The notes under the pieces are model-generated. The model was not told the origin of the DNA. It ran no database searches and was given only the letters and a program-made list of their open reading frames with translations. Made by a program: the position numbers and the translations under genes. From Micromonospora arborensis (GTDB taxonomy: Bacteria; Actinomycetota; Actinomycetes; Mycobacteriales; Micromonosporaceae), in the NCBI RefSeq assembly GCF_003205615.1, contig NZ_PYBV01000035.1, positions 1-64,000 of the forward strand: a stretch of DNA of 64,000 nucleotides, written 5' to 3'. Below are positions 1 through 64,000 of this stretch, in pieces. Position 1 is the stretch's first letter; each line of letters begins with the position of its first letter.

Positions 1-263
1 ACAACCACTTGAGCCCAAGCCGCTTGGATAGCGCCACATCGGCGACATGGAGTCGATCACGCCCGAGTCGCGCCCTCGACGACCCTGGGTGAGCCCAAGG
101 AGACGATCCAGCCCACCCTCCAGGGGCAAATAGGGCAAATCCCTCTGCGGCAGTCCAGTGCCGAGCGACCCCAACACTGAACAAGGCCACCGGGAGGCCT
201 GATCGGGTTGCCGCATGGGGCGCGGAGGATGTGCGGCCGCGCGGCGGGTTCGGGCTGGCGGAG
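1..263. other. No gene recognised at left edge
   Basis: No recognisable protein, tRNA or clear hairpin was found here. The reading frames are short or lack a family signature. The stretch may hold the downstream flank of the acyl-CoA dehydrogenase gene and the end of a gene outside the window. Confidence 0.4.
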
Positions 264-1484
264 TCAGGCGGGGGTGGTGGTCCAGCGACGCAGTTCGCGC
301 TTCGCGAGGGAGTTGCGGTGGACTTCGTCGGGACCGTCGGCCAGGCGGAGGGTGCGGGTCTGCGCCCAGAGGGCGGCCAGGGGGGTGTCCTGGCTGACGC
401 CGGCGCCGCCGTACCCCTGGATGGCCTTGTCGATCACCCACTCCGCCATCGCCGGGGTGCCGATCTTGATGGCCTGGATCTCGGTGTGTGCGCCCTTGTT
501 GCCGACGGTGTCCATCAGCCAGGCCGTCTTGAGCACCAGCAGTCGGGCCTGCTCGATTCGCACCCGGGACTCGGCGATCCACTCCCGGACCACGCCCTGC
601 TTGGCCAGGGGTCGGCCGAACGCAATCCGCTCGTTGGCACGGCGGCAGAGCAGCTCCAGTGCTCGTTCGGCCATCCCGATCAGCCGCATGCAGTGGTGGA
701 TCCGGCCCGGACCCAGCCGGGCCTGGGCGATGGCGAAGCCGGTGCCCTCGGCGCCGATCAGATTCTCCGCGGGCACCCGGACGTCGGTGAAGTCGATCTC
801 GGCGTGCCCGCCGTGTGAACCGTCGGTGTAGCCGAAGACGGTCATGCCCCGGCGGACGTTCACCCCGGGGGTGTCCCGGGGGACCAGCACCATGCTCTGC
901 TGGCGGTGCCGGTCGGCGGAGGGGTCGGTCTTGCCCATCACGATGAAGATCTCGCAGCGCGGGTCCATCGCACCGGACGACCACCACTTACGCCCGTTGA
1001 TGACGTACTCGTCGCCGTCCCGGGTGATCCGGGTGGCGATGTTGGTGGCGTCGGAGGACGCGACGTCCGGTTCGGTCATGCAGAACGCGGAGCGGATCTC
1101 GCCCTCCAGCAGCGGCATGAGCCAGCGTTGCCGCTGCGCGTCCGAGCCGAACTCGGCCAGCAACTCCATGTTGCCGGTGTCCGGTGCCGCACAGTTGACC
1201 GCCTCCGGCGCGAGGTGCGGGCTGCGCCCGGTCAGCTCGGCGAGCGGCGCGTACTGCAGGTTGGTCAGGCCGGCGCCGTAGCGCGGGTCGGGCAGGAACA
1301 GGTTCCACAGGCCGCGCTTGCGGGCCTCGGCCTTCAGTTCGGCCAGCACCGGGGTACGTGACCACGGGTCGCCGGCGGCGACCTGCTCGGCGTGTACGGC
1401 TTCGGCCGGGTAGACGTGCTCGGTCAGGAACCGGGTCAGCTCGTCGCGCAGCTCCTCGGTCCGGCTGTCGAATGAGAAGTCCAT
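264..1484 (-). CDS. Acyl-CoA dehydrogenase family protein (406 aa)
   Basis: Flavoprotein expected to carry out alpha,beta-dehydrogenation of an acyl-CoA in the cytoplasm. The FAD-contact block [15 protein letters not shown] lies near residue 135. The C-terminal block with GYGGAG and [13 protein letters not shown] is typical of the ACAD10/ACAD11-like branch, and the length of about 400 residues is normal. I chose the ATG at 1484 because a GGGAG sits 5 bases before it; a GTG at 1487 is also in frame. The start codon shares one base with the stop of the upstream phosphotransferase-like gene (TGATG), so translation is probably coupled. The substrate is unknown; the partner suggests hydroxyacyl-CoA catabolism (inference). 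Confidence 0.93.
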
Positions 1485-2563
1485 CACCGCTCCCTGGCGG
1501 CGGTCAGCCCGTGCGCGACCAGCGGTGCCACCATCTCGCCGATCCGGTCGAAGCCCTCGCCGAGCGTCTGCCCGAGCGTGTGGCGGTAGTGGATGCCCTC
1601 GCAGATGACCGCCAGCTTGAAACAGCCAAGCGCCACGTGCCAGTGCAGCGGCCCGACGTTGACGTCGCTGCGCCGGGCGTACCGGTCGATCAGCTCGCCG
1701 CCGGTGGGGAAGCCGGCGCGCGGGCCGAGCCCGTCGGCGACCGGGTTGCCCGCAGCGGTGTCGCTGCCGCCCAAAACGTCCCAGTACGTCAGCAGCAGCC
1801 CCAGGTCGGCGAGGGGGTCGCCGAGGGTGGCCATCTCCCAGTCGAGCACCGCGTGCACGGCCACCGGGTCGGCCGAGGCGAGGAGGTTGTCCAACCGGTA
1901 GTCGCCGTGCACGATCCGGCCGGCGTTCGCGCCCTCCGGGGCGGTCGCCGCGAGCACGTCACGCAGCTCGTCGATGCCGGGCAGCGGGCGGCTGCGCGAG
2001 CGGTCGAGCTGCCCGCCCCAGCGCCGGACCTGCCGCGCCAGGTAGCCCTCCGGGCGGCCGAAGTCGCTCAGCCCGACCGTGGACGGCTCGACGCTGTGCA
2101 GCGCGGCGAGCGTGTCCATCATCGCGAGGGCGAGGGCGCGGCGTCGCTCGTCACCCAGCGGGTCGGTCTGCGCGCGGGTGCGGAACACCTCGCCGGGCAT
2201 CCGCTCCATCAGGTAGAACGGCGCACCGATCACCTCCGGATCGGTGCAGAGCAGCAGCGCGCCTGGGACCGGCACGTCGGTCGGCGCCAACGCCGAGATG
2301 ACCCGGAACTCGCGGGCCATGTCGTGCGCGGTGGCCAGCACGTGCCCGAGCGGAGGGCGGCGCAGCACGACCTCCCGGTCGCCGAGGTGCAGCAGGTAGG
2401 TGAGGTTGGACTTGCCACCCGCGATCAGGTTGGCGCGTAGCGGCCCCACCGCCAGCTCGGGTCGGTGCTCGGCCAGATAGCCGGCGAGCCGGTCCAGGGA
2501 GAGCCCGGCGGGAGAGGGTGGAACGGCACCCGGCCGCAGCGCATCGACGGCCGGATCACTCAT
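1484..2563 (-). CDS. APH-fold phosphotransferase (ACAD10/11-type kinase), 359 aa
   Basis: Aminoglycoside-phosphotransferase-fold kinase. Visible motifs are the nucleotide loop [10 protein letters not shown] (49-58), the catalytic loop HGDYRLDN (219-226) and the metal-binding DWE (241-243). The frame stays open far upstream, but [10 protein letters not shown] at 2563 is where family similarity begins, so I start there. It overlaps the following acyl-CoA dehydrogenase by one base. In animals the same two domains are fused in ACAD10/ACAD11, and in Pseudomonas lva pathways an APH-type kinase acts on 4-hydroxyacyl-CoA. An antibiotic-resistance role is therefore unlikely. Exact substrate is inference. 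Confidence 0.9.
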
Positions 2564-2714
2564 CGGACTAGTTGATGGCAGCTCGCGCACGTTGTCAAGG
2601 TCAGATTTTCCTCTCGGGACATGGCACTGCAACAGGGACGAAATGGTCAACAGCCAGGCTGGGACGCAGCCTGCCGGTCGCTCTTCGCCGGCCCCGCCAA
2701 GCGGAGGGACAGAC

Positions 2715-3416
2715 ATGTTGCTGCGAGTTCGGGTCACCCTGCCGGACCGTCCGGGCACGCTCGGCCAGGTCGCCCGCACGCTGGGCGTCTCCGGGGCGGA
2801 CATCGTCCAAGTGGTGGTCCTCGAACGTCTCGGCGGGCGCGCGGTGGACGACTTCACGGTCGTCTGGCCGGGCGCGGCGCGGGTGGAGCGGCTGCTGGCT
2901 GGCCTCGCGGCGATCCCGGGCGTACGGGTGGACGGTGTGTGGCGGGCGATCGGCGCGCCCACCACCACCGGCCAGGACGCGGAGCTGTTGGCCCAGGTCG
3001 CCGCCAACCCGGCCGACGGGCTGGCCACCCTGGTCGACGCGGTGCCCGGGCTGCTGGCCGCGGACTGGGCCGTCGCCGCAGTGGTGCCGGTCGACTGGGC
3101 CTCCCGGACCGGGGGCGGCGGGGCGACCGTGGGGTACGCGAGCTGGCGTGCCCCCGTACCCCTGCGGTTGCCGGAGGTGACACCGCTGCGCGGTCGGTCG
3201 ATGACCACGCCCGACGACACCCACCACGCGATCGTGCCGTTCGGCCGGGCGGGCCTGGTGTTGGTGGTGGCCCGCGAGCACAGCGAGACCCTCTCCGCCG
3301 CGGCCTTCCACAGCACCGAGGTGGACCGGCTCACCCAGCTCGTCCGGGCCAGCGCGGTGATCCTCGGTGACCGGCTCGACCTCGTCGGGACGCCCCCGGT
3401 GGTCGCCGGCCCGTGA
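2715..3416 (+). CDS. ACT domain-containing protein (233 aa)
   Basis: The N-terminal residues 1-70 form an ACT ligand-binding domain, with LPDRPGTLGQVARTLGVSGADI as the recognisable beta-alpha region. The remainder (about 75-233) is a GAF-like or uncharacterised segment without catalytic motifs. ACT domains usually bind amino acids and regulate enzymes. I start at ATG 2715 because GGAGGG lies 8 bases before it and the ACT domain begins at once; the frame is open further upstream. The next gene, 90 bases downstream, begins with the same kind of ACT domain, so the two are probably paralogous sensors in one operon. The ligand is unknown. Confidence 0.8.
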   Translation: MLLRVRVTLPDRPGTLGQVARTLGVSGADIVQVVVLERLGGRAVDDFTVVWPGAARVERLLAGLAAIPGVRVDGVWRAIGAPTTTGQDAELLAQVAANPADGLATLVDAVPGLLAADWAVAAVVPVDWASRTGGGGATVGYASWRAPVPLRLPEVTPLRGRSMTTPDDTHHAIVPFGRAGLVLVVAREHSETLSAAAFHSTEVDRLTQLVRASAVILGDRLDLVGTPPVVAGP

Positions 3417-3506
3417 GCGGTCCGAGGAGTTCCCGGGCCGACACCGCTGAGCAACCGGGCGGCAACAGGCGGGGGTGAGGCTCTTGGGTGGGGAAGGGAG
3501 CCAACC

Positions 3507-4571
3507 ATGACGTTGTGGCGGATTCGAGCCACCGTGGACGACCGACCGGGTTACCTGTCGGTGCTCACGGCGAGCCTCGCGCTGCGCGGGGTCAACATCC
3601 TCACCGTGCAGGTCCAACCCACCGAGCAGGGCGCGGTGGACGACTTCCTGGTGGACGCCCCGGACACGCTCGACGAGGCGGGGCTGGTCGCCGCCGTCGA
3701 GCGTGGTCGGGGGCGGGACTGCTGGGTTGCCCGCAGCGAGGCGCGCGGCCTGGTCGACCAGCCCACCCGGGTACTCGGGCTGGCCAACCGGCTGGTGCGT
3801 GACCCGGACGCGACGGGTGAAGCGTTGCGGACCCTGCTCGGGGCCGACTCGGTCAGTTGGCGGCCCGCGTCGACCGGCGTCGAACGGGGGATCAGCGGCG
3901 TCAGCATGCTGCTGGCCGACCCGGCGGGCGGTTCGTTCTCGCTGCGCCGGGCCGCGCCGGCCTTCACCCCGGCGGAGTACGCCCGGGCGCAGGCCCTGGT
4001 CGAGTTGGCCGCCACCGTGGCGCATCGGGCCGCGGAACAGGTCACCCTGGTGCTGCCCGACGGCGCGGAGGTGGCCGTCCGGCCGTCCAGCGCGCATGAC
4101 CTGTCCGGCGTTGTCGAACTGCACGAGACGTGCTCACCGCGCAGCCGGCAGCGGCGTTACCTGGGCGGGCCGGCGCTTCCGCAACCGGCCCGACTGCGTC
4201 GGCTGTTGGAGCCGAGCCGAGGGCTGACGCTGATCGCCAGCACCACCGGTGCCGACGGCACGGCGGAGTCGGTGGTCGCCATGGCGAACCTGTTCGGCGA
4301 GGGCGACGAGGCCGAGGTGGCCCTGCTGGTGCGGGACGACTGGCAGCGGCGCGGGCTCGGGTCGGCGTTGCTGCGCCGGCTGGTCCAGCACGCCGACCGG
4401 TCCGGGTACGCGGCGCTGGTGCTGCACGCCCAGGCTGAGAACGACCCGATGCTGCGTACGCTGCGCCGACTGGGCCGGCCCAGCGTCGCGGATCGCGACG
4501 GCGCGTTCCTCACCGTGACGGTCCCGCTCGCCGTCGCCGCCCTGGCGGAGCGGAAGGGCACCGCCGTGTAG
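3507..4571 (+). CDS. ACT domain fused to GNAT acetyltransferase (354 aa)
   Basis: Residues 1-70 are an ACT domain (VDDRPGYLSVLTASLALRGVNI). Residues 185-345 are a GNAT N-acetyltransferase with the acetyl-CoA loop QRRGLGSALLRRL near 280-292. The middle region (80-180) resembles the second half of the preceding ACT protein, so this gene looks like that protein plus a C-terminal GNAT. GGGAG lies 8 bases before the ATG. An amino-acid-controlled acetyltransferase acting on a protein or metabolite is plausible, but the substrate is not evident. It converges on the quinone reductase gene. Confidence 0.85.
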   Translation: MTLWRIRATVDDRPGYLSVLTASLALRGVNILTVQVQPTEQGAVDDFLVDAPDTLDEAGLVAAVERGRGRDCWVARSEARGLVDQPTRVLGLANRLVRDPDATGEALRTLLGADSVSWRPASTGVERGISGVSMLLADPAGGSFSLRRAAPAFTPAEYARAQALVELAATVAHRAAEQVTLVLPDGAEVAVRPSSAHDLSGVVELHETCSPRSRQRRYLGGPALPQPARLRRLLEPSRGLTLIASTTGADGTAESVVAMANLFGEGDEAEVALLVRDDWQRRGLGSALLRRLVQHADRSGYAALVLHAQAENDPMLRTLRRLGRPSVADRDGAFLTVTVPLAVAALAERKGTAV

Positions 4572-4616
4572 CTGGCACCCTTTCGCGTACTGCGCTCCGG
4601 TGGTTCGGTAGCTCAC

Positions 4617-5522
4617 TCACACGAGCAGAGCGACGTTGCCGCCGGCGTGTCCCGACGCCACGAGGTTCAGCGCGTCGGGAGCTTCCGCGAAGGGGAAGGT
4701 CTTCGCCATGGGCACCGTGAGGCGTCCCGCGCCGGCCAGCTCGATCAGGTGGGACCGAACCTGGTCCCGGTAGGCGGCGCTGTCGGTCTCGTGGCCGGCG
4801 ATCCAGAAGCCGTCGGATTTCGCACGATAGGACGCCGCACTGGAAGCGATGCGTCGGCGGTCAGCGACCAGGGCGAGTGAGACGTCGACGGCCTCGGCCG
4901 TGCCGACCGCGTCCAGGGCGACGTCGACGCGATCGGTCAGTTCGCGTACGCGTTGCTCCAGGCCCGGTCCGTAGGCCACCGGCTCGGCGCCGAATCGTCG
5001 GAGCAGATCCCAGTTCTTCCGGCTCGCCGTACCCAGTACGCGCGCTCCGCGCAGTTTCGACTGCTGAACGGCACTGATGCCGACGGCGCCGGATGCGCCG
5101 TGGACGAGAACGACGTCGCCCGCCGCGATCTCGGTTCGGTGGACCATCTCGGCGGCGGTGGTGCCGGTGAGCAGGAGGTTGGCCGCCTCGGCCCAGCCGA
5201 GGCCCGGTGGTTTTCCGAAGACGTCCCGGGTCGCGACGGTGACCGCGGTCGCGTAGCCGCCCTTTACCCGGAACGACAGGACCTCGTCGCCGACGTCGTG
5301 ACCGCCGGTATCCGGCCCGAGCGCTGCGACAGTTCCGGACACCTCGTAACCGATGTCGGGCGCTCCACCGGCCAGGTTGATCGCGTCGATACGGTTCATG
5401 CCGACGGCGCGAACGGCGATCACGACCTCTCCGGCGCCCGGGTCGGGCACCTCCAGTTGGTGCAGTGTGAGCCGCTCGGCACCGGGGCCCTCGGGTGCCC
5501 ACTTCTGCGTCCTGATGCTCAT
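4617..5522 (-). CDS. NADP-dependent zinc-independent oxidoreductase / quinone reductase (301 aa)
   Basis: Medium-chain dehydrogenase/reductase of the quinone oxidoreductase type. It has an N-terminal GroES-like fold with MNRIDAINLAGG and a Rossmann segment with VLVHGASGAVGISAVQQSKL (residues about 130-150). No structural or catalytic zinc cysteines are visible, consistent with the QOR branch. I chose the ATG at 5522 because the upstream bases encode a GGAGGCGGGAG ribosome-binding site; an ATG at 5540 would place that site inside the gene. It is a single gene with its own short divergent spacer to the cellulase. The physiological substrate is unknown. Confidence 0.88.
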   Translation of the reverse strand: MSIRTQKWAPEGPGAERLTLHQLEVPDPGAGEVVIAVRAVGMNRIDAINLAGGAPDIGYEVSGTVAALGPDTGGHDVGDEVLSFRVKGGYATAVTVATRDVFGKPPGLGWAEAANLLLTGTTAAEMVHRTEIAAGDVVLVHGASGAVGISAVQQSKLRGARVLGTASRKNWDLLRRFGAEPVAYGPGLEQRVRELTDRVDVALDAVGTAEAVDVSLALVADRRRIASSAASYRAKSDGFWIAGHETDSAAYRDQVRSHLIELAGAGRLTVPMAKTFPFAEAPDALNLVASGHAGGNVALLV

Positions 5523-5579
5523 GCGACTCCCGCCTCCCATCGGCGCCCCCCGTCCCGTAGCGCCTGGTGGTGACGCTAG

Positions 5580-8690
<3,111 letters not shown>

Positions 8691-8706
8691 ACCGCACCGC
8701 AATGAG

Positions 8707-8751
8707 ATCTTGGACAGTTATCGTTCGCGCGGAACGGTAACTGTCCAAGAT
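8707..8751. repeat. 20-bp-stem hairpin at DUF559 stop (left copy)
   Basis: Arms at 8707-8726 and 8732-8751 pair over 20 bp with one G-T wobble and a GCGCG loop. It ends exactly where the stop codon of the DUF559 gene begins and follows the cellulase by 16 bases, so it may terminate both. The outer arm shares 13 bases (ATCTTGGACAGTT) with the hairpin on the other side of the DUF559 gene. Confidence 0.9.
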
Positions 8752-9753
8752 TCACCTCCGTTGACGAGAGTGGGGTGGTGACGGGACCCAGCCGGCCGCG
8801 GTGAGGGCTCGACGGACGGTCTCGGCGACCTCGTCGGGGCGGGCGCGGATCAGCCAGGCAGGGAAGCGCAGAATCCGGTCGCCGCTGGTCCAGACGTCGT
8901 TCTGCCGGCGCATATCGGCGGCCCACTGCCGGGCATCCATGTGGTGTGCACCGTCGATCTCCACCTGCACCCGCCACTCCCGCCAGTACGCGTCCAGCCA
9001 GCGGGTTCGGCCGGCCGCGTCGACCCGATGCTCCTGCAGGTCGGGAGTGGGCAACCGATGGCGGCGACAGAGCCGCAAGAAGTCGATCTCGGAGAGCGCC
9101 TGGGCACCACCCGCGATGTCGTTGAGAGTCTGCCGGATCAGCCGCCGCCGAGGTGCCCGGGGCAGGACGTCGAGCACCGTCCGCAACTCCTCGGGCAGCG
9201 CCCGACGCTGCTGGCAACCGGCGGCCAGCAACGCCTGCGCTTCGTCCACGCCCACCGCCCAGCCCGCCGCGTCCACCAGGGCCCGTGCGGTAATGGTTCG
9301 CGGCGGACGGGCAAGCTGGAGATGGGCCGGCGGCAGGATCGACGTACGGTGTACCACCACGGAGGGCATGTCGATCGGCAGCCGACCCAGGGAACTGCGC
9401 GCCGCGCGGCGGGCGGCCGGCACCAGGACGTGCAGTGGCTCGCGCCGCAGTCCGCGTACCCCGGCCTCGGTCGCGGCGGTGACACCGGCCAGCACCGCGC
9501 CCGGCCCGGCGGCCAGCACCGCGACCCACAGTTGCTGGTCCCGGGTGAGCCGACCGTTGCCGGTCAGCAGAATCCCTCGGCAGATCGACCGCCAGCGCCC
9601 GGAGCGGATCCGACCGCGTACCGTTCCCGGGCTCAGCAAACGGGTCGTCTGCGCGGTGGTGAGAACGCCCGCCTGCTCGAAGGCGAGCCAGTCGAGCGCG
9701 TCGGCGTCGTCGGCGGGCAGCATTCCCGGAAGTCTCGCCGCGACCCAGGTCAC
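8752..9753 (-). CDS. DUF559-type nuclease-fold protein with AbiEi-like N-terminus (333 aa)
   Basis: The C-terminal residues 235-325 match the DUF559 / very-short-patch-repair endonuclease-like fold: WREWRVQVEIDGAHH (Glu and Asp of the PD-(D/E)xK core), the conserved DMRRQNDVW and FPAWLIRARPDEVAETV. The N-terminal part (20-100) resembles the winged-helix start of AbiEi/transcriptional-regulator antitoxin families (GVLTTAQTTRLL..GRIRSGRWRSICRGI). GTG at 9753 gives the full ORF; an ATG at 9723 is an alternative. The gene fits almost exactly between two near-identical palindromes. Possible roles are nuclease of a small mobile unit or defence-related protein; neither is proven. Confidence 0.8.
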   Translation of the reverse strand: MTWVAARLPGMLPADDADALDWLAFEQAGVLTTAQTTRLLSPGTVRGRIRSGRWRSICRGILLTGNGRLTRDQQLWVAVLAAGPGAVLAGVTAATEAGVRGLRREPLHVLVPAARRAARSSLGRLPIDMPSVVVHRTSILPPAHLQLARPPRTITARALVDAAGWAVGVDEAQALLAAGCQQRRALPEELRTVLDVLPRAPRRRLIRQTLNDIAGGAQALSEIDFLRLCRRHRLPTPDLQEHRVDAAGRTRWLDAYWREWRVQVEIDGAHHMDARQWAADMRRQNDVWTSGDRILRFPAWLIRARPDEVAETVRRALTAAGWVPSPPHSRQRR

Positions 9754-9760
9754 GGGCTAA

Positions 9761-9811
9761 CAGATCTTGGACAGTTGTTGCTCCGCGAGAACGGCAACTG
9801 TCCAAGATCTG
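9761..9811. repeat. 17-bp-stem hairpin upstream of DUF559 (right copy)
   Basis: Arms at 9761-9777 and 9795-9811 are perfectly complementary (CAGATCTTGGACAGTTG against its complement). They share the core ATCTTGGACAGTT with the left copy at 8707. It lies 7 bases before the GTG of the DUF559 gene and 10 bases after the acetyltransferase stop, so it may act as a terminator or as the boundary of a palindrome-flanked unit. Confidence 0.9.
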
Positions 9812-9821
9812 CGAGTGGACG

Positions 9822-10328
9822 TCAGCCGGTCAGGTCGTCGGCGAGCAGGTCCATCAGAAGGCCGTCGTGCCAGCGCCCGTCCGCGCCGCGCTCGTAGCGG
9901 CGCAGCACGCCCACCGGGCGGAAACCCACCTTCGCGTACGCCCGGATCGCGGCGCTGTTCGCCGCGGCCGGGTCGATGGTGAAGCGGTGGTGACCGTACT
10001 CGTCGATCAGGTGTCGGGCCAGGGTGCGGATGGCGTCACCGCCGAGGCCGGCGCCACGCACCGCCGGGTCGAGGAAGATGTCCAGGCTGGCGTGCCGGTA
10101 GTCCGGGTCCGGCTCGGCGTACCACTGGATCGCGCCGACCACCCGGCCGTCGTGCTCGATCGCGTAGACGTGCAGGTCGTCGTCGCCGAGGTCGGCGCGG
10201 ACGGCCTCGGTCAGGTCGTCGCCGCCCCGCCACCACCGGTGGACCTCCGGGTCGGCCCGGATCTGCGCGAGGACCGGTACGTCCGCGGCCGTCGCCGGTC
10301 GCAGTGTCACCGCCCGCCCGCGTAGCAC
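9822..10328 (-). CDS. GNAT acetyltransferase, AAC(6')-like (168 aa)
   Basis: Single-domain N-acetyltransferase. It has the start RGRAVTLRPATAADVPVLAQI, the hydrophobic beta4 VVGAIQWYAEPDP, an acetyl-CoA loop in VRGAGLGGDAIRTLARHLI and the closing NSAAIRAYAKVGFRPVGV common to aminoglycoside 6'-N-acetyltransferase and RimJ/RimL relatives. It starts 4 bases after bsaP and is probably the last gene of the bioB transcript. Whether it modifies an aminoglycoside cannot be decided from sequence; general GNATs of this type often have other substrates. Confidence 0.85.
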   Translation of the reverse strand: MLRGRAVTLRPATAADVPVLAQIRADPEVHRWWRGGDDLTEAVRADLGDDDLHVYAIEHDGRVVGAIQWYAEPDPDYRHASLDIFLDPAVRGAGLGGDAIRTLARHLIDEYGHHRFTIDPAAANSAAIRAYAKVGFRPVGVLRRYERGADGRWHDGLLMDLLADDLTG

Positions 10329-10332
10329 CGGC

Positions 10333-10530
10333 TCAGCCTCGCATCTCGCCGTGTTCTACGCAGAGCGCCGACCAGCCGACCGGCAGCACCTGCACCTTCA
10401 TCCGGCGACGGCATTGTGGGCAGAACCGGGGCGGCTCCAACTGGCGGGCCGCCGCGCAACCCGGATGGGCGGCGCTCGCCGGCTCACCGCACCGGTCGCA
10501 CCACAGCTCGGTCGTCGTCATGGTCGTCAC
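10333..10530 (-). CDS. bsaP: Biotin synthase auxiliary protein BsaP-like (65 aa)
   Basis: Small Cys-rich protein with pairs CDRCGEP and CPQCRRR, plus single cysteines at GCAA and LCVEH, as expected of an iron-sulfur or zinc ribbon protein. Its GTG start overlaps the bioB stop (GTGA), so it is translationally coupled to biotin synthase. In mycobacteria a small Fe-S protein of this kind, BsaP, next to bioB is needed for conversion of dethiobiotin to biotin. Assignment rests on position, size and cysteine pattern; the exact cluster ligands are inferred. Confidence 0.8.
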
Positions 10531-11522
10531 AGTGTGGCGGAGAGCGCCTTGACCGGCATCTTCAACTCGTGCAGCAGGTCCAGGTCGGCGGTGGCCGGTC
10601 GACCCAGCGTGGTCAGGTAGTTGCCGACGATGACCGCGTTGATGCCGCCGAGCAGACCCTCGCGGGTGCCCAGGTCACCGAGGGTGATCTCCCGGCCACC
10701 CGCGTACCGCAGAATGGTGCGCGGCATGGCCAGCCGGAACGCGGCGATGGCCCGCAGCGCGTCCTTGCCCTCCACCACCGGGCGGTCGCCGAGCGGGGTG
10801 CCGGGGCGCGGGTTGAGGAAGTTGAGCGGCACCTCGTGTGGGGCCAGTTCGGCGAGCTGCGCGGCGAACTCGGCCCGCTGTTCGACGGTCTCCCCGAGGC
10901 CGAGGATGCCACCGCAGCACACCTCCATGCCGGAGTCGCGGACCATCCGCAGCGTCTCCCAGCGCTCCTCCCAGGAATGCGTGGTGACCACGTTGGGGAA
11001 GTACGACCGGCAGGTCTCCAGGTTGTGGTTGTAGCGGTGCACGCCCATGTCGACCAGGTCGTCGACCTGCTCCTGGTTGAGCATGCCCAGCGACGCGGCG
11101 ACCTGGATGTCGACCTCGGCCTTGATGGCGGCGACGCCCTCGCGCATCTGCTTCATCAGGCGGGCGTCGGGGCCGCGCACGGCGGCGACGATGCAGAACT
11201 CGGTCGCACCGGTCTTGGCGGTCTGCTTCGCCGCCTCGACCAGCGACGGGATGTCCAGCCAGACCGAGCGCACCGGGGAGGTGAACAGGCCGGACTGGGA
11301 GCAGAAGTGGCAGTCCTCCGGGCAGCCGCCGGTCTTCAGCGAGACGATCCCCTCGACCTCGACCTCCGGGCCGCACCAGCGCATCCGCACGTCGTGGGCG
11401 AGCTGCAGGGCGGCGGGCAGGTGCTCGTCGGGCAGGTTGAGCACCGCGAGGATGCCGGCCTGGTCGAGGCCGACACCGTCACCCAGGACCTGGGTCCGGG
11501 CCTGGTCGAGGATCTCTGGCAT
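10527..11522 (-). CDS. bioB: Biotin synthase BioB (331 aa)
   Basis: Radical-SAM enzyme that inserts sulfur into dethiobiotin, the last step of biotin synthesis. The radical-SAM motif is CPEDCHFC (Cys67, 71, 74). Further BioB marks are [25 protein letters not shown] and [11 protein letters not shown]. The frame is open far upstream, but [10 protein letters not shown] begins the conserved protein. A -10 box TAGGGT (11530-11535) sits exactly 7 bases before the ATG, which suggests a leaderless mRNA. Divergent from bioF-bioD; followed by bsaP with overlapping codons. Confidence 0.97.
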
Positions 11523-11529
11523 GGCTCGT

Positions 11530-11535
11530 ACCCTA
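11530..11535 (-). promoter_or_regulatory. Leaderless-type -10 box of bioB
   Basis: TAGGGT on the minus strand, 7 bases before the bioB ATG. No Shine-Dalgarno sequence lies between them. The 150-base divergent spacer to bioF should also hold the biotin-responsive operator, but I could not recognise a BirA- or BioQ-type palindrome. Confidence 0.6.
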
Positions 11536-11672
11536 CAAGGCCCCCCGGACAACCGGAATGACCTGGCAGCCCGTCGACCCCTCGCACCGAGTGGATTCGT
11601 CGGGCCGATGACGACGGGTGGTAATTTCGCCCGGCAGGTGTCGGGCTGACCGGCGCGGACGGCGGTGAAGGG

Positions 11673-12815
11673 GTGACGGTGGCGGACTGGCTGGCGGCGC
11701 TCGACCGCCGCGCGGACCTGCGGGCGAAGGCTGGGCTGACGCGGCGACTGCAGCCGCGTCCCGCCGACGATCAGATGACCGATCTGGCCGGCAACGACTA
11801 CCTCGGCCTGGCCACCCACCCGGAGGTCACCGCCGCGGCCACGGCGGCTCTGTCGGCGTACGGGCTGGGGGCGACCGGGTCGCGCCTGGTGCGCGGCTCC
11901 ACCGACGCCCACCAGGCGCTGGAGGACGAGCTGGCGCAGTGGCTGGGCACCGACCGGGCCCTCGTCTTCTCCTCCGGTTACCTGGCCAATCTCGGTGCGC
12001 TGCGGGCGCTCGTCCAACCTCGGACGCTGCTCGTCTCCGACGCGCACAACCACGCGTCCCTGATCGACGGCTGCCGGATCTCCGGTGCGGAGACGGTGGT
12101 CACCCCACACGCCGACGTGTTGGCGGTCGCCGCGGCGCTGGAGGCCGCTCCGGGCCGCCCGGCGGTGGTGGTCACCGAGTCGATCTTCTCGGTCGACGGT
12201 GACCTCGCCCCGCTGACCCAACTACACGCGGTGGCGCGACGGCACGGGGCGCTCCTGCTTGTCGACGACGCGCATGCCCTCGGGGTGACCGGTCCGGCCG
12301 GCGCGGGCGCGGTCGCCGCCGCCGGGCTGGCCGGTGAACCGGACGTGGTGATCACCGCCACCCTGTCCAAGGCGCTCGGTGGAGCGGGTGGGGTCGTCGC
12401 CGGCCCGGCCGAGTTCATCCGGCACCTGGTCGAGACCGGACGCACGTTCATCTTCGACACGGCACTGCCCCCGGCGGTCGCCGCTGGTGTGCACGCCGCG
12501 CTGCGGCTGGCGCGGGTCGGCGACGACCTGCGCCTGGAGCTGTCCGACCGGGTGGGGTTGGCGGTCGGTCGACTGCGTGCGGCCGGGCTGACCGTCTCCG
12601 CACCGGACGCGGCGGTGATCTCGGTGACCGCCCCTGGGCCGGAAGCGGCGAGCGCCTGGGCCGCCGACTGCCGGGACCGGGGCGTCGCGGTGGGCTGTTT
12701 CCGGCCGCCGTCGACCCCGGACAGCCGCTCCCGTCTGCGCCTCACGGTCAGCGCCGGGGTACCCCGGGCGAATTTCGAGCGGGCCCTGGAGGTCATCGTG
12801 GACTGTGCCCCGTGA
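11673..12815 (+). CDS. bioF: 8-amino-7-oxononanoate synthase BioF (380 aa)
   Basis: PLP-dependent alpha-oxoamine synthase joining pimeloyl thioester and alanine. Motifs are [10 protein letters not shown], the pocket [43 protein letters not shown], the PLP Asp in [11 protein letters not shown] and the Schiff-base Lys in TLSKALGG. Length is normal for the family. Start at GTG 11673; no strong ribosome-binding site is seen. It is followed by bioD with a GTGA overlap and is divergent from bioB, giving the standard biotin set except bioA, which is not in this window. Confidence 0.96.
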
Positions 12816-13537
12816 GCGGGTGGGAGGGGCCGGTTCTGGTTACCGGGACCGACACCGAGGTCGGCAAGACCGTGGCGACCGCGGCGATCGCGGCGGCCGC
12901 GCAGGCGGCGGGGCTGCGGGTGGCCGTGGTGAAACCGGGCCAGACCGGTACGGCCGGCGGTGAGCCCGGTGACGTGGACGCGGTCAATCGGCTGGCTGCC
13001 CCGCTGACCGGGCGGACCCTGGCCAGTTACCCGGACCCGCTCGCCCCGCTGGCCGCCGCCCGGGTCGCCGACCTGCCGCCGTTGGAGTTGTACGCGGCGG
13101 TGGACGCCGTCCGTGACGAAGCCGACAAGCATGACCTGGTGTTGATCGAGGGTGCGGGCGGGCTGCTGGTTCCGATGGGGCTGCGTCCGTCGGGTGAGCC
13201 GTGGACGATGGCTGACCTGGCGGTGTCGCTCGGTGCGCCGGCGGTGGTGGTCGCCCGGGCCGGGTTGGGCACGCTCAACCACACCGCGTTGACGTTGGAG
13301 GCGCTGGACCGGCGTGCGGTGCCGGCGGGTGTGGTGATCGGGGCCTGGCCGACCAGGCCGGAGTTGGTGCACTGGACCAACCTCACCGACCTGGTGCCGA
13401 ATTTGCTCGGCGCGCTGCCGGACGGCGCCGGCGCGATGGACCCGGGTGTGTTCCGGCGTTCCGCGCCGGGTTGGCTCACCCCGGCCCTGCACGGCGTGCT
13501 CGACGACTGGCGGGTCTGGGCCGAGGAGAGCGGCTGA
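12812..13537 (+). CDS. bioD: Dethiobiotin synthetase BioD (241 aa)
   Basis: ATP-dependent carboxylase closing the ureido ring of dethiobiotin. The P-loop is GTDTEVGKT (residues 11-19), with KPGQTG and the catalytic/Mg block EGAGGLLVPM near 112-121. The GTG start lies inside the bioF stop (GTGA), so the two are translated together. Length of about 240 residues is normal. It acts between BioA and BioB. Confidence 0.96.
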   Translation: MSGWEGPVLVTGTDTEVGKTVATAAIAAAAQAAGLRVAVVKPGQTGTAGGEPGDVDAVNRLAAPLTGRTLASYPDPLAPLAAARVADLPPLELYAAVDAVRDEADKHDLVLIEGAGGLLVPMGLRPSGEPWTMADLAVSLGAPAVVVARAGLGTLNHTALTLEALDRRAVPAGVVIGAWPTRPELVHWTNLTDLVPNLLGALPDGAGAMDPGVFRRSAPGWLTPALHGVLDDWRVWAEESG

Positions 13538-13542
13538 ACACC

Positions 13543-13554
13543 TGACTTTCGTCG
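13543..13554. promoter_or_regulatory. Likely response-regulator site upstream of the histidine kinase
   Basis: TGACTTTCGTCG is an imperfect inverted repeat (TGAC-N4-GTCR). The same 11-base core TGACTTTCGTC occurs as a perfect palindrome at 17696 in front of the ABC exporter. It lies just upstream of the expected -35 region of the kinase gene, a position suited to activation by a NarL-family regulator. Confidence 0.6.
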
Positions 13555-13578
13555 GTGTCCGCCCAGGTCGTGCGTGGG

Positions 13579-13584
13579 TAGCCT
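13579..13584 (+). promoter_or_regulatory. Leaderless-type -10 box of the histidine kinase
   Basis: TAGCCT ends 7 bases before GTG 13592. This spacing supports that codon over the GTG at 13574 as the real start. Confidence 0.55.
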
Positions 13585-13591
13585 GACGGCC

Positions 13592-15169
13592 GTGCGGATC
13601 CCCGACTCCCCGCCGCCGGCTTGGCTGTACCGGCGGCGTCGCCTGCTGCTGGACGTGCTGCTCTTTGCGGTGGTGGCCGCCCCGGTCGGCTACGCCGAGG
13701 TCAGCCCGCCCTACACGCGGTACACGCTGCCGCTGTTGGTCGGCAAGCTGCTGCTGCTCGGTGTCGCGGTGGTGACGACTCGACGTCAGCCGTTGGTCGC
13801 CCTGGTGCTGGCGGTGCTCGGGTCGGTCGTCGATGGCAACTTCGTGTTCGCCATTCCGGTCTTCAGTTATCTCGCCGGGCGGCGCAGCGCCACGGTGGGT
13901 CCGGCGATCATGGTCTTCATGCTGATCACGGCCGGTGGCACGGCGCTCAACCTGGGGTTGCTCGGCACCGGCGCGGCCACCTGGTTCCTGCTCGCCTCGG
14001 TGCTGCTCTTCGCCGCGGTGTTCCCCTGGTTGGTGGGCCGGTACCGGCGTCAGCAGCAGGAGTTGGCCGACGCGGGTCGTCGCCACGTCGAGGCGCTGAC
14101 CCGGGTGGAGCGTGGCGCCGCCGAGCGGATCCGGTTGCGGGAACGGGCTCGGATAGCCGGGGAGATGCACGACTCGCTCGGTCATGACCTCAGCCTGATC
14201 GCGTTGCGCGCCGCCGCTCTTGAGGTCGCCGCCGATCTCGACGACCGGCACCGGGCCGCGGCGGGGGAGTTGCGGGCCAGCGTCTCCGCCGCGACCGAGC
14301 GGTTACACGAGATCATCGGGGTGCTCCGCGAGGAGGGCGGCGCGTCGGTGCGTCCGAGCGGGGAGACCGTCGCCGACCTGGTCGAGGGTGCCCGGGAGGC
14401 CGGCATGGCGGTACGGCTGGACGCCGCACCGGGGGTCGCGGACCTGCCGGCGATGACCGGCCACGCCGCCCACCGGGTGGTCCGTGAGGCGCTGACCAAC
14501 GCCGCCCGGTACGCGCCGGGTGCCTCGGTCGACGTGCGCCTCGCCCGGGCCGGTGACCGGGTCGAGGTGAGTGTCGTCAACGGCGCACCGCCGGCTGGGC
14601 CGTTGCCCGCGCCGACGTCGCAGGGCAGCGGGTTGCTCGCCCTCGCCGAGCGGGTCCGCCTCGCCGGTGGGAGGCTCGACGCCGGCCCGGGCGACGACGC
14701 CGGATTCGCCGTACGGGCGGAGTTGCCGGTGAGCGGTCCGCCGTTGGAGGCGGTCGACCTGGTGGGCTGTGAGCTGGGTCTGGCAGTACGACCCGGCGAG
14801 GGCCGGCCCGGTCCGGTGGAGCGGCCGGTGGATGCGGAACGGCGGCTGCACGACGCCCGCCGACGAGTCCGGCGCAGTCTCCTCGTGGCGCTCGTGGCGC
14901 CGGTCGGCTTCGCCCTGGTGCTCTCCTTCGTCTACTACCCGGTGGCGACTGCCGGGACGGTGCTGGACCGGGCCACCTTCGACCAGATGCGCGTCGGCAC
15001 GGCCCGGTCGGAGTTGACCGGGCTGCCCCGGCGGCAGTTGGAACGCCCCACTGAGGCCGACCCGGCCGACTGCGAGTACTACACCGACGGCAACTTTCCC
15101 CTGGCGGAGCCGACCTGGCGGCTCTGTTTCACCGACGGCCGGCTGGTCAGCAAGGAGTGGATCGCGTAG
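13592..15169 (+). CDS. NarL-type sensor histidine kinase with C-terminal extracytoplasmic tail (525 aa)
   Basis: Four or more N-terminal membrane segments (about 15-150) are followed by a HisKA_3 dimerisation helix with the phospho-acceptor in GEMHDSLGHDLSLI (His193). The HATPase_c domain has REALTNAARYAPG and GSGLLALAERVRLAGG. Unusually, a further membrane helix (about 430-450) follows the ATPase domain, then a tail of about 75 residues with two Cys (DCEYY, RLCFTDGR) that resembles small BamE/SmpA-like domains and would lie outside the membrane. The start is set by the -10 box; GTG 13574 is an alternative. The stop overlaps the response regulator start. Confidence 0.88.
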   Translation: MRIPDSPPPAWLYRRRRLLLDVLLFAVVAAPVGYAEVSPPYTRYTLPLLVGKLLLLGVAVVTTRRQPLVALVLAVLGSVVDGNFVFAIPVFSYLAGRRSATVGPAIMVFMLITAGGTALNLGLLGTGAATWFLLASVLLFAAVFPWLVGRYRRQQQELADAGRRHVEALTRVERGAAERIRLRERARIAGEMHDSLGHDLSLIALRAAALEVAADLDDRHRAAAGELRASVSAATERLHEIIGVLREEGGASVRPSGETVADLVEGAREAGMAVRLDAAPGVADLPAMTGHAAHRVVREALTNAARYAPGASVDVRLARAGDRVEVSVVNGAPPAGPLPAPTSQGSGLLALAERVRLAGGRLDAGPGDDAGFAVRAELPVSGPPLEAVDLVGCELGLAVRPGEGRPGPVERPVDAERRLHDARRRVRRSLLVALVAPVGFALVLSFVYYPVATAGTVLDRATFDQMRVGTARSELTGLPRRQLERPTEADPADCEYYTDGNFPLAEPTWRLCFTDGRLVSKEWIA

Positions 15170-15846
15170 TGAACACCGACATGGCCGGGGCGTCGCCGGT
15201 CCGGGTGGTCCTGGCCGACGACGAAGCGATGATCCGGGCGGGTGTCCGGGCCATCCTCGCCACCGATCCCGGCATCGAGGTGGTCGCCGAGGCCGGCGAC
15301 GGGCACGCGGCGGTGGAGTTGGTGCGCGCGCACCGACCTCGGGTCGCGTTGCTGGACATTCGGATGCCGCGGCTGGACGGGTTGGCCGCCGCCGCCGAGA
15401 TCCGCCGGGTCGTGCCGGAGACCGCGACGATCATGCTGACCACGTTCGGCGAGGACGACCATGTGGCCCGGGCGCTCGGGCACGGCGCCAACGGGTTCCT
15501 GCTCAAGGCCGGCGACCCGCGGGAGCTGATCGCGGGTGTGCACGCCGTCGCCGACGGTGGCGCGTACCTGTCACCGAAGGTGGCCCGCCGGGTGATCGAG
15601 CTGGGGGCCGGGAGGCTGGCCCGCCGGCCGGTCGCACGGGACCGTACGGCCGGGCTGACCGAGCGGGAACGGGAGGTGCTGGCCCTGGTCGGGGCGGGGC
15701 TGTCCAACGCCGAGATCGCCCGTCGGCTGCATCTCGTGGAGGGCACCGTGAAGAGTTACCTGACCAGCATCTTCACCCGGCTGGATGTGCGCAACCGGGT
15801 GCAGGCGGCGATCCTCGCGTACGAGGCGGGGTTGGTCGACGGCTGA
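15169..15846 (+). CDS. NarL/FixJ-family response regulator (225 aa)
   Basis: Receiver domain (11-125) with the acidic pair ADDE, the phospho-acceptor in LLDIRMPRLDG (Asp63), a Thr in MLTTFGEDD and Lys in FLLKAGDP. The C-terminal LuxR-type HTH (160-220) reads LTEREREVLALVGAGLSNAEIARRL. GTG at 15169 overlaps the kinase stop by one base and has AAGGAG 11 bases upstream. It likely binds the TGAC-N4-GTCA motif found before the kinase and before the facing ABC exporter. Confidence 0.93.
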   Translation: MNTDMAGASPVRVVLADDEAMIRAGVRAILATDPGIEVVAEAGDGHAAVELVRAHRPRVALLDIRMPRLDGLAAAAEIRRVVPETATIMLTTFGEDDHVARALGHGANGFLLKAGDPRELIAGVHAVADGGAYLSPKVARRVIELGAGRLARRPVARDRTAGLTEREREVLALVGAGLSNAEIARRLHLVEGTVKSYLTSIFTRLDVRNRVQAAILAYEAGLVDG

Positions 15847-15875
15847 GCGGGGACCGGTACGGTCCCCGCTCAGCC
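15841..15875. terminator. Bidirectional terminator between response regulator and ABC permease
   Basis: 15-bp perfect stem (arms 15841-15855 and 15861-15875, loop GGTAC) that includes the response regulator stop codon. It lies between convergent genes. No clear T-run, as is common in actinobacteria. Confidence 0.8.
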
Positions 15876-15884
15876 GGTGATCCG

Positions 15885-16706
15885 TTACGCGTCGCGGCGG
15901 CGCAGCGCGTACCGGCCCAGCAGCAGCGCGGCACCGGCCCACCCGGCCAGCAGGAGCAGCCCGACCAGGCTCGGGTACGGCTCGGTGTCGCCGGCCATGA
16001 AGTGCCCGCCAGCCACGCCGGGGAACACGTCGGCGATCCGGTTCAGCACGTCGATGTCCGGCTCCTGCAGCGACAGCGGCACGATCATCAGGGTGGCGAG
16101 GAGCACGGTGATCGTGAGCACCGCGCTGCGCAGGGCGGCGCCGAGGCCCAGGGCGAGCACGCCGACCAGCGCCAGGTAGATCGCCACCGCCACGATGTCG
16201 CCGAACGTGCCGGCGGCCGGGGCGCTGCCCCACTCGCCGAGCACCGGGCGGGCGACCAGGGCGCCGACGCCGCCGAGCAGCAGGCCGAGGACGAAGGTGA
16301 CCGCCCCGGCGACGGCGGCCTTGGCCAGCAGCACGCGACCGCGGGACGGGGTGGACTGCAGCGTCGTCCGGATGGTGCCGCTGGTGAACTCGGCGGTGAT
16401 GGCCAGCAGGCCGAGCGCCAGCACCACGTACTGGGTCATTTCGACCGAGTCGATCAGCACGCTGCCCACGGTGACGACTCCCCGGTCGTCGGTCGGGTCG
16501 TCGTTGGTGTTGGCGTTGGCGGCGTAGATGGCCAGTTGGCCGGCGCTCGCGGCCATCACCAGCAGCCCGGCCAGCGCCGTCCACCAGGTGCTGCGGACCG
16601 AGGACAGCTTGGTCCACTCGGCGGCGACCGCGCCCCGGAAGACGCCCGGCGCGCCGGCGGCCGGTGCGGTGGCGGGACGGCTGCCCGCGTCGGTCTGTGC
16701 GCTCAT
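15885..16706 (-). CDS. ABC-2 type transporter permease (273 aa)
   Basis: Membrane subunit of an ABC exporter. An N-terminal cytoplasmic AEWTKLSSVRSTWW, typical of ABC-2 permeases of actinobacteria, is followed by about six hydrophobic helices and the block AEFTSGTIRTTLQSTPSRGRVLLAK. The start ATG overlaps the ATPase stop (ATGA). Together with the ATPase and the facing two-component system it resembles antibiotic- or envelope-stress export modules; the cargo is unknown. Confidence 0.88.
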   Translation of the reverse strand: MSAQTDAGSRPATAPAAGAPGVFRGAVAAEWTKLSSVRSTWWTALAGLLVMAASAGQLAIYAANANTNDDPTDDRGVVTVGSVLIDSVEMTQYVVLALGLLAITAEFTSGTIRTTLQSTPSRGRVLLAKAAVAGAVTFVLGLLLGGVGALVARPVLGEWGSAPAAGTFGDIVAVAIYLALVGVLALGLGAALRSAVLTITVLLATLMIVPLSLQEPDIDVLNRIADVFPGVAGGHFMAGDTEPYPSLVGLLLLAGWAGAALLLGRYALRRRDA

Positions 16707-17635
16707 CGTTGCCCACCTTCGGTCGGGCCGCCGGCGTACTCGACGCTGTCGGCGGTCAATTCCATGAACGCCTGTTCCAGGGTCGCGGCCTGCGCGGTCA
16801 GCTCGTGCAGTCGTACGCCCAGCTCGTGTGCCAGGTCCCCGACGCGGTCGGCGGTGGTGCCGGTGACGGTCAGCTCGGTGCGGTCGGCGGCCTGCACGGT
16901 CGCGCCGGCGGCCGCGAGGCGCGCGGCGAGGGCGGCGAGGCCGTCCGGGTGCGGGCTGCGGACCCGGACCGCGACCGTACTGCCGGCGATCACGTCGTCG
17001 ATCGCTGCGTCGGCGAGCAGTCGTCCCCGGCCGATCACCACGAGCTGGTCGGCGGTGAGCTGCATCTCGCTCATCAGGTGGCTGGAGACGAAGACCGTCC
17101 GTCCCTGGTCGGCCAGCGAGCGCATGAGCTGCCGCACCCAGCGCACCCCGTCCGGGTCGAGGCCGTTCACCGGCTCGTCGAACATCAGCACCGGTGGGTC
17201 GCCGAGCAGCGCCCCGGCGATGCCGAGCCGCTGGCCCATGCCGAGGGAGAGGGTCCGTCCCGGTTTCCCGGCGGCCCGTGCGTCCAGCCCGACGGTGTCC
17301 AGCACCTCGTCCACCCGGCGGGTGGGGATGCCGTTGCTGCGGGCGGTGGCCAGCAGGTGCGCCCGGCCGGAGCGGGCCGGGTGGATGGCCCGGGCGTCGA
17401 GCAGCGCACCCACCTCGTGCAGTGGCCGGCGTAACTCCCGGTACGCGCGCCCGTCGATCAGGGCCTGCCCGGCACTGGGACGGTCCAGCCCGAGGATCAT
17501 CCGCATGGTGGTGGACTTGCCGGCGCCGTTGGGGCCGAGGAAGCCGGTGACGCGGCCGGGCGCGACGTCGACGGTCAGGGCGTCGACCGCGACGGTCGCC
17601 CCGAACCGTTTCGTCAACCCACGTAATGTGATCAT
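16703..17635 (-). CDS. ABC transporter ATP-binding protein (310 aa)
   Basis: ATPase of the exporter. Walker A is GPNGAGKST (about 35-43), signature LSLGMGQRLGIA, Walker B PVLMFDEPVNGLDPDG and switch His in VSSHLMSEM. The C-terminal 90 residues form the extra domain of the DrrA/NatA-like group. A -10 box TAGCGT (17642-17647) lies 6 bases before the ATG, suggesting a leaderless mRNA. The palindrome TGACTTTCGTCA (17696-17707) is about 50 bases further upstream. Confidence 0.93.
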   Translation of the reverse strand: MITLRGLTKRFGATVAVDALTVDVAPGRVTGFLGPNGAGKSTTMRMILGLDRPSAGQALIDGRAYRELRRPLHEVGALLDARAIHPARSGRAHLLATARSNGIPTRRVDEVLDTVGLDARAAGKPGRTLSLGMGQRLGIAGALLGDPPVLMFDEPVNGLDPDGVRWVRQLMRSLADQGRTVFVSSHLMSEMQLTADQLVVIGRGRLLADAAIDDVIAGSTVAVRVRSPHPDGLAALAARLAAAGATVQAADRTELTVTGTTADRVGDLAHELGVRLHELTAQAATLEQAFMELTADSVEYAGGPTEGGQR

Positions 17636-17641
17636 GCGCTG

Positions 17642-17647
17642 ACGCTA
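17642..17647 (-). promoter_or_regulatory. Leaderless-type -10 box of the ABC exporter operon
   Basis: TAGCGT on the minus strand, ending 6 bases before the ATG at 17635. Confidence 0.6.
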
Positions 17648-17695
17648 GGCGCGCGGCCCGCTGCCGCACCGCGCCCGAACGGCACCACCCGGTAC

Positions 17696-17707
17696 TGACT
17701 TTCGTCA
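17696..17707. promoter_or_regulatory. Palindrome upstream of the ABC exporter (probable response-regulator operator)
   Basis: TGACTTTCGTCA is a perfect TGAC-N4-GTCA inverted repeat about 50 bases upstream of the exporter -10 box. It matches the site before the histidine kinase in 11 of 12 bases. Similar half-sites are bound by NarL-family regulators of exporters such as DesR/LiaR relatives. Confidence 0.65.
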
Positions 17708-17724
17708 GGCTGGCGGCTGGCCGG

Positions 17725-18585
17725 TCACTGGACGTAGTCCTCCAGGAGTGCCGGCGTGAGCCCGGCCCGGTGGATCGCCTTCAGCGCCGCGAGCAGGTCG
17801 TCCATCAGGGCCGGCCGGAAGTGCATCAGCAGCACGTCGCCGGGGCGTACCACCTTCTCCGGGGTCTGGTAGCGGACCTTTCCCTCGTGGACGGTCTCGG
17901 ACCAGTGGAAGACCGCCTTCGCGCCGCAGTCGTGCGCGGCCTGCAAGGTGGTGGTGTCGTGTTCGCCGAACGGGGGGCGGAACAGGGTCGGGCGCTTGCC
18001 GAACAACGCCTCCAGCTTGTCCGCCGCACCGCAGATCTCCTGCTTCTGGTGGTCGTACGACCGGCCGGGCAGCGAGGTGTGCCGGATCGTGTGGTTCTCG
18101 ACGACCCCGCCCGCCACCTCGATCTGCCGGAAGTAGACGTCGTGCTCCTCGGCGGCCGGTGAGTTGAGGAACATCGTGACCGGGATGTGCGCCTGCCAGA
18201 TGAAGTCGGGCACTGCGGGCGGGCGGGCCAGGCCACCGTCGTCGATGGTGATGAAGGCGACCTTCTGGTCGGTCGGCAGGCGGTGCCAGATCGGGGCCGG
18301 CCCGGTCGCCGGCAACTGCACCGGTTGCGGTGGTGGCGCCTCGGGAAAGGTCGGCACCTGGGACACGTACCACGCCAGGCTCCCGGGTGCGGGCTTCGCC
18401 GTCGGGGACGGCGAGGTCGACGGCGTCGGGGACGGGGTGGCGGGGCTCGGCTGACCCGCGGCGACCTGACGGACGTGGATCGCCTGACCGGGGCCGGCTG
18501 TGCAGCTACTCAGCGCCAGGATGGCCGGAAGCGTTACCGCCGCGAGGATGCGGCGCACGGGGGCTGATGACACGCCCGGAAACAT
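17725..18585 (-). CDS. Polysaccharide deacetylase lipoprotein, NodB domain (286 aa)
   Basis: Residues 1-28 form a lipoprotein signal with lipobox LSSC (Cys28), so it should be anchored outside the membrane. A Thr/Ser/Pro linker follows, then a NodB domain (about 100-280): TIDDGG (motif 1, catalytic Asp pair), NHTIRHTSL (motif 2 His ligands), RPPFGEHD (motif 3) and DVLLMHF. It should deacetylate an N-acetylated cell-wall polymer such as peptidoglycan. It starts 12 bases after the P450 stop and is the third gene of a likely operon with the methyltransferase and P450. Confidence 0.9.
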   Translation of the reverse strand: MFPGVSSAPVRRILAAVTLPAILALSSCTAGPGQAIHVRQVAAGQPSPATPSPTPSTSPSPTAKPAPGSLAWYVSQVPTFPEAPPPQPVQLPATGPAPIWHRLPTDQKVAFITIDDGGLARPPAVPDFIWQAHIPVTMFLNSPAAEEHDVYFRQIEVAGGVVENHTIRHTSLPGRSYDHQKQEICGAADKLEALFGKRPTLFRPPFGEHDTTTLQAAHDCGAKAVFHWSETVHEGKVRYQTPEKVVRPGDVLLMHFRPALMDDLLAALKAIHRAGLTPALLEDYVQ

Positions 18586-18597
18586 ATCGGGTCAAGG

Positions 18598-19791
18598 TCA
18601 GGATCGCGGCCCCTCGGTGCCGCGCGTACCGGCGGCGGCGATCACGAAGGCGTCGGGCATCCGGAAGGTGAGATTGTCCGGGCACCAGGGCGGGCGGACC
18701 ACGGTCACCCCGTCCAGCAGCGGCGCGGCCTCGGCGACCACCACGGCGGCCTCCATCCGGGCCAGCACGTCACCGACGCAGCGGTGGGCGCCCGCCCCGA
18801 ACGCCAGGTGTCGGCGCGATCCGCGCTGGCCCGGGCGGAACTCGTCGGGCGACTCGACGACCGCTGGGTCCCGGCCGGCGCGGCCCAGCCAGAGCACGAG
18901 GCTGCTGCCCGCCGGCACCGCCGTCGGGCCCAACGTGGTGTCCGTCGCGGCCACCCGCCGCCAGGTGACGATCGGCGGTTCCAGGCGCAGCCCCTCCTCC
19001 ACGACGTCGGCCACCGCGACCTCGCCGGTGCGCAGGCCGGCGCGCACCGTGGGCTCGCCGGCCAGCCGGTGCAGCAGCAGGGTGAGGAACTGCGAGGTGG
19101 TCTCCTGCCCGGCGACCAGTAGGAAGAAGAGCGCGCCGACCACCACGTCCGGCGGGTGCCCGGCCGCGCGCAGTTCGGCGGCCAGCCCGCCGCCGGTGGC
19201 GGCGAAGTCACGCAGTACGCGGTGGAACCGGCCCACCTCGGCGGCGAGTGCCACCTGCCGGTCGGCGTCCAGCGGTGCCCAGAACAACTCCAGCGCGGCG
19301 CGGGCGAACTCCTTGACCGCGCCGACCGGGGCGTCCGGCAGCTCGACCAGCCGGGCCAGCACCAGCAGCGGCAGGTCGGCGGCGAGATCCGCGTACAGGT
19401 CGACAGGCGTGCCGGCGTCGAGGGTGGCGCCGAGCCGGGCGACCCGGTCTCGGACCAGCGTGGTGAGCCAGGGCCGCTGCGCGGCGACCCGCGCGGGGTG
19501 CAGGACGTCCGCCACGATCGCCCGGATCTTCCGGTGGCTGGCACCCGAGTTGTTCGCCAGGGTCGGCGGCAGCCGGAACCGGTGCCCGGCGAGCACCCGC
19601 AGCGCGGTCGCCGGCATCGGTGTCACCGCGTCCAGCGCGTTGTCCGGTCGGTAGGTGACCGGGTCGGCGAGGACCTGACGGACCAGCGCGTGCCGGGTGA
19701 CGAGCAGGTGGGTGCCGCCGACGTGGTCCGGCACCCGGGCCACGTCCGGCCATGCGGGGTCGGTTACCCGCGCCCAACTGCGGAACAGCAC
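18598..19791 (-). CDS. Cytochrome P450 (397 aa)
   Basis: Soluble bacterial P450. The I-helix oxygen motif is VAGQETTSQF (near 235), the K-helix ExxR is EEGLRLEPP, the meander follows, and the haem loop is FGAGAHRCVGDVLARMEA with Cys near 345. Start at GTG 19791, 9 bases after the methyltransferase stop. No ferredoxin or reductase gene is nearby, so it must use a partner encoded elsewhere. Substrate unknown; the neighbours do not form a recognisable natural-product cluster. Confidence 0.92.
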   Translation of the reverse strand: MLFRSWARVTDPAWPDVARVPDHVGGTHLLVTRHALVRQVLADPVTYRPDNALDAVTPMPATALRVLAGHRFRLPPTLANNSGASHRKIRAIVADVLHPARVAAQRPWLTTLVRDRVARLGATLDAGTPVDLYADLAADLPLLVLARLVELPDAPVGAVKEFARAALELFWAPLDADRQVALAAEVGRFHRVLRDFAATGGGLAAELRAAGHPPDVVVGALFFLLVAGQETTSQFLTLLLHRLAGEPTVRAGLRTGEVAVADVVEEGLRLEPPIVTWRRVAATDTTLGPTAVPAGSSLVLWLGRAGRDPAVVESPDEFRPGQRGSRRHLAFGAGAHRCVGDVLARMEAAVVVAEAAPLLDGVTVVRPPWCPDNLTFRMPDAFVIAAAGTRGTEGPRS

Positions 19792-19800
19792 CCGGCCACG

Positions 19801-20469
19801 CTAGCTGGAGGCCCCCGGCAGCCCGGCCCGCAGCCGCCAGACGGTGGTGCGCTTCACCCGGACACTCTCCAGCGCCTCCGGCACCGGCACGTCGTACGCC
19901 GCCAACTCGTCGAAGCGGTCCCGGGGCAGGAACGCCCGACCGGGGTCGCCGACCAGCGCCGGTGCGCCGGCCCGGGTGGCGCGGAGCAGGAACCGCAGGA
20001 CCCGGCGGGCCATCGCGTCGCTGTAGAAGACGTCGCCGGCGAGCACCACCTCGGCGTCCCCGGCGTCGGAGTCGAGGATGTCGCCGAACTCGGCGTCGAC
20101 GCGTACCCCGTTGGCCTCGGCGTTGAGCGCGACCGCCGCCACCGCCAGCTCGTCCACCTCGACGGCTCGCACCGACGCGGCGCCGGCCCGGGCGGCGGCG
20201 ATGGCCACCAGGCCGGAGCCGGAGGCGAGGTCGAGCACCCGGCGGCCGGCGACCAGCTCCGGGTGGTCGGTCACGTAGCGGGCGAGTGCCTGCCCGCCGG
20301 CCCAGGCGAACGCCCAGAACGGCGGCGGCCGGTCGGTGGAGAACTCGCCCTCGGTCAGCTCCCACAGCCCGATCGGCTCGTCGGCCTGGTGCAGCCGCAC
20401 CTCAGGGACGAAGGGGACCGGGGTCAGCCGGGCGTGCAGCCGGACGAACGCGCTGGAAAGCTCGGACAC
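19801..20469 (-). CDS. Class I SAM-dependent methyltransferase (222 aa)
   Basis: Rossmann methyltransferase of the ETFB-lysine/METTL20-like group. It has FWAFAWAGGQALARYV, motif I VLDLASGSGLVAIAAARAGA, the acidic VEVDELAVAA and the AGDVFYSD block. I start at GTG 20469 (MSELSSAFVRLH) because a -10 box GACAAT (20477-20482) lies exactly 7 bases upstream; the longer open frame to 20580 has no family similarity. It is the first gene of the operon with the P450 and deacetylase. The target could be protein lysine or a small molecule. Confidence 0.85.
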   Translation of the reverse strand: MSELSSAFVRLHARLTPVPFVPEVRLHQADEPIGLWELTEGEFSTDRPPPFWAFAWAGGQALARYVTDHPELVAGRRVLDLASGSGLVAIAAARAGAASVRAVEVDELAVAAVALNAEANGVRVDAEFGDILDSDAGDAEVVLAGDVFYSDAMARRVLRFLLRATRAGAPALVGDPGRAFLPRDRFDELAAYDVPVPEALESVRVKRTTVWRLRAGLPGASS

Positions 20470-20476
20470 GTCGACG

Positions 20477-20482
20477 ATTGTC
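20477..20482 (-). promoter_or_regulatory. Leaderless-type -10 box of the methyltransferase-P450-deacetylase operon
   Basis: GACAAT on the minus strand, 7 bases before GTG 20469, with no ribosome-binding site between. Confidence 0.55.
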
Positions 20483-20647
20483 CCAGCGGGCCGACTCCCG
20501 GCGTGTCGCGGGGGAGCGGTGACCGGTTCACCACCGTCGGTGAAAACCCACCCTCTCCTTGCCGTCCGGTGCGAACACACCCGTCTGGTCGGGTCGATGC
20601 CCCGCTTCTAGCGTTGCGGGTGGGGGCGACCGGAGGCGAGGACGGCG

Positions 20648-21526
20648 GTGGTGACGGTGTGGCGGTATGCGCTGAGGGCAGGGGTGGTACTGGCCTGCCT
20701 GAGTGGGGTGGGGTTGACCCTGGCCGCTCCGGCACAGGCGGCGTTCACCACCGAGCTGAGTGGGCTGCCGGCCCGGTTCACCGCCGGCGAGCAGGTACGC
20801 ACGGTGTCCGCGGTCGTCTCCCGGACCGACCGGCGCGGCGGCTGCGTGAAGGTGCGGTGGTCGATGGTGCTCAGCGTCCAGGGCATCCGACTCGACCAGG
20901 TGAAGATGGATCGGGTGGAGGAGACCGGGGACTTCCCCCTGGACGTCCGGACCGAGGGCAACGTGGCGCGGCTGACCGACCGGCAGTTCGATCCGGGCAC
21001 GCTCTGCCCGGGCCGCACCGTCACGGCACGCTACCGGGTGGCCTTCGACGAGGACGTCACCCAGGGCCGGGTCACCCTCGCCGCCGAGGCGTACGACGCC
21101 GACGCGCGTCTGCTGGCCCGGCAGACGGCCACGCGCTCCGTGGTGGGGGTGCGCGGCGTCCCGACCGCCACGCCGAAGCCGACCGCCACGCCGAAGCCGA
21201 GCGCCACTGCGCCGCAGCCCAGCGAACCGGCGAGCGCGCCGGCCGAGGAGGACACGTCCGGGGTGGAGCCGGTGGGGGACTACCCGGCCGACGCCGCGCC
21301 GCCGCCCGGCCGCCCGGTCTCGCAGTCCGGCGGGTTCGGTGCCGTGCAGGCCGCGTTCCTGCTCGGCGGGCTGCTGCTCTCGCTCGGGATGGGGTTGCTG
21401 CTGCGGCTGCGCCACCTGACCCGCGCCGCGGGCGACGACGTCGAGGACCCGCCCGAGGACCCGCCCATGGACCGGCGCTGGGAGCGACCGGCCCCGGCCG
21501 ACCGTTGGCGACCGGCCCGCCGCTGA
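20648..21526 (+). CDS. Secreted, C-terminally membrane-anchored protein of unknown function (292 aa)
   Basis: I do not recognise the family. A signal peptide (1-32, ending APAQAA) leads to an extracellular beta-rich region (33-165) with one Cys pair (GGCVKV, TLCPGRT). Next come a low-complexity TPKPTATPKPS and Ser/Pro/Glu linker (170-225) and one membrane helix (AAFLLGGLLLSLGMGLLLRL, about 238-257), then a charged Pro/Arg-rich cytoplasmic tail. GGAGG lies before the GTG at 20648. The layout suggests a surface protein held by a C-terminal helix. Confidence 0.75.
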   Translation: MVTVWRYALRAGVVLACLSGVGLTLAAPAQAAFTTELSGLPARFTAGEQVRTVSAVVSRTDRRGGCVKVRWSMVLSVQGIRLDQVKMDRVEETGDFPLDVRTEGNVARLTDRQFDPGTLCPGRTVTARYRVAFDEDVTQGRVTLAAEAYDADARLLARQTATRSVVGVRGVPTATPKPTATPKPSATAPQPSEPASAPAEEDTSGVEPVGDYPADAAPPPGRPVSQSGGFGAVQAAFLLGGLLLSLGMGLLLRLRHLTRAAGDDVEDPPEDPPMDRRWERPAPADRWRPARR

Positions 21527-21532
21527 CCGGGG

Positions 21533-21569
21533 CCGTGAGGGCCGGCGGACACCCCGCCGGCCCTCACGG
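21533..21569. terminator. Strong bidirectional terminator
   Basis: Perfect 16-bp stem (arms 21533-21548 and 21554-21569) with a 5-base loop ACACC, between the convergent membrane-anchored protein and M36 protease genes. Confidence 0.88.
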
Positions 21570-21571
21570 TG

Positions 21572-24475
21572 TCACTTCGAGAACGCCTGGAACTCGGCGA
21601 TCCTGACCTGGTTCCGGGCCGGGCTGGCGGTCGCGCAGTCCGTCGTCGTGGCCGGGTCGTCGTCCTGCTCGCCCGCGTACTGCGGACCGCCGGTGCACTG
21701 GCTCGCCAGCACCTCCAGCCGCAGGTGGGTGGCGAGGGTGGTGGGCACCGCGAACGTCCGGAGGTTGATGTCCCGGCTGTAGGCCCGGTACGCCCCACCG
21801 GGGAACGCGTCGCCCGCGCTGGTGTAGATCCGTTGCCAGCGCGCCGGATCCGCGCAGTCGGTGGTGGTCGCGTTGCAGGCGGACACGGCGAACGAGCGCA
21901 ACGCGCTGAGCGCGTTCTGACTGCCGGTGTCGGCGTCGCCGGCGATCGCCGGGCGCAGCATCGCGCTGACGTTCACCCGTTTGACCACCTGCGCGGCGTC
22001 CCCGGGCAGCGCCACGGTGAGCTGCCGGCCGGCGACCCCGTCCAGCGAGGCCCAGTTCGTCGACTCGGTGTCGTCGACGATCCGGTCCAGGTTGACCCCG
22101 TCGCCGCTGACCGTGGCACCGGACGCGGTGGACGCGAGGTTGCGGCTCATCCGCAGGTCCACGTACCCGCTCTGGCCGGCCTTGGCGTCCACGCTGAGCC
22201 GCTGGTGCCCGAAGCCAGGGGCCACGGCGAGCAGGTCGTACGTGCCGGCCACCAGCTCCACGGTGTCCGGGATCGGCGTCGCCGGGTCGGTGTCGGCCAC
22301 CGGCACGGCCCGCGCCTCGTACGCCCCGACGTACACCCGGATGGGCGCGTCGGCGCTGTCCCCGCGCGGGCGCAGGGTGAGCGTCGCGTTGCCACCGCCG
22401 GGGGAGGCGAAGCTCGGCGTCGGGTCGGTGTCACCGGCACCGACGGTGACGGCGTCCCGGCCCATTCCGGAGCGGGCGAACTCGGCCCAGATCAGGTCCT
22501 GGTTCGCGCCGCCGAAGCGGAGCAGGTCGGCGGTGAGCATGTTGTCCCGCATGTCGAGCATGCTGACCTGGCTGGCGGCCTGTAGCAGGAACGAGTCGAA
22601 GACCAGTTGCGACCAGCGCCGGTTGCCGGGGCACTTGTCGGCGGCGACCTTCCCCTGCGCGCATTCGAGCTGTCGCTGCGGGGTGCCGAGGCCGTACCGC
22701 TTGACGAGCGCGGAGCGGACCCGGAAGTTGGTGGCGCCCCAGATCTCCCCGTCGGCGTGCACGGCCGGCCCGCCGGTGTTGTAGCCGATGTCGGAGTAGT
22801 TGAGCGGGCTGCGGCTCAGGTCGTAGTTGCGGATGCCGCTGACCAGGTTGCCGGTGACGTAGCCGCCGGTGACGAAGGGCGTCTCGCCGGGCGCGCGCAA
22901 CCCGTGCTGGAAGAGGTACTCGGCGGCGAGCAGGTCACCCCAGGACTCACCCATCGCCCCGCCCTGGTGGCCGCCGATCCCGCTGTCCGGGCCGGCGATC
23001 ATCCGGTTGGTGATCGCGTGGGTGTACTCGTGACCGATCACCGTCATGTCGTAGTCGCCGTCCACGCACGGCGGGTACGGCCCGCCGGCCAGCGGCTGCC
23101 ACAGGTACATGTTGGTGGTCGGCGGCAGCCCGTCGCGCATGGTGCCCTGGTTGGCGTTGTTCCGGTTGCCGGTCAGCGCGCCCTGCTGGGCGCGGCCCTG
23201 CTCGGCGTCACCGCCCAGTCCGTCGGGGGTGAGGTTGACCGCCTGGAGGTTCCACGCCGACTCGGTGAAGCCCAACTGGTACGACCAGTCGTGCAGCCGG
23301 TTGTGCATGGCGAAGAGGTTGGCGATCGACGCGTCCGCGTCGTTGCGCTGGGTGGAGGTGAACACCCCCGGGTTGCAGCGGGCCTGGTGCCACTGGTCGG
23401 TGAAGGGGTATTCGTAGCGGCGCTCCGGGCTGGTGGTGGCCGGCACGATCGGGGTGCCCGACCCCCAGGAGAGCACCGTGTTGGCCGAGTTGCCGCGCGA
23501 GGTGAAGGTCGGCGTGCCGGTGGCCGCGTCGACATCCCACGGTTGGCCGGTGGCCGGGTCACGGAAGGCGGCCTGGCACCCGGGCGACGGGTCGCCGCAC
23601 CAGCGCACCCGGGGGTCCTGCCCGGGGCCGAGGTCGCGGGGCGGGGTGGCCGGGAAGACCGCCCAGTTCGGGTTGTCGGAGTCGAAGTCGACGAGGTCCT
23701 CCCGGACCAGCACCTGCCCGGTCCTGCCGTCCACGTAACTGGTGAACGCGGCCGGCTGTTCGGTGTCCGCACCGATCATGGTCACCTCGTAGGCGGCCCG
23801 AGGCCCGTCCAGCGGGGTGGGGACCGCCACGGCTCGCACGGTGTGGCTGGCCACCGCGTTGGTGCTCAGCTTCGCGTCGGCGAGCGCGGCGGCGTACGCC
23901 TGCTCGGCGGTGCGGGTGGCCGGTGCCGGGGCGCCCGTGTTCCGGGCCAGCGAGGAGCTGACCGAGAGCACCGTGCCGTTGGTGACCGCGATGGTGACGA
24001 GGCCGTCCGGTCCGGCGGGCAGATCGCCGAAGCGTTGCCGGAGGGTGACCACCGTCCCGCTGCCGATCGGCCGGACCAGCACCCGTTCCATGCTGGCCAC
24101 CGCGGCGGCGTCCATCCCGAACAGGTCGCGGTTGGCGGTCAGGTAGGCGCGGGCCGCGGCCTCCGGGTCGGCGGACAGCCCGGTGGCCAGCGGGGTGCGG
24201 CCGGGGCCGAGCGCCTGCGGGGTGCCGAGCCGGTTCCACCGGACGTCGGGATCGGCGGCCCGGGCCAGGCCACGCTGACGGGCGTCGGGTGCCGCCGTAC
24301 CGATGCGGTTGTCGACGTCGGCCGGTTCGTGCCCCTCGGCGAACGGTCCGGACCGGCGCTCGGCGGACGGCGCGCTGCCCGCGGGGGCGGCGGTGCTCGC
24401 GCTGGTGGGGAGCAGCGCGGCGACCGTCGCCGTCGTCGCCAGGACGGCGATGAGCCGGCGTCGACGCCGGCTCAT
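21572..24475 (-). CDS. Secreted M36 fungalysin-like metalloprotease (967 aa)
   Basis: Zinc protease of the fungalysin/thermolysin clan. Signal peptide 1-30 (RRRRRLIAVLATTATVAALLPTSAS) is followed by an FTP/PepSY-like inhibitory propeptide (about 50-250). The M36 catalytic domain has VIGHEYTHAITNR, whose first zinc His is near residue 482, and the third ligand Glu in GAMGESWGD. The C-terminal third holds a carboxypeptidase-regulatory-like and a galactose-binding-like beta domain (RIVDDTESTNWASL). The frame is open to 25093, but MSRRRRR with the signal peptide is the credible start. The prodomain suggests activation after export. Confidence 0.93.
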   Translation of the reverse strand: MSRRRRRLIAVLATTATVAALLPTSASTAAPAGSAPSAERRSGPFAEGHEPADVDNRIGTAAPDARQRGLARAADPDVRWNRLGTPQALGPGRTPLATGLSADPEAAARAYLTANRDLFGMDAAAVASMERVLVRPIGSGTVVTLRQRFGDLPAGPDGLVTIAVTNGTVLSVSSSLARNTGAPAPATRTAEQAYAAALADAKLSTNAVASHTVRAVAVPTPLDGPRAAYEVTMIGADTEQPAAFTSYVDGRTGQVLVREDLVDFDSDNPNWAVFPATPPRDLGPGQDPRVRWCGDPSPGCQAAFRDPATGQPWDVDAATGTPTFTSRGNSANTVLSWGSGTPIVPATTSPERRYEYPFTDQWHQARCNPGVFTSTQRNDADASIANLFAMHNRLHDWSYQLGFTESAWNLQAVNLTPDGLGGDAEQGRAQQGALTGNRNNANQGTMRDGLPPTTNMYLWQPLAGGPYPPCVDGDYDMTVIGHEYTHAITNRMIAGPDSGIGGHQGGAMGESWGDLLAAEYLFQHGLRAPGETPFVTGGYVTGNLVSGIRNYDLSRSPLNYSDIGYNTGGPAVHADGEIWGATNFRVRSALVKRYGLGTPQRQLECAQGKVAADKCPGNRRWSQLVFDSFLLQAASQVSMLDMRDNMLTADLLRFGGANQDLIWAEFARSGMGRDAVTVGAGDTDPTPSFASPGGGNATLTLRPRGDSADAPIRVYVGAYEARAVPVADTDPATPIPDTVELVAGTYDLLAVAPGFGHQRLSVDAKAGQSGYVDLRMSRNLASTASGATVSGDGVNLDRIVDDTESTNWASLDGVAGRQLTVALPGDAAQVVKRVNVSAMLRPAIAGDADTGSQNALSALRSFAVSACNATTTDCADPARWQRIYTSAGDAFPGGAYRAYSRDINLRTFAVPTTLATHLRLEVLASQCTGGPQYAGEQDDDPATTTDCATASPARNQVRIAEFQAFSK

Positions 24476-24824
24476 CGGGGGTGACCATTGCGGTTGTGGC
24501 ACAGGACCTCCTCGTGGGAGCGGGATGGCCGACGGTCGCCGGCCGCCACTGCGCGAAGACGCATGTGCATCTGTGGATATCAGTCGATCGTGATGGCGGC
24601 AAGGTCCAGGGCCGCCGATGCGGCAACAGATCGACATCTCTTGGAGAAGGGCGCGGTCGGGTGTCAGGACGCGCCGTGCACCGACTGTCCGTCGCCGTCC
24701 ACGGCATCGCCATCGACGCCCCTCCCGAGCGGGAGCGAGCGCGGCGCTGGTTGTCCACGGTGGCGATGGCGCCGACCGGCTACGGGCGCTGCTGTGTCGG
24801 GCACATCCGGGGCCACCGCCGTGG
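24476..24824. other. Intergenic region upstream of the M36 protease
   Basis: No convincing gene was found; long frames on both strands lack homology and conflict with the flanks. A possible minus-strand promoter (TTGCCG, 17 bases, TATCCA) lies near 24570-24605. The region should hold the protease promoter and the end of the DinB-like gene transcript. Confidence 0.4.
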
Positions 24825-25406
24825 TCAGTCGCTCGGCGCCCAGTTCGGGTCGCGGCCGAAGGCGGCCAACAGGTGATCCTGCTCGTCTGCGTCGTCGGAC
24901 ACCAGCACGCCGGGCCGGACCAGGTTGTTGCGCCGGTAGTTGTCGATCTGGCCGGTGAACCAGCCGGCGGCGGCGCGCACCACGTTCGGATCGAAACTCG
25001 GCTCCGCCCCGATCGCCACCGCCACGTCCCAGCCGTGGACGAGATGCTCGGCGAGGAGTTGCTTGAGGTATTCCGTCGCCGGGGTCTCGCCACTGGAGAG
25101 GTGCACGGTGCGGTCGATCGTGCCGGGATGGGTGGCGGCGATCTCTGCCTGCGCGGCCGCCTCCCGCGCCATCGAGATCGGGTCGGTGCCGAGCTGGTCG
25201 CCGTCGAGCCGGTCGCCGACCTCGTCGATGGTCCGGCCGGCGAGCAGCGGAACGCTCCACCGGTCCTCGGTCACCACGTGGTTGACCAGCGCCCGTACGT
25301 CCCACTCCGCGCAGGGTGTCGGGTCGGACCACTGGCCGGGCTCGATCTGATCCACCCGGTCGACGAATTCGGCCAGGCTCCGGCGGTACGCGTCCAGCAG
25401 ATCCAT
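24825..25406 (-). CDS. TIGR03086-type DinB/mycothiol-dependent metal-binding protein (193 aa)
   Basis: Four-helix DinB-fold protein of the maleylpyruvate isomerase N-terminal/TIGR03086 group. It has WSDPTPCAEWDVRALVNHVV (metal-binding first His) and EHLVHGWDVAVAIG (second pair of ligands). In actinobacteria such proteins are often mycothiol- or metal-dependent transferases, but most have no known substrate. A -10 box AACAAT (25414-25419) lies 7 bases before the ATG. Next to a TetR regulator encoded on the same strand. Confidence 0.87.
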   Translation of the reverse strand: MDLLDAYRRSLAEFVDRVDQIEPGQWSDPTPCAEWDVRALVNHVVTEDRWSVPLLAGRTIDEVGDRLDGDQLGTDPISMAREAAAQAEIAATHPGTIDRTVHLSSGETPATEYLKQLLAEHLVHGWDVAVAIGAEPSFDPNVVRAAAGWFTGQIDNYRRNNLVRPGVLVSDDADEQDHLLAAFGRDPNWAPSD

Positions 25407-25489
25407 GCTGCCGATTGTTCCGGTCCGCGCGGCGGGCCGAGCCGTTTTCCCCGGCCTGGTGGGGCGAGTTCAGTGCCGGGCCGCCCGGC

Positions 25490-26092
25490 TCAGTCCAGCT
25501 CGGCCTGGTCCAGGCCGAGCTCCCGGGCGGTGACCAGGCGGACCCACTCGCCGAACTGCCGGCGGGAGATCACCCGGTCGTGCACGGCGAGCTGCACGGC
25601 GAGGCCGTCCATAACCGCGCTGATCCGCCAGGCGGCGCCGTCCGGGTCGGCGCACTGGAAGGTGCCGTCGGCCACCCCGGCGGAGATCACCGCCGCCAGG
25701 TCCTGCCGCCAGCGCAGGTCGAGCCGGCGGGAGACCTTCTCCAGTTCGGGGGTACGCAGTGACTCGGACCAGCCGTCGATCCACATAGACCAGGAGGTCG
25801 CCCGCCCGGCCGGGGTGTAGAGCTTGAGGATCCGGCGGAGCTTGGTCAGCGGCGGGGCCGAGGAGCGGGTCACCACGTCCAGCCGGGCCAGATCCTGCTC
25901 GACCGCGTACGCGAAGGCCTGCGCGAGCAACCGTTCCTTGGTGGCGAAGTGGTAGAAAACCAATGCTTGACTCACTCCGGCGGCCTGCGCCACGTCCGCC
26001 GTCCGGGTGTTGGCCAGACCCCGCTCCACGATCACGTCGCAGGCGGTGCGCAGCAGGGCATCCAGGCGGATCTCGGCCGCACGTCTCGTCAC
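25490..26092 (-). CDS. TetR/AcrR-family transcriptional regulator (200 aa)
   Basis: An N-terminal HTH (10-60: LRTACDVIVERGLANTRTADVAQAAGVSQALVFYHF) is followed by a helical ligand domain with WRQDLAAVI and a BetI-like C-terminus. I start at GTG 26092 because TACGGT (26100-26105) lies exactly 7 bases upstream and the HTH follows; the frame is open to 26176. It may regulate itself or the DinB-like neighbour. Confidence 0.88.
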   Translation of the reverse strand: MTRRAAEIRLDALLRTACDVIVERGLANTRTADVAQAAGVSQALVFYHFATKERLLAQAFAYAVEQDLARLDVVTRSSAPPLTKLRRILKLYTPAGRATSWSMWIDGWSESLRTPELEKVSRRLDLRWRQDLAAVISAGVADGTFQCADPDGAAWRISAVMDGLAVQLAVHDRVISRRQFGEWVRLVTARELGLDQAELD

Positions 26093-26482
26093 GACGGTTA
26101 CCGTAGCCCATTCGAGTGAACACGAACAGTTACCGCTGCCGTCCGATCCGCGCTGCGACAGTCGGAAGCCGGACACTTCCTGGGGCTGTCGTCGGTCGTT
26201 CTCTCAAGAGATGTTCGTCGAGGTCCGCCGCGAGTGGTCGGCGCGCGGAGAGGTCCGCCGGCCGGCAGCCGGGGCGGCGCTGGTGTTCATGGTGTGGCGA
26301 CGGCCGAAGGTGACGGTCGGTGACCCGTCGAGGCGCCAGGCCAGCCCCCTAGGAAGCCTGTCGGTGGTGGCGCCGGTCCCGCCGATCATGGGTGGGACGC
26401 GCCGGGGGCGACCCCGAGTTGGCAGTAGTTCACCGGCTCGGCTAAAGTTCTCATCCGTCACCCGGGAACGTCCGGGGGGCGT
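26093..26482. other. Intergenic region before the tRNA cluster
   Basis: Holds the TetR promoter (-10 at 26100) and the tRNA promoter region. No gene is supported: the frames here lack start signals and family features. Confidence 0.5.
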
Positions 26483-26555
26483 GCGGACGTAGCGCAGCTG
26501 GTAGCGCATCACCTTGCCAAGGTGAGGGTCGCGGGTTCGAATCCCGTCGTCCGCT
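26483..26555 (+). tRNA. tRNA-Gly (GCC)
   Basis: 73-base cloverleaf. The acceptor stem GCGGACG pairs with CGTCCGC, the anticodon loop is TTGCCAA, and the T-arm is GCGGGTTCGAATCCCGT. CCA is not encoded. It is base-identical to the copy at 32432, including several bases upstream. Confidence 0.96.
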
Positions 26556-26589
26556 CGGAGCTGCCGCCACGCATGACGGGGGCAACCTC

Positions 26590-26660
26590 GGTGGGGTGGC
26601 CGAGAGGCGAGGCAACGGCCTGCAAAGCCGTGTACGCGGGTTCAAATCCCGTCCCCACCT
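26590..26660 (+). tRNA. tRNA-Cys (GCA)
   Basis: 71-base cloverleaf with acceptor GGTGGGG/CCCCACC, anticodon loop CTGCAAA and T-arm CGGGTTCAAATCCCG. It has no second copy in the window. Confidence 0.95.
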
Positions 26661-26673
26661 CAGCAACAAGCAC

Positions 26674-26745
26674 GGGCGATTGGCGCAGTGGGAGCGCGCT
26701 TCCTTGACACGGAAGAGGTCACTGGTTCAAACCCAGTATCGCCCA
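26674..26745 (+). tRNA. tRNA-Val (GAC)
   Basis: 72-base cloverleaf with acceptor GGGCGAT/ATCGCCC, anticodon loop TTGACAC and T-arm CTGGTTCAAACCCAG. It differs from the copy at 32531 only at the first anticodon-loop base (T here, C there). Confidence 0.96.
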
Positions 26746-26765
26746 CCAGTTGGACGAACAGGTCA

Positions 26766-26803
26766 AACGGCTCGTTACCGGAAGTTTCCGGTAACGAGCC
26801 GTT
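26766..26803. terminator. Terminator after the tRNA-Val gene
   Basis: 18-bp near-perfect stem (arms 26766-26783 and 26786-26803) with a 2-base loop, 20 bases after tRNA-Val and before the convergent SDR gene, so it can serve both directions. Confidence 0.85.
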
Positions 26804-26858
26804 CTGGTTGGTGGTGGTAAGGAGCAAGCCGGCCAGGCTCAGTCACCTGTGCAGCGTG

Positions 26859-27698
26859 TCAGGACACCGCGGTCGATCGGCTGAGCTCTTCCCAGGCGGT
26901 CAGGTCGGCGAGACGCGATTCGAGCTCGGCGCGGAGCCCGTCGACGGCGTCACCACCCAGCGCGAGTCGAAGAGGCGGATTGTCGCTGTCCACCGCGGTG
27001 ACGATGGCTGCGGCGGCCTTGGCGGGGTCGCCTTCCTCGGAGCCCTGCATCGCGTTGACGTAGGCGCGGAAGGCCCCGGCGGTTCCACTGTAGGCGTCGA
27101 TGACCGTCGCCTCGCTCTTGTTGCTGTTGATCTGGGTGCGGAATGCTCCCGGTTCCACCATCACGACGCGCACACCGAATGGGGCAACCTCTCCCGCCAG
27201 CGTCTGAGACAGGCCTTCGAGGGCGAACTTTCCGGCATGGTAGGCCCCGAAGGCATGGAAGCTCGTCTGTCCACCCATCGAGCTCATCTGCACGATGGTT
27301 CCGCTACCCCGCTCGCGCATGCTCGGCAGTACAGCCTTCGTCGTCTGGGCGGCGCCGAAGAACAGGACCTCCATCTGCTCACGCAGTTGCTCCGTGGTGA
27401 GTTCCTCGACGGCGCCCATCATGAGGAATCCGGCGTTGTTGACGAGAACGTCGATCCGGCCGAATAGTGCCAGCGTCGCCTCTACCGCAGCCTTCACGGA
27501 GTGGGGATCGGTGACGTCCAGAGCGTAAGTGCTGACCTGCCCGTTACCGAGATCGGCGAGGTCTTGAAGAACTTCGGGACGGCGCGCTGTCGCCATCACC
27601 CGGTCACCCGCGGCCACTGCGGCGAGCACAATTTCACGGCCGAAACCGCTTGAGCACCCCGTGATAAGCCACACGCGGTCCTGGGTTTGACCTGTCAT
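26859..27698 (-). CDS. Short-chain dehydrogenase/reductase (279 aa)
   Basis: Classical SDR with TGCSSGFGREIV (cofactor Gly motif, residues 14-25), VLVNNAGF, the catalytic Ser in QMSSMGG and YHAGK (Tyr/Lys). The conserved ARRP after beta2 suggests NADP. Substrate unknown. Codon use and GC are slightly lower than in the flanks. It is divergent from the SnoaL-like gene across a spacer of about 440 bases containing an inverted repeat GGTTCTC/GAGAACC near its start. Confidence 0.9.
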   Translation of the reverse strand: MTGQTQDRVWLITGCSSGFGREIVLAAVAAGDRVMATARRPEVLQDLADLGNGQVSTYALDVTDPHSVKAAVEATLALFGRIDVLVNNAGFLMMGAVEELTTEQLREQMEVLFFGAAQTTKAVLPSMRERGSGTIVQMSSMGGQTSFHAFGAYHAGKFALEGLSQTLAGEVAPFGVRVVMVEPGAFRTQINSNKSEATVIDAYSGTAGAFRAYVNAMQGSEEGDPAKAAAAIVTAVDSDNPPLRLALGGDAVDGLRAELESRLADLTAWEELSRSTAVS

Positions 27699-28141
27699 GT
27701 CTTGCTCCTGATCGGTGTCGGTTCTCTATTGACTGCTTGCGAGAACCATTCTTATTGCAGGCGCGCGACAGGGTCCAACACATGTTTCCTGGGGCAGTGA
27801 CAGTCTGCTCCTGTGACGTCCCTCGGGCGCGTTCCCCAGGCCCGCGCGGCACTGGATCGCGCCGAGCAGGTCGCAACCACAGGACGAGTCGTACGTGGCG
27901 AGGTCGGCCAACCCGAAGCCCTCAGGGCGGTCTGCACGCTAACCTCACCCTCACGCGCCCTGTGTGAGGTGTCGACTTCGTGGCAGTCGGCAGCGGCTAC
28001 AGGATCAAACTGTGGTCGGCACAGGAAAAGGGTGTTGGACGCGGCAGACCCGCTCTGCGGATGATTTGTCTCGTCAACCACTGGACGGTTCGGCTCGCTG
28101 GGCCGAAACGTGAACCCTCGGATATTCGCAAAGGAATAATC
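27699..28141. other. Intergenic region between SDR and SnoaL-like genes
   Basis: No credible gene was found; frames on both strands lack family features. GGTTCTC at 27720-27726 and GAGAACC at 27741-27747 form an inverted repeat with a 14-base spacer just upstream of the SDR gene, a possible operator. TTGACT at 27729 lies between the arms. AAAGGAA at about 28130 is the ribosome-binding site of the SnoaL-like gene. Confidence 0.45.
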
Positions 28142-28609
28142 ATGCCTTCGGAAGTTTCTCTTGAGCAGTTCGCCGACCGCTTCGCCCTGCGCGATCTGGT
28201 CGATGCCTATGCCCACCGCGCAGACGTGAGGGATTTCAAGGGACAGGCGGCGCTGTACGCGGAGAATGGTCGGGTCGCCGTCTACACCGCCGACCCCAGC
28301 ACAAACGAACCCGCCCAGGTGCTGACCGGCCGGGACGAAATCGAATCCGGTATCACGGCGACGTTGCAGGACTTCGAGCAGACCTTTCACTTCAACGGCC
28401 AGAGCACGGTGCTGACGCTGAGCGGTGACCAGGCGACGGGCGAGAGCTACTGCATCGCCCACATGGTGACCAACGCGGCCGGTGAACGAACCCTGACGGC
28501 AATGACCATTCGCTACCGCGACACGTTCACACGTGTCGACGGAAGGTGGCTGTTCGCCGAACGGCTGCTCCTGATCGGTGTCACCGAGCAGCGCCCGCTG
28601 GCGGCCTGA
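28142..28609 (+). CDS. SnoaL-like / NTF2-fold protein (155 aa)
   Basis: Compact cone-shaped NTF2-like fold: FADRFALRDLVDAYAHRADVRDF at the N-terminus, ALYAENGRV, then beta strands ending in RYRDTFTRVDGRWLFAERLL. These proteins may act as small enzymes or ligand binders. The frame is open to 27980, but ATG 28142 has AAAGGAA before it and begins the domain. Pairing with the divergent SDR suggests a shared small-molecule pathway (inference). Confidence 0.85.
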   Translation: MPSEVSLEQFADRFALRDLVDAYAHRADVRDFKGQAALYAENGRVAVYTADPSTNEPAQVLTGRDEIESGITATLQDFEQTFHFNGQSTVLTLSGDQATGESYCIAHMVTNAAGERTLTAMTIRYRDTFTRVDGRWLFAERLLLIGVTEQRPLAA

Positions 28610-28636
28610 ACCTCCGCGAGAGCCCGGGGCGAGGGC

Positions 28637-29179
28637 TCACGTCAGGCTGAGCCGGTAACCAACCCCGCGTACGGTCTGCACACGCAGGGTGTCGTCGGCA
28701 GCGCGCAGTTTGCGGCGCAACCGCTTCACCGCCGAGTGCAGGACCGATGTGTCGCCGAGGTACGCACAGCCCCAGACCGACTCGAAGAGCCTCTCGTACG
28801 TCCAGACTCCGACCGGTTCGGTGGCGAGTTGGGTGAGCAGGTTGCGCTCAAGTCGGGTCAGGGTCAGCGGTTGCCCGCGCCACGTCACCAGGTGGTGAAG
28901 CGGATCGATCTCAAGGTCGCGCAGGCTGATCCGACCGGAGGTGGAGGCGGCGGCCGGAGCGGGCGCGGAGGTGGTGGCGGCCGGAGCGGGGCCGGCGGTG
29001 GCCGCGGGGCTGAGCAGCGGGGCCGGCCCGCCGATCAGGGGCGGACCGATCATCGCCTGCAGCTCCGCCAGGTCGGCGCAGATCACCAGGGTGCCGAGCC
29101 CGTCGAGGCGTCGGACCATCCGCTCGCGCACCGACACGTCGGCGGTTACGCAGAACACGAGGGACATGTCGTCGACCAC
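28637..29179 (-). CDS. OmpR/PhoB-type winged-helix regulator with atypical N-terminus (180 aa)
   Basis: The C-terminal residues 85-180 are a Trans_reg_C DNA-binding domain (LTRLERNLLTQLATEPVGVWTYERLFESVWG, SVLHSAVKRLRRKLR, VRGVGYRL). The N-terminal 45 residues (SLVFCVTADVSVRERMVRRLDGLG) look like the first beta-alpha of a receiver, but no phospho-acceptor region follows; an Ala/Pro/Thr linker takes its place. GTG 29179 is preceded by GGAGGAG at good spacing. No kinase is adjacent. It probably acts without phosphorylation. Confidence 0.83.
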   Translation of the reverse strand: MVDDMSLVFCVTADVSVRERMVRRLDGLGTLVICADLAELQAMIGPPLIGGPAPLLSPAATAGPAPAATTSAPAPAAASTSGRISLRDLEIDPLHHLVTWRGQPLTLTRLERNLLTQLATEPVGVWTYERLFESVWGCAYLGDTSVLHSAVKRLRRKLRAADDTLRVQTVRGVGYRLSLT

Positions 29180-29270
29180 TGCTCTCCTCCCCAGGCACCA
29201 CGTGAAAGACAACGCTGTCTGACCCTCATAGTCAAGGTTTCCTCAGACGGCCGTTGCCGTGCCGGGCGGC

Positions 29271-30005
29271 TCAGAAGGTCAGCAGTCGGAACTCGCCCAC
29301 CGGCCGGAAGCCGAGGTTGCGGTAGACCGACTCACCGATGGGCGACGAGGTGAGAGCGGCTGTGCGGGCGCCCCGCTCGGCGGCGAGTCGGAGCGCCGCG
29401 CTGGTCAGGGCCGCGCCGATGCCCCTGCGACGCTGCTCCGGTTGCGTGCCCACGAAGTAGAGCGTGACCAGACCCTGGCTGAGCCAGGCGACGGTCGTTC
29501 CGACGATCCCGCCGTCGTCGAGGCGACCGGCCAGCCGGATCACGGTGCCGTCGCCGGTGAAGGCCTTCTCCCGTTCGATCGTCGCCGCCACGCCGTCCGC
29601 CGATATTCCGGACACCCGGGCGTACGCCGCGACGAAGGCGTCCAGGTCGGTGGTCTCGGTGATGTCCAGGCCGGCTGGCGGCGGGACGTCCGCCGCCTCT
29701 CCGATCGCCAGGGTCATGATCGGCAGGCGGGCGACCTCGACGGCGCCGAGGTCGGCCAGGCCGTCCGCCGTGCCCGGGTCGCTGTCCGGGCCGACCCACC
29801 AGACCCGGGGTACGCCGTGGAGGCGCTGCCGGGCCTCGGCGAGCGCGTCCTGCGGTGTGCGCCCCGCCACCCGCAGTACGCCGTTGAGCGTGGCGTGCGG
29901 CACGCCGCTGCGATAGGTCGGGAGGTCCGGGCCCCCGGCCACGCCAATGTTCCAACCGAGCAGATACGCCCGGTGCGCCGCCAGCACCGTGTCGAGTGAC
30001 TCCAT
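29271..30005 (-). CDS. GNAT acetyltransferase (244 aa)
   Basis: An N-terminal unassigned domain (1-120) precedes a C-terminal GNAT (125-240) with VGTQPEQRRRGIGAALTSAALRLAAERGA (acetyl-CoA loop) and SVYRNLGFRPVGEF. A -10 box TACGAT (30014-30019) sits 8 bases before the ATG at 30005, which supports that start over the open frame to 30041. Substrate unknown. Confidence 0.85.
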   Translation of the reverse strand: MESLDTVLAAHRAYLLGWNIGVAGGPDLPTYRSGVPHATLNGVLRVAGRTPQDALAEARQRLHGVPRVWWVGPDSDPGTADGLADLGAVEVARLPIMTLAIGEAADVPPPAGLDITETTDLDAFVAAYARVSGISADGVAATIEREKAFTGDGTVIRLAGRLDDGGIVGTTVAWLSQGLVTLYFVGTQPEQRRRGIGAALTSAALRLAAERGARTAALTSSPIGESVYRNLGFRPVGEFRLLTF

Positions 30006-30074
30006 GATCCCTGATCGTAACCCGGGGCTCTGGAAGCCCATTGACCAGCGAAAAGGCGATCGATGCCCGACGGC

Positions 30075-31055
30075 TTACCCGGTCGCGGAGAGCAGTGCCT
30101 CGGCGAGGTCGGTGCGGGCGCTGAGGAGCGATCGGCCCCGCCGGTGGGTCACCACCAGACCGGCCGCGCGCAACGCGGTGAGGTGTTGGGAGACCCCGGC
30201 GGGCGACATTCCGCTACGGCGGGCCAACTCGGTGGTGCTCACCGGCGAGGTCAGCTCGGTGAGCAGCCGTGCCCGCCCGCGTCCGAGCACGGCGGCCAGC
30301 GCTTCCGGGACGCCGGTCGAGCGTTCCCAGAGCGTACCGAGCCCACGGGCGGGATAGGCGAGCTGCGGCGCGTCCCCGGCGGAGACGCTCAGCACCGACG
30401 GCCAGACGAAGACCAACGGGATCAGCACCAGGCCCGGACCGTCCGCGACGTCCGGGGCCAGGCAGTGCTGCTGCGCGACGAGCAGGGTGTCGGCCTCCCA
30501 CCGGACCTGCCGGTGCAGGTCGTTGAGGAGCGCCGCCGCGCCTTCCTCGGCCAACAGGCGGGCGCGGGCGGTGACGTCCGCGTCGAGCAGCAGCCGCAGC
30601 CGTGGCCAGTCCGGGGCCAGGGCGATCCGCCAGTACGCCTCGATCTCCTCGGTCAGCCGCCGCAGGCCGGCAGGCGGGTCGGCGTAGAGGGCGGCGAGCG
30701 CCGGAGTGCGCTCGCCCGGATACAGATCCAGGTGCGCGCGGACGGTGTCAGCCGGGGTGGCCCGCAGGGCGGCCAGCTCGGCGGCGAGATCTGGAATGAG
30801 GCCGGTGGGAGACGGGGTGAGGAAGTCGGCCAGGTAGCCGGGCGGGGCCGGCACCAGTTGCCAGAGCAGCCCGCCGTCCGGGCCGGCCAGACCCGCCTCG
30901 ACCAGCGCTGGACGGACCCGGCGTACCCAGGGCAGGTGCACCGCGTGGTCCCCGGGGTCGCGCAGCACCCGGATGCTCGCGACGACCTCCCACAGGCAGG
31001 AGACGGCGAACCGGATGCGGGCGACGGCACCGGCCGACAGGCTGATGGCGACCAC
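30075..31055 (-). CDS. DUF5937/ArsR-type HTH regulator (326 aa)
   Basis: A large N-terminal DUF5937-like domain (1-240: SLSAGAVARIRFAVSCLWEVVASIRVL) is joined to a C-terminal winged helix (245-326) with LTELTSPVSTTELARRSGMSPAGVSQHLTALRAAGLVVTHR, the ArsR type. The frame runs to 31466, but GTG 31055 begins the known domain. Divergent from the PEP-mutase-like gene, with an inverted repeat in the 70-base spacer that may be its operator. Confidence 0.85.
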   Translation of the reverse strand: MVAISLSAGAVARIRFAVSCLWEVVASIRVLRDPGDHAVHLPWVRRVRPALVEAGLAGPDGGLLWQLVPAPPGYLADFLTPSPTGLIPDLAAELAALRATPADTVRAHLDLYPGERTPALAALYADPPAGLRRLTEEIEAYWRIALAPDWPRLRLLLDADVTARARLLAEEGAAALLNDLHRQVRWEADTLLVAQQHCLAPDVADGPGLVLIPLVFVWPSVLSVSAGDAPQLAYPARGLGTLWERSTGVPEALAAVLGRGRARLLTELTSPVSTTELARRSGMSPAGVSQHLTALRAAGLVVTHRRGRSLLSARTDLAEALLSATG

Positions 31056-31070
31056 GGCACCCCCGGTGGA

Positions 31071-31086
31071 TTCAGCTGGGACTGAA
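31071..31086. promoter_or_regulatory. Inverted repeat between ArsR-type regulator and PEP-mutase-like gene
   Basis: TTCAG-N6-CTGAA (arms 31071-31075 and 31082-31086) in the 70-base divergent spacer. A -10-like GAGACT (31114-31119) lies 6 bases before the GTG at 31126. The position suits control of both genes by the regulator. Confidence 0.45.
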
Positions 31087-31125
31087 ACATTACCGCCGAG
31101 GTCAGGGACGGCCGAGACTTGCCGG

Positions 31126-31941
31126 GTGAGCGAACAACACACCCGAGCCGAACTGTTCCGATCCCTGCACACCCCGGGGTCGCCGCTGGTCCTGGTCAAC
31201 GCCTGGGACGCCGCGAGCGCCCGCATCGTGGCGGCCGCCGGCGGCCGCGCGGTGGCCACCACCAGCGCCGGCGTCGCCTGGAGCCTGGGTGTCCCCGACG
31301 GCGACGTCCTCGGCCGCGACGCGGCCGTCGACCTGGTCGGCCGGGTCGCCGCCGCGGTGTCGCTGCCGGTCACCGCGGACATCGAGTCCGGGTACGGTGC
31401 GACCACCGCCGAGGTCGGCGCGACTATCCGCGCGGTGATCGATGCTGGTGCCGTCGGCGTGAACATCGAGGACGCCCGGCGTGACGCCGGCTCGCCGTTG
31501 CGCGACGTGGCCGATCAGTGTGCCCGGATCGGCGCCGTACGGGGTGCGGCCGACGCGGCCGGGCTGCCGCTCTTCGTCAACGCCCGGATCGACACGTTCC
31601 TCAGCGGCGCCGGGGGCGTCGACGAGACCGTGGCCCGGGCCGTCGCCTATCTGGCCGCCGGCGCGGACGGCATCTTCGTGCCCGGGGTGGTCAACCCGGC
31701 GACCATCGGCGCGCTGGTGCAGGCGGTGCCGGCGCCGCTGAACGTGCTGGCCGGGCCGGGTGCGCCGGCGGTGGAGGAGCTGGCCCGGCTGGGGGTGGCC
31801 CGGGTGAGCCTCGGCTCGTCGGTCGCGGAGGCCGCGTACGCGGTTGCCCGACGGGCGGCGGACGAGGCGTTCGGCGCCGGCACGTACGGCGCGCTGACGG
31901 ACGCCCTCGACTACGGCACGCTCAACGCGCTGATGCGCTGA
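31126..31941 (+). CDS. Isocitrate lyase/phosphoenolpyruvate mutase family protein (271 aa)
   Basis: TIM-barrel of the ICL/PEPM superfamily: PLVLVNAWDAASARIV, SLPVTADIESGYG (metal Asp and Glu), GVNIEDARRDAG, FVNARIDTFL and GADGIFVPGV. It lacks the KRCG motif of true isocitrate lyase, as expected for the actinobacterial PEP-mutase-like group, whose members cleave or isomerise small 2-oxo acids (for example 2-methylisocitrate- or oxaloacetate-type substrates). GTG 31126 matches the domain start. Confidence 0.9.
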   Translation: MSEQHTRAELFRSLHTPGSPLVLVNAWDAASARIVAAAGGRAVATTSAGVAWSLGVPDGDVLGRDAAVDLVGRVAAAVSLPVTADIESGYGATTAEVGATIRAVIDAGAVGVNIEDARRDAGSPLRDVADQCARIGAVRGAADAAGLPLFVNARIDTFLSGAGGVDETVARAVAYLAAGADGIFVPGVVNPATIGALVQAVPAPLNVLAGPGAPAVEELARLGVARVSLGSSVAEAAYAVARRAADEAFGAGTYGALTDALDYGTLNALMR

Positions 31942-31961
31942 GCGGGCCACGGGTGCGACGA

Positions 31962-31991
31962 GCCGGCCGCCTTTCCAGTCAGGCGGCCGGC
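31962..31991. terminator. Bidirectional terminator
   Basis: 11-bp perfect stem (arms 31962-31972 and 31981-31991, loop TTCCAGTC) between the convergent PEP-mutase-like and DUF6458 genes. Confidence 0.8.
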
Positions 31992-32040
31992 CCGGAACCG
32001 AGTGATCCGCCGGGTACGCCACCGACGGACGGTGGTGGTG

Positions 32041-32283
32041 TCACAGCGGCGGGGCGATGTCCCGCCGCTCCTCGACCTGGCGGTATTCCACCGGCTGCTC
32101 GGTGGTGGTGACCACCTGGCGGCGGCGACCCCAGATCAGCGTGGTCATGATGAGGCCGAGTACGCCGGCCCCCATCAGGATCCAGCCGACCACGTCGAGG
32201 TTGATGCCGCCGACGCTCGCGTCCAGGGCGAAGGTGAGGATCGCGCCGAGCGCAATCAGGAAGATGCTGGTGCCGATACCCAC
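32041..32283 (-). CDS. DUF6458-type small membrane protein (80 aa)
   Basis: Two membrane helices (IFLIALGAILTFAL near 5-18 and VVGWILMGAGVLGLIMTTLI near 28-47) with a conserved DASVGGINLDVVGW hairpin and a charged C-terminal tail (EQPVEYRQVEERRDI). This pattern is the widespread actinobacterial DUF6458. A perfect AAGGAGG precedes the GTG at 32283. Function unknown. Confidence 0.88.
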   Translation of the reverse strand: MGIGTSIFLIALGAILTFALDASVGGINLDVVGWILMGAGVLGLIMTTLIWGRRRQVVTTTEQPVEYRQVEERRDIAPPL

Positions 32284-32431
32284 GACAGCCTCCTTAAGGG
32301 GGTGTGGTGCGCTGTCGAGCCCTTCAGTACCCCGGTGCCGACCAGTGCAACCGCCGCCCCCCCAGGGTGCCGCGCCAAGCGATCTTGGCATCGGGTAGAG
32401 TTCACCTGTCGCCGGCGCTAGTCGGGGGCGT

Positions 32432-32504
32432 GCGGACGTAGCGCAGCTGGTAGCGCATCACCTTGCCAAGGTGAGGGTCGCGGGTTCGAATCCCGTCGTC
32501 CGCT
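32432..32504 (+). tRNA. tRNA-Gly (GCC), second copy
   Basis: Identical to the copy at 26483 (73 bases, anticodon GCC), including the bases GGGGGCGT just upstream. Confidence 0.96.
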
Positions 32505-32530
32505 CTTGATCCGCCTCGGGCGGTCACCAT

Positions 32531-32602
32531 GGGCGATTGGCGCAGTGGGAGCGCGCTTCCCTGACACGGAAGAGGTCACTGGTTCAAACCCAGTATCGCC
32601 CA
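32531..32602 (+). tRNA. tRNA-Val (GAC), second copy
   Basis: Same cloverleaf as the copy at 26674 with one change (first base of the anticodon loop C instead of T). It ends 11 bases from the stop codon of the convergent ABC permease, an unusually tight junction with no visible terminator between them. Confidence 0.96.
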
Positions 32603-32613
32603 CCAGTAGTCGA

Positions 32614-35373
32614 TCATTCGCCGGCGCGGAGTACCTCGCTCAGCCGGTCGCGTCGCCGCAGCGCCGACTCGACAGGTACGACCGTGGCGGCCGCCGCCAG
32701 CAGCGCCACGCTCACCAGGCCCAGCAGCCACCACGGTAGGACCGTCGCCGGGTCGGCGGCTTGGCCGGTGAGCAGCCGCAGGTCGAGCGGGCCGAGCGTC
32801 AGGCGTGCGAGCAGGGCCCCGAGCAGCGGGCCACACACCGCGGCGACCACGACCGGCGGCAGCAGCTCTCCGGCGGCGACCCAGCGGACGTCGCGTGGCC
32901 GTAGGCCGAGGGTCCGCAGCCGGGTCAGGGTCTGCCACCGCGCCGACGCACCGGCGGCGGCGGCGAGCGTGAGGCCGAGCAACCCCAGCGCCAGCAGCAC
33001 CGCGGCGGCCGTCCACGCCAGCCGTAGTAGCCCGGCGGTCAGCGGGGCCACTCGCTGCGCCCGCAGGACGTCCGCGCGCAGCACGACGTCGGCGGCGACG
33101 CCGGTGTTCGACACGGCCCGCGCCGCGCCGGAGCCGGTCACCCAGACGGTGTTCGGAACGGCGGGCAGCCCGGCGTCGGCGAGGGCCGCGGCGTCGACGA
33201 TGACGACGTCGGTGGCGCCGCCGACGGAGGGAGCGGTGCCGACCGCGGTGAGACGGATCGCGGGGGCCTGGTCGTCGTCCCGGGGTAGCTGCAGCCGCGT
33301 GCCGGTCCGCAGAGCGCCGTCGCTCGACCGGACCAGCGCCGGGACGTCCCCGGGGCCGGGTGCCGTGAGCCGGGCCAGCGCCGGCGCGTCCGGCAGCGCA
33401 GTGCTGGCCAGCAGGCGCTGGAACGCGGCGGCGTCCACGACGACCAGGCGTGGGGTGAGCAGCGTCGAGTCGGCGAAGACGCGTGCCGAGTCGGTCACCT
33501 GCGCGACGACGACCTGCCCTACCCCGGGTGCGGCGGCGACGCGCTCGGCGAGTGCGGGCGTGGCCGCCTCGGCGTCGGCGCTGACGTCGAGGCGGGCGTC
33601 GGCGCCGACGGCACTCCACGCGCCGTCGGTCAGACCCCGGGTGACGGTGCTGCCGAGGATGAGCGCGAACGACGCGAGCGCCGTGGTGCTGACCAGAACC
33701 AGCAGCGGCAGCGCGCGTCCGGCCGTTGTGGCTGCCTGGGCGGCACTGAACACGGCCAGCGGGCGGCGCGAGCGCAGGGCCTGTCGGAGCGCGAACCGCG
33801 CACCGAGGGGCAGGAGCCGGAGCAGGACGAGCGCGCCGACGAGCGCGCCCAGAGTGAGGGCGCTGATCGGCAGGATCAGGTCACCGGTCAGCTCACCGGT
33901 GCCGTCGTCGGCGGCGACGGGCAGGAGCCCGCGCTGGTGCAGCGTGACGAAGGCGGCGACCGCGGCGATCAGGACAGCGGCCTCCACGGCGGCCCGGCGG
34001 AGCTGGCCGGTGGCCCGGATCCAGCGCCGAGCGGCCGGATTGGCGGGTTGACGCCGGTCGCGGCTGGCGCGGGCGGCGGCGCGGGTGCCGAGCGCCGGCC
34101 CGGCGACGGCACCGGCCAGGACCACGGGAACGGCCCAGGTCCAGGAGACGCCCGGAGCGACCGCGCGGGCGAGCGCGAGCCCGACGGCGGCGGCCGACAG
34201 GGACACCATGGTGGACTCGATGATCAGTTCCGCACCGAGGTCGGGTAGTGCCGCCCCGCGCTGCCGGGCGGCGCTCAGCACCGGGGTACGGCGGCCGACC
34301 AGCAGGTCGGCGGCGAGCAGCAGGACCAGTACCGTGGCGGCCAGCACCCCGGCGAGCAGGACGGCGGCCTGTGCGGAGGCGGCGCTGTTGCGTGCACGGG
34401 CGTCGCGCAGGACGGTGTCGAGCTGCGATTCCCACTTCAGGGCTTGGCCGCGGTCGCTCGATGAGCCGGAGGCTGCCTTGAGTTTGACCACCTGGCTGGC
34501 GAGCGCCGCGGTGGCGTCCCAGGTGAGCGCGTCGGGAGCGGGTGCGAAGTGGACGGTGCGCCGCAGTTGGTCCTCGTCGACGGCGAGCCGGGCGTCCGGT
34601 AACGACTCGCGCGACAGCAGGCCGGCGAACCGGGTGGTCCCCACGCCGTCGGCGCCGGGCACGGGGCGCAGTAGCGCCGGGGCGAGTCGCCAGGCTGGGT
34701 CGGCGCTGTCCGCGGGTCGGTAGATCCCGCTGATCCGGACGTCCTTGTCGCGGCCCTGGCCGTCCTTGACCGGGATTCGATCGCCGGGGCCGAGGTTGAG
34801 TGCGGTGGCATCCGGCTCGGACAGGCCGACCTGCACCGGCCAGGGCGGTCCGTCGTAGGGGATCTCGACGTACTCGTCGGAGACGGCGGGGCCGGGCGGG
34901 CTGCCGGCGATCCAGGCCACGTCCGGGCCGCCGAGGTCACCGGCCAGGTAGGTGAACTGGAAGGTACGCGGCACACTGCCGTCGGTGATGTTGAGGATCG
35001 GGCCGTTGACAGCGGTGACGGGCGGGAGCAGCGCGGCGTCCAGGTCGGGCCCGAGCGCGTCTGTCGCCCGGGCGCGGAAGTCGTCGAGCTCCTCGCCGAG
35101 GCGGGGCATCCGGACCCGCCCGCCGGTCGGCCCGTCGTCGCGTTCCCAGTTGGCGTGTACGAGGACGTTCGAGTCGGTGCCGGCGCGGTGGACCGTGTCC
35201 TGGACGGCGTTGTCGGCGGCGGCGCCCAGCAGCGCCGGCACGGCCCCGGCGAGGAGCGTGACGGCCCCGATGACGGTGGCGGTGAGCAGCAGAGGTCCGG
35301 CGTCGGTACGGCCACGGCCACGGATGCTGGGCCAGTGCAGTGCCGGCCACCGGCGGGTCAGCCACCGGTTCAC
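32614..35373 (-). CDS. Large FtsX-type ABC permease (919 aa)
   Basis: Macrolide/lipoprotein-exporter-type permease with a long extracytoplasmic part. The first membrane helix (about 40-60) is followed by roughly 270 residues outside, a central block of membrane segments, a second outer domain and a C-terminal FtsX-like four-helix core (ARWQTLTRLRTLGLRPRDVRWVAAGELL). GTG 35373 overlaps the preceding permease stop. Last gene of a four-gene ABC cluster. The length of about 900 residues is typical of fused permeases of this class. Confidence 0.87.
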   Translation of the reverse strand: MNRWLTRRWPALHWPSIRGRGRTDAGPLLLTATVIGAVTLLAGAVPALLGAAADNAVQDTVHRAGTDSNVLVHANWERDDGPTGGRVRMPRLGEELDDFRARATDALGPDLDAALLPPVTAVNGPILNITDGSVPRTFQFTYLAGDLGGPDVAWIAGSPPGPAVSDEYVEIPYDGPPWPVQVGLSEPDATALNLGPGDRIPVKDGQGRDKDVRISGIYRPADSADPAWRLAPALLRPVPGADGVGTTRFAGLLSRESLPDARLAVDEDQLRRTVHFAPAPDALTWDATAALASQVVKLKAASGSSSDRGQALKWESQLDTVLRDARARNSAASAQAAVLLAGVLAATVLVLLLAADLLVGRRTPVLSAARQRGAALPDLGAELIIESTMVSLSAAAVGLALARAVAPGVSWTWAVPVVLAGAVAGPALGTRAAARASRDRRQPANPAARRWIRATGQLRRAAVEAAVLIAAVAAFVTLHQRGLLPVAADDGTGELTGDLILPISALTLGALVGALVLLRLLPLGARFALRQALRSRRPLAVFSAAQAATTAGRALPLLVLVSTTALASFALILGSTVTRGLTDGAWSAVGADARLDVSADAEAATPALAERVAAAPGVGQVVVAQVTDSARVFADSTLLTPRLVVVDAAAFQRLLASTALPDAPALARLTAPGPGDVPALVRSSDGALRTGTRLQLPRDDDQAPAIRLTAVGTAPSVGGATDVVIVDAAALADAGLPAVPNTVWVTGSGAARAVSNTGVAADVVLRADVLRAQRVAPLTAGLLRLAWTAAAVLLALGLLGLTLAAAAGASARWQTLTRLRTLGLRPRDVRWVAAGELLPPVVVAAVCGPLLGALLARLTLGPLDLRLLTGQAADPATVLPWWLLGLVSVALLAAAATVVPVESALRRRDRLSEVLRAGE

Positions 35374-38300
35374 GGCGCCACCCGCAGGTGCGCGGCGTTG
35401 GCGCGGCGGACCTGGACGGTGACCACGATGGCGACCGCCAGCACGCATCCGGCCAGCAGTACGGCGAGGAACGCGGCCTCGGCTGGCCACGGCCAGTGTG
35501 GCTGGGTGGCCGGGACGGGCGCGGCGCCGGTGTCGGAGCGCACGAGCAGGGGAGCGACGATGCGGGTGGCGAGCGCGCCGACGGCCGCGCCCGCCGCGAG
35601 CAGGGGCAGCAGAATGCCGACGTGCTGGCCGAGCAGCACGGCCCGGATGCCGCGCCGGGACATCCCCAGGCCGCGCAGCCGCGCCACCTCGACGGCGCGG
35701 ACCTGTAGATCACAGGTGACGTGCAGGACGACGCCGGCGAGCAGCAGCAGGGCCGCGGCGGGGACGATGAGCCGCAGCGCGGCCGGCAGTCCGGCGCGCA
35801 GCGGGCCGCCGATGAGGCGGGCGGTCTCCGCCTCGCGGGTCGCGATGGTGCCCAGGTGCAGGGCGTTGGCCCGCTCGGCGGCACCGGGACCGGCTGGATG
35901 GCCGACCCACCAGGCGTCGACCGGGAACGTCAGGTCGCCGGTGACGGCGCGTGCGCGGGACAGCGTGTCCAGGTCGGCCAGGACGGCGACGGCGCCGGGG
36001 GCGGACGGTACGGTCGGCACCACCTCGGCGACGACGATCGGGACGGGCGTGATGCCGACCGTGACGCTGAGCTGGCTGCCGCTCTCGGCACCGATCTCGC
36101 TGGCAAAGCGGGCCGAGACGGCGACGGGCACCGGGCCGGGGTCCGGGAAGGCGGTGGCGACGAGGGTCCGGGCGGCGTCCTCGGCGCCGCCGAGGTCGAC
36201 GGTCGCGGCCATCCGCAGCGCGGTTCCCGTCGGCGTGGCGGACAACCCGACGGTCAGGTCGGTCAACCTGCTCGGGACCGGCGGCGCGGACGTGACGGTC
36301 CAGTCCGATCCGTCGGTGGACCTCTCCGCCGACTCGGCGGGCGGCACGGTGAGTGTGACGGCCACGGCGACGGGTCCGCCCACCGCGTCGGTGCTGACCG
36401 GCAGGGCGACCGCGACGAGGCGTAGCCCGTCAACCGTCGCGCAGGCGGGCAGCCGAAACTCGTGGCCGTCGAGCGGTACGGCGGGACCGGTGCAGGACGT
36501 ACGGAGGCCGCTGGGGTCCTGCAGCAGCAGCCGGGGCGTCACGACGAGCGGGGTGTCGCCGGTGGCGGTCCCGCTCAGGACGAGCGGGGCGCCAGTCGGA
36601 ATGGCGAGGCCGGTGACCGGGGTGCGGGGCGCCAGCGTGGCGCCCACGTCCGCCCATCCGCGGTCGCCGTCCAGCCGTCCGCGTAGCAGGGCGTCGGCGC
36701 GGGTGGTGTCGACGGCGACCAGGCGCGGCGCATCGCCGGCGCCGCCGAGCCACTGACCGACGGCGGTACCACGGTCGAGGACCGGACTCACGGCCCCCGC
36801 GGTGGCCGCGCCGACGACCGCGCCCTCGCCGGCCACCGGCGCCGTGCCGAGGGTGAGTGCCAGGTCGGTGCCGACGGAGAGCGCGGCCTGGTCGCGCTGC
36901 GACTGGTGCCACGTGTTGTCGAAGGCGAGGCCGAAGGTTCCGGCCGCACAGGCCAGTCCGACGAGCAGCCCGGCGGCGACCGCTCGTGGCCGACGGGCGG
37001 TCTCCGCGACTGCCAGCGGAAGCGCCAGACCGCGGGCGCGGTACGCCAGCCGGTCGGCGCCGCGAAGGGCGGGCAGTACCACCCGGAGAGCCAGGGCGGC
37101 GCCCGCGGTGAGCAGCAACGCCGGCGCGAGCACCCGGACCGCGTCGGCGCGTGGGCTGGCGGCGGTGGACTGCGCGTGCAATTGCCACCATCCGGCCGCG
37201 GCGAACACCGCGAGCAGGACGTCGGCGCCGGATCGGGCCAGCAGTTCGCGGCGGGTGCGCTGGTCGCCGGCTGCCGGGACGGGCCGGATCGCCAGGACGG
37301 TGAGTACGGAGGCGAGCACCAGCGCCCCGCCGGCGACCGCGAGAACCTGTGCACCGGCGATGGCCGGCCGGACGGTCAGGCCGGCGCCGTCCAGCGGCGG
37401 CAGGTGGGTCAGGCCGGCGTGCAGGGCCGACGAGGCCGGTATCGCGAGCGCGGCGGCGACGGCGGCGACGAGCCCGGCCTCGAGTGTCGCGGTGGCGGCG
37501 AGTTGGCGACGGCTGGTGCCCAGGGCGGACCGCAGGGCGGTCTCGTCGGCGCGGATGCCCGTGGTCAGCCGTCCGGCGAGGACGAGTGCCGTCGCGGCCA
37601 GGACACCGCCGAGGACGGCGATGGCGAGCACGACGGCGGCGGTGACGTGCTGTTGGTCGTCGGCGGCCCGCAGGGTCGCCGGCAGGTCGGAGGAGACACG
37701 GGCGAGCCGGACGCGCTCGCCGAGGGTGCCGGCCAGCCGGCCGTCGGCATCGCGGACGGCCCCGGCCACGGTCTCCAGGTCGTGGCGGTTGGGGTGGGAC
37801 AGGTCCGGATGGGCGGTGACCTCCATCCGGTCGACGGTGGCGCCGGTGGTGACCAGGTCGGCGAGGTCGACGAGGAACGGGCCGTAGGCGTTGACCGGCT
37901 GCATGAAGCGGCCGTCGCGGTAGCCGGTGGCGGAGCCGGCCGCGGCGAGCGGGTCGCGGTCCCAGCCGCGCCCCGGCAACGGGCGTACCACACCGACGAC
38001 GAGCACGTCGATGGCCGGGACGGGCGCGTGGGCCAGCTCGGCGCCGAGGCGCACCCGGCGACCGGGGGTGAGGCCGAGCAGTTGTGCGGTGGACTCCAGC
38101 AGCACCGCGTCGCCAGGGTGTTGTGGCCAGCGTCCGGTGACCAGCTCGGCTCGGGACGGCAGGTCGTCCAGCCCCGACAGGTACGCCTGGGCTCCGACGG
38201 TGGTGCCCTCGGCGAGCGCGGGCGGCAGCGCCCGCAGCACTGTCGACGCCCGCGCGGTCGTCGTCACCGGGAACGGTGCGAGCGTGGAGGCCACCACGGT

Positions 38301-38534
38301 ACGGGTGTCGGCGGCGACGGACGACGTGTCCCGGCCCTCGACGGCACCGGTGTAGACGGTCACGTCGACGGCGGCGGGGGCGGCGTGGGCCATGGCGACC
38401 TCCAGCGCCCGCTCGGCGGTGCGGGTGATCAGCAGGGTGCAGGTACCCAGCAGGGTCGCGCCGATCGTGACGACCCCGAGGAGGGTCGCCAGCAACGGCC
38501 ACTGCGCGCGAGCGCGCCGACTGACCAGCCTCAT
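35370..38534 (-). CDS. Large FtsX-type ABC permease (1054 aa)
   Basis: Second permease, of the same architecture as its neighbour but longer: N-terminal ARAQWPLLATLLGVVTIGATLLGT, an outer domain with beta-rich MacB-PCD-like segments, a central membrane bundle and a terminal FtsX core (EVARLRGLGMSRRGIRAVLLGQHVGILLPL). It starts 7 bases after the ATPase stop at 38542 and overlaps the next permease by four bases (GTGA). The two may form a heterodimer. Cargo unknown. Confidence 0.87.
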   Translation of the reverse strand: MRLVSRRARAQWPLLATLLGVVTIGATLLGTCTLLITRTAERALEVAMAHAAPAAVDVTVYTGAVEGRDTSSVAADTRTVVASTLAPFPVTTTARASTVLRALPPALAEGTTVGAQAYLSGLDDLPSRAELVTGRWPQHPGDAVLLESTAQLLGLTPGRRVRLGAELAHAPVPAIDVLVVGVVRPLPGRGWDRDPLAAAGSATGYRDGRFMQPVNAYGPFLVDLADLVTTGATVDRMEVTAHPDLSHPNRHDLETVAGAVRDADGRLAGTLGERVRLARVSSDLPATLRAADDQQHVTAAVVLAIAVLGGVLAATALVLAGRLTTGIRADETALRSALGTSRRQLAATATLEAGLVAAVAAALAIPASSALHAGLTHLPPLDGAGLTVRPAIAGAQVLAVAGGALVLASVLTVLAIRPVPAAGDQRTRRELLARSGADVLLAVFAAAGWWQLHAQSTAASPRADAVRVLAPALLLTAGAALALRVVLPALRGADRLAYRARGLALPLAVAETARRPRAVAAGLLVGLACAAGTFGLAFDNTWHQSQRDQAALSVGTDLALTLGTAPVAGEGAVVGAATAGAVSPVLDRGTAVGQWLGGAGDAPRLVAVDTTRADALLRGRLDGDRGWADVGATLAPRTPVTGLAIPTGAPLVLSGTATGDTPLVVTPRLLLQDPSGLRTSCTGPAVPLDGHEFRLPACATVDGLRLVAVALPVSTDAVGGPVAVAVTLTVPPAESAERSTDGSDWTVTSAPPVPSRLTDLTVGLSATPTGTALRMAATVDLGGAEDAARTLVATAFPDPGPVPVAVSARFASEIGAESGSQLSVTVGITPVPIVVAEVVPTVPSAPGAVAVLADLDTLSRARAVTGDLTFPVDAWWVGHPAGPGAAERANALHLGTIATREAETARLIGGPLRAGLPAALRLIVPAAALLLLAGVVLHVTCDLQVRAVEVARLRGLGMSRRGIRAVLLGQHVGILLPLLAAGAAVGALATRIVAPLLVRSDTGAAPVPATQPHWPWPAEAAFLAVLLAGCVLAVAIVVTVQVRRANAAHLRVAP

Positions 38535-38541
38535 CGTCGCG

Positions 38542-39264
38542 TCACCCGGCGTCCGGCACAGGCGCGTACGGCTGCTCGGCCGCCTGCTCGTCGAGGTGCC
38601 CGTCGTGGATGCGGATCACCCGGTCGGCCAAGGCCATCATCACGGTGTCGTGCGTCGACACCAGTACGGTGACGCCTTCGGACTCCACTATCCCGCGCAG
38701 CAGGGCCATCACCGACAGGCCGGTCTCGGCGTCCAGTTGCCCGGTGGGCTCGTCGGCGAGTAGGAGCCGGGGCGAGGCGGCCAGCGCGCGGGCGATCGCC
38801 ACCCGCTGCTGCTGGCCGCCGGACAGCTCGGCCGGCCGCTGTCGAGCGTGGTCGGCCAGGCCGATCAGCTCCAGCAGCAACTCGACCCGCCGCTCGCGCT
38901 CGGTTGGGGCGACACGGGCCATCCGCAGCGGGGCCGCGACGTTCTCCGCGGCCGACAGCACCGGGATCAACCCGAAGCTCTGGAAGACGTACGACACCTT
39001 CTCGCGCCGCAGCCGGGACAGGCCGTCCTCGTCGAGCGTGGTGACGTCGGTACCGTCGACGTGCACGCTGCCGGCGTCCGGGCGGTCCAGGCCGCCGATG
39101 ACGTTGAGCAGGGTGGTCTTGCCCGAGCCGGACCGGCCGACGAGCGCCACCATCGAACCGGCGGCCACGTCGAACGACACGCCGCGCAGGGCGTGTACGA
39201 CGGTCGGCCCGGTGCGGAAGCGCCGGTGTACGCCGCGCACGCGCAGCAGCGGCTCGCCGCTCAT
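38542..39264 (-). CDS. ABC transporter ATPase, LolD/MacB type (240 aa)
   Basis: ATPase with Walker A GRSGSGKTT, Q-loop VFQSFGLIP, signature LSGGQQQRVAIARAL, Walker B LLLADEPTGQLD and switch STHD. The compact size and HALRGVSFDV start place it with LolD/MacB-type ATPases that drive FtsX permeases. The ATG overlaps the stop of the upstream ATPase gene (ATGA). Confidence 0.93.
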   Translation of the reverse strand: MSGEPLLRVRGVHRRFRTGPTVVHALRGVSFDVAAGSMVALVGRSGSGKTTLLNVIGGLDRPDAGSVHVDGTDVTTLDEDGLSRLRREKVSYVFQSFGLIPVLSAAENVAAPLRMARVAPTERERRVELLLELIGLADHARQRPAELSGGQQQRVAIARALAASPRLLLADEPTGQLDAETGLSVMALLRGIVESEGVTVLVSTHDTVMMALADRVIRIHDGHLDEQAAEQPYAPVPDAG

Positions 39265-40193
39265 TCGCCGCTTCCCGAGTCGGGGCGGATCGTGATGTGG
39301 TCGGGTTCCAGGGCCAGCCGGACCCGTCGGGTCAGCGCCAGCGCCTGGCGGAACTCGCGGGGCACCTGGACCCGCCCGGCCCGGTCCATCACTGCGTACT
39401 CCTCGGCGATCATGTGCGTGTCGCCCTCCGCGTCGGTGGTGGTGCGGCGCAGCACCTCGCTGCTGGTGCGCCCGTCCCGGATCGCGATGGTCCGTTCGAC
39501 CTGGCCGCTGACCTCCGGATCGTGGGTCACCACGACAACGGTGACGCCGTAGCGCCGGTTGACGTCCCGCAGCACGCCGAAGACCTCCGCGGACGTGGCG
39601 GCGTCCAGCTCGCCGGTCGGCTCGTCGGCGAGCAGGACCCGCGGCTGGTTGGCCAGCGCCACCGCGATCGCGACCCGCATCTGCTGCCCTCCGGAGAGTT
39701 GCCCGGGGCGCCGATCGGCGCAGTCGGCGACACCGAGGCCGTCCAGCAGTTCGGCCGCGCGCTCCCGGCGCTCCTCCTTCGGGGTACGGGCCGCCGTCAT
39801 CGGCAGGTCCACCATCTCCCGTGCGGTCAGGTAAGGGATCAGGTTGCTCGCCGTCTGCTGCCGTACGAACCCGACGGTGTGCCGCCGGTAGTTCACCCGG
39901 TCGGCGCGGGACATCGCCAGCAGATTCCACTCCTCGACCCGGACCCGCCCGGCGGTGGGGGCGTCGATGCCGGCCAGGATGGAAAGCAGCGTCGACTTGC
40001 CCGACCCGGAGGCACCGACGACGGCGACCAGTTCACCGCTCTGCACGGCCAGGTCCAGTCCCTGCAGTGCCTGCACCTCGATCGAACCGGTCTGGTAGAT
40101 CCGCACCAGGTTCTCGCAGACGATGAGCGCGTCCTGGCCGAACTCGGGCGCCCGCGCGGATGGCTGCGGCAGGGACAGCGGTGGGCTGGTCAT
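39261..40193 (-). CDS. ABC ATPase with C-terminal AbrB-like domain (310 aa)
   Basis: Residues 20-250 are a LolD/MacB-type ATPase (GASGSGKST, signature LSGGQQMRVAIAVAL, DEPTGELD, VVTHDPEV). Residues about 260-300 (AVMDRAGRVQVPREFRQAL) match the swapped-hairpin AbrB/SpoVT DNA-binding-type fold, an uncommon addition to an ABC ATPase. ATG 40193 follows GGAGAAGG. First gene of the cluster. The extra domain may dimerise the ATPase or bind DNA (inference). Confidence 0.88.
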   Translation of the reverse strand: MTSPPLSLPQPSARAPEFGQDALIVCENLVRIYQTGSIEVQALQGLDLAVQSGELVAVVGASGSGKSTLLSILAGIDAPTAGRVRVEEWNLLAMSRADRVNYRRHTVGFVRQQTASNLIPYLTAREMVDLPMTAARTPKEERRERAAELLDGLGVADCADRRPGQLSGGQQMRVAIAVALANQPRVLLADEPTGELDAATSAEVFGVLRDVNRRYGVTVVVVTHDPEVSGQVERTIAIRDGRTSSEVLRRTTTDAEGDTHMIAEEYAVMDRAGRVQVPREFRQALALTRRVRLALEPDHITIRPDSGSGE

Positions 40194-40397
40194 CGCCTTC
40201 TCCGTCCGGGTTGTGCCGACGTCGAGCCAGCCTCCAGATTGAAGCAGTTTCGCAATCGGCGGCTCAGTTGACCATGCCCTGGGCGGCATTCCTGCATTGT
40301 GGACGAGGGACCTCCACCTGCCGAGCGACGACGAGGCCGAGGGAGATGCCTGACAACGCGCTGGCGGTGCTGGTCGGACCTTGCGAGACTCTGACCT

Positions 40398-41045
40398 GTG
40401 CGAGAGCCGGACCGCTTCCGAGCCGCCGTGCACGGCTGGGCGGCCGGCGGTACGGACGTCGCGGCAGCCGCCACAGTGGCCCGCGAGCTGGCCGGCGAGC
40501 TGAGCACCGTCGTGCTCGTCGAGGGGTTCAGTGACCAGTGCGCGGTGGAGACCCTCGCTGAGCGGCGTGACCGTGACCTGGCCGGCGAGGGTGTGATCGT
40601 CCTGCCGATCGGCGGCGCGATGGGTGTCGCCCGGTACTTGCGGCTCTTCGGCGGGCAGGGGCTGGCGCTGACCGTACGAGGGCTCTGCGACGAGGCCGAG
40701 GAGGGCTTCTTCCGGCGCGGGCTGGAGCAGGCCGGCTTCGGCACCGACCTGAGCCGCTCGGCGATGGAGGCGCTCGGCTTCCACGTGTGCGTGGCCGACC
40801 TGGAGGACGAGCTGATCCGCGCTCTCGGCAGCGCCGGTGTCGAGCGGGTCATCGACGCCGAGGGCGATCTGGCCAGGTTCCGGGTCTTCCAGAACCAGCC
40901 CGCGCAGCGCGGGCGGACGATCGAGCGGCAACTGCGCCGCTTCCTGGGCACGATGAGCGGCCGCAAGGCGCGTTACGCTCGCGCGCTCGTCCGCGCCTGC
41001 GACCCGGGGGCCATCCCACGGCCACTGGATCGGCTGCTCACCTGA
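40398..41045 (+). CDS. Stand-alone TOPRIM/OLD-like protein (215 aa)
   Basis: A TOPRIM fold is the only recognisable domain. The conserved Glu lies in VVLVEGFSDQCAVETL (about 40-55), then IVLPIGGAM, and an acidic VADLEDELIRALG (about 132). It resembles the C-terminal nuclease/nucleotidyltransferase half of OLD-family proteins but lacks the ABC ATPase half. GAGACT (40385-40390) is 7 bases before GTG 40398. It could act in DNA processing or as an orphan defence component; no partner is adjacent. Confidence 0.75.
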   Translation: MREPDRFRAAVHGWAAGGTDVAAAATVARELAGELSTVVLVEGFSDQCAVETLAERRDRDLAGEGVIVLPIGGAMGVARYLRLFGGQGLALTVRGLCDEAEEGFFRRGLEQAGFGTDLSRSAMEALGFHVCVADLEDELIRALGSAGVERVIDAEGDLARFRVFQNQPAQRGRTIERQLRRFLGTMSGRKARYARALVRACDPGAIPRPLDRLLT

Positions 41046-41121
41046 CGGTTCTGCCACGAGCAGATCCGCCACCGGCGAACAGAGGTGCCATCCGCCGACC
41101 CGCGCCGGCATGGTGGAGCGC

Positions 41122-42111
41122 ATGAGATTGCTGGTGCTGGGCGGTACGGGTTTCGTGGGCGGGGCGACGGTCACCGAGGCGGTGCGCCGTGGCTGGTCGG
41201 TGACCGTGTTCAATCGGGGGCTGCACGGCACGGTGCCGGCCGGCGTACACCGGTTGCGGGGTGACCGCACCGAGCCGGACGGTCTGGCGGCTCTGGCGGG
41301 CGGCGAGTGGGATCTGGTCGTCGACACCTGGGATGGCGCCCCGCGGGGGGTGCGGGAAGCGGCCCGCGTACTGGTCGGGTCGGTCGGGCACTACGCCTAC
41401 ATCTCCAGCGGCTCGGTGTACGCCCCACCGGTGCCCGCGCACGTCGGCGAGGAGGCGCCCACAGTGGATGGATCTGCCGACGCAACCGAGGGGGACTACG
41501 CGCAGTGCAAGATGGGCGGTGAGCTGGCCGCGACCGAGGTCTTCGGCGAGCGGGCGTTGCTGGTCCGCGCCGGGCTGATCCTCGGCCCGGGTGAGGACAT
41601 CGGCCGGCTGCCCTGGTGGCTACAGCGGGTGGCCCGCGGTGGCGACGTGCTCGCGCCCGGCCCGGAGGACCTGCCCGTGCAGTACGTCGACGTGCGCGAC
41701 CTGGCCGGGTGGACGCTCGACCGGGCGGTCGAAGGGATCGGCGGCGCGTTCAACGTCATCAGCCGTTCGGGGCACACCACGATGGGTGAGCTGCTGGCGT
41801 CGGTCGTCGCGGTGGCCGGCTCCGACGCCCGGCTGCGGTGGACCGACCCGGAGCCGATCCTGGCCGCCGGCGTGGTCCCCTGGAACGATCTGCCGATCTG
41901 GATTCCGCGCGACCACGAGTTCCGGTGGTTGCAGGAGCGCGGGGTGGAGAAGGCGTACGCGGCGGGGTTGACCTGCCGACCGGTGGCCGACACGGTCGCC
42001 GACACCTGGCAGTGGCTGCGCTCGGTCGGGTCGGTGCCGCCGCGCGCCGGCCGTCCGGCCCGGGTGACGGTGGGGCTGGACGCCGAGCGGGAGGCGGCGC
42101 TGCTCGCCTGA
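41122..42111 (+). CDS. NAD-dependent epimerase/SDR-type protein (329 aa)
   Basis: Extended SDR with VLGGTGFVGGATVTEAVRRG (Rossmann start), ISSGSVY, a YAQCKMGGE block corresponding to YxxxK, and NVISRSGHTTMGELL near the substrate region. Such proteins change sugars or isoprenoid/chlorophyll-type substrates; here the target is unclear. ATG 41122 follows GGAG closely; ATG 41110 is an alternative. Stands alone. Confidence 0.85.
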   Translation: MRLLVLGGTGFVGGATVTEAVRRGWSVTVFNRGLHGTVPAGVHRLRGDRTEPDGLAALAGGEWDLVVDTWDGAPRGVREAARVLVGSVGHYAYISSGSVYAPPVPAHVGEEAPTVDGSADATEGDYAQCKMGGELAATEVFGERALLVRAGLILGPGEDIGRLPWWLQRVARGGDVLAPGPEDLPVQYVDVRDLAGWTLDRAVEGIGGAFNVISRSGHTTMGELLASVVAVAGSDARLRWTDPEPILAAGVVPWNDLPIWIPRDHEFRWLQERGVEKAYAAGLTCRPVADTVADTWQWLRSVGSVPPRAGRPARVTVGLDAEREAALLA

Positions 42112-42119
42112 CCGGGCGG

Positions 42120-42154
42120 GCCGGTGGTGCCGAGGTCAGGTCGGCACCACCGGC
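42120..42154. terminator. Bidirectional terminator
   Basis: 14-bp perfect stem (arms 42120-42133 and 42141-42154, loop GGTCAGG) between the convergent epimerase-like and universal stress protein genes. Confidence 0.82.
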
Positions 42155-42175
42155 AGGTCCAGCACCTCGCCGATG

Positions 42176-43033
42176 TCAGCGTTCCCGGACCACCGCGACC
42201 GGGCAGTTGGCGTGCTGGATGAGCTGCTGGCTGACCGAGCCGAGCAGCATCCCGGCCAGCCCGCCCCGGCCCCGGCTGCCGACCACCACCAGCCGCGCGT
42301 CACGACTCACCTCGATCAGCATCGCCGCCGGGCTGGCCGGGACCAGGTCGACGGTCATGTCCAGCTCGGGGAACGTCCGTCGCCACGGTTCCAGCGCCTG
42401 CTCCACCGCGGCCCGCTCGTCGGGCACCCCGGCCGCCCCGCCAGGGCCCGGTGTCCAGGCGTGCAGGATCCGCAGCGGCACCTGCCGCTGCGCCGCCCGT
42501 TCCGCCGCGAAGCCGAGGGCCACCAGCGACGGTTGCGAGCCGTCCGCGCCGACCGCGACCGGGCCGGTCGACGCGTCGACCGGAGCGCGGTCGGCCCCGT
42601 CCCGGACCACCACGACCGGGCAGTGTGCGTGGGCGGCTACCGACACCGCCGTCGACCCGGCCAGCAGACCTCCGAATCCGCCGTGGCCGCGACTGCCGAG
42701 CACCAGCATCCCGGCCTCGGCCGAGCGTTCCTGCAACACCAGGGCAGGTGGCCCGTCGTACACCTGGCCGGTGACCGTCAGCCCGGGGTGGGTGGCGGTG
42801 GCGTCCGCCGCGGCCTTGCGGACCAGCTCCTCGACCTGCCGGCGGGCGGTCTCGTCCGGCCAGACCCCGGGCGCCACGCCCGGACCGACCCAGCCGGCCA
42901 CGGTCAGCCATTCGAAGACGTACGCCAGCCGCACCGGTTGGCCGCTGTGCCGAGCCTCCTCCAGCGCCCAGTCCACGGCCACCGAGGCGTCGGTGGAGCC
43001 GTCGTAGCCGACCAGGATCTCCGCGTCACGCAC
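42176..43033 (-). CDS. Tandem universal stress protein (285 aa)
   Basis: Two UspA domains (about 1-140 and 150-285), each with a full ATP motif: GSRGHGGFGGLLAGSTA and GSRGRGGLAGMLLGSVS. This form matches the two-domain stress proteins of dormant mycobacteria. AGGAG lies before GTG 43033. It directly follows the phosphoketolase (11 bases), so the two are likely co-transcribed. Confidence 0.92.
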   Translation of the reverse strand: MRDAEILVGYDGSTDASVAVDWALEEARHSGQPVRLAYVFEWLTVAGWVGPGVAPGVWPDETARRQVEELVRKAAADATATHPGLTVTGQVYDGPPALVLQERSAEAGMLVLGSRGHGGFGGLLAGSTAVSVAAHAHCPVVVVRDGADRAPVDASTGPVAVGADGSQPSLVALGFAAERAAQRQVPLRILHAWTPGPGGAAGVPDERAAVEQALEPWRRTFPELDMTVDLVPASPAAMLIEVSRDARLVVVGSRGRGGLAGMLLGSVSQQLIQHANCPVAVVRER

Positions 43034-43043
43034 GTCGTACTCC

Positions 43044-45437
43044 TCAGGGGTTGGTCGGGTCGGTCTCGCGGACCCAGCGCCACTCGGCGACCTGGGGGTC
43101 GTCCTCGCCGTACCGACGGGTGTAGTCGCGGGCCGACTGCCGGGCGTCGACCATCCGCTGGCGCAGGTGCGCGGCGCGGGCGGCCAGCCCGGGCACCCGG
43201 TCGATGACGTCGATGACCAGGTGGAAGCGGTCCAGGTCGTTGAGCATCACCATGTCGAACGGGGTGGTGGTGGTGCCCTCCTCCTTGTAGCCGCGCACGT
43301 GCAGGTTCTCGTGGTTGCTGCGGCGGTAGGTGAGTCGGTGGATCAGCCACGGGTAGCCGTGGTAGGCGAAGATGATCGGCCGGTCCTCGGTGAAGATGGT
43401 GTCGAACTCGTTGTCGGTGAGGCCGTGCGGATGCTCGGTGTCCGGCTGGAGCCGCATCAGGTCGACCACGTTGACCAGCCGCACCTTCAGCTCCGGGAGG
43501 TGCTGGCGCAGCAGCTCGGCGGCGGCCAACGCCTCCAGGGTGGGCACGTCCCCGCAGCAGGCGAGCACCACGTCCGGCACGCTGCCGCCGTCGTTGCTGG
43601 CCCACTCCCAGATCCCCAGGCCACGGCGGGTGTGCTGGATCGCCTCGGTCATCGTCAGCCAGTTCGGCGCCGCCTGCTTACCGGCCACCACCACGTTGAT
43701 GTAGTGCCGGCTGCGGAGGCAGTGATCCATCGTGGCGAGCAGGGTGTTGGCGTCCGGCGGCAGATAGACCCGCACGACCTCGGCCTTCTTGTTGACCACG
43801 TGGTCGATGAAGCCCGGGTCCTGGTGGGAGAAGCCGTTGTGGTCCTGACGCCAGACGTGGCTGGACAGCAGGTAGTTCAGCGAGGCGATCGGCTGCCGCC
43901 ACGGGATGCTCCGGGTCACCTTCAGCCACTTGGCGTGCTGGTTGAGCATCGAGTCGACGATGTGGATGAACGCCTCGTAGCTGGTGAACACGCCGTGCCG
44001 GCCGGTCAGCAGGTAACCCTCCAGCCAGCCCTGGCACAGGTGCTCGGAGAGCACCTCCATGACCCGACCATCGGGGGAGAGGTGGTCGTCGCCGGGCACG
44101 GTGGCGGCCACCCAGGTCCGGCCGGTCACCTCGAACGCGGCGCCCAACCGGTTGGACGCGATCTCGTCCGGGCCGAACAGCCGGAAGGTCTCCGGGTTGG
44201 CGCTGATGACGTCGCGGATCCACGGCCCGAGCACCCCGGTCGCGCCGGCCATCGGCTCGCCCGGTTCGGGGACCTCCACGCCGTAGTCACGGAAGTCCGG
44301 CAGGGACAGGTCGCGCAGCACCACGCCGCCGTTGGCGACCGGGTTGGCGCTCATCCGCCGGTCACCGCGTGGCGGCAGCGTCCGCAACTCGTCCACCGGC
44401 GCACCTGTCGCGTCGAACAGTTCCTCGGGCCGGTAGCTGCGCAGCCACCGCTCCAACTCGGCCAGGTGCGCCGGTTTGTCGCGGACCCCCGACAGGGGCA
44501 CCTGGTGGGCGCGGTACGTGCCCTCCACCTGGGTGCCGTCGACCTCGCGCGGGCCGGTCCAGCCCTTCGGCGTACGCAGAATGATCATCGGCCAGCGGGG
44601 ACGTTCGATGACACCACCGGAGCGGGCCCGTCGCTGGATCTCGGCGATCTCGTCCAGCACGCGGTCCAACGTCGCCGCGAGGGCCCGGTGCACCTGGGCG
44701 GGCTCGTCGCCGGCCACCACGTACGGCTGGTAGCCCGAACCCCGCAGGAGGTCGAGCAGGTCGGCCTCGGGGATCCGGGCCAGCACCGTCGGGTTGGCGA
44801 TCTTGTAGCCGTTGAGGTGCAGGATCGGCAGCACCGCACCGTCGCGCGCCGGGTTGAGGAACACGTTGGAGAGCCAGCTCCCGGCCAGCGGCCCGGTCTC
44901 CGCCTCGCCGTCGCCGACCACGCAGGCCACCACGAGATCCGGGTGGTCGAACGCGGCGCCGTAGGCGTGGCTCAACGCGTACCCCAGCTCGCCGCCCTCG
45001 TGGATCGAACCCGGCACGTCCGACGCGACGTGGCTGGGGATGCCGCCCGGGAAGGAGAACTGGCGGAACAGCTTGGCCATCCCGACCTCGTCGCGTGCGA
45101 CGTCGTGGTAGCGCTCCGACCAGGTGCCCTCCAGCCAGGTGTTGGCCACGATGGCCGGGCCGCCGTGGCCGGGGCCGGTGATCAGCATGGCGTTGAGGTC
45201 GCGCGCCACGATCACCCGGTTGAGGTGGGCGTAGATCAGGTTGAGCCCGGGGCTGGTGCCCCAGTGCCCGAGCAGCCGAGGCTTGATGTCGTCAGGGGTC
45301 AGCGGTTCCCGGAGCAGCGGGTTGTCCAGCAGGTAGATCTGCCCGACGGTGAGGTAGTTCGCCGCGCGCCAGTAGGCGTCCAGGCGGCGCAGTTCGTCGT
45401 CGGTGAGGGCGCGCTGCACGTCGAGAGCGGTGTCCAT
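43044..45437 (-). CDS. xfp: Phosphoketolase (xylulose-5-P/fructose-6-P), 797 aa
   Basis: Thiamine-diphosphate enzyme cleaving xylulose-5-P (and often fructose-6-P) to acetyl-P. Markers are [36 protein letters not shown], the TPP motif [30 protein letters not shown] and [15 protein letters not shown]. The length of about 800 residues is normal. Two adjacent ATGs (45440, 45437) are possible, and AGAGG favours the second. It is flanked by two universal stress protein genes on the same strand, a pattern suggesting a low-oxygen or stationary-phase unit. No acetate kinase gene is adjacent. Confidence 0.96.
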
Positions 45438-45504
45438 CATGCTGCCTCTCGCGGGTAGGGGTGGGGCGTCCGGCGTCCAGCTTCGCCGCTGCGAACGCCC
45501 CGGG

Positions 45505-46365
45505 TCAGGGCCGTTGGTCCCGCACCGGGTGGGCGTCGGGCCCGGTCAGCGGCATCTCGGCCAGGCCCCGGACGACGATCACCGGGGCGGGGGAGTGGTA
45601 GAGCAGGGATTGGGCGACCGCGCCCAGCATGGCGCGTGCCGGTTCGTCGCCGCGGGCGGCGACCAGCGCCACCTGGGCCGTACGGGACGTGTCGACCAGC
45701 ACCTGACCGGGGTCCCCGCGAACCACCCGACACTCGGTGGGCACCGAACTGTTGCGGCTGGTGTGGCGGGCCAGGGCCTCGCTGAGCTGCTCGGCGACCG
45801 CGTCGACGTCCTCGTCGTACTCCACGACGCGCAGCGCCAGCAGTCGGGCGCCCCGTCGGGCGGCGCACTCCACGGCCCACTGCAGAGCGAGGTGCGAGCT
45901 GGGCGAGCCGTCCACACCGACCAGCACCGGGCCCTGCGGCGGCGGCTCGCGGCGGACCACCAGCAGCGGGCAGCCGGCCCGCGCGGCCAACTGCACGGCG
46001 AGCGTGTCGGCCGGGACGCACTGGCCGCTGCCGGCCATCCCGCTGTCGCCGACCGCCAGCAGGAAGGCACCCTCGGACCGGCGGATGAGAGTGGCGAGCG
46101 TGGCGCTCTCGACGATCTCGCCGCCCACGGTCAGCTCCGGCTCGACCTGGTGGGCGAGTTGAGCGGCTCGGGTGATCAGATCCTCGGCCTCGGCACGGGG
46201 AGCGGCGACGGTGTCCGCGGCGAAGGCCGCGTGCCAGTCGAAGGTGTGCAGCAGGTGCAGGGGTCGGCCGTGCGCGGCGGCCTCCTGCGCGGCCTGTTCG
46301 ACGACCGGGAGGTCGAGATCCGAGCCGAGACCGACCAGCACCGCTGCATCGGCGGCTGCGGCCAT
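45505..46365 (-). CDS. Universal stress protein with degenerate ATP site (286 aa)
   Basis: Two UspA-like domains. In both, the G-2x-G-9x-G(S/T) ATP motif is weakened: the first has [10 protein letters not shown], the second [19 protein letters not shown] binding is therefore doubtful, unlike the partner at 42176. ATG 46365 follows GGGAGG by 8 bases. It is upstream of the phosphoketolase on the same strand, about 70 bases apart. Confidence 0.86.
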
Positions 46366-46534
46366 CGACATCACCTCCCGGGCGTCGCGCCCGGCACGAC
46401 CACACTGTCCCTGACCGAGGGTAGTCGGATGGTCACGTCCGCGGGGCGGTTGTGGGTTCTCGGTGCAGCTCGTCAGCTAGCGGTGGGGGAAGGTGCACGC
46501 TGACATGGCCATGTTCACAGGCGTCCACGCTGGC

Positions 46535-46540
46535 TAGCGT
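46535..46540 (+). promoter_or_regulatory. Leaderless-type -10 box of the LLM gene
   Basis: TAGCGT ends 7 bases before GTG 46548; TTCACA at 46514 may serve as a -35 box. Confidence 0.55.
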
Positions 46541-46547
46541 AGGGCTC

Positions 46548-47399
46548 GTGCAGATTGGCGTGAACGTTCCGAACTTCGGGCCGGGTACCGACCCCGACAT
46601 GTTGCGACAGTGGGCGCAGACGGTCGAGGGTCTCGGCTTCGACCTGCTGATGGTCTCCGACCACATCGCGATCACCCCGGACGTGGCCGAGCAGTATCCG
46701 GCGCCCTTCTACGAGCCGTTCACCACGCTGTCCTGGCTGGCCGGGGTGACCCGCCGGGTCCGGCTGGGCACGACCGTGCTCATCGTCGGGTACCGGCACC
46801 CGCTGCTCACCGCCCGGATGGCGGCGAACCTCAACCGGCTCAGCGGTGGCCGGCTCGTCCTCGGCGTCGGAGTCGGCTGGGCCCGGCAGGAGTTCGAGGC
46901 GCTCGGCGTGCCGTTCCGGCGGCGCGGCGCGCTGACCGACGAGTACCTGCACGCCATGCGCGAGGCCTGGCGGGACACCGACGACTACGACACGGCTGCG
47001 ATTCCGATCTGGGTCGGCGGCAACAGTGACGCCGGTATGCGCCGGGCGGTGCTGCTCGGTGACGCCTGGCACCCGCTGCGGTGCACGCCCGAGTGGCTGG
47101 CCGAGGCCGCCGGACGGCTGAAGGTCATCGCCGACGAACTGGATCGCCCGGTGCCCGCGTTGATGCCGCGCATCGCACTGCGGGAAACCCCTGAACCGGT
47201 CACCGCCCCGGACCGGCTGGCCGGTGTCGGCACCATCGACCAGATCGTCGCCGACCTCGACCGGATCCGTCTGCTCGGGGCGGAGACGGTGGTGCTCGAT
47301 CCGTTCAACGGTGACCTGACCGAGATCCGCCAGCCCGAACGCGCCTGGCGGACACTCGCCGCCGTGGCCGCGTACCACCGATCCCAGGAGGACCGATGA
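46548..47399 (+). CDS. LLM-class F420-dependent oxidoreductase (283 aa)
   Basis: Luciferase-like TIM barrel: IGVNVPNFGPG, SDHIAI, GTTVLIVGYRHPLLTARMAANLNRLSGGRLVLGVGVGW and IWVGGNSDAGMRRAV. In actinobacteria this subfamily usually carries F420. The frame is open upstream to 46452, but the -10 box and domain start set GTG 46548. The stop overlaps the deaminase start (ATGA), so the two form an operon. Substrate unknown. Confidence 0.92.
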   Translation: MQIGVNVPNFGPGTDPDMLRQWAQTVEGLGFDLLMVSDHIAITPDVAEQYPAPFYEPFTTLSWLAGVTRRVRLGTTVLIVGYRHPLLTARMAANLNRLSGGRLVLGVGVGWARQEFEALGVPFRRRGALTDEYLHAMREAWRDTDDYDTAAIPIWVGGNSDAGMRRAVLLGDAWHPLRCTPEWLAEAAGRLKVIADELDRPVPALMPRIALRETPEPVTAPDRLAGVGTIDQIVADLDRIRLLGAETVVLDPFNGDLTEIRQPERAWRTLAAVAAYHRSQEDR

Positions 47400-47821
47400 C
47401 CCCCGACGACGAGAAGTTCCTCCGCCGCGCCGTGGCGCTCGCCAGCCAGGCCGGGGCGTCCGGCGAACGCCCGTTCGCCTCGTTGCTTGTCGGCGCGGAC
47501 GGCACTGTCCTGATCGAGGACCACAACACCGTGGTCTCCGACTCGGACATCAGCGCCCACCCCGAGTTGAAGCTGGCCCGCTGGGCCGCTCGGGAACTCG
47601 CCCCCGACGTGGCCGCCGGCACCACCATGTTCACCAGTTGCCAGCCCTGCCCGATGTGCGCGACCGCGATCGACCGGTCCGGCCTCGGCCGGGTGGTGTA
47701 CGCCCTGTCCAGCGAGCAGTTCGAGGAGGTCAAACCGGCGACCCCGCCGCTGCCCCCGGTGCGCTACGAGGGGCCGGCGCTGTTCGACGAGGCCCGCCAG
47801 CCGATCGACGACTACTACTAG
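47396..47821 (+). CDS. Zinc-dependent cytidine/nucleoside deaminase-like protein (141 aa)
   Basis: Cytidine-deaminase fold with the zinc motif CQPCPMC (near 82-88). The usual HAE is HPE here (AHPELKLA), so the catalytic Glu is retained but Ala is changed to Pro. Length matches guanine/tRNA deaminase-like enzymes. ATG 47396 overlaps the LLM stop. Substrate is uncertain. Confidence 0.85.
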   Translation: MTPDDEKFLRRAVALASQAGASGERPFASLLVGADGTVLIEDHNTVVSDSDISAHPELKLARWAARELAPDVAAGTTMFTSCQPCPMCATAIDRSGLGRVVYALSSEQFEEVKPATPPLPPVRYEGPALFDEARQPIDDYY

Positions 47822-47835
47822 TTTCGAGCGGTGCT

Positions 47836-47871
47836 CACTGAGAACCCCCACGGATCTGGGGGTTCTCAGTG
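47836..47871. terminator. Terminator after the deaminase
   Basis: 14-bp perfect stem (arms 47836-47849 and 47858-47871, loop ACGGATCT). The 3' arm also forms the start of a 27-base sequence repeated at 50284. Confidence 0.88.
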
Positions 47872-47887
47872 CAGGTGATCCGGGGCG
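47861..47887. repeat. 27-base repeat, copy 1
   Basis: Begins GGTTCTCAGTGCAGGTGATC and matches 24 of 27 bases with the copy at 50284 in the same direction. The two flank the alpha/beta hydrolase and XRE regulator genes. Confidence 0.6.
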
Positions 47888-48007
47888 GCCGGCCCACCAG
47901 GACGCCGCGTCGCGGAGGCCAGGGCGACGCTGCCGTCGGTGGCGCTCTTGTGGGGATCGCCGGCGGCGCCGGCGAACGCGCCGCCGGACCGATCGTGAGC
48001 CCGTCGG

Positions 48008-48853
48008 TCATCGGCTCGACGAACCCTGCCGGTCGTGGGCCGCCGCTGCCGTCTCGCGTACGGCCTCGGCGATGGCCGAGAAGTCCTTCTTGAGGATCGC
48101 GCCGTGGTTGCTGGGGACCTTCGCGCTGATTTTGATGTTCGGGTTGCGCTCAGTCACCGCATCGAGGCTGGCGCGGATCCGTTCCTGCTCATCACCTTTG
48201 CTTCCGAAGGACGTCCCCGAGGCGACCACGTAGCGCACCGGGACGGCGATGTTGTCCAGCACCGGGCCCAGTTCGCGCTCGCGGGCGAGTCTGCCGATCT
48301 CGATGTTGCTGTTCGCCATCTGTTCGGCACTCATCCGTGGGGTCAGGCCCGTGGGGCGCAGCAGCGGCATGAACAGGTTCAACCGCTTGAACGTCTTTCG
48401 GATCCGCTGCTCCATGGCCTCGTCGAGCCAGTCGAACGGCTGCGCGCCGTCGACCAGGACCGCACCCAGGGCACGTTCCGGATTCCGGCTGGCCCAGTGT
48501 GCCCCGAGGAACGCTCCGTAGGACCAGCCCACCAGCAGCGCCCGGTCCACGCCCCTGGCGGCGAGAACGGCATCGACATCCCGGACGGCGGCCTCGAAGG
48601 AATAGTCCGCCGAACGCTTCGACTTCTTGCCGCGGGCCCGCTCGTCGTAGGTGATGTGCCGGTAGTCGGGGCCGAGTTCGGCGATGACCCGCCGCCAGTA
48701 CCCCTGAGTGGCGAACTGGCCGTTGAGGTAGACCACCGGGATGCCGGGGCCGCCGGTGTCGGCGACGGCCAGCGCGGTGTCGTCGACCGGAATCATGCCG
48801 GTCCAGGCCGAAGTGGCCACGTTGGCGCCGGAGATCAGGGTCTTCTTGCTCAT
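48008..48853 (-). CDS. Alpha/beta hydrolase (281 aa)
   Basis: Hydrolase fold with an HGG-like GGPGIPVVYLNG, the nucleophile in VGWSYGAFLGA (Ser of GxSxG) and the terminal His in SNHGAIL. The acid is likely the Asp in LVDGAQ or a later Asp. Could be an esterase, lactonase or epoxide/haloalkane-type hydrolase. ATG 48853 follows AGGAG. Divergent from an XRE regulator with TTGCCAA half-sites between, suggesting regulation by it. Confidence 0.87.
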   Translation of the reverse strand: MSKKTLISGANVATSAWTGMIPVDDTALAVADTGGPGIPVVYLNGQFATQGYWRRVIAELGPDYRHITYDERARGKKSKRSADYSFEAAVRDVDAVLAARGVDRALLVGWSYGAFLGAHWASRNPERALGAVLVDGAQPFDWLDEAMEQRIRKTFKRLNLFMPLLRPTGLTPRMSAEQMANSNIEIGRLARERELGPVLDNIAVPVRYVVASGTSFGSKGDEQERIRASLDAVTERNPNIKISAKVPSNHGAILKKDFSAIAEAVRETAAAAHDRQGSSSR

Positions 48854-48905
48854 CACTTGCTCCTGGGTGTCGTGCTCGGTTGCGATGCCCAGAACGCTAC
48901 GACAC

Positions 48906-48947
48906 TTGCCAGCGCGTTGGCAATAGTTTGCCAACAGGATTTGCCAA
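48906..48947. promoter_or_regulatory. TTGCCAA operator cluster between hydrolase and XRE regulator
   Basis: Four half-sites: TTGCCA (48906), TTGGCAA (48917), TTTGCCAA (48927) and TTTGCCAA (48940). The middle two form the inverted repeat TTGGCAA-N3-TTTGCCAA. Their place in the divergent spacer points to binding by the adjacent regulator. Confidence 0.65.
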
Positions 48948-49007
48948 TGAGGTTCCTTAAGTCAGGGTCTGTTGCCATGGTTGAGGCAAGCCGGCTAGGC
49001 TCGGGAT

Positions 49008-50234
49008 GTGGTGGAGCAACCAGCCTTCGGCCGCCGGCTCAGGCAACTGCGGATCGAGCGGGGCCTGACCCAGGGCGCGCTCGCCGGCGACGGCATGTCG
49101 ACTGGCTACCTGTCGCGGCTGGAGTCCGGGGCCCGGCAGCCCACCGAACGCGCGCTGGCGCACCTGGCCAGCCAGCTCGGCGTCAGCACCGACGAGCTGG
49201 AGGAGTCCACCGCCTCATCACTGGCGCGCAGCCTCACCATCGCCACCGGCCTCGGCGCTGACGAGACGGGCGAGCTGCTGTCCGGTGCGCTGGCCACCGC
49301 CGAGGGCGAGGACCCCCTGCTGCGCTGGCAGGCGTTGTGGCGGGTCGCCGGCTGGCGCCGGCACCGCAAGGAGTACGCCGAGCAGCGGGCCTGCCTGGAC
49401 GAGCTGACCACCCTCAGCGACCAACTCGGACTGCCCGAGTTGCAGGCCAGGGCGCTGGCCGAGCTGGCCCGCTGCCTGCGGTCCACCAGCGAGGTCCCGG
49501 CCGCCGTCGACACCGCGCTGGCGGCTCACCGGCTGGCCAAGGACAACGCGCTGGCCCCCTATGTCATGGCGAACGTCCTGCTGGCCGTGGTGTCCGCGCT
49601 GGCTGAGGCCGGCCGGCTGCCCGAGGCCAGCCGGCACACCGACGAACTGCTCAGCCTCGTCGAGGGCCGATCAGACACGCTGTGGGCCGAGGCGCTCTGG
49701 ACCGCGGCCAGCATCCGGCTCCGCCAGGGTGAGCCCGCCGCCGCGGCCGAGCTGCTCGGCGAGGCCGTGCGAGGGTTCGACGGACGGAACAATCCCACCT
49801 TGTGGACGCGCCTGCGGATCAGCGCGGCCAAACTCAACCTGGAAACCACCCCGCCGGACACCGAGGCCGCCCACCGCCGCGTGGAGGAAGTCCAGGCCAG
49901 CCTCCCCTTGGCCGGAACACCCGCCATCGAACAAGAGCTGCTGTCCCTGCGTGCGCACCTCGCCATGCAGACCGGACGCACCGCCGAAGCCCGCGCGATG
50001 CTCGACCAGCTCGACCACCTCGACCCGCTCCTGCCCTACCAGCACCGCATCGAACTCGACGTGCTGCGCAACCGGCTCCTGCTACAGGACGGCGCACGCG
50101 ACGAAGCAATCGCCGGCCTGCGCGGCCTCGCCGAACAGGCCCAGGGCAACGGCAACATGGCGCTGGCCGCTGAGATCTGGCGGCTCCTCGCCGAATCCCT
50201 CGCCCACGACACCCCACGGCCGCCTCGCGCTTAG
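49008..50234 (+). CDS. XRE-family regulator with TPR-like repeats (408 aa)
   Basis: An N-terminal HTH (10-65: FGRRLRQLRIERGLTQGALAGDGMSTGYLSRLESGARQPT) is followed by about 330 residues of helical TPR-like repeats (LPELQARALAELARCL and similar). This resembles actinobacterial XRE-TPR regulators whose repeats bind a signal or protein. GTG 49008 or 49011 start; TAGGCT lies 6-9 bases before. Likely controls itself and the divergent hydrolase. Confidence 0.86.
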   Translation: MVEQPAFGRRLRQLRIERGLTQGALAGDGMSTGYLSRLESGARQPTERALAHLASQLGVSTDELEESTASSLARSLTIATGLGADETGELLSGALATAEGEDPLLRWQALWRVAGWRRHRKEYAEQRACLDELTTLSDQLGLPELQARALAELARCLRSTSEVPAAVDTALAAHRLAKDNALAPYVMANVLLAVVSALAEAGRLPEASRHTDELLSLVEGRSDTLWAEALWTAASIRLRQGEPAAAAELLGEAVRGFDGRNNPTLWTRLRISAAKLNLETTPPDTEAAHRRVEEVQASLPLAGTPAIEQELLSLRAHLAMQTGRTAEARAMLDQLDHLDPLLPYQHRIELDVLRNRLLLQDGARDEAIAGLRGLAEQAQGNGNMALAAEIWRLLAESLAHDTPRPPRA

Positions 50235-50283
50235 ACCCAGGCACCATCCGCCCAGGCGGCAACGGGACGGGAACGCGGTTGTC

Positions 50284-50310
50284 GGTTCTCAGCGAAGGTG
50301 ATCCAGGGCG
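50284..50310. repeat. 27-base repeat, copy 2
   Basis: Matches 24 of 27 bases of 47861-47887 (differences at positions 10, 12 and 22). Lies 50 bases after the XRE gene. Confidence 0.6.
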
Positions 50311-50336
50311 CCCGATTGCTCCGCGTCCGGGTCGTC

Positions 50337-50909
50337 TCAGTGCCCCGTAGCGTAGGCGTTGATGGCGTCTGCATGCCAGGTGTACTCGATCTCGGGCAAC
50401 TCGAACCCTGTGGGGAAGCGCGCCAGGCGGGCCGCTGTGGCGTGCCCGCCCGCCTTGGCGTAGAAGGCTGTCGCGCGGGTGTTGTCGCGTAGCACTTCCA
50501 GATACACAGATTGGCCAGGGCGAGTGGTAGCGGCCCAGGTCAAGGCGTGCCGTAGCAAGCAGCGTCCGATACCACCGCCGGTGTGTGCCGGATCGACGTG
50601 CAGGTTGTCGAGCAGGATCCGTCCGTCGTGGCCGGGGATGAGGTAGGCGAAGCCAAGTAGGTCCATGCCGTGCTCGGCGATCAGCAGGTGGCCGCCAGCC
50701 ATGTCGCCGTCGCGCTGAGCCGTAGGCGCCAACCGGCTCTTCCACATGCCTGCCTGCTGGTCCCGCAGCGGGCCGTCCAAGTAGCTGGCCGGCATCAGGC
50801 CGGCATACGCTGCCTGCCAACTGTCGGTGTGCAGGCTGGCGACACGTAAGGTGTCCTGTGCGGTTCCGGTCCTGACCTTCAGGATCTTGATGCTCTCATG
50901 CAGGTGCAC
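50337..50909 (-). CDS. GNAT acetyltransferase (190 aa)
   Basis: GNAT domain with LHTDSWQAAYAGLMPASYLD (common in small-molecule acetyltransferases), LDNLHVDPAHTGGGIGRCLLRHA (acetyl-CoA loop) and VLRDNTRATAFYAKAGG. Substrate unknown. Alone on this strand, with a long inverted repeat upstream. Confidence 0.87.
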   Translation of the reverse strand: MHLHESIKILKVRTGTAQDTLRVASLHTDSWQAAYAGLMPASYLDGPLRDQQAGMWKSRLAPTAQRDGDMAGGHLLIAEHGMDLLGFAYLIPGHDGRILLDNLHVDPAHTGGGIGRCLLRHALTWAATTRPGQSVYLEVLRDNTRATAFYAKAGGHATAARLARFPTGFELPEIEYTWHADAINAYATGH

Positions 50910-50939
50910 CCAAGGCGTCTATGCCACTCATGTGACCGT

Positions 50940-51015
50940 CCGCACATCGGCTAGGTGCGCGAGGAAGTCGCGCCGACGTACCCACATCGTCAGATGGGCG
51001 TATGGCGATGTGCGG
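50940..51015. repeat. Inverted repeat with 56-base spacer
   Basis: CCGCACATCG (50940-50949) and CGATGTGCGG (51006-51015) are complementary. They lie between two minus-strand genes with no other feature. May be a terminator-like fold or regulatory site. Confidence 0.4.
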
Positions 51016-51019
51016 ATGC

Positions 51020-52024
51020 CTATGAGCGTGTGTTCTCGGGTGTGGACACCGTTGGGAGTAGCAGGATACGGCCGGTGTGAGAGCGGGCCTCGATGAGTTC
51101 GTGGGCGGTCGCGGCCTGGGTGAGTGGGAGGCGGGCGTGCACGGTGGTGCGCAGTTGGCCTGCCGCGAACAGGTCGGCGATCTCGTCCATCTCGTGGCGC
51201 GCCTGGTCCGGGTTCGCATGGCGCCAAGCGGTGAGGTTGAAGCCGGTAACGGATCGCAGCGCGAAGAGTTTGGCGACGGGGATCTGTTCCAGTTCTCCGG
51301 TCGCGGCGCCGTAGACCATGGCGCGGCCGAAGGGCGCAAGTAGGTCGAGGCTGGATTGCAGGACCGGTCCACCGACCGCGTCGAGGACGACGTCGACACC
51401 ATCCGGGGCGGCTGCGCGGACCTGGTCGGGCCAGTCAGGTTGTGCGTAGTCGATGGCGACGTCGGCACCGACGGTCCGTACGAAGTCGAGCTTGCGTGAT
51501 GATCGGGCAGTGCCGATGACGGTGCCGGCGCCGAGGAGCTTGGCGAGTTGAACGGCGAGGTGCCCGATGCCGCCGGCGGCGGCATGGATCAGGACGGTGT
51601 CGCCGGAGTTCAGCGGCGCGGCGCGAAGGATCCGCAGGGCGACGGGGGCGCTCATGGCAAGCATGCTGGCGTCACCGGAATCGAGGTGGTCAGGGACGGC
51701 GGCGAGCCATTGTGCTTCGGCGACGATGAAGTCCGCGTACGCGTCCTCGGCGAGCGCGGCAACCCGTCGGCCCACCAGCTGCGGGTCGACGCCGGGGCCC
51801 ACCCGGGTGACCGTGCCGACGACGTCACCGGTCGGCCGGCCAGGCAGCGGGCGCTGGAAGATGCTGCCGCTGCCGGGTCCACGGCGGAACCGGGTGTCGA
51901 CGAAGTTGACGCCGATCGCCTCGACTTGCAGCAGTACCTGCCCCACCTGCGGGACCGGCTGGTCGACGTCCTCGACGGTCAGTACCTCCGGCCCGCCGTA
52001 CTCGTAGTACCGGACGCGTCGCAT
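51020..52024 (-). CDS. Zinc-independent quinone oxidoreductase (334 aa)
   Basis: QOR-type medium-chain reductase: VRYYEYGGPEVLTVEDVDQP, GVNFVDTRFRRG, VLIHAAAGGIGHLAVQLAKLLGA and a conserved GRAMVYGAATG. Reduces quinones or enones with NADPH. ATG 52024 follows GAGGGG; an in-frame GTG is 6 bases upstream. Divergent from a TetR regulator with two GGACC-type operator sites. Confidence 0.9.
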   Translation of the reverse strand: MRRVRYYEYGGPEVLTVEDVDQPVPQVGQVLLQVEAIGVNFVDTRFRRGPGSGSIFQRPLPGRPTGDVVGTVTRVGPGVDPQLVGRRVAALAEDAYADFIVAEAQWLAAVPDHLDSGDASMLAMSAPVALRILRAAPLNSGDTVLIHAAAGGIGHLAVQLAKLLGAGTVIGTARSSRKLDFVRTVGADVAIDYAQPDWPDQVRAAAPDGVDVVLDAVGGPVLQSSLDLLAPFGRAMVYGAATGELEQIPVAKLFALRSVTGFNLTAWRHANPDQARHEMDEIADLFAAGQLRTTVHARLPLTQAATAHELIEARSHTGRILLLPTVSTPENTRS

Positions 52025-52043
52025 GGCCACCCCTCACTTAAAA

Positions 52044-52093
52044 TGGACCGACAGTCAACTTCAGTTCAGAATGCTACTGGACCGCTGGTCCAG
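52044..52093. promoter_or_regulatory. Paired TetR operator sites
   Basis: CTGGACC-N3-GGTCCAG is a perfect inverted repeat at 52077-52093; a second TGGACCG occurs at 52044. They sit between the quinone reductase and TetR genes and are probably bound by the TetR protein to control both. Confidence 0.65.
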
Positions 52094-52108
52094 TTGTCGA
52101 GGAGCGTC

Positions 52109-52702
52109 ATGACCGAGCCCGAACGCCTCCGCGCCGACGCGGTCCGCAACCGCACGGCCATCCTGCGCGCCACCGAGGAACTACTGACCCGGCATCACCC
52201 GCAGCAGATCTCGATGGAACAGGTGGCCGCGGCAGCCGGCGTTGGCAAGGGCACGGTGTTCCACCGCTTCGGCAGTCGGTACGGGCTCATGCGCGCACTC
52301 ATGCAGGAACGCGCGCAAGACCTGGAGATCGCGATCAACACCGGCCCGCCGCCGCTGGGTCAGGGCGCCCCGCCGCGCGTACGACTCCTGGCCTTCCTCA
52401 CTGCAGTGGTTGAGTTGGTCGCCCGCAACAAGGGCCTGCTCGCCGCCCTCGGCCCCGCGGCGCCCGTCACCGCCGCGCCGGAACAGGAACCGCGCGAGGC
52501 GCATCCGGTCTACCGGTCCTGGCACGGCCATATCAGCCAGCTGGTCCACCAGCAGCGGCCGGACCTCGACGCCGACATGCTCGCCCACGTCCTCCTCGCC
52601 ACTCTGCACAGCGAACCGATCCTGAACGCACTGGAGCGTGGCGACGGGAACCGCCTCGACCGGACCCTGCGCGACCTGGTGACCGGCCTGATGCCTGAGT
52701 AA
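52109..52702 (+). CDS. TetR-family regulator (197 aa)
   Basis: HTH at 15-60 (AILRATEELLTRHHPQQISMEQVAAAAGVGKGTVFHRF) and a helical C-terminal domain. GAGGAG lies before ATG 52109. Likely represses the divergent quinone reductase in response to an electrophile (inference). Confidence 0.9.
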   Translation: MTEPERLRADAVRNRTAILRATEELLTRHHPQQISMEQVAAAAGVGKGTVFHRFGSRYGLMRALMQERAQDLEIAINTGPPPLGQGAPPRVRLLAFLTAVVELVARNKGLLAALGPAAPVTAAPEQEPREAHPVYRSWHGHISQLVHQQRPDLDADMLAHVLLATLHSEPILNALERGDGNRLDRTLRDLVTGLMPE

Positions 52703-52803
52703 CCCCGGACGGCGGCACGCAGCCGGGCGGATCAGATCCAGTGAGAACCGATCAACTCCGCTGGAGAACCCACAATGGTGGCGCGGTTGCAGACAAGCCG
52801 CGC

Positions 52804-52847
52804 GTCAACTGGGGTTGACACGAGTGGCGCTGTCAACGTATGTTGAC
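52804..52847 (+). promoter_or_regulatory. Promoter of the HTH/Clp-N genes with twin inverted repeats
   Basis: TTGACA (52815-52820), 18 bases, TATGTT (52839-52844). Two identical inverted repeats GTCAAC-N4-GTTGAC lie at 52804-52819 and 52832-52847, overlapping the two promoter boxes, so binding would block RNA polymerase. Confidence 0.75.
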
Positions 52848-52850
52848 GAC

Positions 52851-53087
52851 ATGAGTCAGGCGACGGAACTCGCGGCGGCAGCCGGCAGCACCGACCCCCG
52901 GGTCGGGCTGCGCGCCGTCCGCGCGCTGCGCCGGCTGCTCGAGCGGCTCGAGGTGGTCCAGGTGGACAACGCCCGTCGACAGGGCTGGTCCTGGCAGGAG
53001 ATCGCCGACGCGCTCGAGGTCAGCCGGCAGGCCGTGCACAAGAAGCACGCTGGGCGACCGGCGGTCAAGTCATCCTGGGAGGCGTGA
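52851..53087 (+). CDS. Small HTH DNA-binding protein (78 aa)
   Basis: Compact protein with a C-terminal helix-turn-helix (about 43-66: WSWQEIADALEVSRQAVHKKH) preceded by two helices. ATG 52851 follows directly after the second inverted repeat, so it is probably autoregulated. Its stop overlaps the Clp-N gene start region (GGAGG before ATG 53087). Confidence 0.85.
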   Translation: MSQATELAAAAGSTDPRVGLRAVRALRRLLERLEVVQVDNARRQGWSWQEIADALEVSRQAVHKKHAGRPAVKSSWEA

Positions 53088-53671
53088 TGTTCGAACGGTT
53101 CACCGACCGGGCGCGCGGCGTGGTGCGACGGGCGCTGGAGGAGGCTCGGGCCGAGGGCCAGCGGCCGGTCGGCACCGAGCACCTGCTGCTCGCCCTGCTC
53201 GACGACGACGCAGGCCTGGCCAGCCGGGTCCTCGCCGACGCCGGCGTGCGCGCCGACGACCTGCGCGAGCGCGTCCGCCGGCACACCGTCAGCGGTGGCG
53301 CCGGCCTCGGCGACGCGGACGCGGCGGCCCTGCGGGAGATCGGCATCGACCTGGCCGCGATCGTGGCCCGCATCGAGGAGTCCTTCGGCCCGGACGCGCT
53401 GCGCGAGGCCGTGCCGGCACCGCGTAGCCGCTGGGGCCGCAGGCGGCGGCGGTACCTCGGCGGCCCGTTCTCGCCCCGGTCCAAGAAGGCGTTGGAGTTG
53501 TCCCTGCGGGAGGCGCTGCGCCTGCACCACCGCCACATCGGCACCGAGCACATCCTGCTCGGGGTGCTCCGGGAGGGGCATGGGCTGGGCGCGCTGGTGC
53601 TCACCGAATCCGGTGTCGACCTCGACGATCTGCGCCGCCGGGTGGAGGTCGCACTGCGAGCGGCGGCCTGA
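53087..53671 (+). CDS. Clp N-terminal-domain protein (194 aa)
   Basis: Two Clp-N repeats: FERFTDRARGVVRRALEEARAEG with VGTEHLLLALLDDD (1-75), and SPRSKKALELSLREALRLHHRHIGTEHILLGVLREG (about 120-185). There is no AAA+ ATPase domain. Such proteins may act as ClpC adaptors or sequester substrates. Co-transcribed with the preceding HTH gene. Confidence 0.88.
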   Translation: MFERFTDRARGVVRRALEEARAEGQRPVGTEHLLLALLDDDAGLASRVLADAGVRADDLRERVRRHTVSGGAGLGDADAAALREIGIDLAAIVARIEESFGPDALREAVPAPRSRWGRRRRRYLGGPFSPRSKKALELSLREALRLHHRHIGTEHILLGVLREGHGLGALVLTESGVDLDDLRRRVEVALRAAA

Positions 53672-53765
53672 CGGGTGCGCTCGCGTTGAAACCTGTCTGT
53701 GGCGCTTTCGACGCGAGCACCCCGCTGGGTCGCTGAAGCCGCCCCGGTGCTGCACACTGGCGCCC

Positions 53766-54770
53766 GTGGATGCTGGACAGGACAGGCGACCCTCGGGTGG
53801 TGACGGTGGGCTGCGCTCCGCCGTGGTGGTCAACCCGGTGAAGGTCGACGATCTCGACGAGCTGCGCCGCACCGTGAACGAGGCCCTCGCCGCGGCCGGC
53901 TGGCCCGAGCCGCAGTGGCACGAGACCACCGTCGAGGATCCGGGCCGCGGCCAGACCGAGCGGGCCGTCAAGGCCGGCGTCGACCTGGTCTTCGCCTGCG
54001 GCGGCGACGGCACCGTGATGTCCTGCGTCAGCGCGCTGGTCGGCACCGACGTGGCCCTCGCGGTGCTGCCGCAGGGCACCGGCAACCTGCTCGCCGCCAA
54101 CCTCGGGCTCTCCACCGATCTGGCCGCCGGGCTGCAGGTCGCCGTCGAGCGGGGCCGACGGCTGCTCGACGTCGGCGCCGTCGAGGACAGGTACTTCACC
54201 GTGATGGCCGGCATGGGCTTCGACGCCCAGATGCTCGCCGCCACCTCCGAGACCACGAAGGCCCGCATCGGCTGGCCGGCGTACGTCGTGGGCGCCGCCC
54301 GGCACCTGCGGGACCGGCCGATGCGGGTGCAGATCCGCATCGACGACCGCCCGCCGGTGCGCCGCCGGGCCCGTTCGGTCCTGATCGCCAACGTCGGCCG
54401 GCTGCAGGGCGGGGTGACCCTGCTGACCGAGGCCGAGCCGGACGACGGCTGGCTCGACGTCGCCGTGCTCACCCCGCGCAACCTGCGGCACTGGCTCGCG
54501 CTCGGTTGGGCGGTGATCCGCCGCAGCGGCCAGGTGCCGCAGATGGAGGTGTTCCGGGGGCGGCGCGTGGTGGTCACCAGCAACCGGGCCCAGCCCAGGG
54601 AGTTGGACGGCGACCTCATCTCCCCGGGCCGGCACCTGCGGGCGGCCATCCGGCCCCAGTCGCTCTGGCTCTGCGTTCCCCAACCCGAGGACGCCCCCGA
54701 CCTGGCCGTCGACGTGCAGGGCGCCGGGGAGCGGGGCGAGCAGCTGATCGAGGAGGCACGCCGTGAGTAG
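53766..54770 (+). CDS. Diacylglycerol kinase-family protein (334 aa)
   Basis: Lipid-kinase fold with VVVNPVKVDD, the GGDGTVMSCVSAL motif and LPQGTGNLLAANL (about 70-115), then VMAGMGFDAQML. It phosphorylates diacylglycerol or a similar lipid at the membrane. GTG 53766 has CACACT 7 bases upstream (leaderless type). Overlaps the BrkB-like gene by 8 bases. Confidence 0.9.
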   Translation: MDAGQDRRPSGGDGGLRSAVVVNPVKVDDLDELRRTVNEALAAAGWPEPQWHETTVEDPGRGQTERAVKAGVDLVFACGGDGTVMSCVSALVGTDVALAVLPQGTGNLLAANLGLSTDLAAGLQVAVERGRRLLDVGAVEDRYFTVMAGMGFDAQMLAATSETTKARIGWPAYVVGAARHLRDRPMRVQIRIDDRPPVRRRARSVLIANVGRLQGGVTLLTEAEPDDGWLDVAVLTPRNLRHWLALGWAVIRRSGQVPQMEVFRGRRVVVTSNRAQPRELDGDLISPGRHLRAAIRPQSLWLCVPQPEDAPDLAVDVQGAGERGEQLIEEARRE

Positions 54771-55764
54771 CACCCGGATCGTGCCGGAGACCCGGCTGAT
54801 GGCCGACGAGGAGCTGTCCGCCGACGACGCCTGGCACACACTGCGCCGTGAGGGCCGCTGGCACCTGCTGCGGGACGCCTTCATCCGGTTCCGCTACGGC
54901 GACGGTTTCAGCCACTCCCGGGCCTTCGCGCTGCAGCTCTGCCTCGCCGTGGTGCCGTTCCTGATCGCCCTCACCGGCCTGATCAGTGAACTGGGCGTCG
55001 AGGAGGGCGGCCAGGTGGTCGCCGACACCGTCCTGGCGCTCACCCCGGGGCAGAGCGCGCAGATGGTCGCCGAGCTGCTGGGCGAGGGCGAACGCGTCGA
55101 GGACGCCGGGGAGGTGGCACTCACCCTCGGTCTGCTCACCGGCCTGTTCGCGTTGACCACCACCATGGCCCAGATCGAGCGGGGCGCCAACCGGATCTAC
55201 GGCGTCGAGCGGGACCGCCCCGCGCTGCGGAAATACCTCCGCGCCGCCGTGCTGGCCATCACCGCCGGCCTGCCCGCGCTCGCCGGCTTCCTGATCCTGG
55301 TCGGCGGCGGCGCGATGGGTGACTCGGTGCGGAAGCACTACGAGTGGGGCGCGGTCGCCAACGGCATCTGGGACGTGGTCCGCTTTCCCCTGAGCCTCGG
55401 GCTGACCGTCCTCGCCGTCGCCGTGCTGTTCCGGCACGCGCCGCGTCGCAACCAGCCCGGCCTGTCCTGGCTGCTGTTCGGCGCGGGCATCGCCACGGCC
55501 CTGTGGTGGCTGGCCAGCCTGCTGCTTGCCGCGTACGTGCGGTTCAGTGACGGTTTCGGGCAGACCTACGGCGCACTGACCGGCATGATGGCGCTGCTGC
55601 TCTGGGCCAACCTGACCGGGATTGCGCTCTTCGGTGGGCTGGCCTTCGCCGCCCAGTTGGAGGCCCTGCGGATCGGTGTGCAGGAGCCGGCCCAACCCGA
55701 CCTGTGGGAGCCCGACAACGACCGCGCCGAGCTCGTCGACACCGGGGACATGACGGCGCTGTAG
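54763..55764 (+). CDS. YihY/BrkB-family membrane protein (333 aa)
   Basis: Six predicted membrane helices with the YihY/BrkB marks FIRFRYGDGFSHSRAFALQLCLAVVPFLIAL and FGQTYGALTGMMALLLWANLTGIALFGG. Function unknown; the family is linked to envelope integrity and lipid handling. GAGGAGG precedes GTG 54763, which overlaps the kinase end. Confidence 0.9.
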   Translation: MSSTRIVPETRLMADEELSADDAWHTLRREGRWHLLRDAFIRFRYGDGFSHSRAFALQLCLAVVPFLIALTGLISELGVEEGGQVVADTVLALTPGQSAQMVAELLGEGERVEDAGEVALTLGLLTGLFALTTTMAQIERGANRIYGVERDRPALRKYLRAAVLAITAGLPALAGFLILVGGGAMGDSVRKHYEWGAVANGIWDVVRFPLSLGLTVLAVAVLFRHAPRRNQPGLSWLLFGAGIATALWWLASLLLAAYVRFSDGFGQTYGALTGMMALLLWANLTGIALFGGLAFAAQLEALRIGVQEPAQPDLWEPDNDRAELVDTGDMTAL

Positions 55765-55833
55765 CGGCACCGGCGTGTACGACGGACGCGGATCGGGTAA
55801 AACGCCTCGCCAGGCAGACAAGGGAGGTGCGGG

Positions 55834-57324
55834 GTGACCGCGGTCAAAGAGGTGGCGCGACGTCCGATCGGTCATTTCGCCGAGCGGAGCGTCGCCGGTC
55901 TGGCGGCCGTCACCGGCGCCGGGGTGGGCTTCGGGCTGCTGTTGCTGCTCGTCCGGGTGCGGTGGAGTCCGTTGCAGGACGTCGACCACGCGGGCGCCGA
56001 GTGGTTCAACGGTCTCGTCGCCCCGCACCACGCGCTTGTCACCGTCCTGCAGGCGGTGACCGACCTGGGCGGCCGCCCGGTCCTCATCTGGTTGGTCAGC
56101 ATCGCCGTGGTCGGGCTGCTGATTCGGAAACAACCACGGCTGGCCGTCTACCTGATCATCACCGGGGTCGGTGGTCTGATCCTCGACCCGTCGCTGAAGA
56201 CGCTTGTCGGCCGGCTCCGCCCGGTCGTGGACGTGCCGATCGCGAGCGCTCCGGGTAACAGCTTCCCGAGCGGGCACGCGCTGGGCTCGTTCGTCGCGTA
56301 CGGGGCTCTGCTGCTGGTGTTCCTGCCGGCCATGGCGCCCCGCTGGCGAAAGCCGGCGATCGTCGGCGTCGGCGTGCTGGTGGCGTTGGTCGGTCTGACC
56401 CGGATCGCGCTGGGCGTGCACTACCTCTCGGACGTGCTGGCCGGCTGGCTGCTCGGTGCGGCCTGGCTGGGCGTCACCGCGTACGCCTTCCGGCTGTGGC
56501 GTCGCGAGCGGGGGCGTCCGGTGCCGCCGCTGAGCGAGGGCCTCGAGCCGGAGGCCGGGCACGACATCGCCCCCGCCCCGGCGGAGGAGCACGTGCTGGC
56601 CCACCCCCGCTCGGCGGTGGCCGAGCTGCTGGTCGGCTGGGTGCTCGTGTTCGGGGCGCTGTACGGCTTCGGCATGTACGTCAGCTACCACGCCAAGGGC
56701 ACCCTCTTCGCCACCCTCGACACGGAGGTGCCCCGCTGGTTCGCCGACCGGCACACCGAGGTGCTGACCGAGGTGAGCTGGTGGTGGAGCAAGTTCGGTG
56801 ACACCCACGCGATCCTGATCATCTCGCTGGTGTTCTGCCCGCTGGTGCTGGCGGTCTGGCGGCGCTGGCGGCCGGTGCTCTTCGTGGCGCTGGCGATGGT
56901 GGGTGAGCTGACCCTCTTCCTCGCCTCGGCCCGGGCTGTCGACCGGCCGCGCCCGCCGGTGGAGAATCTCGACGGGCAGATGCCCACCTCGTCGTTCCCG
57001 TCGGGGCACATCGCGGCCACGATCTGCGTCTGGCTGGCGATCACCGTCGTCGTCTTCCCGCGTACCGATCGGTGGTGGCGGTGGATCTTCGTGGCGTTGG
57101 CCGTGATCATGCCGGTCGGGGTGGCCACCTCCCGGATGTACCGGGGGATGCACCATCCGACCGACTTCATGGGCGCGATCCTGCTCTCCGCGCTCTGGAT
57201 CGGGCTGCTCTACCTCGTCGTCCGCCCGAACGCCGACCTGAAGGACGGCAACCAACCGGCCATCGAGTCGGAGGACGTGGACACCCTCGACGACGAGCTG
57301 GCGCGGGCCGGCCGAGCCGACTGA
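55834..57324 (+). CDS. Double PAP2-domain phosphatase (496 aa)
   Basis: Two complete PAP2 phosphatase domains in one chain. The first (about 40-215) has KTLVGRLRP, SFPSGH and RIALGVHYLSDV; the second (about 280-465) has ARAVDRPRP, SSFPSGH and SRMYRGMHHPTD. Both keep the catalytic residues. Each should remove phosphate from a lipid such as phosphatidate or undecaprenyl-PP on the outer face. GGAGG precedes GTG 55834. Tandem fusion is unusual. Confidence 0.9.
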   Translation: MTAVKEVARRPIGHFAERSVAGLAAVTGAGVGFGLLLLLVRVRWSPLQDVDHAGAEWFNGLVAPHHALVTVLQAVTDLGGRPVLIWLVSIAVVGLLIRKQPRLAVYLIITGVGGLILDPSLKTLVGRLRPVVDVPIASAPGNSFPSGHALGSFVAYGALLLVFLPAMAPRWRKPAIVGVGVLVALVGLTRIALGVHYLSDVLAGWLLGAAWLGVTAYAFRLWRRERGRPVPPLSEGLEPEAGHDIAPAPAEEHVLAHPRSAVAELLVGWVLVFGALYGFGMYVSYHAKGTLFATLDTEVPRWFADRHTEVLTEVSWWWSKFGDTHAILIISLVFCPLVLAVWRRWRPVLFVALAMVGELTLFLASARAVDRPRPPVENLDGQMPTSSFPSGHIAATICVWLAITVVVFPRTDRWWRWIFVALAVIMPVGVATSRMYRGMHHPTDFMGAILLSALWIGLLYLVVRPNADLKDGNQPAIESEDVDTLDDELARAGRAD

Positions 57325-57332
57325 GCGCCGCC

Positions 57333-58142
57333 GTGCTGCGGGTGATGACCTGGAACATCCGCACCGGCGGTCGGGATCGCGGCGGCTCCGACCGGCTGGA
57401 CCAGGTGGTCCAGGTCGTCGACGAACAGGCCCCGGACGTGCTGGCCCTGCAGGAGTTGCGTGGTTTCGATCGCGGCGGTCTCCTGGCCGAGGTGGCGGGT
57501 CGGGTGGGCATGACGCCCCACCTGGCTCGGTCCTGCTTCGGGCAGCCGGTGGCCGTGCTGGTCCGGCCGCCCTACCGGGTCATCGACGCGGGTACGCTGC
57601 GCCGGCCGTTCCACCACGCCGCCGCCCGCGTCGTGGTGGCGACCTCCGCAGGTCCGTTCACGGTGCTCGGCGCCCACCTCTACCCGTACTCCGGTGGGCG
57701 GCGGCGGATGGAGGCCGACTGGCTGGTCAGCGCGGTGCGGCGTGCCCCGGGGCCGCTGACCCTGGTCACCGGTGACCTCAACTCGCTCGACCCGACCGTC
57801 GACCACACCGAGCGGCTGGCCGGGATGCCGGCCCTCTACCGGCGGCGGCACCTGCGCCGCTCCGGCGGCACCGTGGACACTCGCGCGATCGGCCGGCTGC
57901 TCGCCGCCGACCTCGTCGACCTGTGGCCGTCGGGCAACATCGGAGCGCCGGAGGCCGCCGGCCGCACCGTTCCCACCCGGTTCGGCGGGGCGGAGTTCGC
58001 GGGTATGCGGCTGGACTACCTGCTCGGCAGCCACGCGGTGGCTGATCGGTTGCGGGAATGTCGGGTGATCCGTGGCGGAGCGGCGGACCGGGCCTCGGAC
58101 CACTACCCGCTGCTGGCCACGCTCGACCTGGACGCCGGCTGA
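57333..58142 (+). CDS. Endonuclease/exonuclease/phosphatase-family protein (269 aa)
   Basis: EEP fold with MTWNIRTGG, LALQELRG, GAHLYPYSGG, TGDLNSLDP and SDHYPLLA; all metal and catalytic residues are present. It could act on nucleic acids, inositol phosphates or sphingomyelin-like lipids. The neighbours favour a phospholipid-type substrate (inference). GTG 57333 follows the PAP2 gene by 8 bases. Confidence 0.87.
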   Translation: MLRVMTWNIRTGGRDRGGSDRLDQVVQVVDEQAPDVLALQELRGFDRGGLLAEVAGRVGMTPHLARSCFGQPVAVLVRPPYRVIDAGTLRRPFHHAAARVVVATSAGPFTVLGAHLYPYSGGRRRMEADWLVSAVRRAPGPLTLVTGDLNSLDPTVDHTERLAGMPALYRRRHLRRSGGTVDTRAIGRLLAADLVDLWPSGNIGAPEAAGRTVPTRFGGAEFAGMRLDYLLGSHAVADRLRECRVIRGGAADRASDHYPLLATLDLDAG

Positions 58143-58193
58143 GGGCTGCCCGTCGGCGTGGTGCCGCCGCCGCACGACGTGGCACGGGCCGGT

Positions 58194-58199
58194 TACCGT
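58194..58199 (+). promoter_or_regulatory. Leaderless-type -10 box of the Trp-rich repeat gene
   Basis: TACCGT ends 7 bases before GTG 58207, so the repeat gene can be transcribed on its own as well as from upstream. Confidence 0.6.
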
Positions 58200-58206
58200 G
58201 CCCACC

Positions 58207-59325
58207 GTGACCGACCGCCCCACCCTCCGCTCGCCGCTGCCTGGACCGTCGAGCAACCACCTGGCCGCGCCGACGGCGGCGCGTCCGGCCCGTGCACCGC
58301 TGGCCCCGGACACGGCGGAGCCGGCCGCCGTCGCGCTCCCGCTCGTCGCGGCCTTCGCGCGCGTCGTGGCGTTGGTCGTGGTGCTGCCGGTACGCCTGCT
58401 CTGGGAGCTGATCGCGGCTGCCGGCCGGCTGTCGTACCGGCACCTGCTCAGGCCGACCGGCCGGTTCCTGCGCCGCTGGCTGCTGGCCCCGTTGGCCTGG
58501 GCCCTGCACCGGCTGCTCTGGGTTCCGCTGATCTGGTGCGCCCGTAACCTGCTCTGGCTCCCGCTGGGGTGGGTGGCCCGCACCCTGATCTGGCGCCCAC
58601 TGGTCTGGCTGGCGCGTGGCCTCGCGTGGGTGGCCCGCACCCTGATCTGGCGTCCGCTGGTGTGGCTGGCGTACGCCCTCGCCTGGGCGGGCCGCACGTT
58701 GGTCTGGGCCCCGCTGGTCTGGCTGTGCGCGGTGCTGGTCGCTCTGGGGTACGCGGTGGGACGGGCGGCTCGGTGGCTGCTCTGGGCGCCACTGGTCTGG
58801 TTGGCCCGCAGAGGGTTGCGTCCGCCGCTCGTCGCTCTGGGGCGCGTGCTGGTCTGGCTCGCCGAACACCTGGTCCTGCGGCCGCTGCGCTGGCTTGGCG
58901 CGGTGCTCACACCCGCCGGGCGGCTGCTGGCGCGGGGCGTCGGCATGCTCGTCGGGGCGCTGAGCGCCGCGCTCGTCGGGCTGGCCCGGGGGATCTGGTG
59001 GGTCCTCGTGGGGTTCGGCCGGCTGGTCGTCGCCGCGGTGGTCGGTGCCTGGTGGACGGCCGGCTGGGTGCTGCGCCTGCTCTATCGGCTGCTGCTGCGT
59101 CCGCTCGGGCGCGGGTTGCGGTGGTTGTGGCGGCACACCGTGCTCCCGCTGCTGCGGGGTGTCCGTTGGGTCTGGTCGGTGACGGTCGTGCCGGTGGCGC
59201 ACGGTCTGCGGGCGGCCTGGCGGGCCACCGTCGCGCCCGCGGCCCGCTGGATCCGCCGCTCGGTGCTCGACCCGGCCCGGTTGGCCTCCCGGGAGGTGCT
59301 CGGCGTCCTGGGCCTGCGCCGCTGA
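58207..59325 (+). CDS. Trp/Leu-rich repeat membrane protein (372 aa)
   Basis: I do not recognise the family. A Pro/Ala-rich start (1-40) is followed by a string of hydrophobic, Trp- and Arg-rich segments. A 19-residue unit (WVARTLIWRPLVWLARGLA) is repeated at about 122-178; its first two copies are nearly identical in DNA, starting at 58571 and 58628 with a 57-base period. Related W.PL.WLAR motifs continue to about 300. No signal peptide is seen. The amphipathic repeats suggest membrane lining or a scaffold for a lipid enzyme (inference). Confidence 0.75.
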   Translation: MTDRPTLRSPLPGPSSNHLAAPTAARPARAPLAPDTAEPAAVALPLVAAFARVVALVVVLPVRLLWELIAAAGRLSYRHLLRPTGRFLRRWLLAPLAWALHRLLWVPLIWCARNLLWLPLGWVARTLIWRPLVWLARGLAWVARTLIWRPLVWLAYALAWAGRTLVWAPLVWLCAVLVALGYAVGRAARWLLWAPLVWLARRGLRPPLVALGRVLVWLAEHLVLRPLRWLGAVLTPAGRLLARGVGMLVGALSAALVGLARGIWWVLVGFGRLVVAAVVGAWWTAGWVLRLLYRLLLRPLGRGLRWLWRHTVLPLLRGVRWVWSVTVVPVAHGLRAAWRATVAPAARWIRRSVLDPARLASREVLGVLGLRR

Positions 59326-59381
59326 CCGTGGCGGCGCAGTGGCGCGGACGCCCGACCGTGGCGGCGCTGCGGCGCAGGCCC

Positions 59382-59501
59382 TCAGAGCACCAGGTTGAGC
59401 AGGACGGTGAGCACCACCGAGGCGACGATCGAGAAGAGGATCATCAGGAGGCAGCCGAGACCGCCGCCGAGTGGGCGGATCTCCACGTTGCCGAAGCGCA
59501 T
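59382..59501 (-). CDS. Small single-helix membrane protein (39 aa)
   Basis: MRFGNVEIRPLGGG start with one helix (GCLLMILFSIVASVVLTVLLNLVL). AGGTGACC precedes the ATG, and the stop is TGA at 59382. Short but with a well-formed start and a likely membrane helix. Function unknown. Confidence 0.6.
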   Translation of the reverse strand: MRFGNVEIRPLGGGLGCLLMILFSIVASVVLTVLLNLVL

Positions 59502-59550
59502 GAGGGTCACCTGTCCGTGAGTGCGGAATCCGGGGCGGCGGGCCTCGACG

Positions 59551-60513
59551 TCACAACGCCCGCAACCGGGGCAGCAACTGCTCCTGCGCCCAGTCCAGGA
59601 ACATCGGCTGGGTCTCGCCACCGACCTGGACGATCGCCACATGGGTGAAGCCGGCGTCGACGAACTTGCGGAACGCCTCGACGTGCGCGTCCACGTCGGG
59701 GCCGCAGGGGATGCCCTCGGCGACGTCCTCTTCACGGACGAACTGGGTGGCGGCGGCGAAGGATTCCGGGCCGGGCAGGTCCGCGTTGACCTTCCAACCC
59801 ATGCCGAACCAGCGGAACTGGTCGTGCACGATCTTGCGGCACTCCGCCTCGTCGGGGCCGTAGCAGATGGCGACCTGCCCGTAGCGGGGCTGGCCGGCGC
59901 CCCCGGCGTCGTCGTACATCTCGATGATGTGCCGGTCGGGCTCGGTGGAGATGATGCCGTTGCCGTACTCCGCGGCCAGCGTCGCGGACTGCCGACCGGA
60001 CGCCGCGACGGCCATCGGCACGGGCCGCTCGGGGCGATCCCAGATGTAGGCGTCGGGCACGTCGAAGTGATTGCCGGAGAACGTCAGCGTCTCCCCGTTG
60101 AGCAGCGGCCGGATGATCTGCAACGCCTCCTCGAACATCTCGTGCCGCTGCTGCACGTGCGGCCAGCCGCCGACCACGTGCTCGTTCAGGTTCTCCCCGG
60201 CGCCCAGGCCGAGGGTGAACCGGCCGTCCGAGAGTGCCCCGATCGTGCTGGCCTTCTGCGCGACGACGGCCGGGTGGTAGCGGCGGATCGGGCAGGTCAC
60301 GAAGGACATCAGCTGCGCGCGGGAGGTGGCATGGGCGACCGCGCCGAGCACCGACCAGGCGTACGGGGAGTGGCCCTGCGAGTCCAGCCAGGGGTAGTAG
60401 TGATCGGACATCACCAGTTGGTCGAAGCCGGCCGCCTCGGCCCGTACCGCATGGTCGACGAGGTGCTTGGGCCCGGCCTGCTCGCTCATCAGGGTGTAGC
60501 CGACGCTGACCAT
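59551..60513 (-). CDS. TIGR03557-type F420-dependent LLM oxidoreductase (320 aa)
   Basis: Luciferase-like barrel with VSVGYTLMSEQAG, VMSDHYYPW, TCPIRRYHPAVVAQKASTI, LGLGAGENLNEHVVG and MAVAASGRQSATLAAEYGNGIIST. This pattern is the F420-dependent G6PDH-like group (TIGR03557). Substrate may be a sugar phosphate or other alcohol. ATG 60513 follows GGAGGGAG by 8 bases. Confidence 0.92.
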   Translation of the reverse strand: MVSVGYTLMSEQAGPKHLVDHAVRAEAAGFDQLVMSDHYYPWLDSQGHSPYAWSVLGAVAHATSRAQLMSFVTCPIRRYHPAVVAQKASTIGALSDGRFTLGLGAGENLNEHVVGGWPHVQQRHEMFEEALQIIRPLLNGETLTFSGNHFDVPDAYIWDRPERPVPMAVAASGRQSATLAAEYGNGIISTEPDRHIIEMYDDAGGAGQPRYGQVAICYGPDEAECRKIVHDQFRWFGMGWKVNADLPGPESFAAATQFVREEDVAEGIPCGPDVDAHVEAFRKFVDAGFTHVAIVQVGGETQPMFLDWAQEQLLPRLRAL

Positions 60514-60601
60514 CCTGGTATCTCCCTCCACTGACGGATCGTTCCCGGGATACCCAGGTCGGCGGTGCTCAACCCTCCCGTCCGGTTAGCGGAGGGAATG
60601 C

Positions 60602-60648
60602 TTGACGGATGGCGGCGACCTGCCTACCGTCGCTCTTAACCGGTTAAG
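60602..60648 (+). promoter_or_regulatory. Promoter with LacI-type operator before a decayed CBM2 gene
   Basis: TTGACG (60602-60607), 17 bases, TACCGT (60625-60630), then the perfect palindrome CTTAACCGGTTAAG (60635-60648) at the expected transcript start. A second AACCGGTT core lies at 60752-60759. LacI-family regulators of sugar-degrading enzymes bind such sites. Confidence 0.7.
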
Positions 60649-60659
60649 GCCGGAGGTGC

Positions 60660-61168
60660 GGCGCACATCCTGTGGTGGGGATGATCGCCCCGTGACGGCC
60701 CGCGTCCGCGTGGGCCGTTGCGGCTGTCCAGAGCTTGGGGCGTGGTCACTGAACCGGTTGCGCCGATCAATCCATCGCCCCCGGGAGGCCAGCGTCTTCG
60801 GCGGCAGCCCACCGCCGACGACGCCCCCACCGCCCACCACGCCTCCGACCACCACGCCTCCGCCGGCTGGCGGCTGCACGGGGACCTACACGGTGACCAG
60901 CCAGTGGCAGGGCGGCTTCCAGGGTGAGGTGCGTGTGACCGCCGGCGCCACGGCGATCACCGGGTGGGCCGTACGCTGGACGTTCGCCAACGGCCAGAGC
61001 GTCAGCCAGTCCTGGAACACGACGCTGACCAGCAGCGGTGCCACGGTGACCGCGTGCAACGCGGACTACAACGGTCGACTCGCGGCCGGAGCCAGCGCCA
61101 GCTTCGGCTTCCTCGGCAGTTGGACCGGCAGCAACGCCGTACCACAGCTGAGCTGCACCGTGAGGTGA
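60660..61168 (+). pseudogene. Decayed secreted glycoside hydrolase-like gene retaining linker and CBM2
   Basis: The frame encodes a Pro/Thr linker (TPPPPTTPPTTTPP) and a full C-terminal CBM2 (CTGTYTVTSQWQGGFQGEV to GSNAVPQLSCTV, with the Cys pair and three surface Trp). No signal peptide or catalytic domain precedes it; the N-terminal part of the frame is arginine-rich and resembles translated noncoding DNA. An intact promoter and operator lie upstream. I infer deletion of the catalytic part. A small binding protein is less likely because there is no export signal. Start of the remnant is approximate. Confidence 0.7.
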
Positions 61169-61562
61169 GCAACTGAACCAGCAACGGTGGCCGGGTCCGC
61201 GCGGGTCAGAGCACGAATAGCAGATGATGAATGGCCCCGCGGGTTGCGGTGTTGTGGGATTTGCCATATCCATTGGGAGGGCAACTGAACTGTTCGATCC
61301 CTAAGGTGGCCCTGCGGTTGCTTTCCGGCAACCATTCAGCCCGCAGGGGCCACGGGGGTCCTTCTTGTACGACTGTGCACAGTCGCGCCCACGATCAACG
61401 GGCGCGACCAGCTTCACCACGCCCGGAGCCGGTGTGCCGTGTGCAACAGCCGACTACGTCAGCGCGGCACCACGTGCCGTCGCGGCGTTTCGACGCACGT
61501 CGTCACTGACGCCGGTACGCGCCGCGCAGCGTCCCTGCTCTCCGATCCAGAAAGGATCGTTT
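61169..61562. other. Structured intergenic leader before the protease-like gene
   Basis: No gene was found. The stretch contains a nested hairpin (61306-61353), the perfect 16-base palindrome CGACTGTGCACAGTCG (61370-61385), and a second inverted repeat GTCGCGCCC/GGGCGCGAC (61382-61390 and 61400-61408) that shares bases with it, so the last two cannot form at once. AAAGGAT lies shortly before GTG 61563. Confidence 0.6.
61306..61353 (+). terminator. Nested hairpin, terminator or leader fold
   Basis: GTGGCC-CTGCGG (61306-61317) pairs with CCGCAG-G-GGCCAC (61341-61353) with one bulge; inside it GGTTGC and GCAACC form a smaller stem. It could terminate transcripts from the CBM2 remnant or be part of the leader of the following gene. 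Confidence 0.5.
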
Positions 61563-63362
61563 GTGTCATCGTCTAATCGGCGGCGAGCAGTCCAGGCAGG
61601 CCTGCTCGCGGTAACCCTGGCGGCGGGGTTCCTCAATGCCGCACCGGCGCAGGCCGTGACCGGAGGAGCCCCCGTCACCGACGGGTCGTTCGCCTTCGTT
61701 GCCAAGGTCGAGGTCGGATCGATGGAGCGCTCGTGCAGCGGCTCTCTGGTCGACCCCTGGTGGGTGCTCACCGCCAAGAGTTGCTTCAGCTTCGATGGCC
61801 AGGCCGTGGTCGCGGGCAAGCCGACCAAGCCGACGACGGTCACCGTCGGGCGCCCCGACCTCACCAAGTCGACGGGCGCTGTCGTTCCGGCCTTCCGGAT
61901 CGTGCCGCACGCCACTCGTGACCTCGTGCTCGTGCGGCTGTCCCGCCGCGTCGACGTGACCCCGGTGGCGCTGGGTGCCGCACCCGTGGTCGGCGAGCAG
62001 CTCACCGGTGCCGGCTTCGGTCGTACCGCCACCACCTGGGTTCCCGACCAGTTGCACGGCGGCTCCTTCGCGGTGCAGGCCGTCGGAACCTCCACTCTGG
62101 ACATCCTGGGTAGCGGCCAGACCGGTATCTGCCGCGGCGACCTCGGCGGCCCCACTGTTCGCGTGGTGAGCGGAAAGCCGCAGCTCGTCGGCGTGCACCA
62201 CGCCTCGTGGCAGGGCGGTTGCCTCGCCGAGACGGAGACTCGCCGCGACGCGGTGGACAGCCGGGTCGACGACCTCGCGTCCTGGTTCGCCGCGACCATG
62301 CCGCAGGGTGTGGCGACCGACGCCTACGAGGACCTCAACTTCCTCTACACGTACGACCCGGGGGAAGCGGCTCCGATGACGTTCAACGCGAACTCGACGG
62401 GCGGTTTCCCCGGCCCGATCGGTTCGTGGAAGAGCACCGAGCAGAGGTACGACCGGGACCGGGTCAAGGTGTTCAACGACGACTTCGACGGTGACGGGAT
62501 CAAGGACGTCGTGGCGTTGTCGACCGCTGCCGATGGCAGCTTCGCCATCGACACGTTCATCACCCAGGCCGACGGCAAGTACGGCGCACCCCTGCGTTCC
62601 TGGACGGCGGCTGCCGGTTGGGGTCATCTCGGTGCCATGAAGATGGCCTCCGGCGACTTCAACGGCGATGGCCGGGCCGACCTGACCGCCTTCTACGGTT
62701 ACAAGTCCGGCACCGGCGACGAGGCCTGGATCAACTGGATCGCCCGTCCGGACGGCGGCTTCGACGCCCCGTCCACGGTGTGGCAGGCGTCCGACTTCGG
62801 CAACTGGAACAGCGTTTCAGTCTTCGCCGGGGACGTGAACGGGGACGGCCGGGCCGACGCCTCCCTCTTCTACGCGTACGCCACCGGGGCAATGTCGATC
62901 ATTACCTGGCCGGGTCAGACGGACGGCAAGTTCGGCACCCCGTACAACTCCTGGACGACTCCGGCGGACAAGCCGTTCGGCGCGCTCTCCGCGATGAAGT
63001 TGGCAGACGGCGACTTCAACGGCGACGGTCGCGGCGACGTGGCGGTGTTGTACAACTACGGAGGCAGCCACACCGGTCTGCACACCTGGACGGGCAGGGC
63101 GGACGGGACCTTCAACGCGCCCGTCGCGTCCTGGTCGTCGACCAGCTTCGGCCAGTTCGCCAAGATGAAGCTGGCCACCGGCGACTACAACGGCGACAAG
63201 CGCGACGATCTGGGCGTGCTCTACTGGTACGCCGACGACAGCTTGGGAATGCACACCTTCACCTCGACCACGAGTGGAGGCTTCAATGCGCCGTTCGGAA
63301 CGTGGTTGAACCGTCCGCGGACCTTCGGTTGGTGGGTCAACGTGCGGTTCGACGGCGAGTGA
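61563..63362 (+). CDS. Secreted trypsin-like protein lacking catalytic His and Ser, with FG-GAP repeats (599 aa)
   Basis: Signal peptide 1-31 (cleavage after AQA) and an S1 protease fold (32-250). The usual TAAHC is TAKSC, so the catalytic His is absent, and GDSGGP is GDLGGP (CRGDLGGPTV), so the catalytic Ser is absent; the Asp region DLVLVRL remains. This is most likely an inactive protease homologue. Five FG-GAP/VCBS-like repeats follow (DFDGDGIKD, DFNGDGRAD, DVNGDGRAD, DFNGDGRGD, DYNGDKRDD), each a calcium loop. GTG 61563 follows AAAGGAT. Possible role: ligand or surface binding. Confidence 0.9.
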   Translation: MSSSNRRRAVQAGLLAVTLAAGFLNAAPAQAVTGGAPVTDGSFAFVAKVEVGSMERSCSGSLVDPWWVLTAKSCFSFDGQAVVAGKPTKPTTVTVGRPDLTKSTGAVVPAFRIVPHATRDLVLVRLSRRVDVTPVALGAAPVVGEQLTGAGFGRTATTWVPDQLHGGSFAVQAVGTSTLDILGSGQTGICRGDLGGPTVRVVSGKPQLVGVHHASWQGGCLAETETRRDAVDSRVDDLASWFAATMPQGVATDAYEDLNFLYTYDPGEAAPMTFNANSTGGFPGPIGSWKSTEQRYDRDRVKVFNDDFDGDGIKDVVALSTAADGSFAIDTFITQADGKYGAPLRSWTAAAGWGHLGAMKMASGDFNGDGRADLTAFYGYKSGTGDEAWINWIARPDGGFDAPSTVWQASDFGNWNSVSVFAGDVNGDGRADASLFYAYATGAMSIITWPGQTDGKFGTPYNSWTTPADKPFGALSAMKLADGDFNGDGRGDVAVLYNYGGSHTGLHTWTGRADGTFNAPVASWSSTSFGQFAKMKLATGDYNGDKRDDLGVLYWYADDSLGMHTFTSTTSGGFNAPFGTWLNRPRTFGWWVNVRFDGE

Positions 63363-63375
63363 TCCTCTCTGCCTG

Positions 63376-63419
63376 AGGGGGTTCCCCCGCTTCTCCGACG
63401 GGAGGCGGGGGAACCCCCT
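63376..63419. terminator. Terminator after the protease-like gene
   Basis: A long stem pairs AGGGGGTTCCCCCGC (63376-63390) with its complement (63405-63419), with a smaller CTCC/GGAG pairing inside. It also faces the convergent sigma factor gene. Confidence 0.85.
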
Positions 63420-63499
63420 TACCGTTGTCGTCAATGCCCCCCGGTCAGGTTGACGATGACCACCCCGGCGATGTCCTGTTCGGCGGAGCTCGTAGGTGG

Positions 63500-64000
63500 T
63501 CAGGCTAACGGGCTGGGCTCGGATGCGATCGGCGCGCTTTCGGCGGCGAGCCGGGCGGCTCGCATCGTGAGGTAGCGCTGTTCGGGCACGCTGCTCGTGC
63601 GCGCGGCGGCGGCCCGGTAGTCGGTGACTGCCCGCTCCCGGTCACCGGCCATTTCGTGCAGGTGGGCGCGGGCGGCGGGCAGCCGGTGGTGCCCGGCCAG
63701 TCGGGGGTCGTCGGCCAGCGCGTCGAGGGCGGTGAGGCCGGCCGCCGGCCCGTACACCATGGCGGTTGCCACGGCCCGGTTGAGCGCCACCACCGGGCTG
63801 CCGACGAGCCGTTCCAGCACCTGGTAGAGCGCCAGGATCTGCGGCCAGTCGGTCTGTTGGGTGCTCGGCGCCTCGTCGTGCAGGGCGGCGATGGCGGCCT
63901 GCACCTGGTACGGGCCGACGGGCCCACGCGGCAGCGCACGGGTGACAAGCGCGACGCCCTCGGCGATGGCCGACGCGTCCCAGCGGCTGCGGTCCTGTTC
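63500..64000 (-). CDS. ECF-type RNA polymerase sigma factor with TPR-like C-terminus, partial
   Basis: Only the C-terminal part is in the window; the frame runs open to position 64000. The visible region (VQAAIAALHDEAPSTQQTDWPQILALYQVLERLVGSPVVALNRAVA and GHHRLPAARAHLHEMAGDRERAVTDYRAAA) is the DUF6596/TPR-like C-terminal extension of ECF42-type sigma factors. The sigma-2 and sigma-4 regions lie beyond the edge. ECF42 genes usually sit beside a DGPF/YCII-type gene, which cannot be seen here. Confidence 0.88.
   Translation of the reverse strand, partial: EQDRSRWDASAIAEGVALVTRALPRGPVGPYQVQAAIAALHDEAPSTQQTDWPQILALYQVLERLVGSPVVALNRAVATAMVYGPAAGLTALDALADDPRLAGHHRLPAARAHLHEMAGDRERAVTDYRAAAARTSSVPEQRYLTMRAARLAAESAPIASEPSPLA

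Follow-up and report, generated by a model that had tools for sequence, protein, structure and literature searches.

What is a gene for a nuclease-like protein of the DUF559 family doing between two nearly identical palindromes? The question arose from a preliminary description of a 64,000-nt stretch of Micromonospora DNA (here called the window; the window genome is 7.3 Mb), which proposed a palindrome-flanked cassette with a logic like that of REP/RAYT systems and a different enzyme, or, failing that, a gene between two terminators. From comparison with related genomes, we consider it probable that the locus is a mobile cassette of about 1.1 kb, in the order palindrome-gene-palindrome (P-gene-P), and that its protein is its own mobility enzyme.

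A nuclease-like gene between two hairpins

The gene, a predicted AbiEi-DUF559 fusion of the subfamily that we call class A, occupies 8752..9753 on the minus strand (333 aa, GTG start, stop included). As first described, two hairpins with shared sequence bracket it: the 49-mers at 8705..8753, on the gene's 3' side, and at 9762..9810, on its 5' side, each consist of a 22-bp stem and a 5-nt loop, and both contain ATCTTGGACAGTT. This motif occurs four times in the window (twice per hairpin, ≤2 mismatches) against 0.21 expected, and 0/100 shuffles reached four. Folded as single-stranded DNA, the two hairpins had z-scores of −9.7 and −7.7, with 0/200 shuffles equally stable. Their placement was also as reported. 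The 3'-side palindrome (paired over 8707-8751) and the stop codon have 2 nt in common; on the 5' side, where 51 nt fold together (9761-9811), seven bases separate the GTG start from the paired end at 9761.

The left neighbour is a long ORF (5655..8690, plus strand, start uncertain), which we take to be a GH9 cellulase with a CBM; it is convergent with the cassette gene, and its 3' part was one flank in the site comparisons below. The right neighbour, a GNAT acetyltransferase gene identified with Pfam (9822..10328, minus strand), was the flank used for finding empty sites. Beside the insertion site, positions 10527-13537 presumably hold a biotin cluster (bioB and neighbours), and the bioB stretch adjoins the gene in the other loci at this site too. 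No toxin gene was recognised beside the cassette gene within the window (GH9-like, GNAT and bioB neighbours). Between 8600 and 9900 there were 0 terminator-like sites with a T tract, and Rfam gave a single match, inside the gene (E 0.61, below the gathering score). The one match returned by a plasmid search with 8600-9900 covers 70 bp of the left flank and lies outside the cassette, and a phage search returned one record only (37% identity over 52%). Weak relatives (37%) of the protein's later part were seen in a viral contig (L348) and in an unannotated faecal phage record (MT837139.1). With only stray or weak matches in the plasmid, phage and viral-contig searches, carriage of the cassette by phage or plasmid was set aside.

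An AbiEi-like fold joined to a predicted nuclease domain

The DUF559 assignment made at the outset was upheld, by a Pfam match of the window protein barely above the cut-off (20.7 v 20.6 bits). The PADLOC AbiEi model matches it as well (E 2.9e-11), and no match to PF01797 was found. Among 61 aligned sequences, DUF559 was met by sequence in 57, AbiEi_4 in 18 and PvuRts1I-like_N in 9, and E222, D254, E265, D267, H271 and D280 were invariant.

An AlphaFold2 model (mean pLDDT 87, pTM 0.83) gave the same division. Residues 18-214 (9112..9702, minus strand) resemble the AbiEi antitoxin 6y8q (VIA-align Z 12.1, rmsd 4.0, 178 aligned; Foldseek E 7.8e-5), and the N-terminal ~200 residues resemble the Rv2827c structure 1zel (Z 8.0). 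MenT1 nucleotidyltransferase toxins are matched too, by residues 69-217 (Z 9.7 and 9.2, below AbiEi), a match that we provisionally assign to the AbiEi-like region. Residues 217-322 (8788..9105, minus strand) align with the endonuclease-like protein 3hrl (Z 8.9, rmsd 3.7, 83 aligned), presumably itself a DUF559 protein, and with the I-Bth0305I catalytic domain 3r3p (Z 8.1, rmsd 4.7, 86 aligned). These nuclease Z-scores are close to the level reachable by unrelated folds, and the Foldseek matches are weak (E 0.36 and 0.57, respectively); the DUF559 sequence match stands beside them. In structure comparison, a fold missing among the matches excludes nothing. As modelled, then, the window protein combines an AbiEi fold with a homing-type nuclease. 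Eight gene pairs had dN/dS of 0.08-0.26, so the protein is under selection. Three class A genes have frame breaks (L260, M. tarensis; L297, sp. AMSO31t; L300, M. yasonensis) and are possibly decaying copies or assembly errors.

The palindrome is a dispersed repeat

The preliminary description had suggested counting the palindrome genome-wide, and it proved to be repeated. The window genome holds seven copies (≤3 mismatches), five of them away from the cassette, and none of these five lies within 9 kb of any of six DUF559 places (E ≤ 0.001). Exact-arm copies were present in 83/151 genomes of the genus, from 0 to 24 in each; the reversed control gave none. Nearly all copies listed have the same length. 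One lone palindrome of the window genome (L011:4996-5044) carries two mutually compensating arm changes (ACACTT/AAGTGT). Elsewhere, two similar coding stretches, which we take to be DUF397-like, lie on either side of a class A palindrome (L002:4918-5700), as though a duplication spanned it.

Over 95 distinct copies, 11/22 stem pairs had changes on both sides, and stem covariation was above all 500 shuffles and all slid versions. The set was chosen by a pattern fixing TCTTGG/CCAAGA and a mostly paired interior. Pairing in the outer columns is therefore no evidence, and the paired fraction is too high; the signal is the variety of pair types in columns 10-22. A stem longer than 22 pairs was rejected, as columns 23/27 and 24/26 paired no better than shuffled and the 5-nt loop is unpaired. 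Read along the gene, A-C stem mismatches outnumbered G-T ones (17 to 9 on the 5' side, 13 to 3 on the 3' side; 30 to 12). If wobble pairs matter, this is a possible hint that the folding strand is the one opposite to the gene; because the loci are related, we draw no conclusion about the folding strand.

Gene and palindrome change together

The genus has three subfamilies of the gene, mostly each with its own palindrome alongside. At a hairpin score of 11 or more, the 50 class A rows (71-100% identity) divided into 30 with a hairpin at each end of the gene, 11 with the 5' one alone, 7 with the 3' one alone and 2 with none. Both sides were occupied in 18/27 class C rows (locus G022 entered twice) and in 10/20 class B rows, and an equally strong hairpin was present in 9/388 background windows; loci from close species are non-independent in such counts. 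Among class A 3'-side hairpins, 31/34 begin somewhere from 4 nt before the base that follows the stop codon up to that base itself; thus the palindrome often supplies part of the stop.

A palindrome common to both sides was found at 41/78 named loci v 0/390 shifted controls (two of the 80 named loci had flanks too short to judge), including loci from Catellatospora, Hamadaea and Planosporangium. The remaining 37/78, which include the two Plantactinospora and the two Actinoplanes loci, had no palindrome in common between their sides. Class C genes pair with AAGGAA-type palindromes and their relatives, and class B genes with a third kind. Within the window genome, a paralog (51%) has a different palindrome on both its sides, which further backs the cassette first proposed. 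The class C AbiEi-DUF559 cassette of this genome (L006, G000:C115:98502-102419), its second, has AGATCTTGGAAGGAA-type palindromes on both sides.

The three-class profile matched 69/296 genomes of the taxonomic class at E ≤ 1e-45. Loci outside the genus (38-46% identity) were read by eye with no separate control, and 10/27 had a clear shared palindrome of yet other sequence, one flank being too short to judge. The pairing of gene and palindrome is well supported by these sequence comparisons.

Sites are filled, empty and exchanged

Clustering of 3.5-kb flanks placed the 35 class A loci (34 named loci and the window) in at least 10 neighbourhoods, and a marker comparison separated one further class A site. 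Both flanks of the window's own site, site 0, were common to 13/35 loci, and those of site 1 to 9/35. Cassettes with both palindromes align edge to edge between sites (for example, L005 1450-2559 with L048 1432-2543). Neither a target-site duplication nor a fixed head sequence could be seen in the inspected flanks, and the differing flanks could come partly from rearrangement.

Empty sites, which the preliminary description had proposed seeking in close relatives, were found, several of them retaining a single palindrome. Among the 30 genomes that best matched site 0, 4 were filled, 1 held a gutted remnant, 5 had one strict palindrome and 20 had none, and several of these 20 still align up to the palindrome's edge. 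G024, which has no class A gene at E ≤ 1e-60, carries a single palindrome between the GH9-like and GNAT genes, and the flank alignments enter it from both sides. Because several gene-less relatives keep one hairpin at the site, filled and empty states differ by the gene and one palindrome. One filled site-0 cassette (G091) is without the 3'-side palindrome.

At site 1, 30 chosen genomes comprised 10 with a complete lone class A palindrome, 1 with half of one, 2 with a class C-like palindrome, 6 with another palindrome and 11 with none. With class C-like or other palindromes in 8/30, some slots simply accept palindromes. The left flank in G024 matched 9/9 site-1 loci and the right flank 5/9; of these five right-flank matches, one is directly beside the palindrome and four set in at about 180 nt. 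In five loci (L181, L183, L185, L193 and L200) site 1 is filled by another palindrome, of TCGGGGTGTCC...GGACACCCCGA type and variants, and in L201 a further one, GTCGAGCTGCCCCAGATCTGG, partly tandem, sits in the same slot.

In three genomes (G072, G110 and G034) the gene is at site 1 while site 0 has a lone palindrome; three others (G004, G079 and G091) show the reverse. G083 has palindrome-fragment-palindrome at site 0 and an intact copy elsewhere; no single copy was clearly closest to the remnant. The class A gene (≥70% identity) occupied one place per gene-bearing genome and so does not multiply as insertion sequences do. Gene distances track those of a GNAT-bioB marker (Mantel r 0.82, 22 genomes), the gene changing at about twice the marker rate. 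Moves thus appear rare, and the cassette has more probably relocated within lineages than passed often between them by horizontal transfer. Two pairs, G000/G109 and G091/G079, in which the gene was 3 to 4.5 times more distant than the marker, may be exceptions.

On these comparisons the mobility of the cassette is well supported, and the original proposal of REP/RAYT-like logic gains from both the empty sites and the 10 or more sites among 35 loci. That proposal had named two observations that would speak against it. One, a locus at the same place in all relatives, was not what we found, though site 0 is widely shared. The other, lone palindromes beside unrelated genes, was seen. Both the shared site and the lone copies are what a REP-like family would show.

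Palindrome number and gene presence

A full class A gene was present in 59 genomes; palindromes accompanied it in 54 (median 7, total 437), up to two of which in each genome are the cassette's own. The 87 gene-less genomes had a median of 0 and a maximum of 6, with palindromes in 24. Five partial-gene genomes were set aside (6, 1, 2, 3 and 1 palindromes). All 26 genomes with at least 8 palindromes carry the gene, as raw counts that ignore kinship; an independent-pairs check on 30 genomes had only four usable pairs.

Five of the 59 gene-bearing genomes had no exact palindrome copy. One of them, G098, has a variant motif, CGAGTT, which is present in both palindromes flanking the gene in G149 and in G098. 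CGAGTT palindromes were most numerous in these two genomes (7 and 3, respectively), where two flank the gene and 5 and 1, respectively, are lone. Five other genomes had one or two each, so the motif is not exclusive to the pair. G051 has CGAGTT palindrome(s), yet common-type copies flank its gene, and G149 also holds one common-type copy.

How the cassette may move, and what else could explain it

An AbiEi-nuclease fusion that binds and cuts its palindrome fits the anatomy of the locus, in which the palindrome would be binding site, cassette end and landing site at once. The protein itself would do the moving. Its AbiEi-like N-terminal module would bind the 49-bp palindrome as an inverted-repeat site, and the fused DUF559/homing-type nuclease would cut at or beside the bound palindrome. 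Repair from a P-gene-P copy could then turn a lone palindrome into P-gene-P; both states are present among the genomes, and the reaction and its direction are our proposal. By this step the gene would home from palindrome to palindrome. Recombination or slippage between the two palindromes may delete the gene and leave one, a direction of change with which the observed single-palindrome sites are consistent. The same activity may seed or maintain lone palindromes, a cause that would account for the correlations seen, and palindrome number would then depend on the gene and palindrome sequence would track it. The 5' palindrome may double as an operator for autoregulation, by analogy with AbiEi.

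The last step but one, seeding, alone separates this mechanism from another reading, in which the palindromes are an independent REP-like family of other origin, which the DUF559 gene merely exploits as targets in the manner of a homing parasite. As the first four steps are shared, our confidence in the two readings overlaps. Single-palindrome empty sites at two loci and the gene-less genomes that hold palindromes (24/87) would suit a parasite. The gene's presence in every palindrome-rich genome (26/26), the change of palindrome sequence between gene clades and the sharing of a variant motif by lone copies argue the other way, and we consider this reading unlikely, if deserving of real weight.

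Rather doubtful, too, is that the palindromes are operators of the AbiEi module, serving autoregulation, with host recombination moving the cassette passively and the nuclease having another role, for example in defence. Binding of AbiEi and Rv2827c to inverted repeats at the promoters of their own genes is described in PMC7319586. One palindrome does lie close upstream of the start codon, and its 49 bp equal two AbiEi repeats and their spacer. However, there is a second palindrome, which abuts or overlaps the stop codon; lone copies are found near unrelated genes, and two genomes have lone copies with the same variant motif as the gene's own; and at different sites it is the palindromes that bound the cassette. 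For homologous recombination, moreover, arms of only some 22 bp would be short.

Movement of palindromes and cassette in trans by a separate Y1/RAYT-type transposase is very improbable. Y1 transposases do occur in 43/151 genomes of the genus, but no Y1_Tnp (PF01797) was found in the window genome at E ≤ 1e-5, and Y1 was present in 9/26 palindrome-rich v 34/125 other genomes (Fisher p 0.48), a comparison that covers the Y1 family. This candidate was rejected on both counts, its absence from the window genome and the lack of association with palindrome richness.

The first description's own alternative is that the hairpins serve only to terminate transcription; this, or a role limited to stabilising mRNA 3' ends, is kept as a rival that is weakened and now very unlikely: palindrome copies lie a median of 93 nt from the 3' neighbour v 493 nt from the 5' neighbour (crude ORF calls over 34 rows, with one copy entered twice and at least 4 flanking the gene or a gene piece), and one slot, as at site 1, can take different palindromes, but no terminator-like site was found in 8600-9900, primary sequence is conserved and differs by gene clade, and the two flanking copies travel with the gene.

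Relation to known systems

The likeness to REP/RAYT systems (PMC2817692) is extensive. In both, two palindromes flank the gene, one of them at its stop codon; gene and palindrome types co-vary; palindrome number goes with the cognate gene (raw counts in our case); the gene evolves faster than neighbouring sequence (here about twice as fast as a marker); and a given gene type is not multicopy. The enzyme differs, being here a predicted AbiEi-DUF559 nuclease and in RAYTs an HUH tyrosine transposase. The present repeats are in actinomycetes and reach up to 24 exact copies, not hundreds, and this gene changes its chromosomal place, as RAYTs were not seen to do (PMC2817692). The consensus of 33 5'-side and 30 3'-side copies had no conserved flank of the GT(A/G)G head type.

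The EDxHD homing endonucleases, represented by I-Bth0305I, offer a second comparison. The likeness of nuclease is at the level of fold (Z 8.1; Foldseek E 0.57), the gene is inserted at a site that is empty in relatives, and the target on which I-Bth0305I dimerises is likewise long, at nearly 60 bp (PMC3943268). Their site is an interrupted allele, whereas here a free-standing ORF carries an AbiEi-like DNA-binding part, and its presumed target is a dispersed extragenic palindrome that stands whole on both sides of the gene. As the enzyme that defines RAYTs is absent and strict homing remains a conjecture, we file the cassette under neither.

Type IV AbiE toxin-antitoxin systems (AbiEi, Rv2827c) share the fold of the N-terminal ~200 residues and inverted-repeat sites of 49 bp in all; in PMC7319586 the sequence bound by AbiEi is two 23-bp inverted repeats 3 bp apart, which by our own sum gives 49 bp, equal to the palindrome length here. 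They differ in the nuclease fusion, in the palindrome at the 3' end as well and, as far as the window neighbours show, in the toxin gene, none having been recognised beside the cassette gene there. IS200/IS605-type elements and MITEs have hairpin ends and short, gene-less palindromic relatives, as does the cassette. Unlike them, it has no Y1 transposase in the window genome, and its empty site keeps one palindrome.

A search of the open literature, by titles and abstract openings, gave nothing on DUF559 genes with palindromes among the matches listed. The available portions of RepRanger (2025) and of a GTAG/CGTC survey (PMC3733652) do not name Micromonospora, nor does that of RepRanger name DUF559. 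The same portion of the survey describes CGTC repeats without a known dedicated enzyme, and in the literature examined, RAYTs are the only dedicated enzymes named for REP palindromes.

Implications

Somewhat more cautiously than for the locus itself, we favour the view that the AbiEi-DUF559 fusions form a new class of mobile gene that homes to palindromes and seeds short palindromic repeats across actinomycete genomes, the hairpin of each clade being at once recognition site, cassette end and landing site. Such a system would be of REP type yet would have arisen on its own, from a fusion of nuclease and antitoxin, and its N-terminal specificity would shift with the palindrome. The comparisons point to mobile DNA of a kind so far unrecognised, centred on an enzyme with no known part in DNA mobility. 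If this is true, there is a second, unrelated class of enzymes with cognate palindromes, and partnerships of gene and palindrome arose more than once. DUF559, a family of unknown function, would gain a testable role, and many natural pairs of protein and hairpin would be available for working out how one recognises the other.
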